Of a stretch of DNA of 64,000 nt, positions 1 to 64,000 are shown one piece after another (positions within the stretch are counted from its first letter, which is position 1; every line of letters starts with the position of its first letter). The position numbers and the translations under genes are program-made. Source of the DNA: Methanoregula formicica SMSP (GTDB lineage: Archaea > Halobacteriota > Methanomicrobia > Methanomicrobiales > Methanospirillaceae); assembly GCF_000327485.1 (NCBI RefSeq), contig NC_019943.1:1550001-1614000 (forward strand). Reading direction: 5' to 3'. A model generated the notes under the pieces. The model made no database searches, was not told the origin of the DNA, and saw only the letters and a list, made by a program, of their open reading frames with translations.

Positions 1-170
1 TAATGGCCCAGCCACCGTCCTATCATTATAAACCGGTGTGTAGGCGCAATGTCGCTCTTGGTTTCAAATACAAAATCCATGGAATCTTTATCCCGCTAAT
101 TTCTGGAAGATATTCCCATGTCCCATTTTCATTCTGGAAAAATTTATGATAGTGGGTTGCTTGAACAAGT
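1..170 (-). pseudogene. Decayed fragment of a DUF-type lipoprotein domain
   Basis: Read on the minus strand, this stretch encodes a recognisable piece of the domain found intact in the lipoprotein at 1649-2197: the signature FQNENGTWEYLPE is present, followed by a degraded LKP segment. A frameshift is needed before the FQNENG motif (around 145-155), and clustered stop codons occur at about 22-40 where the intact protein has its conserved GRYRIVFDCG segment. No start codon or signal peptide is attached. It is therefore a remnant of a paralogous gene, possibly produced by duplication of the neighbouring lipoprotein. The window edge may cut off further remnants. Confidence 0.6.
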
Positions 171-224
171 ATGTATTATTCAATAAATTTAGTAAGCAAT
201 TTTCTAATTATTTACATTCCAAAT

Positions 225-1352
225 TCAACATCGTGTTTGTTTCTCGACCGTGCTCATAATGGCATATCCGCCATCGGACGTATGGATGATATCGCCATAT
301 AATTTCGGGCACCCTTTTGCCGAACACAGTGTTGTGTTCTCCGAAGCAATCATCCCATCAGGCATGTATTTTACCTTGGTGATGCGGTCACCGGGATCGG
401 TAATGCCGATACTGGTAAAACCTCCATCCTCTGAAGGTATTACAGCATCTCTAGTTGAAATCGATATATTATTCGTCATCGTTCCGTTCTGATCGAATAC
501 ATATCCTCTGAACGATCCAAATATGTCAAGCACGATTGAAAACCCATGTATAGTTGAGTATATCTTCGGTTTTGGGGTATAGTAAAAGAGGCTCACAGGA
601 TTCGCCAGTATTACATTCCCATCGGAATCCAGTTGAAGAATCTCCGCACCGGCATTATCATTTACGAGAGCAAGATATCCCCCGGTATTGGATATTTCCG
701 CGACGGATACGATTCTGTCGATTGCCGACCTGTTGATTTTCAGCCAGGAAAGATTTTCCGGATTGTTTACCCTAACTATTGCAGGTCCCGGAAAGAGATA
801 AACTCCATCCTCCAATCCTGCAAAAGAACGATTATATTTCCATATTCCCGACGCACTCAGGCTTATTTCCGGATCATATTCATTTATAACAGAACTATTG
901 GAATCCAGTTGCAGTATCGTTCCGGCATCTGACACTGCGGATATGCTTCCACCCCGGTTTGGAATTACTTCCACGATGTGAACGGGGTAATCCCGTGTCC
1001 AGAGGGCCTCACCCGTGGCAGACATTTTTGTCAATCGGGGAGTATCTGGTGCTGCCGGATAATTCAGGCAGGCAAGTTTTGTAGTCCCGCCGACAACCAC
1101 GAATCCCCCGTCAGGAGTCTGCGTGAAGTCCAGGCCGAAATCATAGTTTCCTGAATCAATCACGTTTGTCCATTCCATCACGCCATCAGAATTCAGTTTC
1201 GTGATCCGAACATCCTGATCCCGCACATATCTTCCGCCGTTCCATCCGCCGCATCCTGCAGAGAGTACAGTTGCCACAAGTACCAATATGAGAATAGCCG
1301 TTGCGCTTACCGGCCTCTTCCAGCTTTTTGGAATAACAGGGCGTATGGTCAT
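225..1352 (-). CDS. Secreted lipoprotein with beta-propeller-like repeats
   Basis: This encodes 375 residues. An N-terminal hydrophobic segment (about residues 18-34) ends in a lipobox-like LSAGC, so the mature protein is probably lipid-anchored outside the cell. The remainder is rich in short repeats of the type DGGF/DGGY-hydrophobic-G and W-beta strands, such as DGGFVVVGG, EDGGFTSIG and SDGGYAIMS. These resemble the blades of PQQ-like or delta-60 beta-propellers found in methanogen surface proteins. A signal for start choice is weak (AAGG just upstream of the ATG). AT-rich TATA-like sequence lies about 25-45 bp upstream (around 1377-1405). No enzymatic motif is visible; the substrate or partner is unknown. 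Confidence 0.75.
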   Translation of the reverse strand: MTIRPVIPKSWKRPVSATAILILVLVATVLSAGCGGWNGGRYVRDQDVRITKLNSDGVMEWTNVIDSGNYDFGLDFTQTPDGGFVVVGGTTKLACLNYPAAPDTPRLTKMSATGEALWTRDYPVHIVEVIPNRGGSISAVSDAGTILQLDSNSSVINEYDPEISLSASGIWKYNRSFAGLEDGVYLFPGPAIVRVNNPENLSWLKINRSAIDRIVSVAEISNTGGYLALVNDNAGAEILQLDSDGNVILANPVSLFYYTPKPKIYSTIHGFSIVLDIFGSFRGYVFDQNGTMTNNISISTRDAVIPSEDGGFTSIGITDPGDRITKVKYMPDGMIASENTTLCSAKGCPKLYGDIIHTSDGGYAIMSTVEKQTRC

Positions 1353-1648
1353 GCCTTAGGAAAATTCTGTGCGATAACACATATAGATTGTGAAATATAT
1401 GCTGGGAAAAATCTGATTGTGATGCTGGGATTTTTTATGCCGGGAGCATTGGAAGCAATATTATGGTGAATCATATCCGTGATCACCGGATTTTTCCTTG
1501 TCGATATTTTGGAATAACAAGTATGGAGATGAAAAATACAAGACAGATTGTAATATCCGATACCGCTGATGACTGGGAGTTTGATCTTTTCTGTTAGGCT
1601 CTAGGATTTTTTTGACATCGGGCTCGCCATAAACATAATAATTGAGTA
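1353..1648. other. AT-rich intergenic region between two lipoprotein genes
   Basis: About 300 bp of AT-rich sequence. The part next to 1352 holds TATA-like stretches (around 1377-1405) that fit the minus-strand promoter of the propeller lipoprotein. The rest follows the stop of the lipoprotein at 1649. I see no ORF with convincing codon use and no RNA gene. Confidence 0.5.
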
Positions 1649-2197
1649 CTACGTTGTGACACTCCGAATCTCAAACTCCCTCATAATGCCGCAATCGAAC
1701 ACGATCCGATAACGACCTGGAATCCATCCCGTTGTCACAAACCGCCTTGGAGGTAATGTTTCCCCGGGTTTCAGGTACGAAATTTTGGGGAGCATCGGTG
1801 GGCCAACTTCAGGAAGATACTCCCATGTGCCGTTTTCATTCTGAAAGATGATCAGGTATGACGCACGGTTATTTGTACAGGTGAGCGTATCTGTGCCTTT
1901 GTTCACAACATAAAACTCGACAACCTCTCCCTGATTGTAGATATCCGAATCCATTATGATATAATCAGGATGGGTCGTATCGTTTGGCTGGGCTATCGTG
2001 ACTTTATAGAGGGCTTTGGATTCCGGAGTAGCTGTGGTTATCGGCACCGGAGTCTGGTTTTCCGTTGCAAGATTTCCGGGACCCTGCGCAGATGTGCATG
2101 CTGCCACCAGGAGCAGGCTGACAAGCACAATGCACAAGGCAACAGCTGGGCAAACAGGACTCCTCCGACGCTTATTGGATAACAGATATTCTGACAT
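1649..2197 (-). CDS. Methanogen-type lipoprotein with C-terminal beta domain
   Basis: The reading frame is open to a GTG at 2224, but the internal ATG at 2197 gives a better N-terminus: positive residues (NKRRR), a hydrophobic stretch, then lipobox VAAC at about residue 34. The mature 150-residue domain contains VTIAQPNDT, a D-S-D-I-Y-N-QGEVVEF strand, a TCTNNRASY segment, FQNENGTWEYLP, and a C-terminal GRYRIVFDCG followed by REFEIRS. The same architecture recurs in the N-terminal half of the lipoprotein at 44514-45413 and in the remnant at 1-170, so this is a small paralogous family. It is probably an extracellular immunoglobulin-like beta domain. Function unknown. Confidence 0.75.
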   Translation of the reverse strand: MSEYLLSNKRRRSPVCPAVALCIVLVSLLLVAACTSAQGPGNLATENQTPVPITTATPESKALYKVTIAQPNDTTHPDYIIMDSDIYNQGEVVEFYVVNKGTDTLTCTNNRASYLIIFQNENGTWEYLPEVGPPMLPKISYLKPGETLPPRRFVTTGWIPGRYRIVFDCGIMREFEIRSVTT

Positions 2198-2605
2198 AGG
2201 TTCACTTCTTCCGCACATATCCACATCAGCCGAACAAACCGATCACCAGGATCAGATCACCTATCTGAAAACACTCATGGCAGCAGGATATATCTCCGTT
2301 CCTGAGCACCGGAACATTGAGTTACCTTCACTCAGTTTCGGATCCATTACCCGGCCCCGAATATGAACGCTGATCTCTTACGAAGTAATACATTTATTCA
2401 AATATATATGCATTATTTATTGATCGCGTAAAAATTTCCATAAAATATCCATACACCATTGTGTATTGAACAAACTTGTTTTTCTGGAAATTATTCGCTC
2501 AGTGTTATTGCATTCTTATTGGCGTTCATACGTAACCCGGGTGTCGGCCCAGGACGCAAAAAAGTATGTTTTCGGACAATATTTAATAAGTAAATTCGGA
2601 ATTTT
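2198..2605. other. Intergenic region upstream of the lipoprotein
   Basis: About 400 bp without a convincing gene. TATA-like sequences on the minus strand are seen at about 2288-2300 and 2398-2412 and could serve the lipoprotein at 2197, giving a long leader. An ATACAC/GTGTAT inverted repeat with a 4-nt loop lies at about 2450-2466. The rest is AT-rich with no recognisable feature. Confidence 0.45.
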
Positions 2606-3880
2606 TCAAGAACCTGACGAATCTCCCGGTCCCACCAGCCATTTCCAGAGCGGGATATAGTGCACCGTCCCCACCATCCCAAACCATTCGGCCGTTTCGA
2701 TCTTCTCCACTCTCTCAGACAGGATAACAAGATTATCGCATTTGAGCTCACGCGATGCCTTCAGGAGCGCCCGGATCTCGCGGGATCTGGTCTTTTCGAC
2801 AGTAAGATCGGTGCAGACCTGGATGAGGGCTGTGACCTGCCCACCTTTCTGTATGACAAAGTCCACTTCCTCCTGCTGGGCGTTCTTCCAGTAAAAGACC
2901 GAGGCCTGCCCCTGCAACTGGAGCTTCCAGAGCGCGATGGCAACGAGGTTCTCGTACATCTTCCCCCGATTCCCGGAGAAGCGGAAGGCCTTTGCGGCAA
3001 TAAAGCCGGTATCCGAACAGTAGATCTTCTTGTTGGACGCGACCTGATCCTTCACCCGGAATGAGAATCGCGGAAGGGAGAAAAAGAGGAAGGTCTCCTC
3101 AAGGTACCCGAGATATTTCTGCACGGTCATCGGGCTTTTGCTCCGCGTGATCCGGGCCAGTGAGCCATAGGAGTACTCGGATGCAGTATTGGACAGGAGA
3201 TACCGGGCAAGGTCCTCGATACCCTGCACGGAGCGGACCCGGAAGCGTTTCACGATATCCTTGTACACGATAGAGTCGAAGAGCGTTGCAAGATAATCCC
3301 GGGAGGAAAACCTCTTCACCAGCGGTTCCGGGTACCCCCCACCCTCAGCATACGCGGGGAGCGCGGCGATCTTCTCCTGCATGGTGAGTTCGCGGGAAGT
3401 GAGCCGGAGGAACTCGGCAAAGGAGAAGGGGAGGATGAACGTCTGGAGATAGCGGCCGGTGAGGTGCGTTGAGAGTTCCGCGCTGAGCAGGTGTGCATTG
3501 CTGCCGGTGATCACGAGGTCATATCCCTGGCGGGCGAGGCGGTTCACAAAAAGTTCCCACTCCGGGAGATTCTGGACTTCGTCAAGGAGCAGGACTTTGG
3601 GTTTATTGTACACCGAATCGACTGCTGCAATGATCTCATCATAATCCAGAAGATTCGTGAGCCGCTCGTCATCGAAATTGACATAGCCAAACGATCGGTC
3701 GCTGCTCCGGGCAAGGTGGTGGATGGCGAAGAACGACTTTCCGGCCCGGCGCGGGCCGGTGATCACCTTGATGAGAGACGTGCCGGACCCGGCAATCCTC
3801 GTATCCCTCTCGACATATGTCTCGGCCAGTGCTCTCTGGAGGTCACGCTGCTGGACAAGAAGAGTGTCGCGGACAGTCAT
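2606..3880 (-). CDS. AAA-type ATPase with DUF4143 domain
   Basis: This is a 424-residue protein of the widespread archaeal and bacterial ATPase family with an N-terminal AAA_14 domain and a C-terminal DUF4143 domain. A Walker A motif (GPRRAGKS) lies near residue 45, a Walker B (VLLLDEVQN) near 98, and a sensor-like VITGSNAHLL near 128. The C-terminal third carries the nuclease-fold-like segment (EEVDFVIQ) typical of the family. The ATG at 3880 is preferred over two upstream GTGs because GGTG, which includes those GTGs, forms a ribosome-binding site next to it. These proteins are often strain-variable; their cellular role is not established. No partner gene is adjacent, since both neighbours belong to other functions. 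Confidence 0.85.
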   Translation of the reverse strand: MTVRDTLLVQQRDLQRALAETYVERDTRIAGSGTSLIKVITGPRRAGKSFFAIHHLARSSDRSFGYVNFDDERLTNLLDYDEIIAAVDSVYNKPKVLLLDEVQNLPEWELFVNRLARQGYDLVITGSNAHLLSAELSTHLTGRYLQTFILPFSFAEFLRLTSRELTMQEKIAALPAYAEGGGYPEPLVKRFSSRDYLATLFDSIVYKDIVKRFRVRSVQGIEDLARYLLSNTASEYSYGSLARITRSKSPMTVQKYLGYLEETFLFFSLPRFSFRVKDQVASNKKIYCSDTGFIAAKAFRFSGNRGKMYENLVAIALWKLQLQGQASVFYWKNAQQEEVDFVIQKGGQVTALIQVCTDLTVEKTRSREIRALLKASRELKCDNLVILSERVEKIETAEWFGMVGTVHYIPLWKWLVGPGDSSGS

Positions 3881-4222
3881 AATCACCACATTTGAATAAT
3901 CATAGTAGATGAAAATAGATAAAATTGTCTATTATGAATATCTGAAATGCTGTAAAATTACGAATGTCTTCTATCCGGGAACCCTCCCGAAAATCCCATG
4001 TACGTTGTGCCGGATGACGGATCTGCCATACAACCAGATTTTCATTTTACTTTTATTTGATGCGGGAAATCACCCTGTGAAAAACCGGGGTTATTATCGT
4101 TTGGCGAAGCAATACCGGGTCCGGTAAGAGGGGGCGCAGGAGCCCGTACGGGGAAAAACCCTATTACGCCGGAGGCAGGAGATCAGAGATTCGCCTTTTC
4201 GACTGGGGAACGGGAACGGATG
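3881..4222. other. Intergenic region, ATPase promoter and convergent spacer
   Basis: The left part, just upstream of the ATPase start, is very AT-rich and contains an imperfect inverted repeat with ATAGA and TCTAT arms (about 3914-3935) close to the expected promoter. The right part (about 4000-4200) follows the end of aroD on the minus strand; several G/C-rich short inverted repeats there could act in termination. No gene seen. Confidence 0.4.
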
Positions 4223-4864
4223 TCAGCAGCCCAGGATCTTCCGGAGCTGCACGAACTCCTCCACCGAGTACTGACCCTCGGCCGTTGTGTCGCCCATGTG
4301 ACAGTACACGAACTCGGAGCCAACGAGCGGGAGCACGGCCCTCGCGTGGCGGAACTGCGCGCCCATGACACCGGTACAAATCGGTTTGTTTGCTGCCTGT
4401 GTGAAGGTGAGGAGTTCGATCACATCCGCATCGCCCTGAGGGGTGACCACGATCTTGGGGATGTCGCCGTACGCCCGGAGATCGCGCTCCATGGCGAAGA
4501 GTTCACAGAGTGGGACCATCCGGGCTGTATGGTGCGAGGCGATGATCTTCTTTCCCGCTTCACGGATCAGGGGGGCAGCTTGCGCGAAGGGCTGCTCGAC
4601 ATCAACGTAGTCTGCGAAGGCAAGGAGCGGTTCGACCTTCTTCATCCACTCCTCTGGTGTTCCAAAGAAGCGACCCCCTTCCTGCGCGGAGCGGAGCGTG
4701 AGGATAACGGGAAGCGACGTTGCTGCTTTCGCGTCCCTGACCTGCTGCACAAGGTCTCCCTCGTACAGGTCGATGCGCAGTTCTACCAGATCGGCGCCCT
4801 GCCGTTCTGCCAGCGCTGCTTTCGCGGGGTCCGTGAGGGCGGCAACGATCTTCATGTACTTCAT
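4223..4864 (-). CDS. aroD: 3-dehydroquinate dehydratase, type I
   Basis: This 213-residue protein matches class I 3-dehydroquinate dehydratase, which converts 3-dehydroquinate to 3-dehydroshikimate in the shikimate pathway through a Schiff-base lysine. Visible family features are the N-terminal strand KIVAAL, the substrate-binding ELRIDLYEG, the strand ILTLRS, the catalytic HH pair in IIASHH, and the C-terminal SEFVYCHMGDTTAEGQYS loop. The Schiff-base lysine is probably the one in IPKIVVTP. The reading frame continues upstream, but those residues lack family similarity and lie in the divergent promoter region; the ATG at 4864 (or 4855, MKIV) is the natural start. It is divergent from the membrane protein at 5010. 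Confidence 0.92.
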   Translation of the reverse strand: MKYMKIVAALTDPAKAALAERQGADLVELRIDLYEGDLVQQVRDAKAATSLPVILTLRSAQEGGRFFGTPEEWMKKVEPLLAFADYVDVEQPFAQAAPLIREAGKKIIASHHTARMVPLCELFAMERDLRAYGDIPKIVVTPQGDADVIELLTFTQAANKPICTGVMGAQFRHARAVLPLVGSEFVYCHMGDTTAEGQYSVEEFVQLRKILGC

Positions 4865-5009
4865 GGTTGGGGGGCGTTTCACAAAAAGATGCCTCAAGGT
4901 GCCGGTGGTGGAGCCCGTCTGCTCGCCATGTACTGGTTCGGCTGCGCCCGGCATCATGGGGAAATGAAACCTGTTTATGCCCGGCAGGGTAACCATACCA
5001 TGATACGCA

Positions 5010-5561
5010 ATGGAACTCTGGGACCGGCAGACATTCCTGCGACACGTGGTGGCGGCTTTTGGACGCGGCGTGCTCGTCGCACTCATCATCCCGCTTGCTG
5101 TCGCGGTTGCCTTTTCCATCCCCCTTCATGCAACGCTTGCCCTCATCGGCAGCGGGCTCATCATCGAGTACGGGGCGGTACCGGTCGGCATCGTGTTCGG
5201 TCTCACCCCGCTTTTTGTCTCGTTTGTCCTTATCTGCACCGAGATCGGGATCTTCCTTGCACTGTACGACATCTTCGACACCATTGGCCACACGTCAGAA
5301 CCGGTCCGGCAGTTCCTTGAGAAGAGCCGGCAATATGTGCACCAGTCGAAGAGCATCGAGAAGTATGGGATCCTCGCCCTCATCCCCTGCGAGATTCTCC
5401 TCGGTGTCTACATCAATGCCCCGGCATCGTGGGTGCTTGGCTGGCGGGAGGACCACGCCCTTCTTGTCACGATGATCGGGTATGTCATTGCCCTTGCCAT
5501 CATGGTTGTCCTCACGGTAGGCCTGCTGCAGGTAACGCTGCCCGGACTGGTGCACCCATGA
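5010..5561 (+). CDS. Small multidrug export-like membrane protein (COG2426)
   Basis: This encodes 183 residues with four or five hydrophobic segments (about 18-40, 44-62, 65-88, 123-140, 150-172). It resembles the putative small multidrug export family (COG2426), whose archaeal members are short inner-membrane proteins of uncertain substrate. The conserved-looking regions are GAVPVGIVFGLTPL and the acidic IEKYGILALIPCEI. The stop overlaps the next gene in an ATGA, so it is probably translated together with the U32 protein. A TATA-like TGTTTATGCC lies 30-40 bp upstream. The transport function is inferred only from family resemblance. Confidence 0.7.
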   Translation: MELWDRQTFLRHVVAAFGRGVLVALIIPLAVAVAFSIPLHATLALIGSGLIIEYGAVPVGIVFGLTPLFVSFVLICTEIGIFLALYDIFDTIGHTSEPVRQFLEKSRQYVHQSKSIEKYGILALIPCEILLGVYINAPASWVLGWREDHALLVTMIGYVIALAIMVVLTVGLLQVTLPGLVHP

Positions 5562-8176
5562 ACCCCCGGGCCCGCACCCTCCCCGAGCTCCTTGCCCCGG
5601 CCGGTTCCCCGGAAGCCCTGCGTGCTGCTATTGCTGCAGGCGCTGATGCCGTGTACCTGAGCGGGAAACGGTTCGGCGCACGGAAGTACGCTGCCAATTT
5701 CTCGGACAAGGAGATCGAAGAAGCGGTGCGGTACGCCCATTCGTACGGTATCTGCGTGTACGTCACGGTCAATACGCTCATCCACGACCGCGAGCTCGAC
5801 GGGGTGCTGGAGTACCTCTCGTGGCTCTGGTCCATTGGCGTGGATGCAGTACTGGTGCAGGATGCCGGGCTTGCCGCGCTGGCACGCGAGTTCCTCCCCG
5901 GCCTCACCCTGCATGCATCGACCCAGATGACGATCCACAACAGCGACGGCGTCCGCTGGGCCGCGGAGCAGGGGCTGTCACGGGTCGTCCTTGCCCGGGA
6001 ACTTTCCCTGTATGAAGTGGAACAGATCGCAGAAGAGACGCGTGACACCGGCACCGGGCTCGAGGTCTTCGCCCACGGGGCGCTCTGCTATGGTTACTCG
6101 GGCCAGTGCCTCCTCTCGTCCGTGATAGGCGGACGGAGCGGGAACCGGGGGATGTGCGCCCAGCCGTGCCGGAAGCCGTATGCGCTGGTGCAGGGAGAGA
6201 CCGATGCGTATGGCAGGCCGGAGAACCTGAAGGAAGTTGCGCAAAAGGAGAAGTATCTCCTCTCGCCAAAAGACCTCTGCACGTACAATCACCTGCCGGA
6301 ACTGGTCAAATCACCGGTCGCATCGCTCAAGATCGAAGGGCGGATGAAGTCGCCGGAGTATGTGGCCATGGTCGTTTCCACGTACCGGCGGGCTCTCGAT
6401 GCCATTGCGGCCGGGACCTGGGAGCCGTCCCGGGAAGATTACCGCGACCTCCTCATGGCGTTCAACCGGGAGTTCACGGACGGGTACCTCTTCGGTGACC
6501 GGTACGGGAAACTGATGGGCCGGGATGCACCGGACAACCGGGGGCTTGCCGTTGGCCGGGTAGAACGGTACGACCGGAAGAGCAAGACCGCATTTGTCCG
6601 GCCGTCCTGCCTCGTTACTCCGGTCCCCGGGGACGGGCTCCTCATCACCCTGCCCGGGGAGGCGGGCCGGGATCTCGGATTTGCCCTGAATGCTGCTGCA
6701 AAACCGTCCCCCCGGGGATACCTTCTCCCTGTCCCGGCCCCGGTGCCGGAGGGCGCACTGGTGTACATCACCTCTTCCCCCGGCTTCGATGCACGGGCAC
6801 GCAGGATTATCGCAAAACCCCCGGCCGACCTGCTGCGCCCGCTGCCTGCCGACATGGAAATCACCATAAGCAGCAGCGGGTCTGTTGCCATCGACGGGCC
6901 CGTGACGCGCCCCGATGGCACCACCATCCCGGTCTCGTACCAGCCCGATCGGGCGCTGGAACCGGCCACAACCCGCCCCCTCACCGCCGGCCAGTTGGAG
7001 GAGCAGTTCAGGAAGACCGGGGGAACGCCGTTTGTTGTCGGTGAGTGCACCATTCATTATGATGGCGGCCTGTTCGCCCCGATGGCCCTCCTCAATGACA
7101 TGCGGCGGGAGTTCTTCCGCAGGGCCGGCGAGCTGCTCGATGCCTCGTACCGCCCGTCTCCGGAAGATATCGGGAAGGCGCGGAAAGCCCTGCAGGCCCG
7201 GGTGTCCGGTCGTTCCCCGCATACCCGCCGGGGCGGGCGCAATGGTGCGGACCGGCTCCGGCTTGCGGTGATTACAGATATCCCTGACCAGGTTCGCGGG
7301 GCCCGGGACGGGGGCGCCGATACGATCCTGTTCGAACCCGCCGTCCCGTCGGAACGGCACACCTGCGCAGGCAGGGTTCCCGACGGCTTCCTGCGGATGC
7401 AGATCCGGGAGGCGATGGATGCCTGCCGGAATACCCGTGCCCGTTTCGTCCTGAAGCTCCCCCGCATCCTGCACGATGGCGAGCTGGAGAAGATCCTTGC
7501 TGAGATCACGGAAGCAGAGCGTGAAGGGCTCGCTTTCTGCATGTCCGAAAACCCGGGAATCTCGCACACTGTCGCACGAACCATTCCCGGCATGGCACTT
7601 CTCGGGGGTGCCGGGCTGAATATCTTCAACCATGCAGCAGCCACCCGGAGCGCACCGCGGTACCGGCTCCTGACCCTCTCCTCCGAGTTGTCCCGTAATG
7701 AGATTGCGGAACTGATTGCATCATCTGTTGGTTCCGGAGATGTTCCGGATTTCGCCCTCATTGTGCAGGGGAGCAGCGAAGCGCTGGTAACCGAAGACTG
7801 TATCCCCCGTCTCGTGCGCCAGTGCCGCGGGGACAAGGGCAGGATATTTGCGCTCCGGGATGATACCGGGCGGGTCTTTCCCCTCCATGAGGCCGCAGAC
7901 TGCCGGACACGGATCGCGAATGCCGCCGAACTCTGCCTTATCGACATGCTCAAAGAAATCCGCGATGCGGGCATAGCAGAGATCATCGTCGATGCACGGT
8001 TCCGGCCGCCGGCATATACAGCCGCCATGACCCGCCTGTACCGCGAGGCAGTCGATGCCCTCGGAGAACCCGGCGCACCCCGGGATGTAAAACTGCGGGA
8101 TCTGAAGGAGCGGGCAAAGGCCCTCTCGCTTGGCGGCATCACCGCGGGCCACTTCATCCGCGGGCTGAAGGAATAA
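5558..8176 (+). CDS. U32 family peptidase with long C-terminal extension
   Basis: This 872-residue protein begins with the classic U32 start ([27 protein letters not shown]). The family cysteine region follows at about residues 180-210 ([12 protein letters not shown], then [14 protein letters not shown]). The start at 5558 is fixed by a 4-base ATGA overlap with the previous gene; codons upstream of it translate into the other gene's shadow. After the U32 core (about 1-330), a region matching DUF3656-type collagenase-associated sequence and a further TIM-barrel-like module extend the protein. Characterised bacterial relatives (RlhA, TrhP) hydroxylate cytidine or uridine in RNA rather than cut proteins, so an RNA-modification role is a fair alternative to peptidase. 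The natural substrate here is unknown. Confidence 0.88.
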
Positions 8177-8277
8177 CCTGCCGGGACCTCCGGTTCCTGC
8201 TCCAATTCCAAATATTCATCATTCCCCAGCCAAAAGGTGTAATTATTCCCCTGAATAAAGAGCGGAGGACGTTTGGC

Positions 8278-8946
8278 ATGTCATCACCACTGATTCTCGT
8301 TAACCTGAAAACGTACAAAGAAGGGATGGGCAACCGGGCCCACATGATCGCACAGGCTGCGCAGGCCGTCAGCCAGGAGAGCGGGGTGACCATCGGGGTT
8401 GCTCCGGGTTACATCGACCTCCATCCCCTCTGCCACCACTTCTCCATCCCGGTCTATGCCCAGCATGTCGACGGCTGCGAGCCCGGGGCGAACACCGGGC
8501 ATACCACGGTCGAAGCCATCCGTGCAGCCGGTGCGGCAGGATCCCTCGTCAACCACTCCGAACGGCGGCTGACCATCGCCGACATCGAGGCATCGATCCG
8601 CGGCCTCCGGAACCAGAAACTCATCTCGGTTGTCTGCTCGAACAACGAGAGCACAAGTGCCGGTGCTGCAGCCCTTGCCCCCGATTACGTTGCCATCGAA
8701 CCCCCGGAACTGATCGGCAGCGGGGTCTCGGTCTCGAAGGCGAACCCCGAGATCATCAAACGGTCCATTGCAGCCGTTCATGCCGTCAATCCAAACGTCA
8801 GGGTGCTCACCGGGGCGGGAATCCAGTCAGGAGAGTGCGTAAAGATCGCCGTGGACCTCGGAACGGACGGTGTCCTCCTTGCCTCAAGCGTGGTAAAATC
8901 AAAAGAACCGGCCGCGATCCTCCGCGACCTTGTATCAAAACTCTGA
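8278..8946 (+). CDS. tpiA: Triosephosphate isomerase
   Basis: This archaeal-length TIM (222 residues, shorter than the 250 of bacteria) interconverts dihydroxyacetone phosphate and glyceraldehyde 3-phosphate. Catalytic residues are visible: the lysine in VNLKTYK near residue 10, the histidine in NHSERR near 90, and the glutamate in [10 protein letters not shown] near 140. The phosphate-binding GTGVLLAS-like segment ([12 protein letters not shown]) lies near the C-terminus. A GGAGGA ribosome-binding site precedes the ATG. With the class II aldolase and fructose bisphosphatase at 18-20 kb it supplies gluconeogenesis from C3 units. Confidence 0.95.
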
Positions 8947-8965
8947 TCTTTTTTAAAAGGCGCGG

Positions 8966-9067
8966 TCACTTCAGGAAGAGGTACCAGACTCCCACGATGA
9001 TGATGAACAAGACAACGCCAATTCCGATTACCGTCATGCTGCTGATCTCGGATGATTCTTCCGCCAT
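8966..9067 (-). CDS. Small single-pass membrane protein, 33 residues
   Basis: A short reading frame starts with MAEESSE and continues into a single hydrophobic helix (about residues 12-31, including VIGIGVVLFIIIVGV), ending in FLK. A strong GAGGAG ribosome-binding site lies six bases before the ATG (9074-9079), and TATA-like sequence is present at about 9114-9134. The acidic N-terminus, membrane helix and positive C-terminal lysine look like a genuine small membrane protein and not chance. It is convergent with tpiA. Function unknown; homologues could be sought as conserved small ORFs in related genomes. Confidence 0.65.
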   Translation of the reverse strand: MAEESSEISSMTVIGIGVVLFIIIVGVWYLFLK

Positions 9068-9073
9068 GTAAAA

Positions 9074-9134
9074 CTCCTCATCGCGGTCAGGTTACCACGA
9101 TAATAATCGCTTGGTAATATACGTTAAATACTTT
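9074..9134 (-). promoter_or_regulatory. Promoter and ribosome-binding site of the 33-residue membrane protein
   Basis: The minus strand has AT-rich TATA candidates (CGTATATTACC around 9114-9122 and AGTATTTAACG around 9124-9134), followed about 40 bases later by GAGGAG at 9079-9074, six bases before the ATG. Confidence 0.5.
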
Positions 9135-9211
9135 TGTGTGGTGCAGCACGCGTTTTTCGGGAAATGGTGCCAGTTCCACTCATAAAAAGAAGAAGATAAG
9201 AACCGGCCTTT

Positions 9212-9766
9212 TCACATGATGAGGGAGATGAGGTCGTGCTTGGTGATGACCCCCTTTACGATCCTCCCGTCAACAACGAGCACCGCGTGGTTCTGCTGCA
9301 GGATGTTCACCACGGTCTCGACATCCATATCGGGGGGAACGGTGGGGAAGCCGGGCTCCATGAAGTCCCGGACAAAGAAGAGGTGGGTCTTGTGGAGGCG
9401 CTGCTGCTCGATGGCCTTGACGATGACGGCCTCGGATATGCAGCCCACCGGGATGCCGCGCTCGATGACCGGCAGCTGGGAGATGTTGTTCTTCTCGAAA
9501 ATCTCTACGGCACGGCTGATCGCGTCCTGCGGCTGGACCGAGAGGACGGGGGTGTGCATGATCTGGGCGGCACGGATCTTCTTGGGCTCCGCGCTGTTGA
9601 GGACGACAATAATCTTGTTGAGCGTGCTGACCCGGGGATCAACATTACCTGCCTCGATCCGCGCAACCATGGACTGGCTGATGCCGGCGCGTCGTGCCAG
9701 CTCGGTCTGGCGCATACCGAGCGCCTCGCGGCGTGCCCGGAGTTCATCGGGAGTTGGTACGTGCAT
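9212..9766 (-). CDS. HTH-XRE transcriptional regulator with two CBS domains
   Basis: This 184-residue protein has an N-terminal XRE-type helix-turn-helix (about residues 8-58, with MRQTELARRAGISQSMVARIE) and a pair of CBS domains (about 66-120 and 128-184). Each CBS domain carries the usual pattern (VLSVQPQDAISRAVEIF, FPTVPPDMDVETVVNIL). CBS pairs typically bind adenosine nucleotides or SAM, so this is probably a metabolite-sensing DNA-binding regulator. A TATA-like CTTATAACC sits only about 20 bp before the ATG, so the transcript is probably leaderless. The promoter contains a GGTTGATATCAT motif that may be an autoregulatory site. The gene is divergent from the RLAN/ATP-grasp cluster, a possible target. 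Confidence 0.88.
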   Translation of the reverse strand: MHVPTPDELRARREALGMRQTELARRAGISQSMVARIEAGNVDPRVSTLNKIIVVLNSAEPKKIRAAQIMHTPVLSVQPQDAISRAVEIFEKNNISQLPVIERGIPVGCISEAVIVKAIEQQRLHKTHLFFVRDFMEPGFPTVPPDMDVETVVNILQQNHAVLVVDGRIVKGVITKHDLISLIM

Positions 9767-9961
9767 TGCTGATTACTACTGGTTATAAGATGATATCAAC
9801 CTTCCCCCGGGACCGGAACACGCGTGCAACTCTCCCATAAAACATCATGAGTCTGGCAGGGGAAAGTGATGGCCGGAACCCGGGGCCTGCGTGTTTGCCT
9901 ATTATTGGCAGTGATTTTTTTCCTGTTCCGGCACCGTCTTTTCCATCCGCATGCATAATTC

Positions 9962-9968
9962 TTTTAAA
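9962..9968 (+). promoter_or_regulatory. TATA box for the small ORF/RLAN operon
   Basis: TTTTAAA at this position would place transcription start near 9990, just before the hairpin at 9997-10020 and 40 bases before the ATG at 10031. Confidence 0.4.
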
Positions 9969-9996
9969 CCTCTGCTGGTAAAGAGTTGGTAACGAT

Positions 9997-10020
9997 AATC
10001 CGGCGTCCTGATGCCGGATT
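9997..10020 (+). promoter_or_regulatory. Leader hairpin upstream of small ORF
   Basis: AATCCGGC (9997-10004) and GCCGGATT (10013-10020) form a perfect eight-base-pair stem with an 8-nt loop. It lies at the predicted 5' end of the transcript and just before the ATG at 10031. Confidence 0.5.
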
Positions 10021-10023
10021 AGT

Positions 10024-10087
10024 GTTCTCTATGACAGAGTCCGAGACAAACGATGATGATGAAGAGAACCATCGGCGGTTCTCTTTT
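10024..10087 (+). promoter_or_regulatory. Attenuator-like hairpin with competing arm
   Basis: AAGAGAACC (10062-10070) pairs perfectly with GGTTCTCTT (10077-10085) across a six-base loop and is followed by TT, giving a terminator-like hairpin. An upstream GTTCTCT (10024-10030) can pair with AGAGAAC (10063-10069), so the two pairings are mutually exclusive, as in attenuators. The hairpin falls inside the small ORF at 10031-10174, so it may instead be coding sequence that happens to fold. In archaea such control would be unusual. Confidence 0.4.
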
Positions 10088-10174
10088 GTAACCGGTAGAG
10101 ATGTTGACTGTTTTGTTTGCCGGCCCAGGAGACACGTGGCGCAAGCGGCCATCCGGGAGCGGATCATCCCATGA
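10031..10174 (+). CDS. Small acidic ORF coupled to RLAN gene, 47 residues
   Basis: An ATG at 10031 opens a 47-residue frame beginning MTESETNDDDEENHRRF and carrying a CFVC pair near residue 32. Its TGA (10172-10174) overlaps the ATG of the RLAN gene in ATGA, the typical sign of translational coupling in this genome. The frame remains open upstream to a TTG at 9986, and a GTG at 10022 is another possible start. No ribosome-binding site is obvious. Its position before a peptide-ligase cluster makes it a candidate substrate or accessory peptide, but that is inference only. It could also be non-coding leader. Confidence 0.4.
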   Translation: MTESETNDDDEENHRRFSFVTGRDVDCFVCRPRRHVAQAAIRERIIP

Positions 10175-10956
10175 ACTCACCATTCAGCGGGAGCCATCGC
10201 GGAGGATCTATCAGCGTTCCCCCCGCACCCGGCTCCTGTGTCCCCCTCATACGGCCGGATGCGAAGCTACCGTCACCCAGAGCCGATAGCCAGGCACAGC
10301 CCATGCGGAACCCGGCACGCAGGGAGCCCCTCCTCTCGCGTGACGCGCTCTACGCTATCCGGCGTGACCATGTCCTGCACGTGGTGAGCGCGAACTATTC
10401 CTACAAGACCGAACCCTATTACACGATCCTCCGCCTCGAACTGGAAGGAAAGGCCGTGCTCCCGTCCAGTGCATCCGTCATCGACGCCTACGTAGTCCCG
10501 GTCTGTCTCGAACGGGCGCACCTTGCCGGCATCCCGGTCTGCGAGTGGGGCATCTCGCAGGTGTACACCCCCCTTCCTGCCATCCTCTACGGGCTGAACT
10601 ACTATGCAACGGCTTTGGAATATGCAGTTGTCCGGGACACCCTGAAGGCAAAGGAGTTCGTGAAGCATATCACCAACCGGGGGAAATATCCTTTCTGCTA
10701 CCAGAAACTGCCTGAAGGTGCGGAGATCGGGTCCTGCACAGCCATCTTCGGCAGGACTGCGGGCAGGTGCAGCCGCGTTGCGGAGCTCGCAGGGCAGGTC
10801 TACGAGCTCTTCCATATCCCGCTTGTCACCATCGTATACGTCCGAGCAGGGGAGCGGTACCTCCTCTCCTCGCTCTCGCCGGTCAAATCCTCGCAGTTGT
10901 CTGAGGAAGAGCGGGCGATCCTTTCCGCATATCTCTCGCAGCAGGAGTTCCTATGA
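10171..10956 (+). CDS. RLAN domain protein (RimK-like ATP-grasp N-terminal domain)
   Basis: The protein (261 residues from this start) matches the RLAN domain known to precede or accompany RimK-like ATP-grasp ligases in predicted amidoligase systems. Recognisable segments are LHVVSANYSYKTEPYYTILRLELEG, here about residues 70-95, and PVCLERAHLAGIPV. The start at 10171 is suggested by the ATGA overlap with the small ORF. The first 44 residues are low-complexity and unlike the family, so the ATG at 10303 (MRNPARREP) is a serious alternative. The stop overlaps the ATG of the ATP-grasp gene. Most likely the two act together in one ligation reaction. In fused relatives RLAN lies on the same chain as the ligase; here they are split. 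Confidence 0.75.
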   Translation: MNSPFSGSHRGGSISVPPAPGSCVPLIRPDAKLPSPRADSQAQPMRNPARREPLLSRDALYAIRRDHVLHVVSANYSYKTEPYYTILRLELEGKAVLPSSASVIDAYVVPVCLERAHLAGIPVCEWGISQVYTPLPAILYGLNYYATALEYAVVRDTLKAKEFVKHITNRGKYPFCYQKLPEGAEIGSCTAIFGRTAGRCSRVAELAGQVYELFHIPLVTIVYVRAGERYLLSSLSPVKSSQLSEEERAILSAYLSQQEFL

Positions 10957-11822
10957 GCCGGCTCGGGATCTTTGTTGACCGGAAAACCCTGTCAAACGCG
11001 GAACAACTGGGTGCTCTTATCCGGTGCCGTGACGTAGCGGAGAAGATGGGGCATGACGTTGACTTTATCTTTCCGGTGGATATCGGCAAGATCCCCAAAG
11101 AGGATGCGCTCTTCATCCGGGCACGGACCGACCCGATGAATGTCACATTTGTCGCGGCACGGATGGCAGCGTTCCATAACATACCGGTCATCGACGACCC
11201 GCAGTCCATCCGTATCTGCTCGGACAAGATCAACATGTACTCCCACCTGATCCGGGCCGGAGTCTCGCTCCCGAAAACAGCCTTTCTCGCTAAGCAGGAC
11301 CTGACCGTTGAGTGTGTCACCCATCTCTTCGATGAGATGGGATCTCCTCTCATCCTCAAGGAACCCTCGACATCGTTCTCGCTCCGGGTCGAGAAGGTGA
11401 ACGACATTGCCGGGTTCTTCCGGGTTGCACGACGGTTCATCCGGCTTTCGGACTGGATCGTGGTCCAGCAGTACATCGAGAGCAAATATGACTGGCGGGT
11501 CGGGGTCCTCGACGGGAAACTCCTCTATGCCTGCAAGTATACCATCCCCTCGGTGACCTTCAAAATCCAGGCATCGGTGAACGGGCATATCGTGTACTGC
11601 GGGGTCGAGAGCGTACCGGAAAAGGATGTCCCACCCCAGGTCCTCAGGCTCGGGATCGAGGCTGCAAATGCCATCGGCCACGGGCTGTACGGGGTTGACA
11701 TCAAGAATACGAACGGCGACGCGTACGTGATCGAGGTGAACGACAATCCCTCCATCGAGAGCGGGGAGGATGACTGTTATCCCCGCGTCTTCGAGCAGAT
11801 CGTAGAACGCCTCACTGCCTGA
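10953..11822 (+). CDS. RimK-like ATP-grasp ligase
   Basis: This 289-residue ATP-grasp enzyme forms C-N bonds by activating a carboxylate as acyl phosphate. The order is a pre-ATP-grasp domain (residues 1-95), the nucleotide-binding subdomain with LILKEPSTSFS near 133, WIVVQQYIESKYDWRVGVLDGK near 168-190, and the Mg-binding tail YVIEVNDNPSIESG near 260-275. It overlaps the RLAN gene by ATGA and is followed at 7 bases by the cysteine-cluster gene. RimK relatives add glutamates or other amino acids to proteins, coenzyme F420 or tetrahydrosarcinapterin; here the RLAN and GCS2 neighbours point to a separate, uncharacterised product. Confidence 0.88.
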   Translation: MSRLGIFVDRKTLSNAEQLGALIRCRDVAEKMGHDVDFIFPVDIGKIPKEDALFIRARTDPMNVTFVAARMAAFHNIPVIDDPQSIRICSDKINMYSHLIRAGVSLPKTAFLAKQDLTVECVTHLFDEMGSPLILKEPSTSFSLRVEKVNDIAGFFRVARRFIRLSDWIVVQQYIESKYDWRVGVLDGKLLYACKYTIPSVTFKIQASVNGHIVYCGVESVPEKDVPPQVLRLGIEAANAIGHGLYGVDIKNTNGDAYVIEVNDNPSIESGEDDCYPRVFEQIVERLTA

Positions 11823-11829
11823 TGATACC

Positions 11830-12339
11830 ATGACTGACGACTGGATGACACGTGCAGAGGCCATCTGCATGCTCTGCGGAGGGCACTGCTGTAATGGTGC
11901 ACAGCCCCCGATCTCGGAAGACTGCTACCGGAGGCTGGTCGCACAGGGAGTTCCTGACGCAGTATTCGGGCAGGACGGGTACCGCTTCGTAAAGACCCGG
12001 GATGACGGGACCTGCATGCTCTGCAAAGGGGGGAAATGCAGTATCCATGCCTTCAAGCCGGAGACCTGCATCGCAGGCCCGTTCACGTTCGATGTGACCG
12101 CCGATACCATCCGGATATTCCTGAAATACGAGACCATCTGCCCGCTGGTACGGCTGTTAAAAGAGTTCCCGGAAGTATACGACCAGCAGTATGCCGCGGC
12201 AGTCAGGAGCATCACCCGCCTCGTGTCGGACTTGCGCGAGAATGAACTGGCCGCAATCTGCCGGATTGAGGAGCCGGAAACAGAGAAAATCGCGGAGATC
12301 CCGCGCGTATACCCGGTGCAGCATGACAATCGGCACTGA
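11830..12339 (+). CDS. YkgJ-type cysteine cluster protein
   Basis: This 169-residue protein carries the YkgJ/CxxCxxxCC signature: CMLCGGHCC near residue 13, a second group CMLCKGGKCSIH near 62-73, and a later cysteine in KPETC near 78. The pattern suggests a zinc or iron-sulfur site. The family often accompanies modification or maturation enzymes, but its biochemical role is unsettled. The C-terminal third is helical and charged. It ends 17 bases inside the next gene, so the two are tightly coupled. Confidence 0.85.
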   Translation: MTDDWMTRAEAICMLCGGHCCNGAQPPISEDCYRRLVAQGVPDAVFGQDGYRFVKTRDDGTCMLCKGGKCSIHAFKPETCIAGPFTFDVTADTIRIFLKYETICPLVRLLKEFPEVYDQQYAAAVRSITRLVSDLRENELAAICRIEEPETEKIAEIPRVYPVQHDNRH

Positions 12340-13432
12340 ACACGAATTTTCAATTAACGACAGCGAATTTCATCCGCTCCCGGTATCCGACCAGATCTTA
12401 AAAGAGATCTGCGGCAGCTTCGAGAGTGAGATCCTGTTCGGGGACGTCTGGCTTGCAAAGGAACTCCAGAAGACCGTGATCGAGATGGTCCCGCGATCAC
12501 CGGCAGTGGAGATCGCGGCGCTGGAATCGCAGCTGACACAAGGACTGTCACGGTTTTACCGGATCTTCGGCAACCGGTACCGTCTTCTCGGTCTCGGGAT
12601 GCACCCGACTGCACGGGTCCACGAGATCCCGGTCTGGGACCATGACGAGGGGGAATATTACCGGACCTATGACCGGCTCTTTGATATCCGGCAGCACGGG
12701 TGGCTGAACATCCAGGCCCTCCAGATCAATCTCTCCTTCCAGGACAGCAGCGAACTGGTCTTTTTGTTCAACCGCATCCGCTCCCTGCTCCCGTACCTCA
12801 TTGCGATCACGGCCTCATCACCGGTAGTGGAAGGGAAGCTGACCGGGTCCTGCGACAACCGGCTCCTCTTTTACCGGCAGAACCAGAAAGAGCTCCCGGC
12901 GATATGCAGCGGGATCATCCCGGAGAAGATCCGGACGGTTGCCGATCACAAACGCCGCATGGAGAGCATCTGGCGTGAACTCCGGTCCCGCGATGCGGAT
13001 ATCCTCTGCGAGGAATGGGTGGACTCGGCCGGTGTCATTGTACGGTTTTCACGCAAGTGCCTGGAGATCAAAGCGCTGGATGAACAGGAGTCGATCCGTT
13101 CCGATATGGCGTTTGCTGCGTTTGTCCGTCCGCTCCTCCGCTGCCATACCCTGCCGGTGGAGACTGGCCAGGATGCCCTGCTGGAACTGGCAGAACTGGC
13201 AGTGCAGAGAGGGACCTCCGGCCTGAAAGATGAACTGCGACAGATGTACGATCTTGCCTGGCGGAACGCTACTCCCGATGAACGCGGGTACCTCCCGATA
13301 GTCCGGGACCGGATCGAAAACGGGTGCCTTGCGGAGCGGATCGCCGGGCGGATTTCCCGGGGGAAGGCCCTGACAACCGTGCTTGCCGATATGGAAACCT
13401 GCCTGAGGGAGAACCGGGCGTACGGGCTCTGA
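12323..13432 (+). CDS. GCS2-type carboxylate-amine ligase
   Basis: This 369-residue protein belongs to the glutamate-cysteine ligase family 2 (YbdK-like, COG2170), which joins a carboxylate to an amine using ATP. The typical beginning TIGTEHEFSIND, the central LLGLGMHPT segment, and the metal/nucleotide region IQALQINLSF are visible. The ATG at 12323 has GGTG upstream and overlaps the previous stop; the frame upstream of it shows no similarity. Having two unrelated amide-forming ligases (ATP-grasp and GCS2) in one operon is the pattern described for predicted peptide-like metabolite systems. The actual substrates are unknown. Glutathione or gamma-glutamylcysteine synthesis is not supported by this sequence alone. 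Confidence 0.85.
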   Translation: MTIGTEHEFSINDSEFHPLPVSDQILKEICGSFESEILFGDVWLAKELQKTVIEMVPRSPAVEIAALESQLTQGLSRFYRIFGNRYRLLGLGMHPTARVHEIPVWDHDEGEYYRTYDRLFDIRQHGWLNIQALQINLSFQDSSELVFLFNRIRSLLPYLIAITASSPVVEGKLTGSCDNRLLFYRQNQKELPAICSGIIPEKIRTVADHKRRMESIWRELRSRDADILCEEWVDSAGVIVRFSRKCLEIKALDEQESIRSDMAFAAFVRPLLRCHTLPVETGQDALLELAELAVQRGTSGLKDELRQMYDLAWRNATPDERGYLPIVRDRIENGCLAERIAGRISRGKALTTVLADMETCLRENRAYGL

Positions 13433-13508
13433 TGTGCCGCAATGAGAAGGGCCTCAAGCGATCACCCTTTAAACCGTTCCCGACTATTCTATTTCAGGAC
13501 AGGTTGCG

Positions 13509-15575
13509 ATGACCCGGACACTCCTTTCTGAAGCCGAAGGCTATGCTCTGCTTGCCGCCCATAAAATACCGGTGCCGAACCATTCGCTTACTACGACACC
13601 GGAAGAAGCCGTCAGGGCTGCCGATGCAATCGGGTATCCGGTTGTCATGAAGGTTGTCTCTCCGGAGATCGTCCACAAGAGCGATGTTGGCGGGGTCATA
13701 ACAGGCATCGGTTCTGGGGACGCGGTGCGGGCTGCATTTACACAGATCCAGGACAGTACGCACTCCCGTGCCCCGGATGCCCGCATCACCGGGATCCTTG
13801 TCGAGCAGCAACTGTCACCCGGGCTGGAACTTATCATCGGCGGAAAGATCGATCCGGCGTTTGGCCGCATACTTACCGTAGGGATTGGCGGGAAGATGGT
13901 GGAACTGCTCCGGGATGTCTCCCTCCGGGTCCTTCCGGTCAGCGACGACGAGATCAACGACATAGTCGGGGAACTGAAAGGATATCCCCTGATCACCGGC
14001 TACCGCGACGAGCCACCCCGCGACAAAAAGGCGCTGGTAAGGATCATCCGGTCAGCTGCGGACCTCTTTCTGTCCGATCTCACGCTTTCAGAGTTCGACA
14101 TCAACCCACTCGTCCTGTACAGGGACGGGGCATGTGCTGTCGATGCCCGGTTTTACCGGGAGGACCGGGAGATCCCCCTGGAGACAGTATCTTCCGCAGG
14201 GATGGACAACAGCCTTCTCGACATTTCTTCCATTGCCGTTGTCGGGGCATCGCAGGACCCGGGCAAGATCGGGTATGCCATCTGCCGGAACCTTCTCACA
14301 TTCCCCGGCTCGCTCTACCCGGTCAATCCAAAGTCACCCATGATTCTCGGGCGGCAGGCATACCCGGACCTGGCTTCCCTACCGGGGAAGGTTGACCTTG
14401 CCGTGATTGCCATCCCAGCGGCCGGAGTCCCGGGCGTTATTGAAGAGGCAGGAAAGAAGAAGATTCCGCTCTCCATCATCATCTCCTCCGGGTTCCGGGA
14501 GGGAGGGGGCGAAGGCCGGAACCTGGAAGAGGACATCCTTGCCATCGCACAGCGCCATGGTATGCGGATTATGGGGCCGAACTGCCTCGGGCTGATGCTC
14601 CCCCACAAGGGGATCAACACTACTTTCGACCCGGTATCCCCCCGGCCCGGGCGGATTGCATTCATCTCCCAGAGCGGCGCCATCATCACCACCATCGTGG
14701 ACTGGAGCCTGCCGGAGGAGATCGGGTTCTCCTCAGTCATCAGCGTCGGGAACCAGGCAGACCTCACGTTCGAGGACTTCGTCCGGTACGCCGGTGACGA
14801 TCCCGCAACCCGCTCGATCATCCTCTATATCGAGCAGATCCGGTTCGGAAAACGGTTTATGGATGTCGTCAGCCGCGTCTCGCTCACAAAACCGGTTGTC
14901 GCCATCAAGTCCGGCGCCTCCCGGCTGGGGCAGAGAGCCGCGTCCTCCCATACCGGATCGCTTGCCGGCAGTTATGAGGTGTATATGGCTGCGTTCCGGC
15001 AGGCCGGTGTGATACCGGCCCGATCTATTCGTGAGGCGTTCCAGGCAGCCGAACTCCTCTCCTCCGAGGGATATCCCCGCGGGACGCGTGCCATCGTCAT
15101 CACCAATGCCGGGGGCTTTGCCGTCCTCTCATCTGACTATGCGGAACGGTTCGGCATAGATATGGTGGAATTCCCCTCGGACCTTGTCTCGGAACTGGAT
15201 GCGGTGCTTCCCGCCAACTGGAGCCGGGCAAACCCCATCGATATGGTGGGGGATTCCAGCGCAGACCGGTTCGCCCGCACGTTCGACATCATGATCCGGC
15301 GCCAGGACCTCTGGGACATCGCGTTCATCGTTGCCGTCCCTTCGGCAATATCCGATCCCCTCCGCGTTGCAAACGAGATCGTCCGCTTCTCCCGGCATAC
15401 CCACAAGATGATCGTGGGCTGCATGATCGGCGGCGACAGCATGAAGACCCCGCTCCGGATCCTCCGCGACTCCCAGATCCCCAACTTCCCCGATCTCGAA
15501 GATGCGTTCAGGACGGTGGGGAATATCTGCCAGCATAAGTGCAGCTCGGGCTTCCCGGGGTGCAGGCACGGCTGA
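13509..15575 (+). CDS. ADP-forming acyl-CoA synthetase, fused subunits
   Basis: This 688-residue protein fuses the two modules of ADP-forming acetyl/acyl-CoA synthetase (acyl-CoA + ADP + Pi to acid + ATP + CoA). The ATP-grasp (beta) module comes first (about 1-225, EAEGYALLAAHKIPVP, GYPVVMKVVSPEIVHKSDVGGV), then the CoA-binding/succinyl-CoA-ligase-like (alpha) modules (about 235-688, SIAVVGASQDPGKIGYAICRNL, GPNCLGL). The active-site histidine is seen in SSHTGSLAG near residue 480. In the common archaeal fusion the alpha module precedes beta, so this is the reversed order. It starts 76 bases after the GCS2 gene and may belong to the same transcript or stand alone. Confidence 0.88.
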   Translation: MTRTLLSEAEGYALLAAHKIPVPNHSLTTTPEEAVRAADAIGYPVVMKVVSPEIVHKSDVGGVITGIGSGDAVRAAFTQIQDSTHSRAPDARITGILVEQQLSPGLELIIGGKIDPAFGRILTVGIGGKMVELLRDVSLRVLPVSDDEINDIVGELKGYPLITGYRDEPPRDKKALVRIIRSAADLFLSDLTLSEFDINPLVLYRDGACAVDARFYREDREIPLETVSSAGMDNSLLDISSIAVVGASQDPGKIGYAICRNLLTFPGSLYPVNPKSPMILGRQAYPDLASLPGKVDLAVIAIPAAGVPGVIEEAGKKKIPLSIIISSGFREGGGEGRNLEEDILAIAQRHGMRIMGPNCLGLMLPHKGINTTFDPVSPRPGRIAFISQSGAIITTIVDWSLPEEIGFSSVISVGNQADLTFEDFVRYAGDDPATRSIILYIEQIRFGKRFMDVVSRVSLTKPVVAIKSGASRLGQRAASSHTGSLAGSYEVYMAAFRQAGVIPARSIREAFQAAELLSSEGYPRGTRAIVITNAGGFAVLSSDYAERFGIDMVEFPSDLVSELDAVLPANWSRANPIDMVGDSSADRFARTFDIMIRRQDLWDIAFIVAVPSAISDPLRVANEIVRFSRHTHKMIVGCMIGGDSMKTPLRILRDSQIPNFPDLEDAFRTVGNICQHKCSSGFPGCRHG

Positions 15576-15595
15576 TGACAAGGCAGAGGGGTGAA

Positions 15596-17278
15596 TCAGA
15601 GAGTAATTTTCTTCAGGATCCGCCCTTCCCGGAAGACCGTGATCCCGCCCCCGCTCTGGGATACCACGATCCCCACGGCATTCGTGACCGCGGTGATAGC
15701 CGCTACCGAGTTGTGCCGGGTACCCATACCGGGTGGGAGGGAAACATTGCTTGAGTCCACGGTGATGTAGCGGCCGACAGCCTCGATGAACCCGTCGCCC
15801 GTGATAACAAAAGCACCATCGAGCTGCGCAAGGGCCTTGATGTTCTCGTTGAGCCCCGGGTTCGTTACCATGCGCAGCTCCGGCTTGTGACCTTCGAACG
15901 GGTTTAAGATGATCTGGCGGGACTTCTCCAGCACGTTCTTGGTGTCCCCGATAAGGAAGGTCGTGCCAACGGGCTTTCCTTCCCGTCCCTCGATGGTGAT
16001 CTCCGTGCAGATATGGAAGACTGCGTCAAAGACCTCCTCTTTTATGTCTGTATCGGCAACGACCATGTCCTTCCAGGTGTCGGTGCTGATCCGCACCTCG
16101 CCGCTGCCCCGCTTCCGGTCCGTGATATCATGACCGATACAGAGGATCTCGATGAGCCGTTCCTGCTCGTCCCGGATCGCCTTGTTGATCCAGGCAATCC
16201 AGACCCGGTCGCCGTTCCTGCGGATATTCTCGTTGATGTTGACCGCATAGCCCTCGGCATTGAAGCCGATGTCGCTTGCCATCATCGAGAGTCCGTGCTG
16301 GACGCGGGACTTCTCGGCAACGATGGTGCCGACTACGTTCTTCCCGATCACATCTTCGGCGCTGTAATCGAAGAACGTGAGCGCATAGGTATTGAAGAAC
16401 GTGATGGTGCCCTGGATATCCATCCGGATAATGATGCTCTGGCTGTTTGTCTGCACCTCGCGGTACTTTGCCTCGCTCTCACGGAGGGCGTCCGTGAGTT
16501 TCTGTTTCTCGGTATTGTCCGTTACAACGAATGTCCCGCCACGGACTATGTCCTGGGGATCGAGTGCCTGGGCCTGGATATGGCAGGGGATTGTCTTGCC
16601 GTCCCTGCGAACGAGCCGGCAGTCTGCATGAGCAAGCCCCTCCGGATCCTTCCGGATCTGGAACTCGCGGGCAAGCTGGTCGAACTCTTCCGTGGTCCGG
16701 ATCAGGGTGCGGAGTTCCTTCCCGATAAGGGCGCCCTCATCGGTCCCGAGCATGGTGACAAAGGGCCGGTTCACCCATTCGATGATCCCGTTCCTGATCT
16801 GGAATATCCCGAGCGGGGTTGCAGAGAGGATGGTTGCGAGCTGCTCGGTCTGGGCTTTCTGTTCCCGTTCGGCCTTCCGCCGGAGCATGGTCTGCTTGAT
16901 CAGGGTGACCATCTCCATCAGCTGCGGACGGAGATCACCGGTGGAGGGCAGGGTAATTTCCGTGGCATTGCTCACTTCCCCGAGGGATATCTTGTTTGGC
17001 CCCCGTCGCCCGAGCAGGATGATGGGCGTCGAATTTCCCTGGCTCTTGAGATACTTGAGGAAATCGATCCCGTTCATATCCGGCACAAACTCGATGCCAT
17101 TGACTTCGGGAAGCTGCTCGTAGGAGATGATAACATCATACATCCTCCCCCGGAGTTTCTCGGTCGCCTGTTTGATGGAATGGGCCTGTTCAATACGGAT
17201 ATCCCCGGTCTTTTCAAGAAAGGTACGGATGCGGGTAAACAGGTCGGTATTGTCATCGACAAACAGGATCGAGATCAT
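15596..17278 (-). CDS. Receiver-PAS-PAS-diadenylate cyclase fusion
   Basis: The 560-residue protein has a response-regulator receiver-like domain (1-125), two PAS domains (about 145-265 and 270-395), and a C-terminal DAC (DisA_N) domain (about 405-560). The DAC domain shows both cyclase signatures, DGAFVI near 485 and [11 protein letters not shown] near 513, as in archaeal c-di-AMP synthases. The receiver keeps the acidic pair DD at residues 8-9, but the phosphoacceptor aspartate is replaced: the sequence reads IISYEQLP, with Tyr53 at the position of Asp. So this is probably a pseudo-receiver, and PAS ligands are the likely input for c-di-AMP synthesis. No membrane segment is seen. A GGAACATTTGTTCC palindrome lies in its promoter. 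Confidence 0.88.
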
Positions 17279-17289
17279 CGTGCATCGTC

Positions 17290-17303
17290 CGGAACAAATG
17301 TTC
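17290..17303. promoter_or_regulatory. Perfect 14-bp palindrome in the diadenylate cyclase promoter
   Basis: GGAACAAATGTTCC reads as arms GGAAC/GTTCC around AAAT. It sits 12 bases upstream of the start codon (17278, minus strand) and about 10-25 bases downstream of AT-rich TATA-like sequence (TAATAATTAATC, near 17306-17318), where an operator would block transcription start. Confidence 0.5.
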
Positions 17304-17458
17304 CAGATTAATTATTATCAGGTGGATGCCGGAGCGATAAATAGTTGTTGAGGATACGGCGAACCCGGGCAATTCCTGAACGGGATCGTGCAAGATCAGC
17401 CTGTATCTGCGAGGATTTACAAACGGGAAAAACAGTATCGGTCGGGCCGGGTGCCCGG

Positions 17459-17866
17459 TCAGTCTTCGGAATGAGAAACGATCGCCAGCTGGTACATCCA
17501 GTCCATCAGCGGGTGGCACTCCTCAACAACGCATTCGAGGTCGCACCCGATACAGGGGATCAGTTCATCGCCGGCCAGCAGGTGAGTTGGATTGACCGGC
17601 ATCTGCTTTGCCTTGAGGAGGTAGGTCTTGAGCCCCTCTTTCTTGAACTCAATGCGTTCGATGAGGCCGCTTTCCTCCAGTTTCTTGACAATCCGGGAAC
17701 ACTTCCGGCTGTCGACACCCAGTTCCTTCCAGAGCTCGCTCTGGAGAACTCCTTCGGGACGGGACTGGATCAGTTTCAGGCCATCCTCCACAGGGTCTCC
17801 GTGGTTCTCTTCCCCCCGGATTTCTTCAACCGGGGGCTCTTCCTTCTTGCTCTTCTTCCTGCTCAT
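17459..17866 (-). CDS. Winged-helix regulator with C-terminal cysteine cluster
   Basis: This 135-residue protein starts with a charged segment, then a winged-helix domain (about residues 27-85; SELWKELGVDSRKCSRIVKKLEESGLIERI). It ends with four cysteines spaced CX2CX3CX4C (about 105-117, IPCIGCDLECVVEECHP), which suggests a 4Fe-4S or zinc site. The layout recalls archaeal TFIIE-alpha/Rpc34-like proteins, where a winged helix is followed by an iron-sulfur-type cluster. Its start overlaps the Lsm stop in ATGA, so it is co-translated with an RNA-binding Lsm protein. A role in transcription or RNA metabolism is likely; the target is unknown. Confidence 0.8.
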   Translation of the reverse strand: MSRKKSKKEEPPVEEIRGEENHGDPVEDGLKLIQSRPEGVLQSELWKELGVDSRKCSRIVKKLEESGLIERIEFKKEGLKTYLLKAKQMPVNPTHLLAGDELIPCIGCDLECVVEECHPLMDWMYQLAIVSHSED

Positions 17867-18099
17867 AATACCGGTGCAATGGTGAGGATATTATTCCCCC
17901 GGATAACAACCGTCCCGAGGCTCCGCCCGCGCTGGTTGTCGACATACTCAATGGTCTCGTCCATGTGGATGTTTAAGTATTCATCCACCGCAACGAGGCG
18001 TCCCTGCAGCTTCCGCCCCTCATCCTTGATCTCGACGGAAATTTTTGAATCTACCAGCGCAAACACTTTCTTTATCGGCAAAACAATTCCGTTAACCAT
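17863..18099 (-). CDS. Archaeal Sm-like (LSm) RNA-binding protein
   Basis: This 78-residue protein is the classic archaeal Lsm fold: Sm1 motif GRKLQGRLVAVDEYLNIHMDE (about residues 28-48) and Sm2 motif VVIRGNNILTIAP near the C-terminus. Lsm proteins form heptameric or hexameric rings that bind U-rich RNA. A TATA-like CCTTAATAGTC (18125-18133) lies about 30 bases upstream, giving a very short or absent leader. It overlaps the winged-helix gene downstream by four bases. Confidence 0.93.
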   Translation of the reverse strand: MVNGIVLPIKKVFALVDSKISVEIKDEGRKLQGRLVAVDEYLNIHMDETIEYVDNQRGRSLGTVVIRGNNILTIAPVL

Positions 18100-18142
18100 C
18101 TGCCCTAATTTGGGATGGGAGACTATTAAGGCTTGTGCTTCT

Positions 18143-18217
18143 TGAGGGTCGTCAGACCCGAAAGAGGAGAAGAACGCATCGGCATTCTTCGAGTTCCTGA
18201 GGGTCGTCAGACCCGAA
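18143..18217. repeat. Intergenic direct repeat with internal hairpin, two copies
   Basis: The 20-mer TGAGGGTCGTCAGACCCGAA occurs at 18143-18162 and again at 18198-18217, a 55-base period. Each copy folds as GGGTC-GTCA-GACCC. Between them lies an AGAA/TTCT pair. A related arrangement occurs at 47890-47930 (GAGGGTCGACAGACCCC). The element lies between fba and the Lsm promoter and has no coding potential. Confidence 0.6.
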
Positions 18218-18349
18218 GGGGCACGGAATTATGGTTGGGAAAAGATCTGAAAAAAGTCTACTCCTTCTGTTGTAATCCCAAACGCATCATGTGTTCCTTG
18301 TCACCAGATCGGAATGTGTAGTATTGCATTCACAAAACAAAAATCGGGT

Positions 18350-18366
18350 GACAGAAAAAAAAGAAT
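18350..18366 (-). terminator. T-run terminator of fba
   Basis: Read on the minus strand, CAATTC followed by a run of eight Ts begins about six bases after the aldolase stop. Oligo-T tracts are the usual intrinsic termination signal in archaea. Confidence 0.55.
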
Positions 18367-18372
18367 TGCAGG

Positions 18373-19512
18373 TTATTTCCTTGCCTTCCGGACAAGCGAC
18401 GCCGACCCATACGCGCCAAACGCCCGGAAGAAGACGAGGCTCTCGGCATAAGCCATGGACTGGATGGCATGCTCGGTCTTTTCGTCAAGGGAGTAGAGGT
18501 CCTTGAAGAACTCCTTGATCGCCATCTTGCAGTTGCCGTCAAAGATCTGGCGGTCGGATTTGCCTGCGTTGAGCGGGCGGTACTTCTCCAGCGTCCAGTC
18601 CTGGATGCTCTTGTAGAGCGCCGGTTCGTAGACCTTCAGGGTGCTGAAGACAACGTCCTGCCAGAACGTGCCGACATTCCCCTTGATGATGTCCCCCTTG
18701 GGGAAGTGGAGGTTGATGAGGTCGCGGGGCGTTCCGGTGATCCCGTGCTGGGCAATGCCGACCGTGAGCTTGTTGTCCCGGAGCGCCTTTGCGATCGCCT
18801 TTGTCTGCGGGATGTCGATGGACAGTTGTTCAACGACATTGCCGGCCGCGTCATAGGTATGCCCGTGAGTGCTGCCATTTGCGATGGCAAGGACATGGGG
18901 GAGGACACCGTTCTCGTTGAGGGCTTTGATGAACGTGACCGCCTCTTCAGGCTTCGTAAGAACGAGCCCGCTGTTGTCCTTGCGTCCAATCTCGCCGACT
19001 TCGACCTCGAGCCCGAATTCCTTCCCGTTCATCTTCTTCTGGATATACTGGGCAAGTTCGGTCGTGACGCGGATGTTCGGGTCGAGTTCATCACGGACAT
19101 TCCTGCCCTCGAAATTGAAGAGATGGGATGCATCAATCGCAAACGAGGTATATCCTGCAGCGATCTGGGCATCGATCAGCTGCTTCGTGCCCTCGATCTC
19201 GGCCGCATCGCCTTTTTTGATGGTGATATGGTCAGCATGGAGTGCCCAGGCGTCGAACCCGACCGCTGCTGCTGCATCGTTCATCCGTTTCGAGAAATCC
19301 GCAGGCGTCATCCCGGTATACCCGCCCTTTAAGTCGCACTCGGAACGCGCCAGTTCCATGAATACTGCCGAGTCCGTGTCCTTTGCTGCCTGGAAGATAC
19401 CCTTTGCAACGGTGGCGACCCGGACGTTAGCCGCCATCACGATGGTCTTCTGGCCCGCCACGGCATTCAGGATGGCCGAGCCCGGTACTGGACTAAAACT
19501 CTTCATCGACAT
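18373..19512 (-). CDS. fba: Class II fructose-bisphosphate aldolase-like protein
   Basis: This 379-residue protein resembles zinc-dependent class II aldolases, which cleave or form fructose 1,6-bisphosphate from dihydroxyacetone phosphate and glyceraldehyde 3-phosphate. The zinc/catalytic region ALHADHIT lies near residue 93, the IDASHLF segment near 124, LAIANGSTHGHTY near 210, and QHGITGTPRDLI near 255. It starts at either of two near ATGs (19512, 19506). Located 56 bases downstream of fructose bisphosphatase on the same strand, it forms a gluconeogenic pair. Class I archaeal aldolases are different; the HADH pattern favours class II. Confidence 0.85.
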   Translation of the reverse strand: MSMKSFSPVPGSAILNAVAGQKTIVMAANVRVATVAKGIFQAAKDTDSAVFMELARSECDLKGGYTGMTPADFSKRMNDAAAAVGFDAWALHADHITIKKGDAAEIEGTKQLIDAQIAAGYTSFAIDASHLFNFEGRNVRDELDPNIRVTTELAQYIQKKMNGKEFGLEVEVGEIGRKDNSGLVLTKPEEAVTFIKALNENGVLPHVLAIANGSTHGHTYDAAGNVVEQLSIDIPQTKAIAKALRDNKLTVGIAQHGITGTPRDLINLHFPKGDIIKGNVGTFWQDVVFSTLKVYEPALYKSIQDWTLEKYRPLNAGKSDRQIFDGNCKMAIKEFFKDLYSLDEKTEHAIQSMAYAESLVFFRAFGAYGSASLVRKARK

Positions 19513-19568
19513 ACTGCTTCACACCAGTTTGTTCATCCTTTCTGTTTATAGTCATCCATTCCGCAAAT

Positions 19569-20474
19569 TCATCCTTCACGGAAACACTTCTCAATTAAGG
19601 CAATCTCTTTCTTGCCACCAACATAGATGGGCGTGACGTCATCGTGGGCAGACGGGATGATGCCGAGGATATCGGTCTTCCCGTTGCTGATCGCGCCACC
19701 GGCCTCGTGGAGGATCTTCCCCATCGGGTTTGCCTCGTACAGGAGGCGCAGCTTCCCTTTCTCCTTCCCCTTGATCCCGGGGTAGCTGAAGACACCGCCC
19801 TTGTGGAGGATCTGGTGGACATCAGCAACAAAACAGCCGCTGAACCGGAGCTTATACCCGTCCTCCTCGAGCTGGCAGATCCATTTCGTATGGGGTGAGA
19901 GCCAGTCCTTCCGCAGGGCCCCGGGAGCAAAGACCTTGCCTTCGGGAATCTTCAGGTCCCGCTGGCGGAGCACGAACTCGCCGGTTTCGTCAAGGACGAA
20001 CTCATGGACGCCTTTTCCCGTGGTATAGGTAAGGCTCGTGAGCGGCCCGTACAGCAGGTACATGGCCGCAACCATCGTCGACCCCTTTGCCAGCACGTGG
20101 CCGGGATAGATCCCGATGATGGTGCCCACGCAGAGGTTCACATCGATCAGGGATGACCCGTCAAGAGGATCGATGACCACGCCGAACTGCGCCTTTGGGT
20201 CCTTCACCTCAACGATCGTCTCCTGCTCCTCGGTGGCAACATAGCGGGCAAGTCGGGACTCTTTTATCCCGTCTACGAAAACAGAGTCCGCGTACTTGTC
20301 GAGGGGCTGCTGCTCCTCGCCATAAACGTTCTTTGTCTTCCCGCCATCCTTTGCCTTCCCTCCCGCAACCAGGAAACCTCTCCTGATGGCAGGGGCCCGG
20401 CTTGCTAAAAAGAGGATCAGTTCCGCAAGGTTCTTCTCCGTTCCTTCCCGTTCAAGGAATTCTTTGAGTTTCAT
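19569..20474 (-). CDS. fbp: Class I fructose-1,6-bisphosphatase
   Basis: This 301-residue protein hydrolyses fructose 1,6-bisphosphate to fructose 6-phosphate in gluconeogenesis. The metal-binding signature [18 protein letters not shown] is visible near residues 97-114, and the downstream [16 protein letters not shown] segment that carries catalytic/metal residues lies near 248-263. It is upstream of the aldolase in the same direction. A GGGGTC/GACCCC hairpin (about 20516-20537) lies in its leader, and a TATA-like sequence is near 20560-20575. Confidence 0.93.
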
Positions 20475-20513
20475 GGTGTACCGCCATCCCGATCAAAAGA
20501 ACATTCAGCCGCA

Positions 20514-20540
20514 GGGGGGTCGATTTAGACCCCTCAGGTA
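20514..20540 (-). promoter_or_regulatory. Leader hairpin upstream of fbp
   Basis: GGGGGGTC, then GATTTA, then GACCCCT forms a stem of at least seven pairs with a six-base loop. It lies about 40 bases upstream of the fbp start in the presumed untranslated leader, or could be the end of an upstream transcript; its role is not clear. Confidence 0.35.
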
Positions 20541-20639
20541 TGTAGTCGTTTGGCCGCGATCTTTATCAGGATTATTATTGATGAAAAACGCGAAGGGCCA
20601 CGGAAAAGTGGAGAGAGGGGGAAAAATAAACTGTCCCGG

Positions 20640-21080
20640 TCACTCGCCGGGAGTGTCTGCTTCTTTCACATTCTCCGGCAGGTTGCTAAAGGTTACTTCC
20701 AGGACGCCGTTTTTCAGCGACCTTTTCATTGTCGCCGGGTCCACACCCGTGACTTCAGCGGTCGTATGGTAGTGGTTGTCTGCATCCCCTGCATCGATAA
20801 CGAGGGTTGTGCCCTTCATATCCAGCCGGACCGATTCCTCTGTTATGCCGGGCAGTTCAGCGATAACCATCGTCTCGTCACCGATATGGTGGACTTCGGC
20901 AACCGGCTCACCGGCACTGCGGGGGAGTGCCGGCTGGAATTCCGTCACATCCCCCTCCCCGTTGCTATTGTCGATGACAATGTGGTAGCCGTACATTTTT
21001 GGTCCACCGGTCGACATGTCCCGGCTCATCTGCGAGAAGAGCCGTGCGAACATCTCGTCCATCTGGTCGAACATATCCAT
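20640..21080 (-). CDS. Hsp20 family small heat-shock protein
   Basis: The protein (146 residues from the second ATG) has an alpha-crystallin domain from about residue 60, with AELPGITEESVRLDMKGTTLVI, and an LKNGVLEVTF strand near 130. It has no C-terminal IXI tail but ends in ENVKEADTPGE. The start at 21080 is chosen because AAGGAGAT lies five bases before it; the next upstream ATG at 21095 has none, and the frame beyond shows shadow sequence of Cdc48. It sits 43 bases downstream of Cdc48 in the same direction, pairing a holdase with an unfoldase. Confidence 0.92.
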   Translation of the reverse strand: MDMFDQMDEMFARLFSQMSRDMSTGGPKMYGYHIVIDNSNGEGDVTEFQPALPRSAGEPVAEVHHIGDETMVIAELPGITEESVRLDMKGTTLVIDAGDADNHYHTTAEVTGVDPATMKRSLKNGVLEVTFSNLPENVKEADTPGE

Positions 21081-21123
21081 GGGATCTCCTTTCATCGTAA
21101 TCACCCCGTTGCTTGTTGTTGTC

Positions 21124-23514
21124 TTACGCTTTCTCCAGTTTCTTTTCCAGCGATTCTGTGAGTTTCTTGATCTCGCCAAAGTCCTTCTTCCGTGCATACA
21201 CGGCCGTTCGGAGCTCTGCGGCAAGTTTCTCGTCGGCCTTCTTGTGAGCCATCCCGGCCCGGGACAACAGCATTGAGGCCTTGTCGAGGGCTGTGCGCTG
21301 CTCCTGGTTGTAGAGCATCTCCCATGCCTGCCGTTCGGACTTCTCCAGGGTCTCTGCGTCAAGCGATCCTTTCACCTTCAGGAGCGCGGCATCGAAGTGT
21401 GCCCGGGTGAGCATCACGTTCTTGATTGCGTCCTTCCGCTCCTGCTCGGTCCGGTCGCCCATCTGGACGATGAAGTCACGCATAGCGGCCATCTTGGCCT
21501 CGCGGACCAGCGCCTCGATATCGGCACCGACATAGCCCTCGGTCTGTTTCACGAGTTCATCGATCGCAACGTCCTTTGCAAGGATGCTGCCAGTTTCTCC
21601 TCCAAGGTAGACCTCGAAGATCTTCTTCCTGCTCTCTTCATCAGGAGCGGGCACATAGATATGCCGCTCGAGCCGGCCCGGCCGGAGCAGGGCATCATCC
21701 AGCATGTCCGGCCGGTTGGTAGCCGCAAGCACGGTGACGTTCTTGAGCTCCTCCATGCCGTCGAGCTCGGTCAGTATCTGGGATACAACGCTCTCGGTCA
21801 CGTGAGAGGAGCCCTGATAGCTACCGCGCTTGGGGACCAAGGCATCGATCTCATCGAAGAAGATGATCGACGGGGATGCCTGCCGGGCCTTCCGGAAGAT
21901 CTCCCGCACGCCCTTCTCCGATTCGCCGACCCATTTCGAGAGGAGCTCGGGGCCCTTCACGGCAATAAAGTTGCACTCGCTCTCGTTTGCCACGGCCTTT
22001 GCGAGCAGTGTCTTGCCGGTGCCGGGCGGCCCGAACATGAGGATACCCTTCGGCGGCTTGGTCTGGAGCCGTTCGAAGACATCGGGGAACTTCAGCGGCC
22101 ACTCGACAGCCTCCCGCAGCTCCTGCTTCACATCCTCAAGACCGCCCACCTGCTGCCAGGTGATATCGGGTACTTCTACCAGCACCTCGCGCATGGCCGA
22201 TGGCTCAACATGTTTCCGGGCTTCTGCAAAGTCCTCGTTGGTGACCCGCAGTGCATCCAGTACCTCTGCCGGGATATCCTCGTCGATCTTGATCTGGGGG
22301 ATGATCTTCCGGAGCGCATGCATCGCAGCTTCCTTGACGAGCAGGGCGATATCGGCGCCGACAAAGCCGTGGGTGGTGTTGGCGAACTCCTCGATCTTTA
22401 CGTCTTCGGCAAGGGGAACACCGCGGCTGTGTACCTGGAAGATCTCCATCCGGCCTTTCTTGTCCGGGATGCCGATCTCGATCTCCCGGTCGAACCGGCC
22501 GCCACGCCGTAACGCGGGGTCGATGGAGTCCGGAAGGTTGGTTGCTGCAATGACGATGACCTGGCCACGGCCCTTGAGCCCGTCCATGAGCGCCAGGAGC
22601 TGGGCAACGACACGCCGCTCCACCTCTCCCTGGACTTCAGCACGCTTCGGAGCGATCGCGTCAATCTCATCGATGAAGATGATCGCGGGGGAGTTCTGCT
22701 CAGCTTCCTCGAACTTCTCGCGCAGGCCCTTCTCACTCTCGCCGTAATACTTGCTCATGATCTCCGGGCCGGAGAGCGTAATGAAGTGGGCATCGACTTC
22801 ATTTGCAACGGCTTTTGCGATCAGGGTCTTGCCGGTGCCGGGCGGCCCGTAGAGCAGCACACCCTTGGGAGGCTGGATCCCCAGGCGCTCGAAGATCTCC
22901 GGGTGACGCAGCGGCAACTCAATCATCTCGCGGACCAGCTGGAGCTCGCGGCCAAGGCCGCCGATATCCTCGTAATGGATGTCGGAGACTTCCTTCTTGC
23001 CCTCTTCGGGCTTGTAGGCCTCTTCCTTGAGCTCGATCTCGGTGTCATCGGTAACGATGACCATGCCCTTGGGGGCCACCTTCGTGATGACCAGCGTGAT
23101 GGAGTTCCCGATCGCGTCAACGCGGACGGCCTGGCCTTCGATCACCGGCCGCCCGCGGAGCACCCTTGAAAGGTACTGCTCACCCCCGACGAGACGGATC
23201 GGCTGGGTAGGCTGGACAACGATCTTCTTCGCATATTCTGCCTCCGACTTCCTGATCCTGACTTTCTCGTCGATACCGGTCCCTGCATTCCCTCGGATAT
23301 TGCCATCGATGCGGAGGATGCCAAAGCCGGTATCCTGGGCGAAACCCGGCCAGACAATGGCAGCGGCCTTCTTCTTCCCTTGGATCTCGATCACGTCACC
23401 GGAGACGAGACCGATCTTCTTCATCACCTCGATACTCAGTCGTGCAATGCCGCGCCCGGCGTCGTCGTGGGCTGCTTCCTTCACCGTAACATCGTAATAA
23501 TCCTTATCTGTCAT
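21124..23514 (-). CDS. Cdc48/VAT AAA+ ATPase
   Basis: This 796-residue protein is the archaeal Cdc48/p97 orthologue, a hexameric ATPase that unfolds substrates for the proteasome. The N-terminal substrate-binding domain spans about 1-185, followed by two AAA domains: D1 with GPPGTGKT near 222, EIDAIAPKR near 280, and D2 with GPPGTGKT near 495 and EIDALVPKR near 553. A pore loop KYYGESEKG and KWVGESEKG are visible. The tail is coiled-coil-like ([22 protein letters not shown]). Upstream lies a 9-bp inverted repeat overlapping the transcription start, suggesting heat-shock-type or other repressor control. Confidence 0.95.
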
Positions 23515-23515
23515 C

Positions 23516-23562
23516 GTAAAGCACCTCGTTCATTCAAGGTTTACCATTAGTTAGTGCTTTAC
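23516..23562. promoter_or_regulatory. Inverted repeat at the Cdc48 promoter
   Basis: GTAAAGCAC (23516-23524) and GTGCTTTAC (23554-23562) are perfect inverted arms separated by 29 bases. The minus-strand TATA (CTTTATATG, 23566-23573) is just outside, so the right arm and spacer overlap the expected transcription start and leader. Confidence 0.55.
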
Positions 23563-23565
23563 ACC

Positions 23566-23573
23566 ATATAAAG
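23566..23573 (-). promoter_or_regulatory. TATA box of Cdc48
   Basis: CTTTATATG on the minus strand lies 52-59 bases before the start codon. This gives a leader of roughly 30 bases carrying GAGGTG as ribosome-binding site. Confidence 0.5.
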
Positions 23574-23705
23574 ATTGTGTAAAAACCGGGTCCCCCCAAC
23601 GCAGGAAAATACGGGGAAGCCCGGCCATTCATGCCATTTTGAGGGCTGGATGGAACACAAAATAAACTGCGTTATCCCAATTCAACTTTACTTGTTTACA
23701 TAACA

Positions 23706-23744
23706 AGCCAGATTTAGTCCAGAATTGAAAAAACAAGCCTTTAT
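23706..23744 (+). promoter_or_regulatory. thiC promoter with inverted repeat; probable leaderless start
   Basis: The segment has AACAAGCC in two copies, and CCAGAT/ATCTGG as inverted arms around 23707-23745. TATA-like CTTTATCT (about 23737-23744) lies about 28 bases before the ATG at 23771, so a leaderless thiC transcript is expected. No thiamine pyrophosphate riboswitch is visible. Confidence 0.4.
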
Positions 23745-23770
23745 CTGGTCTTTACCGCAACCAGTATGCC

Positions 23771-25048
23771 ATGAGTATTGTCGCAGATGCCAAGAAGGGC
23801 ATCGTAACCGAAGAGATGAAGATCGTCGCAAAGCAGGAAGGGGTCACCGAAGACTTCGTCCGCCGCGGCGTTGCCGGCGGGCATATCGTTATCCCGACCT
23901 CCCCCTACCGCAAAGTGAAGATCTGCGGTATCGGCGAAGGGCTCCGGACCAAGGTGAACGCATCGATCGGGACCTCGACCGATATCGTAAATATTCCCGA
24001 GGAGATCGAGAAGGCAAAGCAGGCCGAGCTTGCCGGTGCCGACACCCTGATGGAACTTTCCACCGGCGGGGACTTTGTCGAGATCCGCAAACAGGTCATC
24101 GCAAATACTAAGCTTTCTGTCGGATGTGTTCCCCTGTACCAGGCCTTCATTGAGGCAGCAATCAAGGACGGCGCCGTTGTCCACATGAAGGAAGACGACC
24201 TCTTCCGCATCACCGCCGAGCAGGCAAAACTCGGGACCAACTTCATGGCCATCCACACCGGCATCAACTGGGAGACAGTCAAGCGCCTGAAACACCAGGG
24301 CCGGCACGGGGGTCTTGTCTCCCGGGGCGGCGCATTCATGACCGCATGGATGCTCCACAATGAAAAAGAGAACCCGCTCTACACGGAGTTCGACTACCTC
24401 CTCGAGATCATGAAGGAGCACGAGGTCACCCTCTCGATGGGCAACGGTATGCGGGCCGGCGCCATCCATGATGCCACCGACCGGGCACAGATCCAGGAAC
24501 TGGTCATCAATGCCGAACTCGCTGACAAGGCGCACCAGGAGAACGTGCCGGTGATTGTCGAAGGCCCGGGCCATGTCCCGATTGATGAGATTGCGGCAAA
24601 TGTCACCCTGATGAAGCGGATGTCCAACAACAAGCCGTTTTACATGCTCGGCCCCATCGTCACCGATATCGCTCCCGGATATGACGATCGTGTCGCTGCC
24701 ATCGGTGCCGCTATCTCCTCGTCCTGCGGAGCGGACTTCATCTGCTATGTCACCCCTGCCGAGCATCTCGCGCTCCCGACCCCCGAGGAAGTATACGAGG
24801 GTGTCATGAGCTCCCGCATCGCTGCCCATGTCGGCGACATGATCAAGCTCAAGAAGACCCGCGAACTCGACCTCGAGATGGGCCATGCCCGCCGCGACCT
24901 GGACTGGGAGCGCCAGTTCGCCGTTGCCATGAACCCGGCCCGGGCAAAGAAGATCCGGTCGGAGCGGATGCCCGCAGATACCGACGGGTGCACCATGTGC
25001 GGCGACTATTGCGCACTCAAGATTGTCAGCCGCCACTTCAAGTTCTGA
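23771..25048 (+). CDS. thiC: Phosphomethylpyrimidine synthase ThiC
   Basis: This 425-residue radical SAM enzyme converts aminoimidazole ribotide into hydroxymethylpyrimidine phosphate for thiamine. It is the short archaeal form, lacking the bacterial N-terminal extension. The core carries GADTLMELSTGG near residue 90, NFMAIHTGI, and EGPGHVPIDEI near 270, ending in the cluster-binding CTMCGDYC near 408. The cysteines are spaced CX2CX3C, whereas bacterial ThiC has CX2CX4C; the shorter spacing also occurs in BzaF-like paralogues, so a benzimidazole-synthesising function cannot be excluded. No 5' leader riboswitch is evident. A T-run (25068-25081) follows the gene. Confidence 0.85.
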   Translation: MSIVADAKKGIVTEEMKIVAKQEGVTEDFVRRGVAGGHIVIPTSPYRKVKICGIGEGLRTKVNASIGTSTDIVNIPEEIEKAKQAELAGADTLMELSTGGDFVEIRKQVIANTKLSVGCVPLYQAFIEAAIKDGAVVHMKEDDLFRITAEQAKLGTNFMAIHTGINWETVKRLKHQGRHGGLVSRGGAFMTAWMLHNEKENPLYTEFDYLLEIMKEHEVTLSMGNGMRAGAIHDATDRAQIQELVINAELADKAHQENVPVIVEGPGHVPIDEIAANVTLMKRMSNNKPFYMLGPIVTDIAPGYDDRVAAIGAAISSSCGADFICYVTPAEHLALPTPEEVYEGVMSSRIAAHVGDMIKLKKTRELDLEMGHARRDLDWERQFAVAMNPARAKKIRSERMPADTDGCTMCGDYCALKIVSRHFKF

Positions 25049-25067
25049 TCTCCTCCCCCATTTTGCC

Positions 25068-25081
25068 ACGCACTTTTTTTT
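25068..25081 (+). terminator. T-run terminator of thiC
   Basis: CACTTTTTTTTATT begins 20 bases after the stop codon, matching the oligo-T termination signals typical in archaea. Confidence 0.55.
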
Positions 25082-25170
25082 ATTCCTGTCAATAAGCCTC
25101 ATTCATCGACAAGCTCAATACACTCAAATAACCCCGGCAATAAATATTCCGGCACGGTGATAGTATCAGG

Positions 25171-25989
25171 GTGAACTTCGGCGGCTTTGTCCCCATCTCG
25201 ACAATCGACTGGCGGGGCCGGGCAGTCTGCACGGTCTTTCTGCGGGGATGCCCCCTGCGGTGCTCCTACTGCCAGAACGAAGCCATCCAGACCGGGCAGG
25301 ATCTCAGGGAAATGGACGAGATCCGGGAGATGATTGACGGGTCCGCCCCCTTCGTGAGTGGTATCGTCATTTCCGGTGGCGAGCCCACGCTCCAGAAGGA
25401 GGCCGTTGTCGAGATTGCCCGTCATGCCCGGTCACGGAACCTGAAGGTTGGCCTCCAGACAAACGGCCTCTTCCCGGGGACTCTGGAGAGCCTCTTCCAA
25501 GAAAAACTCCTGGACCGCGTTGCCATCGATTACAAGACGCGGTGGGAGGGGTTCTCCGGCCTGCAGGGAGGATACAGTTCCATGCCTGCCGAGAATTATG
25601 AGAAATGCTTAAAACAATCCATCAGTCTCTGCAAAAGCGCTGCACGGGATAATCCTCTCTTTGAATTCGAGGTTGTCATCACCGCATTCTACGAGAATGC
25701 CGATTACATCAAAAAAATCTCGGCGGAGATCGGGACCACCCCGCTCGTCCTCCAGCAGGGAGAGCATAAGATCATCCGAATGCAAAAGACCGCACCGGAC
25801 ATGACCAATGGGGAATATATCTGTAAACGTCGAACACTACAGGACAACCATCCGCCCCTGACCTTACCTGAGCTCAAGGCTATCGCCGATGAACTGGGGC
25901 GGACAGTGCGGATACGGACACGGGAGATCGGGGAGATATCGTATGAAAGTGATTGGCGTCGTAGGAATGCCGGCAAGCGGAAAAGGTGA
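25171..25989 (+). CDS. Radical SAM activase-like protein (NrdG family)
   Basis: This 272-residue protein carries the CX3CX2C radical SAM motif (CPLRCSYC, near residue 28) and ISGGEPTLQ near 68, with the short N-terminal layout of NrdG-like glycyl-radical activases. It starts at a GTG (25171); a TATA-like ATAAATATTCC about 25 bases before the GTG suggests a leaderless message. It overlaps the next gene by 47 bases. Whether the target is anaerobic ribonucleotide reductase cannot be told here, as no nrdD is in the window. Confidence 0.82.
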   Translation: MNFGGFVPISTIDWRGRAVCTVFLRGCPLRCSYCQNEAIQTGQDLREMDEIREMIDGSAPFVSGIVISGGEPTLQKEAVVEIARHARSRNLKVGLQTNGLFPGTLESLFQEKLLDRVAIDYKTRWEGFSGLQGGYSSMPAENYEKCLKQSISLCKSAARDNPLFEFEVVITAFYENADYIKKISAEIGTTPLVLQQGEHKIIRMQKTAPDMTNGEYICKRRTLQDNHPPLTLPELKAIADELGRTVRIRTREIGEISYESDWRRRNAGKRKR

Positions 25990-26491
25990 ATTCTCCCGGA
26001 TAGCGCAGGAAGCGGGGATCCCGGTCATCGTCATGGGTGACATGATAAGGAAGGCCGTCCGCGAGGCCGGACTCGAACCGAACGATACAAACTTCGGGGC
26101 AACGGCAAACCGTCTCCGGGCCGAGCGGGGCATGGACGCCATCGCCCAGCTCTGCGTCCCGGAGATCCGCCGGCTCAATGCACCCCTCGCCCTGGTGGAT
26201 GGCATCCGGGGGGATACCGAAGTTGCCCTGTTCCGGAAATACTTCGAAGGCTTTACCTTAATCAGCATCGAGTCGCCGTTTGAAAAGCGCCTCGATCGGA
26301 TCGCTGCCCGGGCCCGCTCCGACGATTTCACGACAGCTGATGCGCTCAAAAACCGCGACCAGCGGGAACTGGGGTGGGGTCTTGGCAAAGCCCTGGAACA
26401 GGCCGATATCCGGATCAGGAACGAGGGAACCCTGGAGGAGTTCGAACGGGATGTGAAGCACCTTCTCGGAGAACTGCGGGGTGATCCGTGA
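25943..26491 (+). CDS. UPF0200 nucleoside kinase-like protein
   Basis: This 182-residue P-loop protein has GMPASGKGEF near residue 9 and the MGDMIR segment near 33, as in the UPF0200/dephospho-CoA-kinase-like archaeal family. The ATG at 25943 (MKVIGVVG) fits family length; the longer reading frame upstream lies in the preceding gene. The stop overlaps the next gene's GTG. UPF0200 proteins are conserved in archaea but their substrate is not assigned. Confidence 0.8.
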   Translation: MKVIGVVGMPASGKGEFSRIAQEAGIPVIVMGDMIRKAVREAGLEPNDTNFGATANRLRAERGMDAIAQLCVPEIRRLNAPLALVDGIRGDTEVALFRKYFEGFTLISIESPFEKRLDRIAARARSDDFTTADALKNRDQRELGWGLGKALEQADIRIRNEGTLEEFERDVKHLLGELRGDP

Positions 26492-27264
26492 ACGCAAAAC
26501 TCTTCTTCTCCTCATCAGCAAAGGTCTGGGAAGACATTGCATGGGTCTACGGGATCGAAGAGACGGGCTTCGACGGCTGGGAGATCGTCAGCGACGGCAA
26601 TTACCGGCTGGAGAACCCGGACTCCTTCCGGAACGTGCAGGATGTCCTGTCCACCACCCGGCTCCTGGCATCCGTCCATGCCCCGTATGGCGACCTGAAC
26701 CTCGCCACCCTCAACGACCCCATCTGGAGGGAGTCGGTCCGGCAGATCAAGACCTGCATCAGGCACGCTGCCCCGCTGACCGATCGCGTCACCGTCCATC
26801 CCGGGTACATCTCACCGGTCGGTAAGATGATGCCGGAGAAGGTGTGGGCGCTCCAGAAGGAGGCACTCCGCGAGATCGGGAAGTGCGCCTGCGAACACGG
26901 GGTGCTTGCCTGCCTCGAGAATATGATCAGTTACAAGGAGTTCCTCTGCCGGTTCCCCGAGGAACTGATTGGTATGACCGAAGGGATTGACGGGATTGGC
27001 ATGACCTTTGACTTCGGGCACGCAAACACCGTAGGAAAGGTCGGCGAGTTCCTCCGGTACGTAGACCGGGCTGACCATATCCACATCCATGACAACCATG
27101 GCGTGACCGACGAACACCTTGCCCTTGGCGACGGGACAATCGACTGGAAGAGTACCGGCCGGGCAATCGCTTCCGGATACAAGGGAAAACGGATCGTGAT
27201 TGAGGGACGCTCGATCGAGGAGGCAAAAAAGAGCCTTGCCGTCTACAGGAGGGAGTTCGCGTGA
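26488..27264 (+). CDS. TIM-barrel sugar-phosphate isomerase/AP endonuclease-like protein
   Basis: This 258-residue protein matches the sugar phosphate isomerase/epimerase (AP endonuclease family 2) TIM-barrel fold. Metal-binding residues recur: SVHAPYGD near 62, VHPGY near 102, ENM near 142, FDFGHA near 172, HIHDN near 193 and the final VIEGRS near 238. The GTG start overlaps the previous stop (GTGA). A paralogue with the same motifs lies at 48103. The substrate is unknown. Confidence 0.82.
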   Translation: MNAKLFFSSSAKVWEDIAWVYGIEETGFDGWEIVSDGNYRLENPDSFRNVQDVLSTTRLLASVHAPYGDLNLATLNDPIWRESVRQIKTCIRHAAPLTDRVTVHPGYISPVGKMMPEKVWALQKEALREIGKCACEHGVLACLENMISYKEFLCRFPEELIGMTEGIDGIGMTFDFGHANTVGKVGEFLRYVDRADHIHIHDNHGVTDEHLALGDGTIDWKSTGRAIASGYKGKRIVIEGRSIEEAKKSLAVYRREFA

Positions 27265-27277
27265 CGGGGGTTGCCAC

Positions 27278-28216
27278 ATGAGCGGCGAGACCCTGCAGGT
27301 CTATTTCCTCGGGACGGCCGGTGCCCTTCCCACGCCTTCGCGCAACCCGCCCTGCATCATGGTGCGGCGGGGCTCCGATACGCTCCTCTTCGACTGCGGG
27401 GAAGGTGCCCAGCAGCAGATGATGCGGGCCCGGTGCGGGTTCACCGTGAATGCCATCTTTGTCACCCACTGGCATGCGGACCATTTCCTCGGGATCTTCG
27501 GCCTTGTCCAGACCATGTCCTTCAACGGCCGGACCGAGCCACTGACCATCTATGGCCCGGACTGGGTGCACGAGTTCGTCAGGACCCTCCGGCATGTTGC
27601 ACGCTTCAACCTGAAGTTCCCGATGGAATCGGTTGAGCTGGCTCCCGGATCCTGGGTGCGCTTCGAAGGGTATACCGTCACCGCGTTCGCCGCTTCCCAT
27701 GGCATGCCCACGCTTGGCTACATTCTCGAAGAGGATCCGCGGCCGGGACGGTTCGACCGCGAGCAGGCCATCGCCCTTGGCGTGCCCCCGGGCCCGCTGT
27801 TCGGGAAACTCCAGCGGGGGGAGACGGTAACCGTAAAAGCCGGGGAGACAAGTACGGAAGTCAGGCCGGACCAGGTCATGGGCCCGCAGAGGCCGGGACG
27901 GAAGATCGTCTATACGGGGGACACCCGCGCCATCCACGAGACCATTGCAGACGTCGCTGCCAATGCCGATCTTCTCATCCACGATGCAACCTATGACGAG
28001 GCGGAGTCCGCACGGGCTGCCGAGTTTTACCACGCCACCGCTGCCCAGGCCGGCGAGGCCGCAACAGCGCTCAATGCCGGCACGCTCGTCCTCATCCACA
28101 CCAGCTCACGGTACCCGGATGCCAAGACTCATGTCACCGAAGCGCGGAGCAGGTATGCCGGCACCATTGTTGTTCCCAATGACCTGGACATGATCGAGGT
28201 CCCGTTCCGGGACTGA
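27278..28216 (+). CDS. rnz: Ribonuclease Z
   Basis: This 312-residue metallo-beta-lactamase fold nuclease removes the 3' trailer of tRNA precursors. Family motifs are FLGTAGALPTPSRN at the N-terminus, HWHADHFLG near residue 65, AASHG near 138, YTGDTR near 210 and the final LIHTSSRY near 270. It starts at ATG 27278, 13 bases after the isomerase stop. Its upstream reading frame is shadow. It is the last gene of the radical SAM/UPF0200/isomerase operon. Confidence 0.93.
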   Translation: MSGETLQVYFLGTAGALPTPSRNPPCIMVRRGSDTLLFDCGEGAQQQMMRARCGFTVNAIFVTHWHADHFLGIFGLVQTMSFNGRTEPLTIYGPDWVHEFVRTLRHVARFNLKFPMESVELAPGSWVRFEGYTVTAFAASHGMPTLGYILEEDPRPGRFDREQAIALGVPPGPLFGKLQRGETVTVKAGETSTEVRPDQVMGPQRPGRKIVYTGDTRAIHETIADVAANADLLIHDATYDEAESARAAEFYHATAAQAGEAATALNAGTLVLIHTSSRYPDAKTHVTEARSRYAGTIVVPNDLDMIEVPFRD

Positions 28217-28295
28217 AACAACGCATTCCGTAAAAAATTCTTTTACAGATTTTCCCTTATCCTGATAACAAGTAAATTAACCTTTCAGGCACCCA

Positions 28296-28310
28296 TTGAT
28301 ATCATATCAA
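28296..28310. promoter_or_regulatory. 15-bp palindrome upstream of the DHH nuclease
   Basis: TTGATAT C ATATCAA is a perfect palindrome with one central base, about 80 bases before the start codon and about 30-40 bases upstream of a TATA-like ACCATAATC. It shares GGTTGATAT with the promoter of the HTH-CBS gene near 9787-9803. Confidence 0.4.
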
Positions 28311-28387
28311 CCATTTCGCGGAGCGTTGACGATCCATACCATAATCGCAACCATTTTTCCGTACGTCGTGTGTGGTGAGAGAGAACC

Positions 28388-30238
28388 ATGTCTAATACCA
28401 GTGATGATATCCTCGTGTACCGGCTTGGCGCAGGCTGCGACCTTGCCGACATTGAGGAAGGGAACGTGTACCAGGGAAAGGTCCAGGGCTTTGCCAACTT
28501 CGGGATGTTCGTCCAGCTGAACGACCGGATCAAAGGACTTGTCCACAAGAGCAACATGAAGGCCGAACACAAGGAACGCGATTCGATCCTTGTCCGGGTC
28601 CGTCAGATCCGCCCCAATGGCAACATCGACCTTGAAGAGGTGCAGATCCAGGTCTACCAGGTGCAGAACATCGAACGGAAGTCCACGACCGTCCGGATTG
28701 CGGATCTTGCCGGAAAGATCGGAAAGACCGTTGCCATCGAAGGCGAAGTTGCCCAGATCAAGCAGACCAGCGGACCGACCATCTTCACCATCGTTGATGA
28801 GACCGGAACCCAGAACGCAGCTGCATTCATCGAGGCTGGCGTGCGGGCATTCCCGGAGATCGAACTCGGTCACATCGTCAAGGTCATCGGGGAAGTGATG
28901 CGGAGAAACAACCAGCTCCAGATCGAGGCGGATCTCATATCCGCGCTCAAAGGGGAAGACGCGGACGCGGTGAAAACACGGATCGAGCAGGCACTCGACA
29001 AGCGCTCCGAGCCGGAAGACATCCCGCTCCTTGTGAAGAGCGAGGTCCTGGAGAAACTCCGTCCCGACATGAAAAAGGTCGCAAAGATCATCCGGAAAGC
29101 CGTCTTCACCTCCCAGCCTATCATCCTCCGGCACCATGCCGACGCTGACGGCATCTGCTCCGCGGTCGCGATAGAGCAGGCCGTTGTCTCGCTCATCCGG
29201 GAGTCTGGCGGCGACTTCGATGCCGACTACTTCCTCTTCAAGCGGGCACCGTCAAAGGCCCCGTTCTACGAGATCGAGGACATCACCCGCGACCTCGACT
29301 TCTCGTTAAAGGACCATGTCCGGTTCGGCCAGAAGATGCCGCTCGTCCTCCTGACCGACAACGGTTCAACCGAAGAGGATGAGCCCTCGTACAAGATCGC
29401 GAGCGTATACGAGATCCCCTTCGTGGTCATCGACCACCACCATCCCGATACAACCATCGACAAGTACCTGGTCGCCCATGTCAACCCGTACCATGTTGGC
29501 GGGGATTTCGGGATCACGGCAGGGATGCTGGGGACAGAAGTTGCACGGCTGATCAACCCGAAAGTCGAACCCCTGATCCGCCACCTCCCGGCCATTGCCG
29601 GTGTCGGCGACCGGAGCGAGGCACCGGAGCGTGTCCTCTTCCTTGACCTTGTCCGCGACCAGTACCCCGAAGAGGCCTGCAGGGACATCGCCCTTGCCCT
29701 TGATTACGAGCAGTTCTGGCTCCGGTTCAATGACGGCCGGGAGATCATCAAGGACATCTTAAACATCACGGGCAAAACCGAGCGCCACAAGAAGCTCGTT
29801 GCCCTGCTCGTTGACGGTGCAAACACCATGATCGAGGACCAGATGAGCGCCTGCATGCCCCATGTTGTTCCCCGTGTCCTGAAAAACGACGCCCGCCTCT
29901 TCCTCATCGATGTCGAGATCCATGCGCACAAGTTTACCTTCCCGCCCCCGGGCAAGACCAGCGGCGAGGTGCACGACCGGCTCTGCCGGGAGCATGCAGG
30001 AAAACCGGTTATCACGATCGGCTTTGGTCCCGACTTTGCCGTCCTCAGGTCCCGGGGCGTTCTCATGAACATTCCCCGCATGGTACGTGAACTCCGTGTC
30101 GAGATCCCGGGAGGCGGCATCAGCGGGGGCGGGCACCTTGTCGTGGGCAGCATAAAGTTCGTTGAGGGCATGCGCGATGTTGTCCTTGAGGCACTCATCA
30201 CAAAGATAGCCGATGCCCAGGTCCAGGCACCAAAATAA
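28388..30238 (+). CDS. S1-OB-DHH family single-strand nuclease (RecJ-like)
   Basis: This 616-residue protein has an S1 RNA-binding domain (1-75, EGNVYQGKVQGFANFGMFVQL), an OB-fold (about 100-190), a DHH phosphoesterase core (about 230-450, HHADADGICSAVAIEQA and VVIDHHHPD), and a DHHA1 tail with GGGISGGGHLVVGS near 590. Archaeal RecJ-like DHH proteins (GAN and related) work at replication forks or in RNA turnover; this S1-OB version is typical of methanogens. GGTGAG serves as ribosome-binding site. Confidence 0.9.
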   Translation: MSNTSDDILVYRLGAGCDLADIEEGNVYQGKVQGFANFGMFVQLNDRIKGLVHKSNMKAEHKERDSILVRVRQIRPNGNIDLEEVQIQVYQVQNIERKSTTVRIADLAGKIGKTVAIEGEVAQIKQTSGPTIFTIVDETGTQNAAAFIEAGVRAFPEIELGHIVKVIGEVMRRNNQLQIEADLISALKGEDADAVKTRIEQALDKRSEPEDIPLLVKSEVLEKLRPDMKKVAKIIRKAVFTSQPIILRHHADADGICSAVAIEQAVVSLIRESGGDFDADYFLFKRAPSKAPFYEIEDITRDLDFSLKDHVRFGQKMPLVLLTDNGSTEEDEPSYKIASVYEIPFVVIDHHHPDTTIDKYLVAHVNPYHVGGDFGITAGMLGTEVARLINPKVEPLIRHLPAIAGVGDRSEAPERVLFLDLVRDQYPEEACRDIALALDYEQFWLRFNDGREIIKDILNITGKTERHKKLVALLVDGANTMIEDQMSACMPHVVPRVLKNDARLFLIDVEIHAHKFTFPPPGKTSGEVHDRLCREHAGKPVITIGFGPDFAVLRSRGVLMNIPRMVRELRVEIPGGGISGGGHLVVGSIKFVEGMRDVVLEALITKIADAQVQAPK

Positions 30239-30407
30239 ACCCCTTCACCTTTTTGGGATCTCAATGGATTTTATCCGGAAAGACAGAAGACGCGCGTATC
30301 AGCAATCTTTGAAAAACCACGCCCATGTCGGGCGAAATATAATCTTTCTGGTCGAAATTTCAGCCGGGTGAAAAAAAGAAGACCGCATTTTTGTCAAGAG
30401 AATTAGG

Positions 30408-30421
30408 TATATATATATATA
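30408..30421 (+). promoter_or_regulatory. Alternating TA promoter of DUF7123 gene
   Basis: A run of seven TA steps (30408-30421) provides a strong TATA region about 40-50 bases before the ATG at 30461. Confidence 0.6.
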
Positions 30422-30460
30422 GCAGTTGATCTATATGAGTTTTTAATGCTGAGGCACAAC

Positions 30461-30712
30461 ATGTCAACCACTAAGAAATTACGTGAGACGTACAACGAGA
30501 CCCAGCACAAGATCGTGACGTACCTCAACTCGGGCATCACCAAGGGCAAGCACTATTTCAAATCGAAATACATTGCAAAAGACCTTGGCCTCTCGCCCAA
30601 GGAAGTGGGTACCAACATGGCAATCCTTGCCGAGATCTGTAAGGAACTGGATATTATCCGGTGGAGCTACTCGAACAGCACTACCTGGATGGTCACCTCG
30701 CGTGCCATCTAG
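30461..30712 (+). CDS. DUF7123 family winged-helix protein
   Basis: This encodes 83 residues with a conserved winged-helix pattern: YNETQHKIVTYL, GKHYFKSKYIAKDLGLSPKEVGTNMAIL, then a short wing. The ATG at 30461 has TGAGG eight bases upstream; an ATG at 30446 is weaker. The family is conserved in halophilic and methanogenic archaea with no assigned function; its basic residues suggest nucleic acid binding. A strong TA-repeat promoter suggests abundant expression. Confidence 0.78.
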   Translation: MSTTKKLRETYNETQHKIVTYLNSGITKGKHYFKSKYIAKDLGLSPKEVGTNMAILAEICKELDIIRWSYSNSTTWMVTSRAI

Positions 30713-30741
30713 GTCAGTGAACACCCATCTCTCCTTTTATC

Positions 30742-30930
30742 ATGACCAAAGTACTGGAATTTGAATCCGCAATCGAGTTTATTGCAAACATCAATGAACA
30801 CAAGGACTGCCTGATGTCCCAGGACTCAAACCAGGATAATCCGGCAGCACTCTGGTTCAACATCGATATCCCGAAAGGGCATTTCCTGAAAAACGGGGAC
30901 CGGGTCCGGATCACGGTTGAAAAACTCTGA
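30742..30930 (+). CDS. Small conserved-looking protein, 62 residues
   Basis: The ATG at 30742 opens a 62-residue frame (EFESAIEFIANINEHKDC, then LWFNIDIPKGHFLKNGDRVRITVEKL). Codon use and composition match neighbouring genes, and the NGDRVRITVEK segment resembles a beta-barrel or OB edge. It follows DUF7123 at 29 bases and may share its transcript. No family recognised. Confidence 0.65.
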   Translation: MTKVLEFESAIEFIANINEHKDCLMSQDSNQDNPAALWFNIDIPKGHFLKNGDRVRITVEKL

Positions 30931-30986
30931 CCTCCGGGTGTTCCGGGAGGGATCCTGACTATCCCAAAAAGCACTGTTACTGAAGG

Positions 30987-31655
30987 TTACCGATTAGTGT
31001 ACTGGATATAATAGTCCCGCGGCGTTTCCAGATCGATCTGGTAACTGTCTATATACGCAGTCGTTATGATCATGTACACGTCCACCCCGTAGGTCTGGAT
31101 AACCCGGGTCATCGATCCCCGGTTCAGGATCTCCATGCCATCGATGACCGTACCATTGTTCGCATAACAGAGAACCATCTTGAAGTTCCCGTACTGGGGC
31201 GTCCGCTCGGCCGTTACCGTTGCATTCAGGGACCAGACCGGATAGGGAACACTGAACCTCTGGGTCAGTCCCCCCCTTGACTCGTTGATGTAGGCAAAGG
31301 TCACCATCTCGCGTCCGCGGAACGGGATATCCCCGGCGCCATAGATATAGATGTTATCTGGCATCTTGAACCGGGGATAGGAGAACGGGCTGCTGTTGTA
31401 AAAGAGCCGGTACGGCGGGGCAACGGTCGGTTCAGCTGTGGGGATCACGGTAACCGCAACCGTGAGCGGAGGCGCCGCAGTGATCGGAAGAACGTGCGTA
31501 TCCTGGACCGTGGAGACCACAGCCGGGACAGGAGTAAGGGGCTGTTTTCCCCCAGTCCCGGGCAAACCCGAGAGGTAATGAGGGTTTAAGACCAGGGCGA
31601 TGACAAAGACCAGGATGACTCCGCCGATAAGGGTGAAAAGATCTCCTTTCTCCAC
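30987..31655 (-). CDS. Membrane-anchored extracellular beta protein
   Basis: A protein of about 222 residues with one N-terminal transmembrane helix (LFTLIGGVILVFVIALVL), a Thr/Pro-rich linker (about 40-80), and an extracellular beta domain rich in Tyr and Asn. The frame remains open to 31754, but a GTG at 31655 immediately before EKGDLFTLIGG gives the normal short cytoplasmic tail. This start is uncertain, as no ribosome-binding site is evident. It is divergent from the small membrane protein at 31821. The family is not recognised beyond methanogen surface proteins. Confidence 0.65.
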   Translation of the reverse strand: MEKGDLFTLIGGVILVFVIALVLNPHYLSGLPGTGGKQPLTPVPAVVSTVQDTHVLPITAAPPLTVAVTVIPTAEPTVAPPYRLFYNSSPFSYPRFKMPDNIYIYGAGDIPFRGREMVTFAYINESRGGLTQRFSVPYPVWSLNATVTAERTPQYGNFKMVLCYANNGTVIDGMEILNRGSMTRVIQTYGVDVYMIITTAYIDSYQIDLETPRDYYIQYTNR

Positions 31656-31790
31656 AGGATGTTGTTGGGCCCAAAAGAAAAAAAACGTGACGGAACATAT
31701 GCGGAGAAAGTTGTCCTGGAGATATGTTCCCGGAGTGGGCCAAAACACTATCACTGCCAGCGGTATTTTTGGGATCCGTACTCCGTATGG

Positions 31791-31798
31791 ATTATATC
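31791..31798 (+). promoter_or_regulatory. TATA box of leaderless small membrane protein
   Basis: ATTATATC lies about 25 bases before the ATG at 31821, so transcription would start at or just before the start codon. Confidence 0.5.
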
Positions 31799-31820
31799 CT
31801 CGCCGGGAAAATGGATGTAC

Positions 31821-32078
31821 ATGGAGTTGCCCGGGCTTCGCACATGGGTGGTCTTTTACCTCATCTCCTTTGTTGTCCTTCTCTGGGCAGCGTTCCTCTC
31901 GTCACAGGGAGTGATGCTCTGGGTCAGCCTGCTCCTTGTCCTCATTATTATCGGCCTGAATTTTGTGACGGTGATGAACCAGCTCAAGACCCATGCTGCA
32001 CGAAAAGAACTGCAGCGGAGCCTGACAAGCAGTTTCCAGAGAGGAGCAGGGGGAACAGAAGAAGAGAAGAAAGAATGA
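31821..32078 (+). CDS. Small two-helix membrane protein, 85 residues
   Basis: From the ATG at 31821 (MELPGLRTW) the protein has two hydrophobic helices (about 8-28 and 31-50) and a basic, charged cytoplasmic tail ending in EEEKKE. The ATG at 31815 is possible but the TATA position favours 31821 and a leaderless transcript. It is convergent with cheR, which ends 16 bases beyond. No family recognised. Confidence 0.65.
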   Translation: MELPGLRTWVVFYLISFVVLLWAAFLSSQGVMLWVSLLLVLIIIGLNFVTVMNQLKTHAARKELQRSLTSSFQRGAGGTEEEKKE

Positions 32079-32093
32079 TCCCTGTCCCGGGGA

Positions 32094-32888
32094 TTATTCT
32101 TTCTTGACAAAGACTTTCTGGACGGAATTTTTCGCAACGAACAGGTTCTCCACCTGTCTCCCGAGATACTCGGTCTTGCCCATGATATAATACCCGTCGC
32201 TGACGAGCGCCCCGTGGAAGAGCCGGGCCAGATCGTCCTTCTGTTTCTCGGTAAAGTAGATGGTGACATTCCTGCAGGTGATGAGGTCAAGCCACCGGGA
32301 TATCGGGGTGCCGCTCATCAGGTCATGCGGCCGGAAACGGATGAGTTCCTTGAGATGATCCTTCACCTGGTAGTTCCCGTCAGCGAGCTTCGTGAAATGC
32401 CGGTGGATCTGGCTCTCCGATAACTTGGCCATCGCCTTCTGAGTGTAGATTCCTTCCTGCGCTTTCGCGAGCACAACTTTGTCGATATCCGTTGCAAAGA
32501 TCTGGCCGGAAAGTTCCTTGTTCTGTGCCATCATCTCGTGGATGATCATGGCAATCGAGTAGGGTTCTTCACCGGTCGAGCACCCGGCACACCAGATCCG
32601 AAGCCGTTTGCGCTTTGCGAAGAGGTTCGGGAGAACTTCCTTACGTAAGACATCGTACACATCGCCATCCCGGAAGAACTCCGTCACATTGATGGTGAGC
32701 GCCTTCCTGAGAACCTCCAGTTCCGGCGGGTTTGCCTTGAGGTACCTGAGGTATTCGTTGTAATCTGCGGCATTGGTCGACCGCATCCGCGAGAGGAGAC
32801 GGCGCTTGATGTAATCTTCTTTGTAGTTCCCGCACTGGATCTTCAGGGTTTGCTCGATATAGCGCTTTAAGAGGTCAAAGCCATCCAT
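32094..32888 (-). CDS. cheR: CheR chemotaxis methyltransferase
   Basis: This 264-residue protein methylates glutamates of chemoreceptors using SAM. It has an N-terminal helical CheR_N domain, the SAM-binding IWCAGCSTGEEPYSIAM near residue 98, IFATDIDK near 130, and the DLITCRNVTIYF motif near 205. It is the last gene of the ParA-receptor-CheW-receptor-CheR block. The matching CheA, CheB and CheY are not in the window. Confidence 0.94.
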   Translation of the reverse strand: MDGFDLLKRYIEQTLKIQCGNYKEDYIKRRLLSRMRSTNAADYNEYLRYLKANPPELEVLRKALTINVTEFFRDGDVYDVLRKEVLPNLFAKRKRLRIWCAGCSTGEEPYSIAMIIHEMMAQNKELSGQIFATDIDKVVLAKAQEGIYTQKAMAKLSESQIHRHFTKLADGNYQVKDHLKELIRFRPHDLMSGTPISRWLDLITCRNVTIYFTEKQKDDLARLFHGALVSDGYYIMGKTEYLGRQVENLFVAKNSVQKVFVKKE

Positions 32889-32973
32889 CGGTTCTCCTCA
32901 GTACCTTTGTGGTATCGTAAAATGGTGTCTGCCTGTGTTAAATAATTATCAGGGTGACGGTGGGAGGCCCGGG

Positions 32974-35598
32974 TCACTTGACCCGGAACTGCCCCATCTC
33001 TGTCCTGCAGTGCTCTGCCATTGCCGAAAGTTCGGCTGATGCGCTGGCAATCTCCTCGGTGGAAGCACTGGTCTCTTCGGCAAGGGCAGCCATATCCTCC
33101 ATGCGCTGCTGGTTCTCGCTCGTGATGGTGCGGAATGACTCGATGCCGGACATCAGCTGGTTTGTTGCCTTTGCCTGGTCCTCGGTGGCCCGCGTGATCT
33201 CTCCGACACCCGCAGAAACGATCGAGGCCTCGGAAACAATCCGGTTCAACGACTCGACGGTCATGTTCACGCTCTCGATACCGCCCTTGATCTCCTCGAA
33301 GGATTCCTGCATCGATGCTGCGGTCTGCTCGCTCTGGGCCTGGATTGAGCGGATGAGGGTCTCAATCTGGTTGCTCGCCTTCTTGGACTCCCCGGCAAGG
33401 TTCTTCACTTCACCGGCAACAACGGCAAAACCCCTGCCGTGTTCCCCGGCCCGGGCAGCCTCGATGGCAGCATTGAGGGCCAGCAGGTTCGTCTGGTTGG
33501 CGATGTCCGTGATGAGGTTGACGATCTTGGAGATCTCCTGCATCTGCTCGTTGAGTTTGGTGATCTCATCGACACTCTGCTTGGAGATCTTCTCCACGAT
33601 CTGCATCTTGCCGGTCGCAACCTTCCCGATACCTGCAGCTTCTTCTCCCTCCCTTGAGGCTTTCTCGGCATGGCTCATGACATCGTGAGAGGTGCTTGCA
33701 ATCTGCTCGATGGATGCTGAGATCTCGGTGATATCGGTTGAGATCTTCTCAACGCCGCCCAGCTGCGCTTTCGCGCTGTCGGTGGACTTCTGGCTGGAGA
33801 TCGCGACCTGCTCGGTGGCTTTTGCAATCTCTTCGGTGCTCTTGATGGTGTCGCGGATCGTGATGTCGAGCTTGCTGACCGCATCGGCAAGGCTTCCAAG
33901 TACTCTCTGGATGGCACCGGCTGATGAGTTGTAATCAACTTTGAGCCGGGCGAGCGGATCCGCTTCATCAATGCTGACCCGGTGGGTGAGATCCCCGTCG
34001 GCAATCTTTGCAAGTGCGGTCTGCAGCTCGGATGCGCTGACTGTCAGGAGTTCCGCATTGGACTTTGCCTCGTCCATCATCCTGTTGATCTGCTTCTCCT
34101 GCTCGCGCTGGCGGGTGACATCATTGTACACGCACAGGATGGTTGACAGGTTGCCGCTTGCATCAAGGATCGGTATACCGTACTGTTCGAGGATATGGGC
34201 TCCTGACGGAAATTTTATCGAGATCTCACCGAAACTGCGTTTCTTCTCGGTGAGGACTTTCTTCAGCCCTTCGCCTTTCTGGCTGTCGATCTTGAAGTCC
34301 CTGGCATTCAGCCGCAGGAGTTCATCCTTTGAAACTCCGGTCATTGTGACATAGGCATCGTTGACCAAGATGATTTTGAACTCCGGGTTCATCAGCATCA
34401 TGGGCATCGGGTTCTGCCGGACAATGGTATCGGAACGCTGCTGTAAGACAGCGACCTCCGCCATGTTCTTCTGGATCTCCGCCTTTGTCTTCTCCTGCTC
34501 TGCAACGAGCGCATGAATCTCGTCGAGTTTTTTGCGCTCTTCCGTGATGTCGTTGTACACGATGAGGATGCTCGTTATCTCACCGGAACCATCCGTGATA
34601 GGTATGCCGTACTGCTGGAGCCTCTTAATCCCTGAGGGGAACTCCACCAGCACCTCGCCTTTCGAGCGGTGGTGTTCGGTGATGACACGCTTCAGTCCCT
34701 CGCCCGACTGCTCCAGCACCTTGAAGTCGTGGAGCGTCTTTTTCAGAAGATCGCTCCGCGACATCCCGCTGAGGGTCACATAGGCATCGTTGACAACCCT
34801 AATGTGGAATGTCTTGTCGACAAGGATGATCGGCATCGGGTTCTGCTGGACGATCGTCTCCGAACGGTGCCTGAGCTGCTCGATCTCGGTATTCTTCTTC
34901 CTCTGGGCAGTGACCTCGTTATAGACGAAGAGAAGGGAGGTGACCGCACCATCGTCCGCAACAACCGGGATGCAGTACTGTTCGAGGATGTGTCGTCCCG
35001 AGGGGAGATCGATCGTGACTTCCCCGAATGAACGGCGCCGCTCTTGTAAGGCAACCTTGGCACCTTCGCCGGACTGGGAGATGAGGGTAAAACGCGACAG
35101 GCTCGTATTCAACAGGTCGTCCCGCCTCATCCCGCTCATCTGGAGAAACGCATCGTTTGCCTCGGTGATCGAGAACGACGGGGTGGAAACGAGCATCGGC
35201 ACCGGGTTGCGCTCGACCATGAGTTCAAGGCGGTGTTTGAGATCCGTGATGATGCCTTCAGCCTCCCTGCTTATCCCTTCCGGAACAGGTTTTTCAACAA
35301 CAACAGGTTCCGGAATTGTGCGCGCCGTCTCCAGCTTTTCGAACGTTGCATTGATCGCGCCGATCAGCGAGGCATATTCCGTACCGAATTTCATCGCATC
35401 CAGCGGGCCTGCTCTCCTGCCGGCAACCGCTGATGACAGAGCGGATGCTATCTCCTCGTTCAGCTGGCGGACGTGGGCTGCGATCTCCTCCGTTGAGGTG
35501 GTTGCAGGTGCAACAGGCGCAGCAGGTACTGCCGGTACCGGCGGTGCCCCGGCACCGCTGAACAATGCTTTCCTTCCAGGTCGTTCAGACAATTTCAT
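32974..35598 (-). CDS. Soluble methyl-accepting chemoreceptor with three PAS domains
   Basis: The 874-residue receptor has an N-terminal helical segment (1-115) and three PAS domains (about 130-245, 250-365, 385-500; each with NPxPM, a [11 protein letters not shown]-type segment and an EQYGIPI strand). A HAMP-like segment (about 525-575) and the methyl-accepting signalling domain follow, with the conserved hairpin tip [37 protein letters not shown] near 735. No transmembrane segment is present, so it is cytoplasmic. It shares its PAS-tandem plan and C-terminal pattern with the receptor at 36130. Ligands are unknown; PAS may sense redox, haem or small molecules. Confidence 0.92.
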
Positions 35599-35651
35599 TC
35601 CTCCGCGTATTCTTTAAAAACCGCCGGTGATCGCATGCACATCAACACATT

Positions 35652-36125
35652 CTACTTCTCTACAAGATCCCTTATGACTTTCTCCATGTCAATCCAGATG
35701 ATCAGGTTCTTCTTGGTATCAGCTACCGCTTCCTCTGTTTTCATTTTGATGATCCCCTTGACAAAGGCCGAACTGTCAGAGCCGAACCCTTCGCCGACCT
35801 TGTCGACATCGGATTCCGATACCTGGATGACACTGCTCACATCATCCACAATAATCCCGACATTGCTCCCTCCGGTCGCTTCCGGTACGAGAACGATGAT
35901 CTTCTGGTTGGTCCTGACCTCCTGGTCGGGCAGGCCGAGCAGGGTGTTCAGGTTCATGATGTTCGTTATTTCACCACGGAGGTTGATGACGCCGGAGATG
36001 TATGCCGGTGCCCGGGGAATAGGAGTGATAGGGATCATCTCCACGATCTCCCTAGCCAGCTGGATATCGAGTGCGTACCGCTCGCCGCCCAGCTCGAACT
36101 CGACAATATCGATGGTAGATGCCAT
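35652..36125 (-). CDS. cheW: CheW coupling protein
   Basis: This 157-residue scaffold protein links chemoreceptors to CheA. The CheW fold is visible in VEFELGGERYALDI at the start, RAPAYISGVINLRGEITNIMNL near residues 38-58, and the GIIVDDV segment near 88. It lies between the two receptor genes in the same direction, four bases after the upstream receptor stop, indicating one transcript. Confidence 0.95.
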   Translation of the reverse strand: MASTIDIVEFELGGERYALDIQLAREIVEMIPITPIPRAPAYISGVINLRGEITNIMNLNTLLGLPDQEVRTNQKIIVLVPEATGGSNVGIIVDDVSSVIQVSESDVDKVGEGFGSDSSAFVKGIIKMKTEEAVADTKKNLIIWIDMEKVIRDLVEK

Positions 36126-36129
36126 CGTC

Positions 36130-38493
36130 CTACCTCAGCTTGAAAGCGCCCATCTTCGTCTTCAGGGTCTCGGCCATGTTGGCCAGTTCTGACGACGCGC
36201 TCGCGATCTCTTCGGTTGACGCGCTGGTTTCTTCTGCGAGTGCGGCCATATCTTCCATCCGCTCCTGGTTCTCCCGTGTGATGGTGTTTGTCTCTTCCAT
36301 TCCCTGCATCACGCGGGTCGTTGCCTCGGCCTGTGCCTCGGTCGCCTTCGTGATCTCGTTGACACCCTGCGCCACAATGTTGGACTCCGCGGTGATCCGG
36401 TTGAGAGCTTCCACGGTCTTGTTCACGCTCTCGATGCCTGCCTGGATCTCCTTGTAGGAGCTGTTGATGGCCGCAGCGGTCTTGTTGGAACTTGCCTGGA
36501 TGGTGTTGATCAGTTCCTCGATCTTGCCGGTTGCAGACTTGGACTCGCCCGCAAGGTTCCGAACTTCTCCGGCAACAACCGCAAAGCCCCGGCCGTGTTC
36601 GCCCGCACGTGCGGCTTCGATTGCCGCGTTGAGGGCAAGCAGGTTTGTCTGGCTGGAGATGTCGGCGATCATCTTGACGATGTCAGAGATCTTCTTCATC
36701 TGTTCGTTGAGCGCCGTGATCTCGTTCACGCTCTCACCGGAGATCTTCTCGACAACCTGCATCTTGCCGGTCGCTACCTTGCCGAGTTCTGCTGCCGTGT
36801 TGCCTTCAGATGCTGCCTTGCCCGCGTGCTCCATGAGGGTGTGCGAAGTGCTGGCAATCTCCTCAATGGATGCCGAGAGGTCGGACACGTCCTTGCTGAT
36901 CCGCTCGATCTCTTCCATCTGCTTCTTGGCGCCGTCCGTGGACTTCTGGGACTGGATGGCTACCTGTTCGGTAGACTTGGAGATCTCCTGCGTGCTCTTG
37001 CTCGTGTCGTCGGTCGTGACCTTCATCTGGGTAGCAGCCTTCTCAAGCTCCAGCATGACCGGCTGGATGGACTCGATCGCCTTGTTGAAGTCATCCTTGA
37101 GTTGTGCAAGCGGATCGCCTTCAAGGATATTTGTGCGGACGCATAGATCTCCCTGGGCCATGAGCGTCAGTGACTTACCCAGCTCGGTTGCACTGGCGGC
37201 AAGGGCTTCCTGCGCCTCCTTGGAGTTGTCCATTAATTTCTGGATCTCCTCCATCTTGGTGTGCGCATCAGTATAGTCCACCCACACGTAGAACGCACCG
37301 TCCAGTTCGCCCTGCTGGTCGAGGATCGGGATTGCATTGAGGGTCAGGTACTTCTTCTTGCCGCCGGGGAACGTTACCAGCGCTTCGGTGATCGCGAGTT
37401 TCTTTGTGGTGAAGCAGGCATAGAAATCTTCCCCGGAGAGGACCTTGATGTCGAAGTCATACAGCTTCTTCTTCATCAGCTCCTCGTGGGTCCCCTCCCA
37501 GGCGATCTCGTACTGCTTGTTGATAGAGATCCGGCTCTTGTCCTTTCGTAAGACGGCGATTGCGAGCGGGTTGTTCTGGATCATGCTGTCAACGCGGTAC
37601 TCCATTGCCTTGACTGCATCCATCTTCTCGTGGAGGTCTGTGTAGTCCACCCACACGTAGAACGCACCATCAATGTCACCCTTTTCGTCAAGGATCGGGA
37701 TTGCATAGAGCGTGAGGTATTTCTTCACGCCATCCGGGAACTTGACGAGGGCCTCGGTAACCGCGAGTTTCTTGGTCTCGAAACAGGCATAGAAGTGCTC
37801 TCCTGAGAGGACCGTGATATCGAAGTCATACAGCTTCTTCTTCATCAGTTCCTCGTGTGTTCCGCACCAGGCAATCTCGTATTGCTTGTTGATGGAGATC
37901 CGGCTCTTGTCCTTTCGTAAGACGGCGATTGCGAGCGGGTTGTCCTGGATCATCGCGTTGACCCTGCGTTCCGCTTCCTGGGCAGCCTCGATTTTTTCGT
38001 GAAGCTCGGTGTAGTCCGCCCAGATATAGAAAGCTCCGTCAATGTCCCCGTTCTTGTCGAGGACCGGCAGCGCGTAGAGCGTCAGGTATTTCTGCTTCCC
38101 ATTGGGGAACTTGACAAAACATTCGGTGATAGAGAGTTTCTTTGTCGTGAAACAGGCATAGAAGTCTTCCCCGGAAAGGATTTTAATATCAAAATCGTAG
38201 AGCTTCTTCTTCATCAGCTCATCGTGAGTTCCTTCCCACATCTTTTCATACATCTTGTTGATCGCGATCCTCGACTTATCTTTTTTAAGGATAGCGATAG
38301 CCATGGGATTGTGCTTGATCATCAGATCAGCACGGCGTCTCAGAGTGTCACTGAATTCTGCCTTCTCCAGCGTGCCATTCAGCAGCTTGGCAAGGGAACG
38401 GTATTCAGAAGAAACCTTGTATTCATCAACACGAACAGAGAAATCCCCGTCACGGGCTTTGGTCAGTATTCTTTCAAATTCTTCTAACTCCAT
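36130..38493 (-). CDS. Soluble chemoreceptor with three near-identical PAS repeats
   Basis: The 787-residue receptor has an N-terminal segment (1-45), three PAS-like domains of about 122 residues each (about 50-170, 172-292, 294-414), and a HAMP-like region followed by the signalling hairpin ending in MGAFKLR. The PAS units share [16 protein letters not shown](D/H)FYACF and [22 protein letters not shown]. The second and third are nearly identical in DNA (for example a shared stretch of about 48 bases around 37525-37580 and 37890-37940). No membrane helix is seen. The stop is four bases from cheW and the start overlaps the ParA gene end by ten bases. Confidence 0.92.
37420..37960. repeat. Tandem PAS-domain duplication within the receptor gene
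   Basis: Two copies of a unit of about 366 bases encode PAS domains of the receptor at 36130. The best-conserved stretch, covering the segment for [18 protein letters not shown], is almost unchanged between about 37520-37570 and 37890-37940. This implies recent duplication or gene conversion. Confidence 0.6.
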
Positions 38494-39449
38494 CTCATCA
38501 CCTCTTCTGTGATGTTCTTGTAAACACTACCGGCAGCACTCTCCGGCGCATACTGCGAGATCGGGAGTCCCCGCTTCTGCGCCTCGTAAATCTGGGGAGA
38601 GTACGGTACGATATACACAGTCCGGAACAGCCGCTTCACTTCTGCACGAATGGAGAGCAGCCGCTCGTGTTCAGTCTCCTGTTCTTCCCGTGCCCGGATC
38701 TCTTCGGGCGTTGGTTCCGGTTTCTTGTAAAAAAGATCCCGCAACCGGCTGAAAATATCCTTCTCATCAGGTTGTTCGGCGCCGGGCTTTTCAGGGTTTC
38801 CCTGTTCGCCCCAGCGGGTCACTACAGCCATGTCAGGAATAATCTCCCTTCCCAGGTCTTCTTTCATGTCCCCGAAAATGGTCGAGAGCGTTGATACTCC
38901 TTCAAGCGCAAAAGTTCCGGAATCCAAGGTGACAATAACATGATCAGCGGCAAAAAGACCGTTGATGACAAGTTGTCCCAGACTCGGGGGCGTATCCACA
39001 AGGATGAAATCGTAGCGGTCTTTCACCGTCGCAATTGCATTCTTTAAGATTTCCGCCCGGTGCTCCATGCGGTAGAGGAACGGGTCTGCTCCGACCAGAT
39101 CGAGGCTGGAAGGCGCAAGATCGATGCCGGAGGGGGTTGTCTGGATGATCTCAAAAAGACCCGTTTTCGGGAAATCCTCAAAACCGCTTAAGAACACATC
39201 ATAGATGTTCTTCCCAAGGGTTTTCGGGCTGAACCCGAGACCGACAGTGGCATTTGCCTGGGGGTCACAATCAATAACAAGCACCTTTTTCCCGGCCTGT
39301 ACCAGGAAGCCGGCAATGTTCAGACAGCTTGTCGTCTTGCCGGTACCGCCCTTATGATGGGAAAAGGCAATTACGGTAATAATATCACCTTGGATGGAAT
39401 TTCTGTGTATTAAAGTATTTAATAAGATGGGTCGTTCGTACATTAACAT
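38484..39449 (-). CDS. ParA-type ATPase at the head of the chemosensory operon
   Basis: This protein (about 320 residues) has the ParA/MinD fold: HKGGTGKTT Walker [14 protein letters not shown] near 40 residues later, [12 protein letters not shown], and a C-terminal charged insert ([20 protein letters not shown]). The C-terminus overlaps the downstream receptor gene by ten bases, so the two are translationally linked. ParA-like ATPases such as PpfA and ParC position chemoreceptor clusters. The start is uncertain: the frame is open to 39536, ATGs exist at 39449 and 39443, but GGTGAT sits just before an ATT at 39380 that would give the normal N-terminus. Confidence 0.82.
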
Positions 39450-39666
39450 AATGCACTTATTTTGAATATTACGGGAATTTTCATTTTCATTGAAAGATTC
39501 AGACACAATACAGGCACAAACGGCATTCTCATCCATTCGTACGTGATGCCATCAGATGATGTACGGGGATAAAAAAAACACCCGCCATGGCGTTCCTCAA
39601 GCCGTCACTGGATGCCGATCTCCGTTCCGGCAGGGTTTTTATGGTTGCACGCGTTACATCTGCTTG

Positions 39667-40029
39667 ATGTCCGGACGAATGCATTTCGTAACAGCAGGAG
39701 TCTTCGCACTGTTCATAATTTCCCTCTCCTTCTGTTCCGGATGCACCTCAACAACGGTGGGCAACACCTGGTACGAGAACCACACCCTCAGGACAACCAT
39801 CAGCCATACCGGAGAACCGGCAGACCTCACCGTGCAGGTCACCGTATACAGGATCGACTCCATGAGCCAGGAATTCTATACGATGCTCAGCACACCGGTC
39901 TCGCTCTCACAAGGCGACACGCTGGTCACCATTTCCAAGGAACTCCCGCCCGGGTCCTACAAGCTTTTTGTCTATGTCCTGGGAGACAATGACCGGAAGA
40001 CAGCCGTAATCCGTGATATAACCGTGTGA
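39667..40029 (+). CDS. Secreted lipoprotein, 120 residues
   Basis: The ATG at 39667 starts a signal peptide (hydrophobic AGVFALFIISLSFCSG) ending in a lipobox-like CSGC with lipidated Cys near residue 22. The mature domain is about 95 residues of beta structure (ADLTVQVTVYRIDSM, GDTLVTISKELPPGSYKLFVYV) that resembles bacterial-surface beta sandwich domains. It ends seven bases before adenine deaminase. The upstream frame from 39556 is probably noncoding. Confidence 0.7.
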   Translation: MSGRMHFVTAGVFALFIISLSFCSGCTSTTVGNTWYENHTLRTTISHTGEPADLTVQVTVYRIDSMSQEFYTMLSTPVSLSQGDTLVTISKELPPGSYKLFVYVLGDNDRKTAVIRDITV

Positions 40030-40034
40030 TTTCC

Positions 40035-41702
40035 ATGACGCCTTTTTGTAAACCTGTTATCGATGCAGCCCGGGGCATGGGACCTGCGGATGTGATCTTT
40101 GAGGACGCAACGATTTTCAACCCGTTCACCTGTTCGTGGGACGAGGGTACTCTGGCAGTGAAGGACGGGATCGTTCTCGGGACTGGCGATTATGAAGGAA
40201 ACAAGACCCGGAACTGCTCGGGGAAGTACCTTGTCCCCGGCCTGATCGATGCCCATGTCCACATCGAGAGCTCGCTGCTTAGGCCTTCCGAGTATGCCCG
40301 CCTTGTCGCACTCCACGGCACCGGTACGGTTATTGCCGACCCTCACGAGATCGCAAACATTGCTGGTGAGAAGGGCCTTGAGTATATGCTCGCGGCACGG
40401 GAAGGCGCAGCGGTTGACATCCTGTACATGCTCCCTTCCTGTGTGCCGGCAACACCCGCTGATGTGGGCGGGGCCGTGCTGGATGCCGGAAGCCTCCGGC
40501 AGTTCGTGGGCAGGGAAGGCATTCTCGGCCTTGGCGAGATGATGAACTTCCCCGGCGTCCTTTCTGCTGATCCCGGGGTTGGAGAAAAAATCGCGCTTGC
40601 AGGCATCCGCGACGGGCACGCCCCGATGCTCTCCGGAAAGGACCTCAACGCGTATATTCTTGCCGGTCTCCAGAGCGACCACGAGTGCACGACGTTTGCA
40701 GAAGCGGAAGAGAAACTCAGGAACGGCATGTACATCTTTGTCCGGGAAGGTTCGACCGAGAAGAATATCGAGGCTCTCCTCCCGCTCGTTACTGAAAAAA
40801 CTGTATCGCGCTGCTGCTTTGCCACCGACGACTGCCACGCCGACCTGCTCATGGAGGACGGTCACATTGACCGGTGTATCCGGAAGGCTGTTGTCTGCGG
40901 CCTCATGCCGGAACTAGCCATCCGTATGGCCACGCTCTCGCCTGCTGAGCGTTTCGGCCTCCATGACCGCGGGGCGCTCTCCCCCGGGCGGCGGGCGGAC
41001 TTCTGCATGATCGATGATCCGGAGAAGTTTGTCGTACAAGAAGTTTTCCGAAATGGAACTGCAGTGACAGCCGCCGCACCGGTCCCCGCTGCACCGTTCC
41101 CTCCGTCCATCCGCTGCAGGCCACCGCAACCGGAAGCGATTCAGGTTTCCGGCAGCGGCAGGGCACGGGTGATCGGGCTCGTGCCTGGCCAGATCGTCAC
41201 GGAGGCGCTCACGTATCAGTGCAGTGCCGCAGGCATTCCGGACCGGAAGCAGGATATCCAGAAGGTGGTTGTCTGCAACCGGTACCACAACGCGCCCCCG
41301 GGCCTCGGCCTGGTGCATGGCTTCGGGTTCTGGGACGGCGCGATTGCGTGCAGTATCTCCCATGATGCGCACAATATCGTTGCAACCGGCACCAGCGACG
41401 ATGCAATCCTGCAGGCACTACGCGAGGTTGTCCGTTCACAGGGCGGCATGGTTGCCGCCTGTGGAAACGAGATGACGGTGCTCCCGCTTGACTGTGCAGG
41501 CCTGATGTCAACGCTTCCCTACAATGAGGTTGCGGACCGGCTGAAAGCGCTGCACAAAACAACCGACAGGATTGGCGGGATCGACAACCCGTTCATGTAC
41601 CTCTCGTTCCTCGCGCTCACGGTAATCCCTGCCCTCCGGGTCACGGACAGGGGCGTCTTCGATGGCGTTGCGTTCCGGGACGTCCCGCTGTTTGATGCAT
41701 AA
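40035..41702 (+). CDS. ade: Adenine deaminase
   Basis: This 555-residue amidohydrolase converts adenine to hypoxanthine and ammonia in purine salvage. Key features: LVPGLIDAHVHIESS (metal-binding HxH) near residue 70, GTGTVIADPHEIANIAG near 95, the GLGEMMNFPGVL segment near 170, and DDCHADLL near 275. The ATG at 40035 is preferred; a GTG at 40026 overlapping the lipoprotein stop is possible. Confidence 0.93.
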   Translation: MTPFCKPVIDAARGMGPADVIFEDATIFNPFTCSWDEGTLAVKDGIVLGTGDYEGNKTRNCSGKYLVPGLIDAHVHIESSLLRPSEYARLVALHGTGTVIADPHEIANIAGEKGLEYMLAAREGAAVDILYMLPSCVPATPADVGGAVLDAGSLRQFVGREGILGLGEMMNFPGVLSADPGVGEKIALAGIRDGHAPMLSGKDLNAYILAGLQSDHECTTFAEAEEKLRNGMYIFVREGSTEKNIEALLPLVTEKTVSRCCFATDDCHADLLMEDGHIDRCIRKAVVCGLMPELAIRMATLSPAERFGLHDRGALSPGRRADFCMIDDPEKFVVQEVFRNGTAVTAAAPVPAAPFPPSIRCRPPQPEAIQVSGSGRARVIGLVPGQIVTEALTYQCSAAGIPDRKQDIQKVVVCNRYHNAPPGLGLVHGFGFWDGAIACSISHDAHNIVATGTSDDAILQALREVVRSQGGMVAACGNEMTVLPLDCAGLMSTLPYNEVADRLKALHKTTDRIGGIDNPFMYLSFLALTVIPALRVTDRGVFDGVAFRDVPLFDA

Positions 41703-42626
41703 TCACGGGAAGAAGAGGATCAGGACAACCCCGCAGAGCATCAGGACTGCACCCGCCACTCTCCGGAACACCTCTTCCTCGCGGATGACCATGGTCCCGT
41801 ACAGCACCGTGATCAGGATGCTCGTCCGTTTGATTGCGCTCACATAGGGCACGATCTGGACAAGATATGCTGCGTTGATGACCATCGCCTCAAGGGTCAG
41901 TAAAACCCCGATGATGATCCCGGCTATGAGCAACCCGCGTGACCCGCTGAAGATCCGAATCCCGCCCAACTGAGAGCTATTGTTTTCGACACCGTGTTCC
42001 GGCAAACGGCCACGCCACCGTTTCAGGCAATGGATTGCAGAAAACGCACTCCCCAGAAGGAGGAAAACCATCCCGGACCCGAATATCGTGTCCGAGTTCA
42101 GCACGATCATCTTGTCAAAACCGAGAGAGATCGCATACAGGAACGAGACCACGAGCATGGAGAAGATCCCGGGATGGGAGAGCATGGAACGGAACGGGTC
42201 AAGGAGACTCTCGTGTTCAGCGGCCGTGTTGAGGACATACGAGCCGGAGACCAGGATGAGGATCCCGCCAATGCCGATAACGGATGGGATCTCGTGAAGC
42301 ATCACGGCTGCTGTCACGATCAGGAAGAGCGGGGTGAACGAGAGCATCGGGACCGCAAGCGAGATGTCCGTGGACTTCAGGGCACGAAACGCGAGTGTTG
42401 TGCCGATGATGTTGATGGCGACCGTGGCAGTGACCGCCATGGCAAAGTCGGGACCGAGCGGGGGAATGCCGCGGCAGAAGGAGGTGGAAAGAAGAAAGAG
42501 AGAGGTGAACAAGAATCCCGATGCTGCAAGCAGATCGGGGTCTACGGACCGGAGGAACTTTTTATTGACAATATAATATCCGGCATCGGCACAGGCGCCG
42601 ATACCGGAGAGAAGTGCCCAGAACAT
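41703..42626 (-). CDS. EamA family transporter
   Basis: This 307-residue protein has about ten hydrophobic helices in two EamA repeats typical of drug/metabolite transporters, with LLSGIGACADAGYYI at the start and RTSILITVLYGTMVIREEEVFRRVAGAVLMLCGV near the end. It is convergent with adenine deaminase and shares a direction with the isochorismatase gene upstream. The substrate is unknown. Confidence 0.88.
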   Translation of the reverse strand: MFWALLSGIGACADAGYYIVNKKFLRSVDPDLLAASGFLFTSLFLLSTSFCRGIPPLGPDFAMAVTATVAINIIGTTLAFRALKSTDISLAVPMLSFTPLFLIVTAAVMLHEIPSVIGIGGILILVSGSYVLNTAAEHESLLDPFRSMLSHPGIFSMLVVSFLYAISLGFDKMIVLNSDTIFGSGMVFLLLGSAFSAIHCLKRWRGRLPEHGVENNSSQLGGIRIFSGSRGLLIAGIIIGVLLTLEAMVINAAYLVQIVPYVSAIKRTSILITVLYGTMVIREEEVFRRVAGAVLMLCGVVLILFFP

Positions 42627-42633
42627 AGGCCGG

Positions 42634-43190
<557 letters not shown>

Positions 43191-43194
<4 letters not shown>

Positions 43195-43715
43195 GGTTTC
43201 ATCACACCTTCGAAGGTTTTCCTGTCGATCTCCATTTGCGGGAATGAGACCTGTTCGCCGTTCACCAGTTCCGTGCATTCGCCGCAGGGAGAGAACCGGA
43301 GTGATTCGTACAATCGCTGTGCCCGGGGATTATTCTTTCTCACGAGCAGGATGATCTTCTCACAGGCCGCATCGGAAAAGCCGTGCGCGGGCACCAGGAT
43401 CGCGACAGGCCTTCCCAGACCCTGACCGGGCCGGTGCGGGTGGAGGGCGATCCGGAACTCTGCGCTGCCACCGTCCTTTCTTGCCAGGAGAGAGAAACCG
43501 ATCATCCCGTCCCTGTCTTCTGCAACAAGAATCTCCGTTCCCTTGCGCCCGCCATATTCATCGAGCCAGCCGCTGTCACGGAGCGAGTAGTCAAGCAGGC
43601 AAATTCCGGGGGATACGGCGGCCATGATTTGATGGCCGGGATATCTTCCTTCCGGAGCGGGCGGAGCATGATCATGTGGGAATGCGGCCCTGATCACAAC
43701 CAGGTTCGGGCTCAC
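43191..43715 (-). CDS. GNAT family acetyltransferase
   Basis: This protein of 174 residues has the GNAT fold: [18 protein letters not shown], the [13 protein letters not shown] acetyl-CoA-binding loop near residue 92-105, and [18 protein letters not shown] near 126-143. Its start overlaps the Cas6-like gene stop by four bases and its stop overlaps the hydrolase start. Residues 1-30 look less typical, and a start at internal Met31 is possible. The substrate is unknown. Confidence 0.85.
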
Positions 43716-44413
43716 GGGATTGTTGCAGGGTCCTGATGCGGTTCTTCCATCGCGCAGATCTTCCGGATCGTGCCGTAACCGGAAGAGACCGACTGGCCTA
43801 TCCCCAGGTAATCCGGGATGCAGAGATTTGTCGTGAATTTTCCAAGAAAGACAATCCTGTTCTCGCGATCGATCCGCTCCTGGATGAAGCGGACACGGGC
43901 TGTGCAGGTGATGGGCTCGCTTAAGGAATAGTCAAGGGATTTTGCCAGGGTGTTCAGGTGACCGGTGAGGATCTTCTGCATGAATGCGTCCCGTGCAGGC
44001 TTCCCTTTCAGGCCATAGAATTTTTTTGCGTTCTGCTGGTTGAGGGCAAGATACGGGATGAGGATCTCATACGCATACATCCGGCCGGTGATCCCGAACT
44101 CTTCATTGTGAATCTCCGGATCCCGCGAAACAATCCTGCAGGAATTATTTTCCGACAGTATTTCCGCATTGTTATCAGCCAGTTGTCGAAGGAACCGGGC
44201 CCCCTGGCAAATTCCGATCACCGCCAGATTGTTTTTGAGCTGTTTGCACAGGATCGCAGGATACCGGTAAAGGATCTGCCCGTCATGAGCTGCACCGGGT
44301 GCCGATGCCGGGTGCTCCGCGAGATCGCGGGCAAGAGATGCCCGGAACTCCGGGAGGGTGAACTCAGGCGGGTGAACGGGATCAAGAAACAGCGTGAAGG
44401 TGGGGAGGTTCAT
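43712..44413 (-). CDS. Cas6-like RNA endonuclease, not next to a CRISPR array
   Basis: From the ATG at 44413 (MNLPTFTLFLD) the protein is 233 residues. It resembles the Cas6b group: a ferredoxin-like N-terminal part with RYPAILCKQLKNNLAVIGICQGARFL near 50-75 and ALNQQNAKKFYGL near 125, and a C-terminal FTTNLCIPDYLGIGQSVSSGYGTIRKI near residue 200, which matches the glycine-rich signature loop. No CRISPR array or other Cas gene lies in the window. It heads an operon with GNAT and an isochorismatase-type hydrolase. A genuine Cas6 function elsewhere or a repurposed RNase are both possible. Confidence 0.65.
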   Translation of the reverse strand: MNLPTFTLFLDPVHPPEFTLPEFRASLARDLAEHPASAPGAAHDGQILYRYPAILCKQLKNNLAVIGICQGARFLRQLADNNAEILSENNSCRIVSRDPEIHNEEFGITGRMYAYEILIPYLALNQQNAKKFYGLKGKPARDAFMQKILTGHLNTLAKSLDYSLSEPITCTARVRFIQERIDRENRIVFLGKFTTNLCIPDYLGIGQSVSSGYGTIRKICAMEEPHQDPATIP

Positions 44414-44513
44414 GCGGGTATTCACATACAAGAGGGATGTAGGTGGAAATAAGGGATTACCTGCTCCCCGGATACACAATGGGAAAAATAGGAAAAATGG
44501 GAAAAACCGGTAA

Positions 44514-45413
44514 TTATTCCGGAATCACCGTGAATTTCCGGATTGCGGAGGGGGTTTTGTCTGTTCCCATGATCCCGATGGCGAATTCACCGGTTGCCTG
44601 GATCTCGCCATGCGCTTCCCACGTGTTGGTGCCGCACGTTCCTTCGATAACGGTTGTCCGGAACGATCCCTGGTTGTCAAGGCTGACGCCGGCATCCCCC
44701 TCCCCGACGGCAAAGATCGTGTACACCAGCTCCTCTCCCGCGGGGAGATTTGTTGTCCCACGGATCGTGAAAGGCTGGTAGGCAACCGGCCTCCCGATTT
44801 CAGCGATTGCGATCCACGGCGCAGTGGTTGTCGTGTTGGTCTCCGGACAGGCATCCGGCACGGGTGTCAATGAGGAAGTCACCGGGAGCGTTGCTGGTGG
44901 CAGGGCACGCACAAGGAACTCGCGCTCGATCCCGCAGTCATGCACGATCCGGTACCGGCCCGGTTCCCAGCCGGTGGTGACGAAGGTATACCGGCGGGTC
45001 GACGCACCCGGAGCAAGCGCAGAACCTGCGGCCCGGTCCGGCTGGCCGGAACCCATCTTCGTGCTCCAGGTTCCCCCGGGGGTCTGCGTTATCACGGAAA
45101 ACGCCGGGGGGTTCCCGGCACAGATCAGCGTCCCGCTGCCGTCATTAATTACCGTGAACTCAACCACTTCTCCGCTGTTATAGATGTCCGTGTCCATCTT
45201 CACGAAGCCGGACAGAGCATCGGGCTGGTTGATGGTGGCCCGGTACAATGCCGCGCTGGTGACGGGGACGGACGATATGTCTTCACTGGCATTGTCCGTT
45301 CCGGCCGGTGCTGTGCAACCGGCCGCGATCGCGAGAGCCATTGCAAGGAAAAAAACTGCCACGAGTAATGACCTGTTTATCGGGTTCACCGGAATTTTTT
45401 TGATGGGTGACAC
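44514..45413 (-). CDS. Lipoprotein with two extracellular beta domains
   Basis: This encodes 299 residues. The signal peptide (SLLVAVFFLAMALAI) ends in lipobox AAGC near residue 33. The first domain (about 45-170) is related to the lipoprotein at 1649-2197, with matching DTDIYNSGEVVEF and GWEPGRYRIVHDCGIEREF. The second (about 190-299) begins APWIAIAEIGRPVAYQPFTIRGTTN and resembles DUF3821-like domains known in methanogen surface proteins. Translation probably starts at a GTG (45413), or a later GTG at 45389. A 12-bp palindrome covers the start codon. Confidence 0.78.
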   Translation of the reverse strand: MSPIKKIPVNPINRSLLVAVFFLAMALAIAAGCTAPAGTDNASEDISSVPVTSAALYRATINQPDALSGFVKMDTDIYNSGEVVEFTVINDGSGTLICAGNPPAFSVITQTPGGTWSTKMGSGQPDRAAGSALAPGASTRRYTFVTTGWEPGRYRIVHDCGIEREFLVRALPPATLPVTSSLTPVPDACPETNTTTTAPWIAIAEIGRPVAYQPFTIRGTTNLPAGEELVYTIFAVGEGDAGVSLDNQGSFRTTVIEGTCGTNTWEAHGEIQATGEFAIGIMGTDKTPSAIRKFTVIPE

Positions 45414-45419
45414 GTGTCA
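45408..45419. promoter_or_regulatory. 12-bp palindrome at the lipoprotein start codon
   Basis: TGACACGTGTCA is a perfect palindrome whose middle overlaps the GTG start of the lipoprotein. A TATA-like GATTTATCGC on the minus strand lies about 30 bases upstream (near 45440-45450), so a protein bound here would block initiation of a leaderless message. Confidence 0.4.
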
Positions 45420-45597
45420 TGACTCTTGTGTATGGCGCGATAAATCTGTTTTGTTTAGGGGTGACAGTAACTGGTATTAAGAGTGCAAAATCCCCCCATA
45501 GATGTCAGACGTGATTTTTCTGATACTTCTTGCCAATAACCGGATATAAAATATTATCTAATATCTCCTCTTCATCAAAAACTGGTAAAGCAAAAAT

Positions 45598-46626
45598 TCA
45601 CGCCTTCTTTGCCTGGTACATGTGCCAGATCTTGCAGGCGCCCTCGTGGCTGACCATGCACGGGCCCACCGGAGTACGGGGAGAGCAGATCTTCCCAAAC
45701 AGTTTGCAGTCCGAAGGAGTGGCAAGCCCACGGAGCACCCGGTCGCAGATGCACGCCGTGTGCTTGCTCACGTGCTTAAAGACAATGCCGAACTTCTTCT
45801 GCGCATCGTACTGCTCGAACTCTTTTTTGAGCCGGAGCCCTGACCCGGGAATAACCGGGAAGCCCCGCCACTCAACATCGGACGGCTCGAAGACCTCGTA
45901 CATCAGCTTCTTCGCCTTGACGTTTCCTTCGCGGCTGACAGCACGCGGGTAGGCATTGTCAACCCGGTGCGTCCCCTCTTTCACCTGCTTCACGAGCATC
46001 AGCAGGCCTAAGAGGATGTCCTCGGCCTCGAAGCCGGCAACGACCTGCGGCACGGGAAACGCCTCGTACTCCTCGTACCCCATCACCGTGCAGACATGGC
46101 CGGGGAGCATGAACCCGTGCAGCTTTGCCTCGCCCTGGTCAAGGAGCCATTTCATGGCGGGCGGGACAATGCGGTGACAGGAAAGGATCGAGAAGTTTTT
46201 TGGGGGTTTTGTCAGGATCGTTGCAGCAACGGTGGGGGCCGTGGTCTCAAAGCCCACCGAGATGAAGACAACCTCCCTGTCGGTCTTCTGCGCGATCTCG
46301 ACCGCCTTGTGGACGCCCTGCACAACCCGGACATCGCCGCCGCAGGACTCAAGCGAGCCCCGGGTCCCGGGCACGCGGAGAAGATCGCCGTACGTTGCGA
46401 TGATGCAGTCCTTGTCGACAAGGTCGAGCGCTGCATCGATCTCGCCCTGCGGCGTGATGCAGACCGGGCAGCCGGGCCCCATGACGATCTTCAGCTGTTC
46501 CGGGAGCAGGCTCCGGAGACCGGTCCGGGCGATCGCGGCCTCGTGCGTGCCGCAGATATGCATGAAAGTCATCTCCCGGTCAACCATGTCGTGCAGCGTG
46601 TCTGCAATCTCCTTTCCCGTCGCCAT
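45598..46626 (-). CDS. hypD: Hydrogenase maturation factor HypD
   Basis: This 342-residue protein acts with HypC and HypE in making the Fe(CN)2CO part of NiFe hydrogenases. Signatures: HICGTHEAAIA near residue 23, MGPGCPVCITP near 50, SVGFETTAPT near 125, and the C-terminal 4Fe-4S region with CxCDR, CKLFGKIC and PVGPCMVSHEGACKIW near 310-335. No hypC or other hyp gene is next to it here. It is divergent from the MscS gene with 46 bases between. Confidence 0.96.
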   Translation of the reverse strand: MATGKEIADTLHDMVDREMTFMHICGTHEAAIARTGLRSLLPEQLKIVMGPGCPVCITPQGEIDAALDLVDKDCIIATYGDLLRVPGTRGSLESCGGDVRVVQGVHKAVEIAQKTDREVVFISVGFETTAPTVAATILTKPPKNFSILSCHRIVPPAMKWLLDQGEAKLHGFMLPGHVCTVMGYEEYEAFPVPQVVAGFEAEDILLGLLMLVKQVKEGTHRVDNAYPRAVSREGNVKAKKLMYEVFEPSDVEWRGFPVIPGSGLRLKKEFEQYDAQKKFGIVFKHVSKHTACICDRVLRGLATPSDCKLFGKICSPRTPVGPCMVSHEGACKIWHMYQAKKA

Positions 46627-46672
46627 AAATGTCCCGGAAGTATTAACTGTAAAATCACATAAGTGTACGTAT

Positions 46673-47725
46673 ATGGTGCTCGAATTCGCAGGACTCGAAC
46701 TGAACTATATCTACGCAGCACTCACAATCCTCGCCGGAATAATCATCGCTTTTTTTGTGCGGGCATTTGTCAAGTGGCTGGAGTCGAAAGCCGAAGAGAC
46801 CGATACCAAGTGGGACGACATCCTCATTGCCGCCCTCGGTCTACCAGTCCAGATCACCATTGTCGTAGTTTCGATATATTTCGCCGTGATCTGGTTTGAT
46901 ATCCTCCCGGAGAATGCGAAGTTCCTCCTCAACCCGGCGTATGTCACCTCCTTTTATATTCTCATCAGCGCCTGGATCGTCTCCTCGCTCCTCCACGATA
47001 TCATCGCCACGTACGGGCGGATCCTTGCCGGGAAATCCGAAACGGATCTTGACGACCGGCTCATCGATCTTTTGGAACTGGTGGTCAAGTATGTCATCTG
47101 GTTTGCCGCCATCATGGCAGTCCTCAAGGTCTTCAACATCGATATCACCCCGTTCCTGGCCGGTGCGGGTATCGCAGGTATCGCCGTTGCGCTCGCGGCC
47201 CAGGACTTCATCTCCAACTTCTTTGGCGGGGCAATTATCAAGGTCGACAAGCCGTTCAAGGTCGGGGACCGGGTCAAGATCGATGATTATTACGGGGATG
47301 TCATATCGGTCGGTACCCGCAGCACCCGGATCAAAACCCTTGATTACCAGGTCGTGACCCTGCCCAACAATAAGATAACGACAAACGTCATCGTGAACTA
47401 CTCGGAGCCGGACGAGAAACTCCGTCTCACCATACCGGTCTCGGTTGCGTACGGCACCGACCCGAAACGGGTCAAGGCAATCCTGCTCGAGATTGCACGC
47501 GAGGCAATCCGCAACACGGAATATCTCCTCGAAGACCCGAAGCCCACGGTCTTCTTCACTGAGTTTGCCGAATCCAGCCTGAACTTCATCCTCCGTGTCT
47601 GGATGAAGAAGTACAATGTCCCGGATGAAGTGAAGGACGTACTCAATACCCGCATTGCCGAGCGGTTCGCGGAGGAAGGAATCGAGATCCCGTTCCCGCA
47701 GATGGATGTGCATTTGAAGAAATAA
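46673..47725 (+). CDS. MscS-type mechanosensitive channel
   Basis: This 350-residue protein has three or four transmembrane helices and the pore helix/beta region FLAGAGIAGIAVALAAQDFISNFFGGAIIKVDKPFKVGDRVKI near 150-200, as in MscS. The cytoplasmic vestibule follows (VVTLPNNKI, LTIPVSVAYGTD). It protects against hypo-osmotic shock by releasing solutes. The ATG at 46673 starts only 46 bases from divergent hypD; the longer upstream reading frame is a shadow of hypD. Confidence 0.93.
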   Translation: MVLEFAGLELNYIYAALTILAGIIIAFFVRAFVKWLESKAEETDTKWDDILIAALGLPVQITIVVVSIYFAVIWFDILPENAKFLLNPAYVTSFYILISAWIVSSLLHDIIATYGRILAGKSETDLDDRLIDLLELVVKYVIWFAAIMAVLKVFNIDITPFLAGAGIAGIAVALAAQDFISNFFGGAIIKVDKPFKVGDRVKIDDYYGDVISVGTRSTRIKTLDYQVVTLPNNKITTNVIVNYSEPDEKLRLTIPVSVAYGTDPKRVKAILLEIAREAIRNTEYLLEDPKPTVFFTEFAESSLNFILRVWMKKYNVPDEVKDVLNTRIAERFAEEGIEIPFPQMDVHLKK

Positions 47726-48102
47726 TTTTTTGGCTCTGTAAAAATCCTCCTCACAACACACTCCGTGGAATTGCGAGTGTGACCCCCTCTCTCCTCAAAG
47801 AATGCTCCGTAGTCTTCCCGACCTCCCTGCGGTCGGTCCCCAGAGGGGGAGTCCGAATGGTCCAACAGGACCACGAGGACGCAGAAGAATCCAAAGGAAT
47901 CTTCGCGGGACGAGGGTCGACAGACCCCGAGCGCCCGTGGCTCCCTCCGTATCTGACACTATCCCACACGGGTGTTCTACAGAGTAAATTTTGTCCCTTC
48001 TTTTTCACGAGCAGGTAGCATTGAACCGGGACCCAATGCGTTCAGCACGGCTTAAAATTCCAACCCGCACGTTTTATGTCCGTTGCCGCGTGATCACTCA
48101 TT
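47726..48102. other. Intergenic region with hairpin-rich repeat-like sequence
   Basis: About 375 bases with several short inverted repeats: GGTCC-AACA-GGACC (about 47858-47871), an AGAATCC/GGAATCT pair (about 47886-47903), and GGGTC-GACA-GACCC (about 47913-47927). The last two recall the element at 18143-18217, where an AAGAA/TTCTT pair is followed by GGGTC-GTCA-GACCC. No coding region convincing. The end of the stretch holds the promoter of the isomerase at 48103. Confidence 0.5.
47886..47931. repeat. Divergent copy of the intergenic hairpin repeat
   Basis: An AGAATCC...GGAATCTTCG stem-like unit is followed within about ten bases by GAGGGTCGACAGACCCC. The same two-hairpin order and spacing occurs at 18165-18217, suggesting a dispersed intergenic element. 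Confidence 0.45.
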
Positions 48103-48813
48103 ATGTTCGGGGTTTCAACATTCTGTCTCCACCAGTTCCCGCTCGAAAACGCGCTGGAACAGATCTCCGAATTTACCGACCGGATTGAGGTGATGGACGA
48201 GGGGCTCCATTACCTGCACTCCGCTGAACCGCTGCTCTCCTACGACCACCGCTTCTCCATCCACACGCCCTGCCGGGGCACGAACATCGCGAGCCTGCTC
48301 GAACCTATCCGGCGGGCAAGCATTGAGGTGATGGCGCAGTGCATGAAGATCGCGGCTGAAGTTAATGCCGGCATTGTTGTCCACCCGGGCTATTTTGCGT
48401 GGGCCGAGGAACGGGACAAGGCCTGCCGGCAGCTGGAGCGCTCGATCGATGACCTGACTGTCCTCTCCCGCGAATTCTCGGTCCCGTTCTTCATCGAGAA
48501 CATGGGAAACTGGGAATACTTTCTCTTAAAAGTGCCGGACGAACTCCCGCTCATCGGCAACTCCCTGTTCGCGCTCGATGTCGGGCATGCGCACCAGATG
48601 CACTGCCTTGACGGGTTCCTGGAATACCCCGCAGCGCATTACCACCTGCACGACAATGCGGGCGATGCCGATTCGCACAGGGCCGTTGGCGACGGGACGA
48701 TCGATTTTTCCGTTGTCATGAACGCAGTGAAGAAGTCCGGTATCGAACCGATCATCGAGGTCGAGAAGTTCGAGGACGTGCAGAAGAGCATCGACCGGCT
48801 CAATGCGCTGTAA
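48103..48813 (+). CDS. TIM-barrel sugar-phosphate isomerase-like protein
   Basis: This 236-residue protein is a paralogue of the isomerase-like gene at 26488. Metal-site segments are FSIHTPCRG near 50, VVHPGYFAW near 88, FFIENMGNWEY near 125, LDVGHAHQMH near 155, HYHLHDN near 175 and IEVEKFED near 220. The xylose-isomerase-like barrel suggests aldose/ketose or related substrate. It stands alone, followed by tRNA-Thr. Confidence 0.82.
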   Translation: MFGVSTFCLHQFPLENALEQISEFTDRIEVMDEGLHYLHSAEPLLSYDHRFSIHTPCRGTNIASLLEPIRRASIEVMAQCMKIAAEVNAGIVVHPGYFAWAEERDKACRQLERSIDDLTVLSREFSVPFFIENMGNWEYFLLKVPDELPLIGNSLFALDVGHAHQMHCLDGFLEYPAAHYHLHDNAGDADSHRAVGDGTIDFSVVMNAVKKSGIEPIIEVEKFEDVQKSIDRLNAL

Positions 48814-48889
48814 TCCCCGCCATCATCCCCCGCGAACCGGAGAATACGGCGGTGCATGCCCGAATTTATGCGCCGGCTTCTCCGCAATG

Positions 48890-48897
48890 TTTTATAG
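48890..48897 (+). promoter_or_regulatory. TATA box of tRNA-Thr
   Basis: TTTTATAG lies about 60-68 bases before the mature tRNA, allowing a leader of about 35-40 bases. Confidence 0.5.
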
Positions 48898-48957
48898 GGA
48901 GTAACCACAACGTAGTTAGGCAACCCGTGCGGGAGTCTCTTCCGTCGGATGTCGTAT

Positions 48958-49031
48958 GCCTATGTGACACAGCCCGGCAGTGTGCCTCCTTGGTAAGGAG
49001 GAAGTCCCGAGTTCAAATCTCGGCATAGGCT
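48958..49031 (+). tRNA. tRNA-Thr (anticodon GGT)
   Basis: The 74-nt sequence folds as a full cloverleaf: acceptor GCCTATG/CATAGGC, D stem ACAC/GTGT, anticodon stem CCTCC/GGAGG enclosing loop TTGGTAA with anticodon GGT (Thr, ACC/ACT codons), T stem CCGAG/CTCGG with loop TTCAAAT, discriminator T as in archaeal tRNA-Thr. CCA is not encoded. A T-run follows. Confidence 0.97.
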
Positions 49032-49032
49032 C

Positions 49033-49037
49033 TTTTT
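49033..49037 (+). terminator. T-run after tRNA-Thr
   Basis: Five Ts directly after the tRNA 3' end provide the usual archaeal termination signal. Confidence 0.55.
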
Positions 49038-49331
49038 GATTTTGAAGTTGATTCAGTTTCGTACATCTCACTTGTTCTTTGTTCAGGACATTATGATGCA
49101 TCCCACCCGTTCGGGGTCGTTCGGAAACCTCGAAGCCTGATGACTTCTGCGAATCAGGCAGTGCTTGATTCGTTTTGCGCGTATGCTTCCTGTCATTCGC
49201 ACGAGCTTAGCATTTCACAATCAAAGTCCAACAAAAAAAATTCACACAATGTCCGGTTGATCCGGATCACAAATGCGATCGCGATCTTTATTGCGTTCAA
49301 AAAATTTTCAGCAGGGTCCGGCAAAATTTTT
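49038..49331. other. Noncoding stretch downstream of tRNA-Thr
   Basis: About 300 bases with a low density of sensible codons. A GCCTGAT/ATCAGGC inverted repeat (about 49135-49160) is the only clear structure. The plus-strand frame at 49140 gives a composition unlike genes here. No tRNA fragment or integrase is seen, so an integrated element is not supported. Confidence 0.4.
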
Positions 49332-49484
49332 TTAAGTGAACTCTGATAGTTTTCCTAACCCCCATTCACTGTTGGACGAATTTGCAGATTCTCCTGATAT
49401 CCCTGGTTCATGATCTATCTCATTGATACCCCACCAAATCCCCCTATATATTACTGCATTTCCGAACCAGTCGAAGAACGACAT
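49332..49484 (-). CDS. Possible small amphipathic protein, 50 residues
   Basis: A frame starting MSFFDWFGNAVIYRGIWWGIN has a convincing amphipathic, aromatic N-terminal helix, then a Ser/Asn-rich tail. An upstream TATA-like CTATTAATATGG is at about 49565-49576, but no ribosome-binding site is visible. The frame continues upstream to 49568. Codon use is AT-rich relative to the window, as in recent or decaying genes. Confidence 0.35.
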   Translation of the reverse strand: MSFFDWFGNAVIYRGIWWGINEIDHEPGISGESANSSNSEWGLGKLSEFT

Positions 49485-50091
49485 ACGTCGTTCGGTCCAA
49501 GACTGTATGGTCTTCTCCTGTCCCGGACCTGATGGCCCTCGACATTCTCCACTCGGATGTTGCCCCATATTAATAGTGCAAAATCCACCTCTTCAAAAAT
49601 ACCCGTGACAGGTCGGATACCTGTGACGGGTAAGGTTACCCGTATGAGGGATCCCTAAACCCGAAGATGCCTCCACATCGGTGAATGTCGGCCCGGGGCA
49701 GTTACAGAATGGGCAAAACCAATCTCCCGTCGAAGATTGCCCTTCCGGGGCACTCTTCTCCAGAGACAATTCCTGCGAAATTGATCTCCACGTAAAACGC
49801 TCCTTTTTCGAATCCGGGCTCATTTTGGAAAACCGATTTTTGGAGGATCGCACTTTTTTGCGAATTGCAGTACACTCTTTTTGAAATACACGTAATTTAT
49901 CGCGTAATCCCCTGAAATGGCTCATTATGGGGCCGGAAAAATGTCAATATAGACTCTCTTGTACAAAGGATCGCCCGGGTTTCTGGACATGAGCACGCGA
50001 AATGAACCGGGAGGGGGTTTTGACCCGGGGTTTACCGACGGAGGATACGATATCTCCGTCGGAGAATCAGTGAATGGGAGTAGGGGAAACC
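49485..50091. other. Sparsely coding region of unclear origin
   Basis: About 600 bases. A 110-codon frame on the minus strand (49593-49925) has a CPFCNCPG pair but no promoter or ribosome-binding site and poor composition. A further frame at 49925-50170 overlaps the real 58-codon gene. I see no mobile element or RNA. It may be decayed coding DNA. Confidence 0.4.
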
Positions 50092-50268
50092 TCACCGGAT
50101 GAACATAATCAGCTCGCCATCCGGCGACAGGTTGTACCTCTTCAGTAAAACGTCGTCCCGGAGCGTGCACTCGCGGCCGAACACCTCATGGAATTTTTCC
50201 CGGATCCGGTCGAGGTGCCGGTAATCATAGGCCGATGCGATCGCTGGTCTTGCCACATCCATCATCAT
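50092..50268 (-). CDS. Small conserved-looking protein, up to 58 residues
   Basis: Three successive ATGs (50268, 50265, 50262) begin a frame reading DVARPAIASAYDYRHLDRI, then EKFHEVFGRECTLRDDVLLKRYNLSPDGELIMFIR. Codon choice is GC-rich at third positions like other genes here, and the pattern of hydrophobic and charged residues looks like a folded helix-plus-strand protein. A TATA-like AAATATCC about 25 bases upstream predicts a leaderless transcript. No family recognised. It is below the usual size cutoff. Confidence 0.65.
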   Translation of the reverse strand: MMMDVARPAIASAYDYRHLDRIREKFHEVFGRECTLRDDVLLKRYNLSPDGELIMFIR

Positions 50269-50287
50269 GAACAGAAAATTGGCGAAT

Positions 50288-50297
50288 GGATATTTGA
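50288..50297 (-). promoter_or_regulatory. TATA box of the 58-codon gene
   Basis: AAATATCC on the minus strand, about 25 bases before the first ATG at 50268. Confidence 0.45.
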
Positions 50298-50349
50298 ACG
50301 CGGGCCGGGCGCAGCGTGAAAGTGATTACGTCCTGCAATGTGTCCGGAA

Positions 50350-50450
50350 AAATTGTTCTGAATTTTCAAAAAAAACTTGAAAATTTTTCTGTTACAAAAT
50401 TTAAAAAAAACCAATCCGGAAATTTTCCCAAAAAAACGTTCAGAACTATT
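50350..50450. repeat. AT-rich nested inverted repeats
   Basis: AATTTTCAA and TTGAAAATT form a perfect 9-bp stem around an A-rich loop (about 50360-50386). Outer arms GTTCTGAA (about 50353) and TTCAGAAC (about 50440) are also inverted. A TCCGGAAA motif occurs on both sides. The stretch lies between the small gene and the aminotransferase promoter. Confidence 0.4.
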
Positions 50451-50524
50451 TCTCCAGCGCCCTCCGCTACGGATCCCTTTATCCTTCATCCTCTCCAAGT
50501 TTATCCGCACAAATCAGGTGAACC

Positions 50525-51757
50525 ATGAGTCAGCAGACACTGTCAAAGGCCGGGACCAAAGCTTCCTCAGGCTATAAGTACACGTTTGCAGCGCGGATGG
50601 CAAAGACGCCCAAGTCCTTCATCCGTGAGATCCTCAAGGTGACCGAAGACCCCCGCATCATCTCGTTTGCCGGCGGCCTTCCGAACCCGGAGCTTATCGA
50701 TGTCGATGGCGTAGCCCGGGCAACGGCTGCCGTGCTCGCGGAGGACGGGAGGGTGGCATTGCAATACTCCACGACCGAAGGCTACCGGCCCCTCCGGCAG
50801 TTCATCGCGGACCGGTACAAAAAACGCCTTGGCCTCGACATCTCTCCGGACGAGATCCTGATCACGAACGGGTCGCAGCAGTGCCTCGACCTGATCGGAA
50901 AAGTCCTCATCAGTGCCGGCGACCATGTTGCTATCGAGCGGCCCGGCTACCTGGGCGCGATCCAGGCATTTTCGCTGTATGAACCGGTCTTCCACCCGGT
51001 CCTGCTCCATGAGGACGGCCTCGATCCGGCGCAGTTTGCCCATGAACTGAAAGCAAACCCGATCCGGTTCTTCTATGGCGTCCCGAACTCGCAGAATCCC
51101 TCAGGTGTCACGTACTCGGAGCAGCGGAGAAAGGATATCGCAGAACTCCTCCGTGGAAAGAACACGCTGCTGGTCGAGGACGATGCATATGGCGAACTCA
51201 ATTTTGCCGGGAAATCGCTCCCGTCATTCCGGCAGTACCTCCCGGAACAGACTATCATCACCGGATCGTTCTCCAAGATCCTTGCCCCGGGCATCCGGAT
51301 GGGATGGGTTGTCGCACCGCCGGCCATCATGGAGCAGCTCGTCATTGCAAAGCAGGCGTCGGACCTCCACTCCAATTACCTCTCGCAGCGGATCGCGTAC
51401 GAGTACCTCACGCATGAGGACATCGATACAAAGATCCGCGTCATCCAGGCGCGGTACAAGGCCCAGGCAGAACTGATGGTCAGCCTCATGAAGGAACTGA
51501 TGCCGGCATCAGTCCGGTTCACAACCCCGCAGGGCGGCATGTTTGTCTGGGTTACGCTGCCGGAGGGGATCTCGTCGATGGAGGTCTTCGAGCGGGTGCT
51601 CAAGGAAGATGTAGCGGTCCTGCCCGGCACGCCGTTCTACACGGATGGCGGCGGAAAGGACACGCTGCGGCTCAACTTCTCCAACTCATCGCCCGAAAAG
51701 ATCCGGGCCGGCATCGGGCGGCTCGCCCGGGTGATCCGGGACATGGACCGCCCCTGA
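50525..51757 (+). CDS. PLP-dependent aminotransferase (2-aminoadipate type)
   Basis: This 410-residue class I/II aminotransferase has ITNGSQQCLDLIGKVL (PLP phosphate loop) near residue 115, YGVPNSQNPSGVTYS near 185, the VEDDAYGEL Asp site near 218, and the PLP-lysine GSFSKILAPGIRMGW near 250. It resembles 2-aminoadipate/leucine-type MocR-family transaminases (LysN-like). GGTGA precedes the ATG. It stands alone between the small gene and the giant TPR gene. The exact amino acid is not determinable from sequence. Confidence 0.9.
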   Translation: MSQQTLSKAGTKASSGYKYTFAARMAKTPKSFIREILKVTEDPRIISFAGGLPNPELIDVDGVARATAAVLAEDGRVALQYSTTEGYRPLRQFIADRYKKRLGLDISPDEILITNGSQQCLDLIGKVLISAGDHVAIERPGYLGAIQAFSLYEPVFHPVLLHEDGLDPAQFAHELKANPIRFFYGVPNSQNPSGVTYSEQRRKDIAELLRGKNTLLVEDDAYGELNFAGKSLPSFRQYLPEQTIITGSFSKILAPGIRMGWVVAPPAIMEQLVIAKQASDLHSNYLSQRIAYEYLTHEDIDTKIRVIQARYKAQAELMVSLMKELMPASVRFTTPQGGMFVWVTLPEGISSMEVFERVLKEDVAVLPGTPFYTDGGGKDTLRLNFSNSSPEKIRAGIGRLARVIRDMDRP

Positions 51758-52004
51758 TCCTTTTTTCCCTCACGTCGCACGTCCATACCATAACACTATG
51801 CCGGGGAACATACCCGATCGTTCCCGCCGCCCTTTATTACGGATTGAGTATAAAAACTCTGGCAAACCAACAGTATTGTACCATAGTAAATACCGGAAAG
51901 GGTATATGTGGTATTTATAAAACCTTTAACAGGATCTGCGTCAGCAGAGAAGACGCACAATAACGGAAAACCGATCGCCAGATTTCATCCGGGGCAAATA
52001 GTAC
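51758..52004 (+). promoter_or_regulatory. Promoter region of the giant TPR gene
   Basis: Two TATA candidates are seen: AGTATAAAAAC (about 51847-51857) and TTTATAAAAC (51914-51923). An 8-bp inverted repeat TAAATACC (51887-51894) / GGTATTTA (51910-51917) overlaps the second. A leader hairpin TGCGTC (51937-51942) / GACGCA (51952-51957) follows. The presumed leader is about 55-60 bases. Confidence 0.5.
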
Positions 52005-55000
52005 ATGAACAAGAGTGATGCAGAAGCATTGTTGCGGCAGGGCATTGAACTCTATGACCTTGGCCGGTTCCAGGAGGCCATTGTCATGTTCGACCGGGGG
52101 CTTGCCCTTTACCCCCGGCTTGCAAAGGCCCACTATTTCAAGGGCATCGCTTTATACGATCTCGGGAAGTTCGAGGACGCAATTGCCGCCTACGACATGG
52201 CAGTCTCCATTGAGCCGTCCGATCCCAACGCCTGGTACAACAAGGCTGCCACGCTTGCGCAGGTCGGAAAGAACGAGGAAGCCCTTGAAGCCTGCGACCG
52301 CCTCCTTGCGATCCGGTACGACAATGCCGAGGCCTGGATCTTAAAAGGCATTGCCCTGTACGAACTGGGACGGTTTACGGACGCCATCTCCGCGTACGAT
52401 CACGCCCTGATGATCGACCCGCGCCATGCAAAGGTCTACTACAACAAGGGCATCGCCCTTGCTGACCTTGGCCGGCACCAGGAGGCGATCTACTCCTACA
52501 ACAAGGCCATCGAGATCGTGCCGGGATATGCACGGGCATATTACAACAAGGGCATCTCGCTCTACGAGCTCGGCAACCTGGACGATGCGCTGTCGGCGTT
52601 CAACCGGGCCGCGGAGCTCGATCCTGACGACATCTGGGTCTGGTATTACCGGAGTTTCATCCTCTCCAAGCAGGACCAGAATGAATTTGCGGCACAGTCC
52701 GCGGAGAAGTTCCTGGCTCAGGAGCCCGATCACGCGGATATCTGGGCTATACGGGGCATGTCCCTCTTCAAGCTGGGCAGGTACGACGAGGCGCTCGATG
52801 CCCTCCGGCAGGCCACCGCGATCAATCCCGATCTTTCCGATGCATGGTATTATCTCGGCCTTGCCGGTGTCGAGACCCGGCAGTTTGACGATGCAGTCGA
52901 GGCGTTCACCCGTAACCTTGAGATCCACCCCGGCAATGCCGGTGCTCTCTTCCACCGCGGTCTCGCGCACTACCGGCTGAAGCAGTACCGGGAGGCGGTG
53001 CAGGACTTTGATTCGACGCTTGAACCGGAGCCCGGGAACAAGGAGGCGTGGTACCGTCGCGGGATCGCCTGCGTCAACCTGAGCCGGTACGAGGAGGCGC
53101 TCGAGTCCTTCAACCGCCGCCTCGGCCTCGGGCAGAACCATGCCGGGTCCCTGTATTTCCGTGGCATTGCACAGGCGCGCCTCGGCCGCAACAAGGAAGC
53201 GATCGAGTCTTTCGATGCCGCGTTGCAGGTGGATCCCTCGTGCGCTTCTGCCGCGTTCCAGCAGGGCGTTGCGTACGCGAGCCTGGGCCGGTTTTCCGAG
53301 GCGGTCGCGTCTTACGACCGTGCCCTTCGGATCAACCCGGGCCTTTCCGACGCCATCTATCACAAGGGGTTTGCTCTCTCGAAACTCGGCAGGACCGAGG
53401 ATGCCGTGCAGGAGTTCGAGCGGACCGTTGCGTTCGACCCGAAGAATGCAAAGGCATTCCACCAGAAAGGCCTGCAGCTGGTGAAGATCGGCAGGTTCGA
53501 CGAAGCAATCGAGGCGTTTGACGAGAGCCTTGCACTGAAGCCCGGGTTTGCCCAGGCAGCGTTTGACAAGGGCGCAGCCCTTATCCGTCTCGGGAAATTT
53601 GAGGATGCGCTCCAGGCATTCGACCAGGCAATTGTGACCAATTCGAAATACGTCAATGCCTATTACCAGAAGGGCCTGACCCTTGTCCAGCTGGAACGCT
53701 TTTCCGACGCGATCACGGCATTCGAACAGGCGGCAGTTATCGACCCGACGCATACGCTCTCGCTCTATCACCGCGGGCTGACGCTTGGCAAGCTCAAACG
53801 GTTCATGGAAGCGGTTGTTGCGTTTGACGCGGTGCTCGCCATCTCGCCCGAGAACACCAATGCACGGTACGAGAAAGGCATTGCCCTCTTCCACCTCCTG
53901 CGCTACGCGGAGGCCGTGCAGGAATTCCACGAGGCCCTCGAACAGAACCCGGCGCTTGTCAACGGCTGGCTGTATATGGGTATTTCCCTTGCGCACATCG
54001 GCCATCTTGAAGAAGCGCTCCCCGCGTTTAACAAGGCCATCGCGCTGAACCCGAAACTTGCCGAGGCTTACGTGCGGAAAGGAATCGTCCTCTTCACCCT
54101 TGAGCGGCACGAAGAGGCTGTCAGTACCCTCAACCGTGCGCTGGACGAGAATGCAAAGGACGTGTACGGCTGGTGCTACAAGGGCCTTGCCCTCTCTGCA
54201 CTCGGCAGGTTCGACGAGGCTGTCCGTTCCTTTGACAAGGCACTGGAGATCAACCGGCGGTGCGCCCGGGCATTCTTCGAACGGGGCAACGCGCTCCTGA
54301 AGCTGGGCAAGCCCCTTGAGGCGGTAGTCTCGTACGACCAGGCGCTGGAGCTTTCGCCCGACGACCCGAAGATCCTGTACCAGAAAGGCATGGCCTTAAC
54401 CCAGCGGGAGCGTTTCGACGAGGCCATCAGGGCCTTCGAGAGCGCCCTGGCCCTTGAACCGGAGAATGCTTCCGGCGCTTATTACCTGGGCGTGGCCTAT
54501 GCCGGGCGCGAGCGGTACGATGACGCGATCCGGGCGTTCGACAATGCAATTGCGCTTGACCCCACGCAGGGTCAGGCATTCCACTTCAAGGGGATAGCCC
54601 TTGTCCAGCGCGAACGCTACACGGAAGCAATCACGGCGTTTTTAAGCGCCCTGAAACGCGATCCCGACAACCCTGTTACCCACTATTACCTGGGGCTTGC
54701 ATACCTGCAGGACAAGCAGTTTAAAAACGCGATCCCAGAGTTCTCCCGCGCAACGGAGCTCGATCCATCGCTTCTTGACGCATACCTGTATCACGGCATT
54801 GCCCTTGCAGCCATTGGCCGGCACGATGAGGCAGTCCCGCTCTTCGACAAGAGTCTTGCCGGAAACCCGACACATATCGATGCGATGACAGCCCGGGCCC
54901 GGTCGCTCATGGTCCTCGAACGATTTTCTGAGGTTGTCGAGACGGATGACCGGATCCTCTCCCTCAACCCGACGCTCATCGATACCTGGATGCAGAAAGG

Positions 55001-58000
55001 CGATGCCCTTGCAAGCCAGTTGCTGAAACAGGAAGCGATCGGGGCCTACAGCAAGGCGCTTGAGATCAATTCCGGTTTTGCCGAGGCGTGGATCCGGAAA
55101 GGGAACGCCCTCATGGACCTTAACAAGGTCCAGGACGCGGTCGGAGCATACTCGCGGGCGCTTGAGATCAACCCGGCGCTCTGCGACATCTGGATGAGGA
55201 AAGGCGATGCCCTGCAGCAGCTGGGGAAGACCGAGGATGCAATCCTTGCCTATGGCAAGTCCCTGAAGATCGATCCGGACAACGAACCCGGATGGATCCG
55301 GCAGGGCAAAGCATTCTTTGACCTCACCCGGTACCAGGACGCCATCGATGCCTTCGACAATGCCATCTCGTTGAACCAGCGGAGCATCGAGGCATTCTGG
55401 TACAAGGGTCTCGCTCTCGAAAAGGTCAATCGCCACGAGGGTGCTATCCATGTCTTTGAGATCCTGCTGGAGATCGATCCGAAGAACGGCGATGCGCAGT
55501 TCCACAAGGGGCTCGCACTTGCTGTGCTAGGCGACCACCGCGATGCCATCGGAAGTTTCGACAAGACCCTCCAGATCCTCCCGGACTCCGCCCCGGCCTG
55601 GTACAACAAGGGCAAATCGCTCATCGAGATCGGGAGATACCCGGACGCAATCGTGGCACTGAAGCGTGCTATCGAGATCGAGACATCCTACACGGAAGCG
55701 TTCTATTACCTCGGGTATGCGCTCTTAAAAACCGGTGATTACACCGGTGCCATCGAAGCGTTCGACCGCAACCTTACACGGGACGGGAGCAATGCCCCGG
55801 GACATTTCAACCGGGGGATCGCACTCGAAAAGAGCCGCCGGTTCGAAGAGGCACTCGAATCGTTTGACAAATCCCTCATCTACGATCCCGGCAATGCCCT
55901 CGCATTCTATCACAAGGGGAAGGTCTACGCGGATCTGGGACGGCATGCCGACGCGGCCTTTGCGTTCGACAAGACCCTGCAGCTGAAGCCGCGGTACACC
56001 GATGCCCGCCTCCGGATGGGGATTGCCGAGTACAACCTCGGGAAATTCATCGAATCCATCCATGATTTCGACAAGACCATTGCCGAGAACGCGAACAGTT
56101 CGCAGGCCCATTACTATAAGGCCCGGGCCCTCGCTGACCTGAAGCGGCATGAGGAAGCCGTCGGTGCGTATGACCTCGCCCTCCGGCTCGATCCCGACAC
56201 CGCGGATATCCATTACTACAAGGGATTCTCGCTCATGGAACTGGCGCAGTTTGAGAAAGCCATCCCGGAGTTCGAGCGCACCGAGGTACTCACGCCCGCA
56301 AATGCCATGGCATTCTACCAGCACGGCCTTGCACTGGTACGGCTGGAACGGGAGAACGATGCGATCCAGGTGCTGGACCAGAGCATCGCCCTCTCGCCCC
56401 GGTACGCGCCGGCCCAGTACCAGCGGGGCCTTGCCTTAAACTCGCTCGGGCGGTACCGGGAATCGCTGGAATCGTTCGACGGGGCGCTTTCAGCCGACCC
56501 GCAGCTGGCGGATGCAGCCCTCCAGAAAGCGATCGCGCTTGCCAGTCTCGGAAGGCATGCCGACGCTCTCGGGGCGGCAGATGTTGCCATTGCTATCCGG
56601 CCGGAGCTGGCCCAGGCCTGGCACCGGAAGGGGACTGCACTTGCGGAACTCGACCGGGTTCCCGAAGCACTGGCAGCCTTCGACCGTGCCATCGAGATCG
56701 ATCCTGCCAATGCCCGGTCGCATTTCGAGCGCGGGCTCGTGCTGGCAAGGCTTGGCCGGCATATCGAAGCCATCCAGGCCTTCGACCAGTCGCTCTCCCT
56801 GATCCCGAACTATGTGCCGGCCTTCTACAACAAGGGGCTGGCCCTCATGGCAGTCGGGATGCATGAAGAGGCGGTATTATCCTTCAACATCGCACTCGAG
56901 ATCCTGCCGGACGATCCTGCCGTCCTGTACCAGAAAGGCCTTGCCCTGATGCGGCTGGAGAGTTTCGAGGATGCGATCGGCGCATTCGACGCTGCCCTTG
57001 CGATCGATGCGCAGAAGACCGAGTACCCCTACCAGAAAGGCCTTGCCCTTGCGGCACTGGGAAGGCATGACGAGGCAGAGGCTGCATTCTCTGCAGCACT
57101 CGCACGGGATCCGGACAACCAGGATGCGCTGTACCATAAAGGCCTGTCGCTTGCCGAGCTGGGCAGGTTCAGCGAGGCAATCGAAGACCTGGCAAAGACG
57201 GTGGAGAGGAACCCGAAGATTGCCAATGCCTGGCTGATCCAGGGGTTCTGCCTCTTTGCTGTCGAGCGGTACTCCGATGCGCTCGCCTCGTACGACAAGG
57301 CCCTTGAGCTGGAGACGCAGAACCCCCACACGTGGTTCTACAAGGGCCGGACCTGCCTGAACCTCGGGAACGACAGCGATGCCGTTCTGGCATTCGAGCA
57401 GGCCATCAAGATCGTCCCCGATTTCGGCGAGGCGTTCTATTACATGGGCCAGGCTCTCTTCCGGCAGAAGAAACTGGCCGAGGCTGCCGTTGCCTTCGAA
57501 GAAGCGAACCGGCTGATGCCGGACTTCACCGAAGCGTTCCAGGAGAAGGGACGTACCTTTTTTGCACTCGGCAGGTACCGGGAAGCCGCAGCAGCGTTCG
57601 AACAGGTTCTTGCAATGCAGCCACGCGACCTGAACGCAACCTATGGTCTTGCCCGTTCCCTGGACCGGCTCGGGTCTGCCAAAGAGGCGATCCCGGCCTA
57701 TGCAAAAGTCAACCGGATCGCACCGGACTGCGAGCGGGCATTCCTGTACAGGGGATTTGCCCACCTGCAGGTCCGCGAATACGAGGACGCCGTTGCAGCG
57801 TTTACCCGGGTCGTCGAGATCAATCCCGCGAATACTGACGCCTGGCACGAGAAGGGAAAAGCGCTCGTTGTCCTGGAAAAGTATGCAAAGGCGCTGGAGG
57901 CTTTTGATGGGTATCTCGGGCAGAAGCCGGACGATCCGGTGATCCTCTGCCAGAAAGGCCTGTCCCTTGTAAAACTCGACCGGTTCGAAGACGCGCTGGC

Positions 58001-61000
58001 TGCGTTCACCAGCGCCATCGACAAGGGTATGAACACGCCGGGTGTCCACACGGAACAGGCGCTCTGTTTCTTAAAACTCGGGCGGGACGAGGAGGTCATC
58101 CGGTCTGCGGACCGTGCCCTTGCGCTCGATTCCAGCGAGACCCGGGCGCTTCTCGCAAAGGGCGAGTCGCTTGCCCGGCTCGGCCGTCACGAAGAGGCAG
58201 TCGCAGCATTCGACGGCGTTATCGCACGGGACGCGGAGAACGACCGGGCCCGCCGTGGCCGGGGTGTCTCCCTTGTGCAGCTCGGGCGGTACGAGGATGC
58301 AGTCATCGAGCTTGACCATGCGCTCGAGAACGATGCCACGAACGCCGATCTCCTCACCTGCAAAGGATATTCGCTCTACCGTCTTGCGCGCTACAAGGAG
58401 ACCGTGGAGTACCTGGGCAAGGCCGTAAAACGGCGGCCAAAGGACCGCACTGTCCTGCTCTTCCGCGGGAAGGCATTCCTCCGGCTGGGCCGGTGGGAAA
58501 ATGCTTACGGGATGTTCGACAAGCTGACTGCCATCGATCCGAAGTACGTAAAGGGCTGGTATTACAAGGGACAGGCCCTTCTTGCAAAGGACCTGTACGA
58601 GGATGCCCTTTTGGCGTTTGAGACGGCAATCTCGCTTGAGGAGACCTGCGCCGGTGCCTGGTACAACAAGGGCCGGGCGCTCGGCTCCCTTGCACGGCAT
58701 GCGGAAGCAGTGGCGGCATTCAACCGGGCACTGGAACTGCAGCCAGACATGCGGGATGCTGCATACCGCAAGGGGCTCGCCCTGGCAGCCCAGTACCTGC
58801 ACAGTGACGCAGTTGCCGCGTTCGACAGTGCCGCGTCTCTTGGCCTCGACCAGGGTGAACTCTGGTACTGCCGCGGAACCTCCCTTATGCAGCTGGCACG
58901 GTGGCAGGAGGCACTCGAATCATTCAACAAGACCATCGCGCTTGTTCCGGATAATGCCCCGGCCTGGCTCAACAAGGGGCTTTGCCTCCAGAAACTGAAC
59001 TACCACGCAGCTGCAACCGAGGCATTTGAAAAGACATCGGCACTTGACGCAACCTCCGTTCCTGCAGCGTTCGGCCGGGGCCAGTCGCTTGCAGAACTGG
59101 ACAGGGACGAGGAAGCAATTGCCGCGTTCACCCGCACGCTCGAGCTCGACTCCACCCAGGCCGAGGCCGCATACCTCCGGGGTTGTGCATATCTCCGGCT
59201 TGCACTGTATACAGAGGCCATCTCGTCGTTCGATTACACCATCCAGTACGCTCCCGATCACGCCCAGTCGCATTACCGAAGGGGTCTTGCCCTGCAGGCG
59301 CAGGGGAAATACGAGAAGGCGATCCGGTCCTACAAGCAGGCGCTCACGCACGATGGCAGCATCACCGATGCCGTGTACCAGACCGGGCTCTGCTATGCAG
59401 CCCTCAATAAAAACGATCAGGCGTTAAAGACGTTTGACCGGGTCCTGGAAACCTTACCGGAACGGGCCGATATCCTGTTCCATAAAAGCCGGGCGCTCTT
59501 CCGTCTCATGCGGTACGAGGAGGCGCTCACGGCCATCGACGCCTCGCTTGCCATCGAGAACAATGACGTTGCAGTCTGGGAACAAAAAGGCAGCACGCTC
59601 TATGAGCTGGGACGGTTTGAGGAGTCGCTTGAGGCCTATGACCGGTCCCTGGCTCTCAATCCTGACAGTATCACCTGCTGGTACCTGAAAGGCCGTTCGC
59701 TTTCCGATCTGGCCCGGTACGAGGAAGCAATCCCCTGTTTTGACCGGGTTATTGAGACTGACGAAACCTGTGCAGGTGCATGGCTGCGGAAAGGAAGTTC
59801 CCTGCTTTCGCTGGGAAAGTTTGCTCCGGCAATCGAGGCCCTTACCCGGTCGCTCGACCTCCAGCCTGACAATGCCAACGGGTGGTACGACCGGGGCATT
59901 GCCCTTGCCGAGCTGAAGCAGTACGAAGATGCTGTTGCATCGTACGACCGGGCCATCGCGATCAACCGGAAGTATGCCAATGCATGGTACGACAAGGGGG
60001 TTGCCCTCGTACATCTCGGGAGGGATACCGACGCCATCCAGGCATTCGAAAACACGACTGCAATCGACCCCCGGTTCATGAACGCGTTTTACGACAAGGG
60101 GCTTGCCCTTGCAAGGCTCGGTGAGCATCAGGACGCGGTAACGGCATTCGACGGGGTGCTTGCTATCAGTGCATCGTTTGTCCCTGCCCTTACACAGAAA
60201 GGGCTCTCGCTCTTCCAGCTCCAGCGGTACGAGGAGGCTGCATCATCGCTGGGCGCAGCGCTTGACCTTAACTCAGGAATATTCGAAGCATGGTACCACC
60301 AGGGCCTTGCCTACCGGCATCTCGGGAATGTTTCGGAAGCCATTGCATCGTTCGACCAGGCCATCAGCCTCGACCCCCGTTCGTTTGCCGTACACTATGA
60401 GAAAGGTCTTGTCCTTTCCGGGCAGGAGCAGTGGGACGCCGCGGTTGCCGAATTCCGCATAGCGATTGAATGCGATGGCGGGAAGAAGGAGGCATACTAT
60501 GCTCTCGGTCTTGCCCTGCACGCGCTTGAGCAGTTCGGGGAGGCACGGGACGCGTTCACAAAAACAGCCGCCCTCGATCCCGGGTATGCCGATGCCCACT
60601 ATTACGAAGGGCTCTCCTCCGAGCATCTTGAACAGTACCGTGAAGCAGTCTCTTCGTTCGACCGTACGATCGCCGTCATCGCCGACCATGCGATGGCATG
60701 GTACCACAAGGGCCTTTCCCTGGAGCACATCGGGAACGATGAGGATGCTGCAGATGCTTTCGAGCATGCCCGCAGGACCGAACCGGACAACCCGGCCATT
60801 CTCCTTTCGCTGGGGAAGGCCCGGTCGCGCCTCGGGCAGTTCGAAATGGCGATCCGGATCTACGATCACGCCCTCACCCTGCTGCCTTCCGATGGCGAGT
60901 TCCTGCTGGAGAAGGGTATTGCCCTTGCCCATCTCGAACGCCATGAGGAAGCGGAGGTTGTGCTCGGCCAGTCCACAGAGCGGCTGCCGGACCGGTTCGA

Positions 61001-64000
61001 ACCCCCGTTCCTCCGGGGCCTCTCGCTCATGCTGACCGGGCGGTATGACGATGCTGTCCGTTCCTTTGACAAAGCTCTTGCCCTGAATGAAACGGACCCG
61101 GACATCTGGTACCACAAGGCCATCTCCCTGGCCCATCTCGGCAGGGCAGAAGAGGCAGTCCCGGCGTTTGACAAAGTGCTCGGACTGCGCCCGGACGATG
61201 CCGAGGCGTTCCTCGGCAGGGGCCGGGCATATTACACCCTGAAATCCTTTGACCGGGCCATCGAGTCCTTTGACCGGGTCATCGGCTATCTCCCGCAGCA
61301 CGCCGCGGCCTGGCACGAGAAAGGGATGGCGCTCTATGATCTTGGCAGGTACGAAGAGGCAATCGCGGCATTTGATAAGACGCTGGAGGAAGACGGAGGA
61401 AACCATGACGCGCTGTACTACTGCGCTCTGGCATATGCTGCCATCGGGAAAGATGCCGAAGCAGTGGAGTCGTTTGAGCTTCTTCTCACCCGGGCGCCCG
61501 ACAACGCAACCGCGTGGTACGAGAACGGTCTCGCCCTTTCGCGCCTGAAGCGCCATAAGGATGCCATCCATGCGTTCGACCAGGCGATCCGGGTCCGGCC
61601 GGATTACTTCGATGCCCACGAGGTGCGGGCCCGGTCGTTTGACAGCCTTGGCGATCCAAAGGAGACAATCGATGCGTACAACCGGGCGCTGGCCCTCCAG
61701 CCGATGCACGTACCCTCGCTGCACCGCAAGGGAGTTGCACTCATCCGCCTGGAACGATACGAGGAAGCCATCAAGGTCTTTGACCGCGCACTTGAGATCG
61801 ATCCTGCCTGTGCCGATGCGATTTACGACAAAGGCAGGGCACTCTCGGCTCTCGGGATGTACCGCGAGGCGGTCAAGACCTATGACAAGCTGCTCGGAAT
61901 TGATGCAGGCAATGCGGAAGTGTCCTATGATAAAGGGATAGCGCTCGCGCACCTGGGGCGGCATGATGATGCCATTGTTGCATTCAACAAGGCGCTCGAC
62001 CTCGACCCGGGCAATGCGCAGGCTGCCTATCACAAGGGGCTCTCGCTTGCCACGACCGGCCGGCACCCGGATGCGATCGAAGCTTTTGACCGCGTGATCG
62101 AACGGGAACCGGGTTCTGTCGAGGGGTGGGTCCACCGGGGATTGTCCCTCTTTGCCCTCGGGAAATACAACGATGCGGTAGAATCCTATGTACGTGCCAT
62201 TGCCATCGACCCGTCGAATGCCGAGGCATGGTATTTCAAGGGAAGCGCCATCTTCGCGTCAGGAGGGTATGAGGATGCCATCGAGGCCTTCAACAAGGCA
62301 CTGGAGTTCCGGCCGGACTACGTATCTGCATACAACGACAAGGGCCGGTCGCTCTTCCACATGGGCATGTTCCGCGAGGCGGTCATTGCATTCGACAATG
62401 CGCTGGCCCTCCAGCAGAAGAACGTGGATGCCCTGTACCACAAGGGTACTTCCCTCCTGCGGCTGGAACAATACGACGAGGCCATCCAGGCATTCGACCT
62501 TGCCCTGAAGATACGGCCCAACCATGCACACCTCTGGACCGGAAAAGGCATTGCCCTGTCTGCACTGGGGCGGGACCAGGATGCGGTCAGCTTCTTCACA
62601 AAGGCACTGGGTATCGACAGCCGGGATGCCCGGGCCGCATACCAGCTCGGGGTTTCCTACTTAAAGCTCAGTAAATACCATGAGGCAATCCGGTATCTTG
62701 AGGGCGCCCTGGCACAGCAGCCAGCCTGCGTTGAAGCGAATTACCAGAAAGGGCGTGCGCTTGCGATGCTCGGGATGCATAACGATGCCATCACGGCTTA
62801 TGACAAGGCGATTGCCGGAAAAGAGAACTTTGCCGAGGCCTGGTTGTACCGCGGGATCTCGCAGGCCAGCCTCGACCAGTACGACCGGGCGATCCTGGAC
62901 TATGACCATGCGCTGGGCCTCAGGCCGGATTATGCACCGGCGCATCTCTTCCGGGGGATCGCTCTCATCCATCTCTCTCGTCATGATCAGGCCGTGGAAG
63001 CGTTCAACCATGCGCTGACTGTGGAGCCGGAGTACCCCGAGGCCCTGTTCTACAAGGGGCTTGCACTCCTGGAACAGGAGCTGTATACCGAGGCAATCCC
63101 GGTCTTCGATCAGGCGCTTGCCGCCAACAACCGGTATGCCGAGGCATGGCACAACAAAGGTGTTGCCCTTGCCCGCACCGGGCAGCATGAAGAGGCAATC
63201 GCTGCGTTCAATGCCGCTCTCGGGATCCGGTCCGACTATGCCGAAGCGCTGTTCGAACGCGGGAGATCGCTCGTGCACACCGGCATGTTCCGGGAAGCCA
63301 TTGCCTCCTTTGACCAGGTCCTGATCCTTGCTCCCGGTAATGCCAACGCACATTTCGAGAAGGGCCGGGCCCTGATTGCCCTTGGCAACCATGCCGGAGC
63401 AACGGCTGCCTTCGACAGGGCCATCGATATCAACCCCTCCTGCTGGCAGGCATTAGCCGGCAAGGGAAGGGCCGAGACGTACCAGGGCAACTACGATGGC
63501 GCGATCACGGCGCTCGACCGTGCCCTCGAGATCATGCCAAAGAAGGCAATCCTCCATGACCAGAAAGGACTTGCCTATGCGGCCCTTGAACAATACCGCG
63601 ACGCGGTGCAGTCCTATGACCGGGCCCTGGAGATCGAGCCCCTTCCGCGGGTCTTTGCCCACAAGGGTATCGCCCTTGCCGAGCTGGGGATGTACCGCGA
63701 TGCCATCGAGGCATTCGACAAGGCGATCGAGCATGACGGGAATCTTGCCGAGGCATGGATGGGCAAGGGGAATGTCCAGTACGACCTCGGCAAGTATGCT
63801 GATGCCGAAAAGGCCTATGAGCGCGGGCTTGCGCTCGACCCGGAGAATGCCGAGGCCTGGACACGACAGGGTATGGTTCTCTCAGCCCAGCAGAAGTTTG
63901 AGGAGGCGCTGGAGCACTACGACCGCGCCCTTATGATTGATCCGACGTTTTCCATTGCTTACTTCACCCGGGGAAGCGCCCTCATTGCGATGAAGCGGTA
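52005..64000 (+). CDS. Giant TPR-repeat protein, incomplete at the window end
   Basis: An ATG at 52005 opens a frame of 3998 codons with no stop before the window ends at 64000. From residue 1 it consists of tandem tetratricopeptide repeats of 34 residues with the consensus W-Y/F-x-KG-x-AL-x-x-LG-R-Y/F-E-E-A-I-x-A-F-D-x-A-L-x-I-x-P (about 117 units visible). There is no signal peptide, membrane segment or other domain at the N-terminus. Frames of the antisense strand keep one phase throughout, so no frameshift is apparent. TPR superhelices bind partner proteins; a solenoid this long would be an extended scaffold. The C-terminus and any other domain lie outside the window. Confidence 0.9.
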   Translation, partial: MNKSDAEALLRQGIELYDLGRFQEAIVMFDRGLALYPRLAKAHYFKGIALYDLGKFEDAIAAYDMAVSIEPSDPNAWYNKAATLAQVGKNEEALEACDRLLAIRYDNAEAWILKGIALYELGRFTDAISAYDHALMIDPRHAKVYYNKGIALADLGRHQEAIYSYNKAIEIVPGYARAYYNKGISLYELGNLDDALSAFNRAAELDPDDIWVWYYRSFILSKQDQNEFAAQSAEKFLAQEPDHADIWAIRGMSLFKLGRYDEALDALRQATAINPDLSDAWYYLGLAGVETRQFDDAVEAFTRNLEIHPGNAGALFHRGLAHYRLKQYREAVQDFDSTLEPEPGNKEAWYRRGIACVNLSRYEEALESFNRRLGLGQNHAGSLYFRGIAQARLGRNKEAIESFDAALQVDPSCASAAFQQGVAYASLGRFSEAVASYDRALRINPGLSDAIYHKGFALSKLGRTEDAVQEFERTVAFDPKNAKAFHQKGLQLVKIGRFDEAIEAFDESLALKPGFAQAAFDKGAALIRLGKFEDALQAFDQAIVTNSKYVNAYYQKGLTLVQLERFSDAITAFEQAAVIDPTHTLSLYHRGLTLGKLKRFMEAVVAFDAVLAISPENTNARYEKGIALFHLLRYAEAVQEFHEALEQNPALVNGWLYMGISLAHIGHLEEALPAFNKAIALNPKLAEAYVRKGIVLFTLERHEEAVSTLNRALDENAKDVYGWCYKGLALSALGRFDEAVRSFDKALEINRRCARAFFERGNALLKLGKPLEAVVSYDQALELSPDDPKILYQKGMALTQRERFDEAIRAFESALALEPENASGAYYLGVAYAGRERYDDAIRAFDNAIALDPTQGQAFHFKGIALVQRERYTEAITAFLSALKRDPDNPVTHYYLGLAYLQDKQFKNAIPEFSRATELDPSLLDAYLYHGIALAAIGRHDEAVPLFDKSLAGNPTHIDAMTARARSLMVLERFSEVVETDDRILSLNPTLIDTWMQKGDALASQLLKQEAIGAYSKALEINSGFAEAWIRKGNALMDLNKVQDAVGAYSRALEINPALCDIWMRKGDALQQLGKTEDAILAYGKSLKIDPDNEPGWIRQGKAFFDLTRYQDAIDAFDNAISLNQRSIEAFWYKGLALEKVNRHEGAIHVFEILLEIDPKNGDAQFHKGLALAVLGDHRDAIGSFDKTLQILPDSAPAWYNKGKSLIEIGRYPDAIVALKRAIEIETSYTEAFYYLGYALLKTGDYTGAIEAFDRNLTRDGSNAPGHFNRGIALEKSRRFEEALESFDKSLIYDPGNALAFYHKGKVYADLGRHADAAFAFDKTLQLKPRYTDARLRMGIAEYNLGKFIESIHDFDKTIAENANSSQAHYYKARALADLKRHEEAVGAYDLALRLDPDTADIHYYKGFSLMELAQFEKAIPEFERTEVLTPANAMAFYQHGLALVRLERENDAIQVLDQSIALSPRYAPAQYQRGLALNSLGRYRESLESFDGALSADPQLADAALQKAIALASLGRHADALGAADVAIAIRPELAQAWHRKGTALAELDRVPEALAAFDRAIEIDPANARSHFERGLVLARLGRHIEAIQAFDQSLSLIPNYVPAFYNKGLALMAVGMHEEAVLSFNIALEILPDDPAVLYQKGLALMRLESFEDAIGAFDAALAIDAQKTEYPYQKGLALAALGRHDEAEAAFSAALARDPDNQDALYHKGLSLAELGRFSEAIEDLAKTVERNPKIANAWLIQGFCLFAVERYSDALASYDKALELETQNPHTWFYKGRTCLNLGNDSDAVLAFEQAIKIVPDFGEAFYYMGQALFRQKKLAEAAVAFEEANRLMPDFTEAFQEKGRTFFALGRYREAAAAFEQVLAMQPRDLNATYGLARSLDRLGSAKEAIPAYAKVNRIAPDCERAFLYRGFAHLQVREYEDAVAAFTRVVEINPANTDAWHEKGKALVVLEKYAKALEAFDGYLGQKPDDPVILCQKGLSLVKLDRFEDALAAFTSAIDKGMNTPGVHTEQALCFLKLGRDEEVIRSADRALALDSSETRALLAKGESLARLGRHEEAVAAFDGVIARDAENDRARRGRGVSLVQLGRYEDAVIELDHALENDATNADLLTCKGYSLYRLARYKETVEYLGKAVKRRPKDRTVLLFRGKAFLRLGRWENAYGMFDKLTAIDPKYVKGWYYKGQALLAKDLYEDALLAFETAISLEETCAGAWYNKGRALGSLARHAEAVAAFNRALELQPDMRDAAYRKGLALAAQYLHSDAVAAFDSAASLGLDQGELWYCRGTSLMQLARWQEALESFNKTIALVPDNAPAWLNKGLCLQKLNYHAAATEAFEKTSALDATSVPAAFGRGQSLAELDRDEEAIAAFTRTLELDSTQAEAAYLRGCAYLRLALYTEAISSFDYTIQYAPDHAQSHYRRGLALQAQGKYEKAIRSYKQALTHDGSITDAVYQTGLCYAALNKNDQALKTFDRVLETLPERADILFHKSRALFRLMRYEEALTAIDASLAIENNDVAVWEQKGSTLYELGRFEESLEAYDRSLALNPDSITCWYLKGRSLSDLARYEEAIPCFDRVIETDETCAGAWLRKGSSLLSLGKFAPAIEALTRSLDLQPDNANGWYDRGIALAELKQYEDAVASYDRAIAINRKYANAWYDKGVALVHLGRDTDAIQAFENTTAIDPRFMNAFYDKGLALARLGEHQDAVTAFDGVLAISASFVPALTQKGLSLFQLQRYEEAASSLGAALDLNSGIFEAWYHQGLAYRHLGNVSEAIASFDQAISLDPRSFAVHYEKGLVLSGQEQWDAAVAEFRIAIECDGGKKEAYYALGLALHALEQFGEARDAFTKTAALDPGYADAHYYEGLSSEHLEQYREAVSSFDRTIAVIADHAMAWYHKGLSLEHIGNDEDAADAFEHARRTEPDNPAILLSLGKARSRLGQFEMAIRIYDHALTLLPSDGEFLLEKGIALAHLERHEEAEVVLGQSTERLPDRFEPPFLRGLSLMLTGRYDDAVRSFDKALALNETDPDIWYHKAISLAHLGRAEEAVPAFDKVLGLRPDDAEAFLGRGRAYYTLKSFDRAIESFDRVIGYLPQHAAAWHEKGMALYDLGRYEEAIAAFDKTLEEDGGNHDALYYCALAYAAIGKDAEAVESFELLLTRAPDNATAWYENGLALSRLKRHKDAIHAFDQAIRVRPDYFDAHEVRARSFDSLGDPKETIDAYNRALALQPMHVPSLHRKGVALIRLERYEEAIKVFDRALEIDPACADAIYDKGRALSALGMYREAVKTYDKLLGIDAGNAEVSYDKGIALAHLGRHDDAIVAFNKALDLDPGNAQAAYHKGLSLATTGRHPDAIEAFDRVIEREPGSVEGWVHRGLSLFALGKYNDAVESYVRAIAIDPSNAEAWYFKGSAIFASGGYEDAIEAFNKALEFRPDYVSAYNDKGRSLFHMGMFREAVIAFDNALALQQKNVDALYHKGTSLLRLEQYDEAIQAFDLALKIRPNHAHLWTGKGIALSALGRDQDAVSFFTKALGIDSRDARAAYQLGVSYLKLSKYHEAIRYLEGALAQQPACVEANYQKGRALAMLGMHNDAITAYDKAIAGKENFAEAWLYRGISQASLDQYDRAILDYDHALGLRPDYAPAHLFRGIALIHLSRHDQAVEAFNHALTVEPEYPEALFYKGLALLEQELYTEAIPVFDQALAANNRYAEAWHNKGVALARTGQHEEAIAAFNAALGIRSDYAEALFERGRSLVHTGMFREAIASFDQVLILAPGNANAHFEKGRALIALGNHAGATAAFDRAIDINPSCWQALAGKGRAETYQGNYDGAITALDRALEIMPKKAILHDQKGLAYAALEQYRDAVQSYDRALEIEPLPRVFAHKGIALAELGMYRDAIEAFDKAIEHDGNLAEAWMGKGNVQYDLGKYADAEKAYERGLALDPENAEAWTRQGMVLSAQQKFEEALEHYDRALMIDPTFSIAYFTRGSALIAMKR

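Follow-up and report, generated by a model that had tools for sequence, protein, structure and literature searches.

A conserved archaeal operon of two amide ligases and an RLAN protein, probably regulated by its own translated leader

Predicted amidoligase systems combining an ATP-grasp ligase with a GCS2 ligase were reportedly described by Iyer and co-workers in 2009. They share with the locus of this study the RLAN domain and the pairing of neighbouring amide ligases that differ in fold, while its leader ORF and RNA are additional to them. A counterpart occurs on a plasmid of Legionella adelaidensis (NZ_LR134436.1), where RLAN, a RimK-like ATP-grasp protein and GCS2 are encoded together by overlapping genes, as in the archaeal operon, with 36% identity between the ATP-grasp proteins and 29% between the GCS2 proteins. 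In Legionella and Pseudomonas RLAN is fused N-terminally to RimK, whereas in the archaeal operon it is a separate gene. The third member also differs, being an N-formylglutamate amidohydrolase (FGase) in Legionella and a CxxCxxCC protein in the archaeon, and the Legionella operon has no annotated leader ORF, unlike the archaeal one. Since the plasmid from Legionella has the bacterial form, with its fusion, the archaeal enzyme core represents a split variant of a kind that already exists; the term "uncharacterised", applied to the cluster in a preliminary description of this DNA, is qualified by the existence of that counterpart. A literature search on RLAN or the bacterial RLAN-RimK operon yielded nothing useful. 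An FGase acting as an unlinked partner was considered and rejected, the sole FGase gene lying ~0.95 Mb away and its presence not tracking that of the cluster within the class.

Two further systems invite comparison. The LysX/ArgX-LysW systems also employ a RimK-like ATP-grasp ligase, and the fold of RLAN is nearest to ArgX, yet the small peptide encoded here lacks a conserved C-terminal Glu tail, its C-terminus being near neutral. In Escherichia coli mgtL and Salmonella mgtQ, a short ORF whose early residues are acidic causes translation to abort, which controls the downstream gene (PMC11282234, PMC8092293); in the literature consulted, the cases of acidic nascent chains that destabilise ribosomes come from bacteria and eukaryotes, and not from archaea. 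The likeness lies in a short ORF with acidic first codons, placed upstream of a downstream gene and associated with structured RNA, and destabilisation would apply here only by analogy. MgtL and MgtQ are bacterial and concern Mg2+ transport, whereas the present case is an archaeal biosynthetic operon with direct start-stop coupling.

The window, i.e. the whole stretch of 64,000 nucleotides that was analysed, belongs to a Methanoregula-like genome of 2.82 Mb. Five ORFs form a single overlapping operon on the + strand, located where the preliminary description had placed them, and are preceded by the leader elements:

9962..9968, +, putative TATA box TTTTAAA (from sequence; a like box at comparable distance in relatives)
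9997..10020, +, hairpin H1 (covariation)
10031..10174, +, acidic small leader ORF (sORF), 47 aa (conservation, pN/pS, stop coupling)
10062..10085, +, hairpin H2, within the sORF (covariation)
10171..10956, +, RLAN protein, 261 aa (PF14401, 35.2 bits; AlphaFold model; Foldseek)
10953..11822, +, RimK-like ATP-grasp amide ligase, 289 aa (PF08443, 42.9 bits; intact motifs)
11830..12339, +, CxxCxxCC (YkgJ-like) cysteine-cluster protein, 169 aa (PF03692, 31.1 bits)
12323..13432, +, GCS2-type carboxylate-amine ligase, 369 aa (PF04107, 123.2 bits)

All four Pfam scores exceed the curated cut-offs (25 bits for RLAN, 21 for RimK and 21 for GCS2). The TGA stop of the sORF sits inside an ATGA, the coupling already pointed out in the preliminary description, with the RLAN start at 10171; RLAN and ATP-grasp genes overlap by 4 nt, and those for the CxxCxxCC protein and GCS2 by 17 nt. 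Transcription is predicted to start ~25 nt 3' of the TATA box, immediately before H1.

The gene order of the operon is kept in ~60 loci of Methanoregulaceae and Methanotrichaceae; the earlier view of two mechanistically distinct amide ligases in one operon is upheld, and the two form a conserved unit. All six Methanomassiliicoccales have RLAN and ATP-grasp together, with GCS2 at a second, unlinked locus, so that the parts still co-occur, and in Methanoperedens (L029) the three core genes adjoin in a different orientation. Within the class, ATP-grasp is present in 44 of 149 members, and every member with GCS2 (41/41) also has it. The core comprises RLAN, ATP-grasp and GCS2, because the CxxCxxCC gene is absent from some Methanoregula loci (L015, L020, L023, L024, L026 and L027); its product is thus an accessory protein, missing in some relatives. 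As shown by comparison between genomes, the RLAN protein, the RimK-like ligase and the GCS2 ligase constitute one functional unit, usually together with the CxxCxxCC protein. In Methanothrix, a gene for a YyaL/DUF255 thioredoxin-like protein is often found 5' of RLAN.

The RLAN family assignment is shared by 39 of 39 relatives. The conserved part of the protein begins at about residue 44, and Met-44 was considered as its true start; an "MNxR"-like N-terminus that recurs upstream in relatives rules this out and speaks for the start at 10171. Foldseek searches with the AlphaFold model (pLDDT 89.9) gave ArgX, RimK and LysX as top matches (E 1e-9), with ArgX the nearest, and RLAN is accordingly predicted to be a degenerate ATP-grasp fold. 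The assignment depends on the model, because sequence-level searches revealed no homology to ATP-grasp proteins (hhalign probability 3.9%; zero PDB sequence matches). As a likely partner of the active ATP-grasp ligase, a degenerate RLAN would give the family a testable structural role. The active ligase itself, whose PDB relatives are LysX, RimK and ArgX, has its lysines and Mg-binding D/E/N residues intact, K92, K136, D249, E261 and N263 being invariant among 27 sequences. In GCS2 the metal-binding GTEHE signature is retained across 36 sequences, with GTE and E8 invariant and H7 present in at least 90%; its model (pLDDT 89.1) matches YbdK-type and plant glutamate-cysteine ligases in Foldseek. 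The CxxCxxCC protein has seven conserved cysteines (C16, C20, C21, C62, C70, C80 and C104).

The sORF product (MTESETNDDDEENHRRFSFVTGRDVDCFVCRPRRHVAQAAIRERIIP) has no match in Pfam, and the ORF is conserved in Methanoregula, Methanolinea and Methanothrix loci. Entropy over its three codon positions is 7.4/7.7/18.6 in Methanothrix and 17.0/13.4/22.2 in Methanomicrobiales, and the in-frame pN/pS of its N-terminal part is 0.48/0.17/0.35 in three lineages, compared to at least 0.74 in shifted frames. As judged from these substitution patterns, the first ~18-20 codons are under protein-level selection in the three lineages, with acidic residues first, followed by His/Arg. The C-terminal part is near neutral (pN/pS ~0.85; in a further estimate, 0.73 vs 0.74 in a shifted frame), and the C-terminal half is unconserved across species, yet the frame stays open. 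Of 32 loci from Methanomicrobiales, 31 have the stop at the start of RLAN, against an expectation of 11.4 (sd 2.3). In general, the leader ORF has ~40-80 codons and lies at the 5' end of the message, its stop overlapping or touching the RLAN start; in Methanothrix its own start seems to be an invariant AUU.

The codon-position pattern, the pN/pS values and the coupled stops rule out pure annotation noise; the acidic sORF pointed out earlier is a real, conserved gene coupled to RLAN. An unconserved sORF and ligases in unrelated contexts, the findings that the preliminary description named as speaking against the cluster, were looked for and did not emerge. On sequence grounds, it is confirmed that the cluster is not due to chance, being conserved across archaeal orders and containing an sORF that passes codon-level and frame-coupling tests. 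Few examples of conserved leader peptides with a regulatory role have been described in archaea; the present leader recurs in two methanogen orders and is single-copy and operon-specific.

In Methanoregula the sORF is flanked by one covarying hairpin (H1) and entered by another (H2). The H1 stem-loop, AATCCGGCGT-cctg-ATGCCGGATT, precedes AGTGTT and the start codon of the sORF; changes on both sides occur in 4 of its 8 pairs, 92.7% of cells are paired, and the inner pairs are 89% paired, compared to 59% (maximum 78%) after partner shuffling. The H2 stem-loop, AAGAGAACC-ATCGGC-GGTTCTCTT, precedes a T-rich stretch, and its stem is perfect in the window and in locus L004; here both-side changes occur in 6 of 9 pairs and 75.9% of cells are paired. 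Single-sequence folding was unexceptional (z -1.76 to +0.1), and hence the RNA structure is argued from covariation alone. Rfam at the gathering score gave no match in the leader, and only a tRNA within the window. The RNA element has a single strong match per genome, which rules out a multi-gene regulon, and it lies 5' of the operon in 13 of 13 checkable cases.

This archaeal operon probably serves the synthesis of a small metabolite, an amide or a peptide, and carries its own translated, cis-acting leader, with the leader as regulator rather than ligase substrate. GCS2 would couple an amine to a carboxylate, the gamma-carboxyl of glutamate being the most likely one, and the ATP-grasp ligase, partnered by RLAN as a pseudo-ligase subunit, would add the next residue, while the cysteine-cluster protein may be a metal or Fe-S accessory. 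The product would presumably be a gamma-glutamyl-type small peptide, no neighbouring gene of known pathway being found to constrain it; the operon suggests that common freshwater methanogens make a small peptide as metabolite. Ribosomes on the acidic stretch may pause, abort or pass, and leader translation would set operon expression, because RLAN is translationally coupled to the sORF. In Methanoregulaceae, H1 and H2 may contribute control at the RNA level. The leader ORF would act in cis, which is supported by a C-terminus that is kept open despite having no protein-level signal; the peptide would therefore be a regulator and not the substrate of the ligases.

A peptide that serves the ligases as substrate, carrier or primer, whether as a carrier protein resembling LysW or Pup or as a RiPP precursor whose leader is conserved and whose core varies, would agree with a small, acidic first gene product coupled to RLAN. 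ArgX and LysX, to which RLAN is closest in fold, act on the carrier LysW, and GCS2 is a distant relative of the Pup ligase PafA; the conserved N-terminus and variable C-terminus of the peptide are also superficially leader-core-like. This is nevertheless considered unlikely. The sORF offers neither a conserved acceptor residue nor a conserved core, because its C-terminal half is unconserved and evolves near-neutrally: no C-terminal residue, Glu and Gln included, is conserved across lineages, there is no constant last residue (P, L, G, S, T, V, I and others occur), and the C-terminal part contains no conserved or selected residues as sites of RiPP (graspetide-like) modification. Moreover, Methanomassiliicoccales keep all core enzymes, with no sORF seen in the region upstream of their RLAN, and the bacterial cousin has no annotated adjacent precursor gene. 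A cis-acting leader peptide coupled to RLAN appears to fit this pattern better than a ligase substrate, and of the earlier alternative, "substrate or leader peptide", the leader stands in a regulatory sense while the substrate does not. It is similarly improbable that the 5' region is a structured RNA element only, such as a protein- or ligand-binding leader with the open frame as by-product. The covariation of H1 and H2, the near-identity of leader DNA in the two closest relatives and the single copy per genome would suit such an element, whereas the codon-position pattern, the in-frame pN/pS well under that of shifted frames in three lineages, and a frame open up to the RLAN start across unconserved sequence would not; Methanothrix, where H1/H2 covariation was sought and not found, retains the peptide.

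Little weight is also given to a glutathione-like thiol as the product, with GCS2 as GshA and ATP-grasp as GshB, a reading compatible with a regulatory leader. A GCS-type ligase next to an ATP-grasp ligase follows glutathione logic, GCS2 aligns with plant glutamate-cysteine ligase, and the thioredoxin-like neighbour in Methanothrix would be in keeping with it. On the other hand, the ATP-grasp ligase is RimK/LysX-like and scores 12.3 with the glutathione synthase model TIGR01380, whose cut-off is 299, specific glutamate-cysteine ligase models fall far under cut-off on GCS2, and the GshA/GshB-like genes of Methanobacterium are reported to be of the GshF type (PMC7278568).

A more specific version of the regulatory leader is put forward tentatively, and is itself rather doubtful: an archaeal nascent-peptide sensor, whose acidic leader would destabilise or pause the ribosome translating it, depending on a condition in the cell (for example Mg2+, K+ or an amino acid), with start-stop coupling to RLAN setting the output of a new gamma-glutamyl-type pathway and the AUU start throttling initiation in Methanothrix. 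The variation of leader composition between lineages counts against the regulatory leader in general, as does the failure to find H1/H2 covariation in Methanothrix. Methanoregula, Methanolinea and most Methanothrix have the acidic block among the first ~30 codons of the leader, and L035, L039, L040 and L048 lack it; the deep-branching Methanothrix L035 and L039 have a leader such as MERRYYKKHRSG, without the acidic run, while L040 and L048 retain the frame and not the acidic N-terminus. At the 3' end of the operon, an ACD ligase (13509-15575) was considered as a conserved member and rejected, as it lies 3' of GCS2 in Methanoregula-type loci only.

All five reading frames placed by the preliminary description at 10031-13432, with their overlaps, are present on the + strand. 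The cluster is single-copy in its 2.82 Mb single-contig genome, the closest relatives of which are Methanoregula. The locus is arranged as follows:

9212-9766 (- strand): divergent HTH + CBS-pair regulator
9997-10020: RNA hairpin H1
10031-10174 (+ strand): small ORF (sORF), 47 residues
10062-10085: RNA hairpin H2, inside the sORF
10171-10956 (+ strand): RLAN
10953-11822 (+ strand): RimK-like ATP-grasp
11830-12339 (+ strand): CxxCxxCC protein
12323-13432 (+ strand): GCS2
13509-15575: ADP-forming acyl-CoA synthetase (fused alpha/beta)

RLAN, ATP-grasp, CxxCxxCC and GCS2 score above curated Pfam cut-offs, and the sORF has no Pfam match. The ATP-grasp enzyme, whose solved relatives are LysX, RimK and ArgX, retains the lysines and Mg-binding residues, and GCS2 retains the GTEHE signature, its predicted model matching the folds of YbdK-type and plant glutamate-cysteine ligases. 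By class, the product would be an amide or short peptide, probably with a gamma-glutamyl bond. The predicted model of RLAN (pLDDT 89.9) matches the ATP-grasp enzymes ArgX, RimK and LysX (E ~1e-9, TM ~0.6); no sequence similarity to the neighbouring ATP-grasp ligase was found, and by eye the last strand reads LSSLSP in RLAN versus VIEVNDNP in the active ligase. On the strength of this model, RLAN would be a degenerate ATP-grasp pairing with the active one.

Among the best 80 GCS2 relatives, judged where flanking sequence sufficed, most loci (Methanoregula, Methanolinea, Methanothrix) keep the order RLAN, ATP-grasp, usually CxxCxxCC, and GCS2. The CxxCxxCC gene is absent from six Methanoregula-type loci, so the core comprises RLAN, ATP-grasp and GCS2. 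This core is kept in all six Methanomassiliicoccales genomes with a split set, where RLAN lies directly 5' of ATP-grasp and GCS2 stands elsewhere, with CxxCxxCC or a second ATP-grasp; two Methanomassiliicoccaceae genomes (L059, L066) have two ATP-grasp copies, one adjoining RLAN and one adjoining GCS2. On a Methanoperedens contig, GCS2 faces an ATP-grasp/RLAN pair. Across 149 genomes of the class, ATP-grasp occurs in 41/41 GCS2-bearing genomes (44 ATP-grasp genomes in total) and entire genera lack both, a sequence distribution which makes the cluster a patchy accessory pathway. In the complete chromosome of Methanoregula sp. SKADARSKE-2, RLAN and ATP-grasp carry frame breaks, reflecting either decay or sequencing error.

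On a Legionella plasmid, overlapping genes encode an RLAN-RimK fusion, then GCS2, then N-formylglutamate amidohydrolase. The archaeal RLAN and ATP-grasp are unfused, which makes their operon a split relative of the bacterial one. The amidohydrolase is encoded elsewhere in this genome, and its distribution does not track the cluster. The enzyme set is not claimed as new, and the neighbourhood may already be listed in the 2009 amidoligase survey.

The proposal that the sORF is a real, conserved gene is borne out by third-position variation, in-frame pN/pS and coupling of its stop to RLAN. In Methanomicrobiales the ORF begins a few bases 3' of a hairpin and has an acidic N-terminus (e.g. MTESETNDDDEENHRR, MPEPENENDDDPHDRV); it runs up to the start of RLAN, in most loci overlapping it as ATGA, TTGA or TGATG. 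The stop falls within -8 to +4 of that start in 31/32 loci, against 11.4 (sd 2.3) in shuffled sequence, an excess that does not represent 31 independent events, as the loci share ancestry. The third codon position is the most variable, and over the first 16-20 codons pN/pS is 0.48 in Methanoregula, 0.17 in Methanolinea and 0.35 in Methanothrix, versus 0.74-2.0 in shifted frames. The frame is still open past codon ~20, where pN/pS shows no selection on the protein (0.85; 0.73 versus 0.74 in a shifted frame). No conserved ATG was found for the Methanothrix frame; an ATT six bases 3' of GAGGAG is invariant in 23/23 leaders and, taken as start, gives (M)SENE-x-ASDP-x-RHRSL, resembling Methanolinea MSEPESENDDDP. 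Methanothrix may therefore use an AUU start. Across lineages, homology of the leader is judged from short sequences, and most of the relatives compared are metagenome bins. Two relatives' loci (L035, L039) start basic, and two (L040, L048) have no acidic run. In Methanoperedens, the N-terminus of RLAN itself (L029:9970-10641) is an acidic stretch, MIVVSEDEDESDSSP, as though this protein included the acidic peptide.

H1 (a few bases 5' of the sORF start) and H2 (inside codons ~11-19) covary in 24 Methanoregula-type leaders: 83.8% of cells are paired (score 0.314), slid versions score far lower, and none of 500 shuffles, which keep relatedness among leaders and so yield no probability, reaches the score. 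The leader is near-identical in the window's two closest relatives, and its single-sequence folding energy is unremarkable. Searches with a covariance model give a single strong hit in each genome; in 13/13 genomes searched for both, that hit lies upstream of the operon. No Rfam family matches the leader, and no covariation was found in Methanothrix leaders.

Conservation, selection, coupling and covariation are established by comparison, and a cis-acting translated leader is most likely how the system works. Since only the first ~20 residues are selected and the tail is merely kept open to the next start, the leader would act while the ribosome translates these acidic residues, destabilising it, perhaps in response to a sensed signal; start-stop coupling to RLAN would spread the effect to the entire operon. 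In mgtL and mgtQ, early acidic residues pause or abort ribosomes and control downstream genes (PMC11282234, PMC8092293). That the peptide is instead a substrate of the ligases, one of the two roles suggested in the preliminary description, is the weaker reading: no C-terminal residue is conserved, the tail is near-neutral, and no such ORF is seen beside the split Methanomassiliicoccales genes.

The divergent HTH + CBS-pair gene, strongly conserved in Methanoregula loci, is a candidate regulator of the operon. The acyl-CoA synthetase gene, ~76 nt after GCS2, occurs only in Methanoregula-type loci. In ~20 Methanothrix loci (L042-L079) the leader is preceded, in the same orientation, by a thioredoxin-domain gene (~700 aa, assigned by eye to YyaL/DUF255), a possible functional neighbour.
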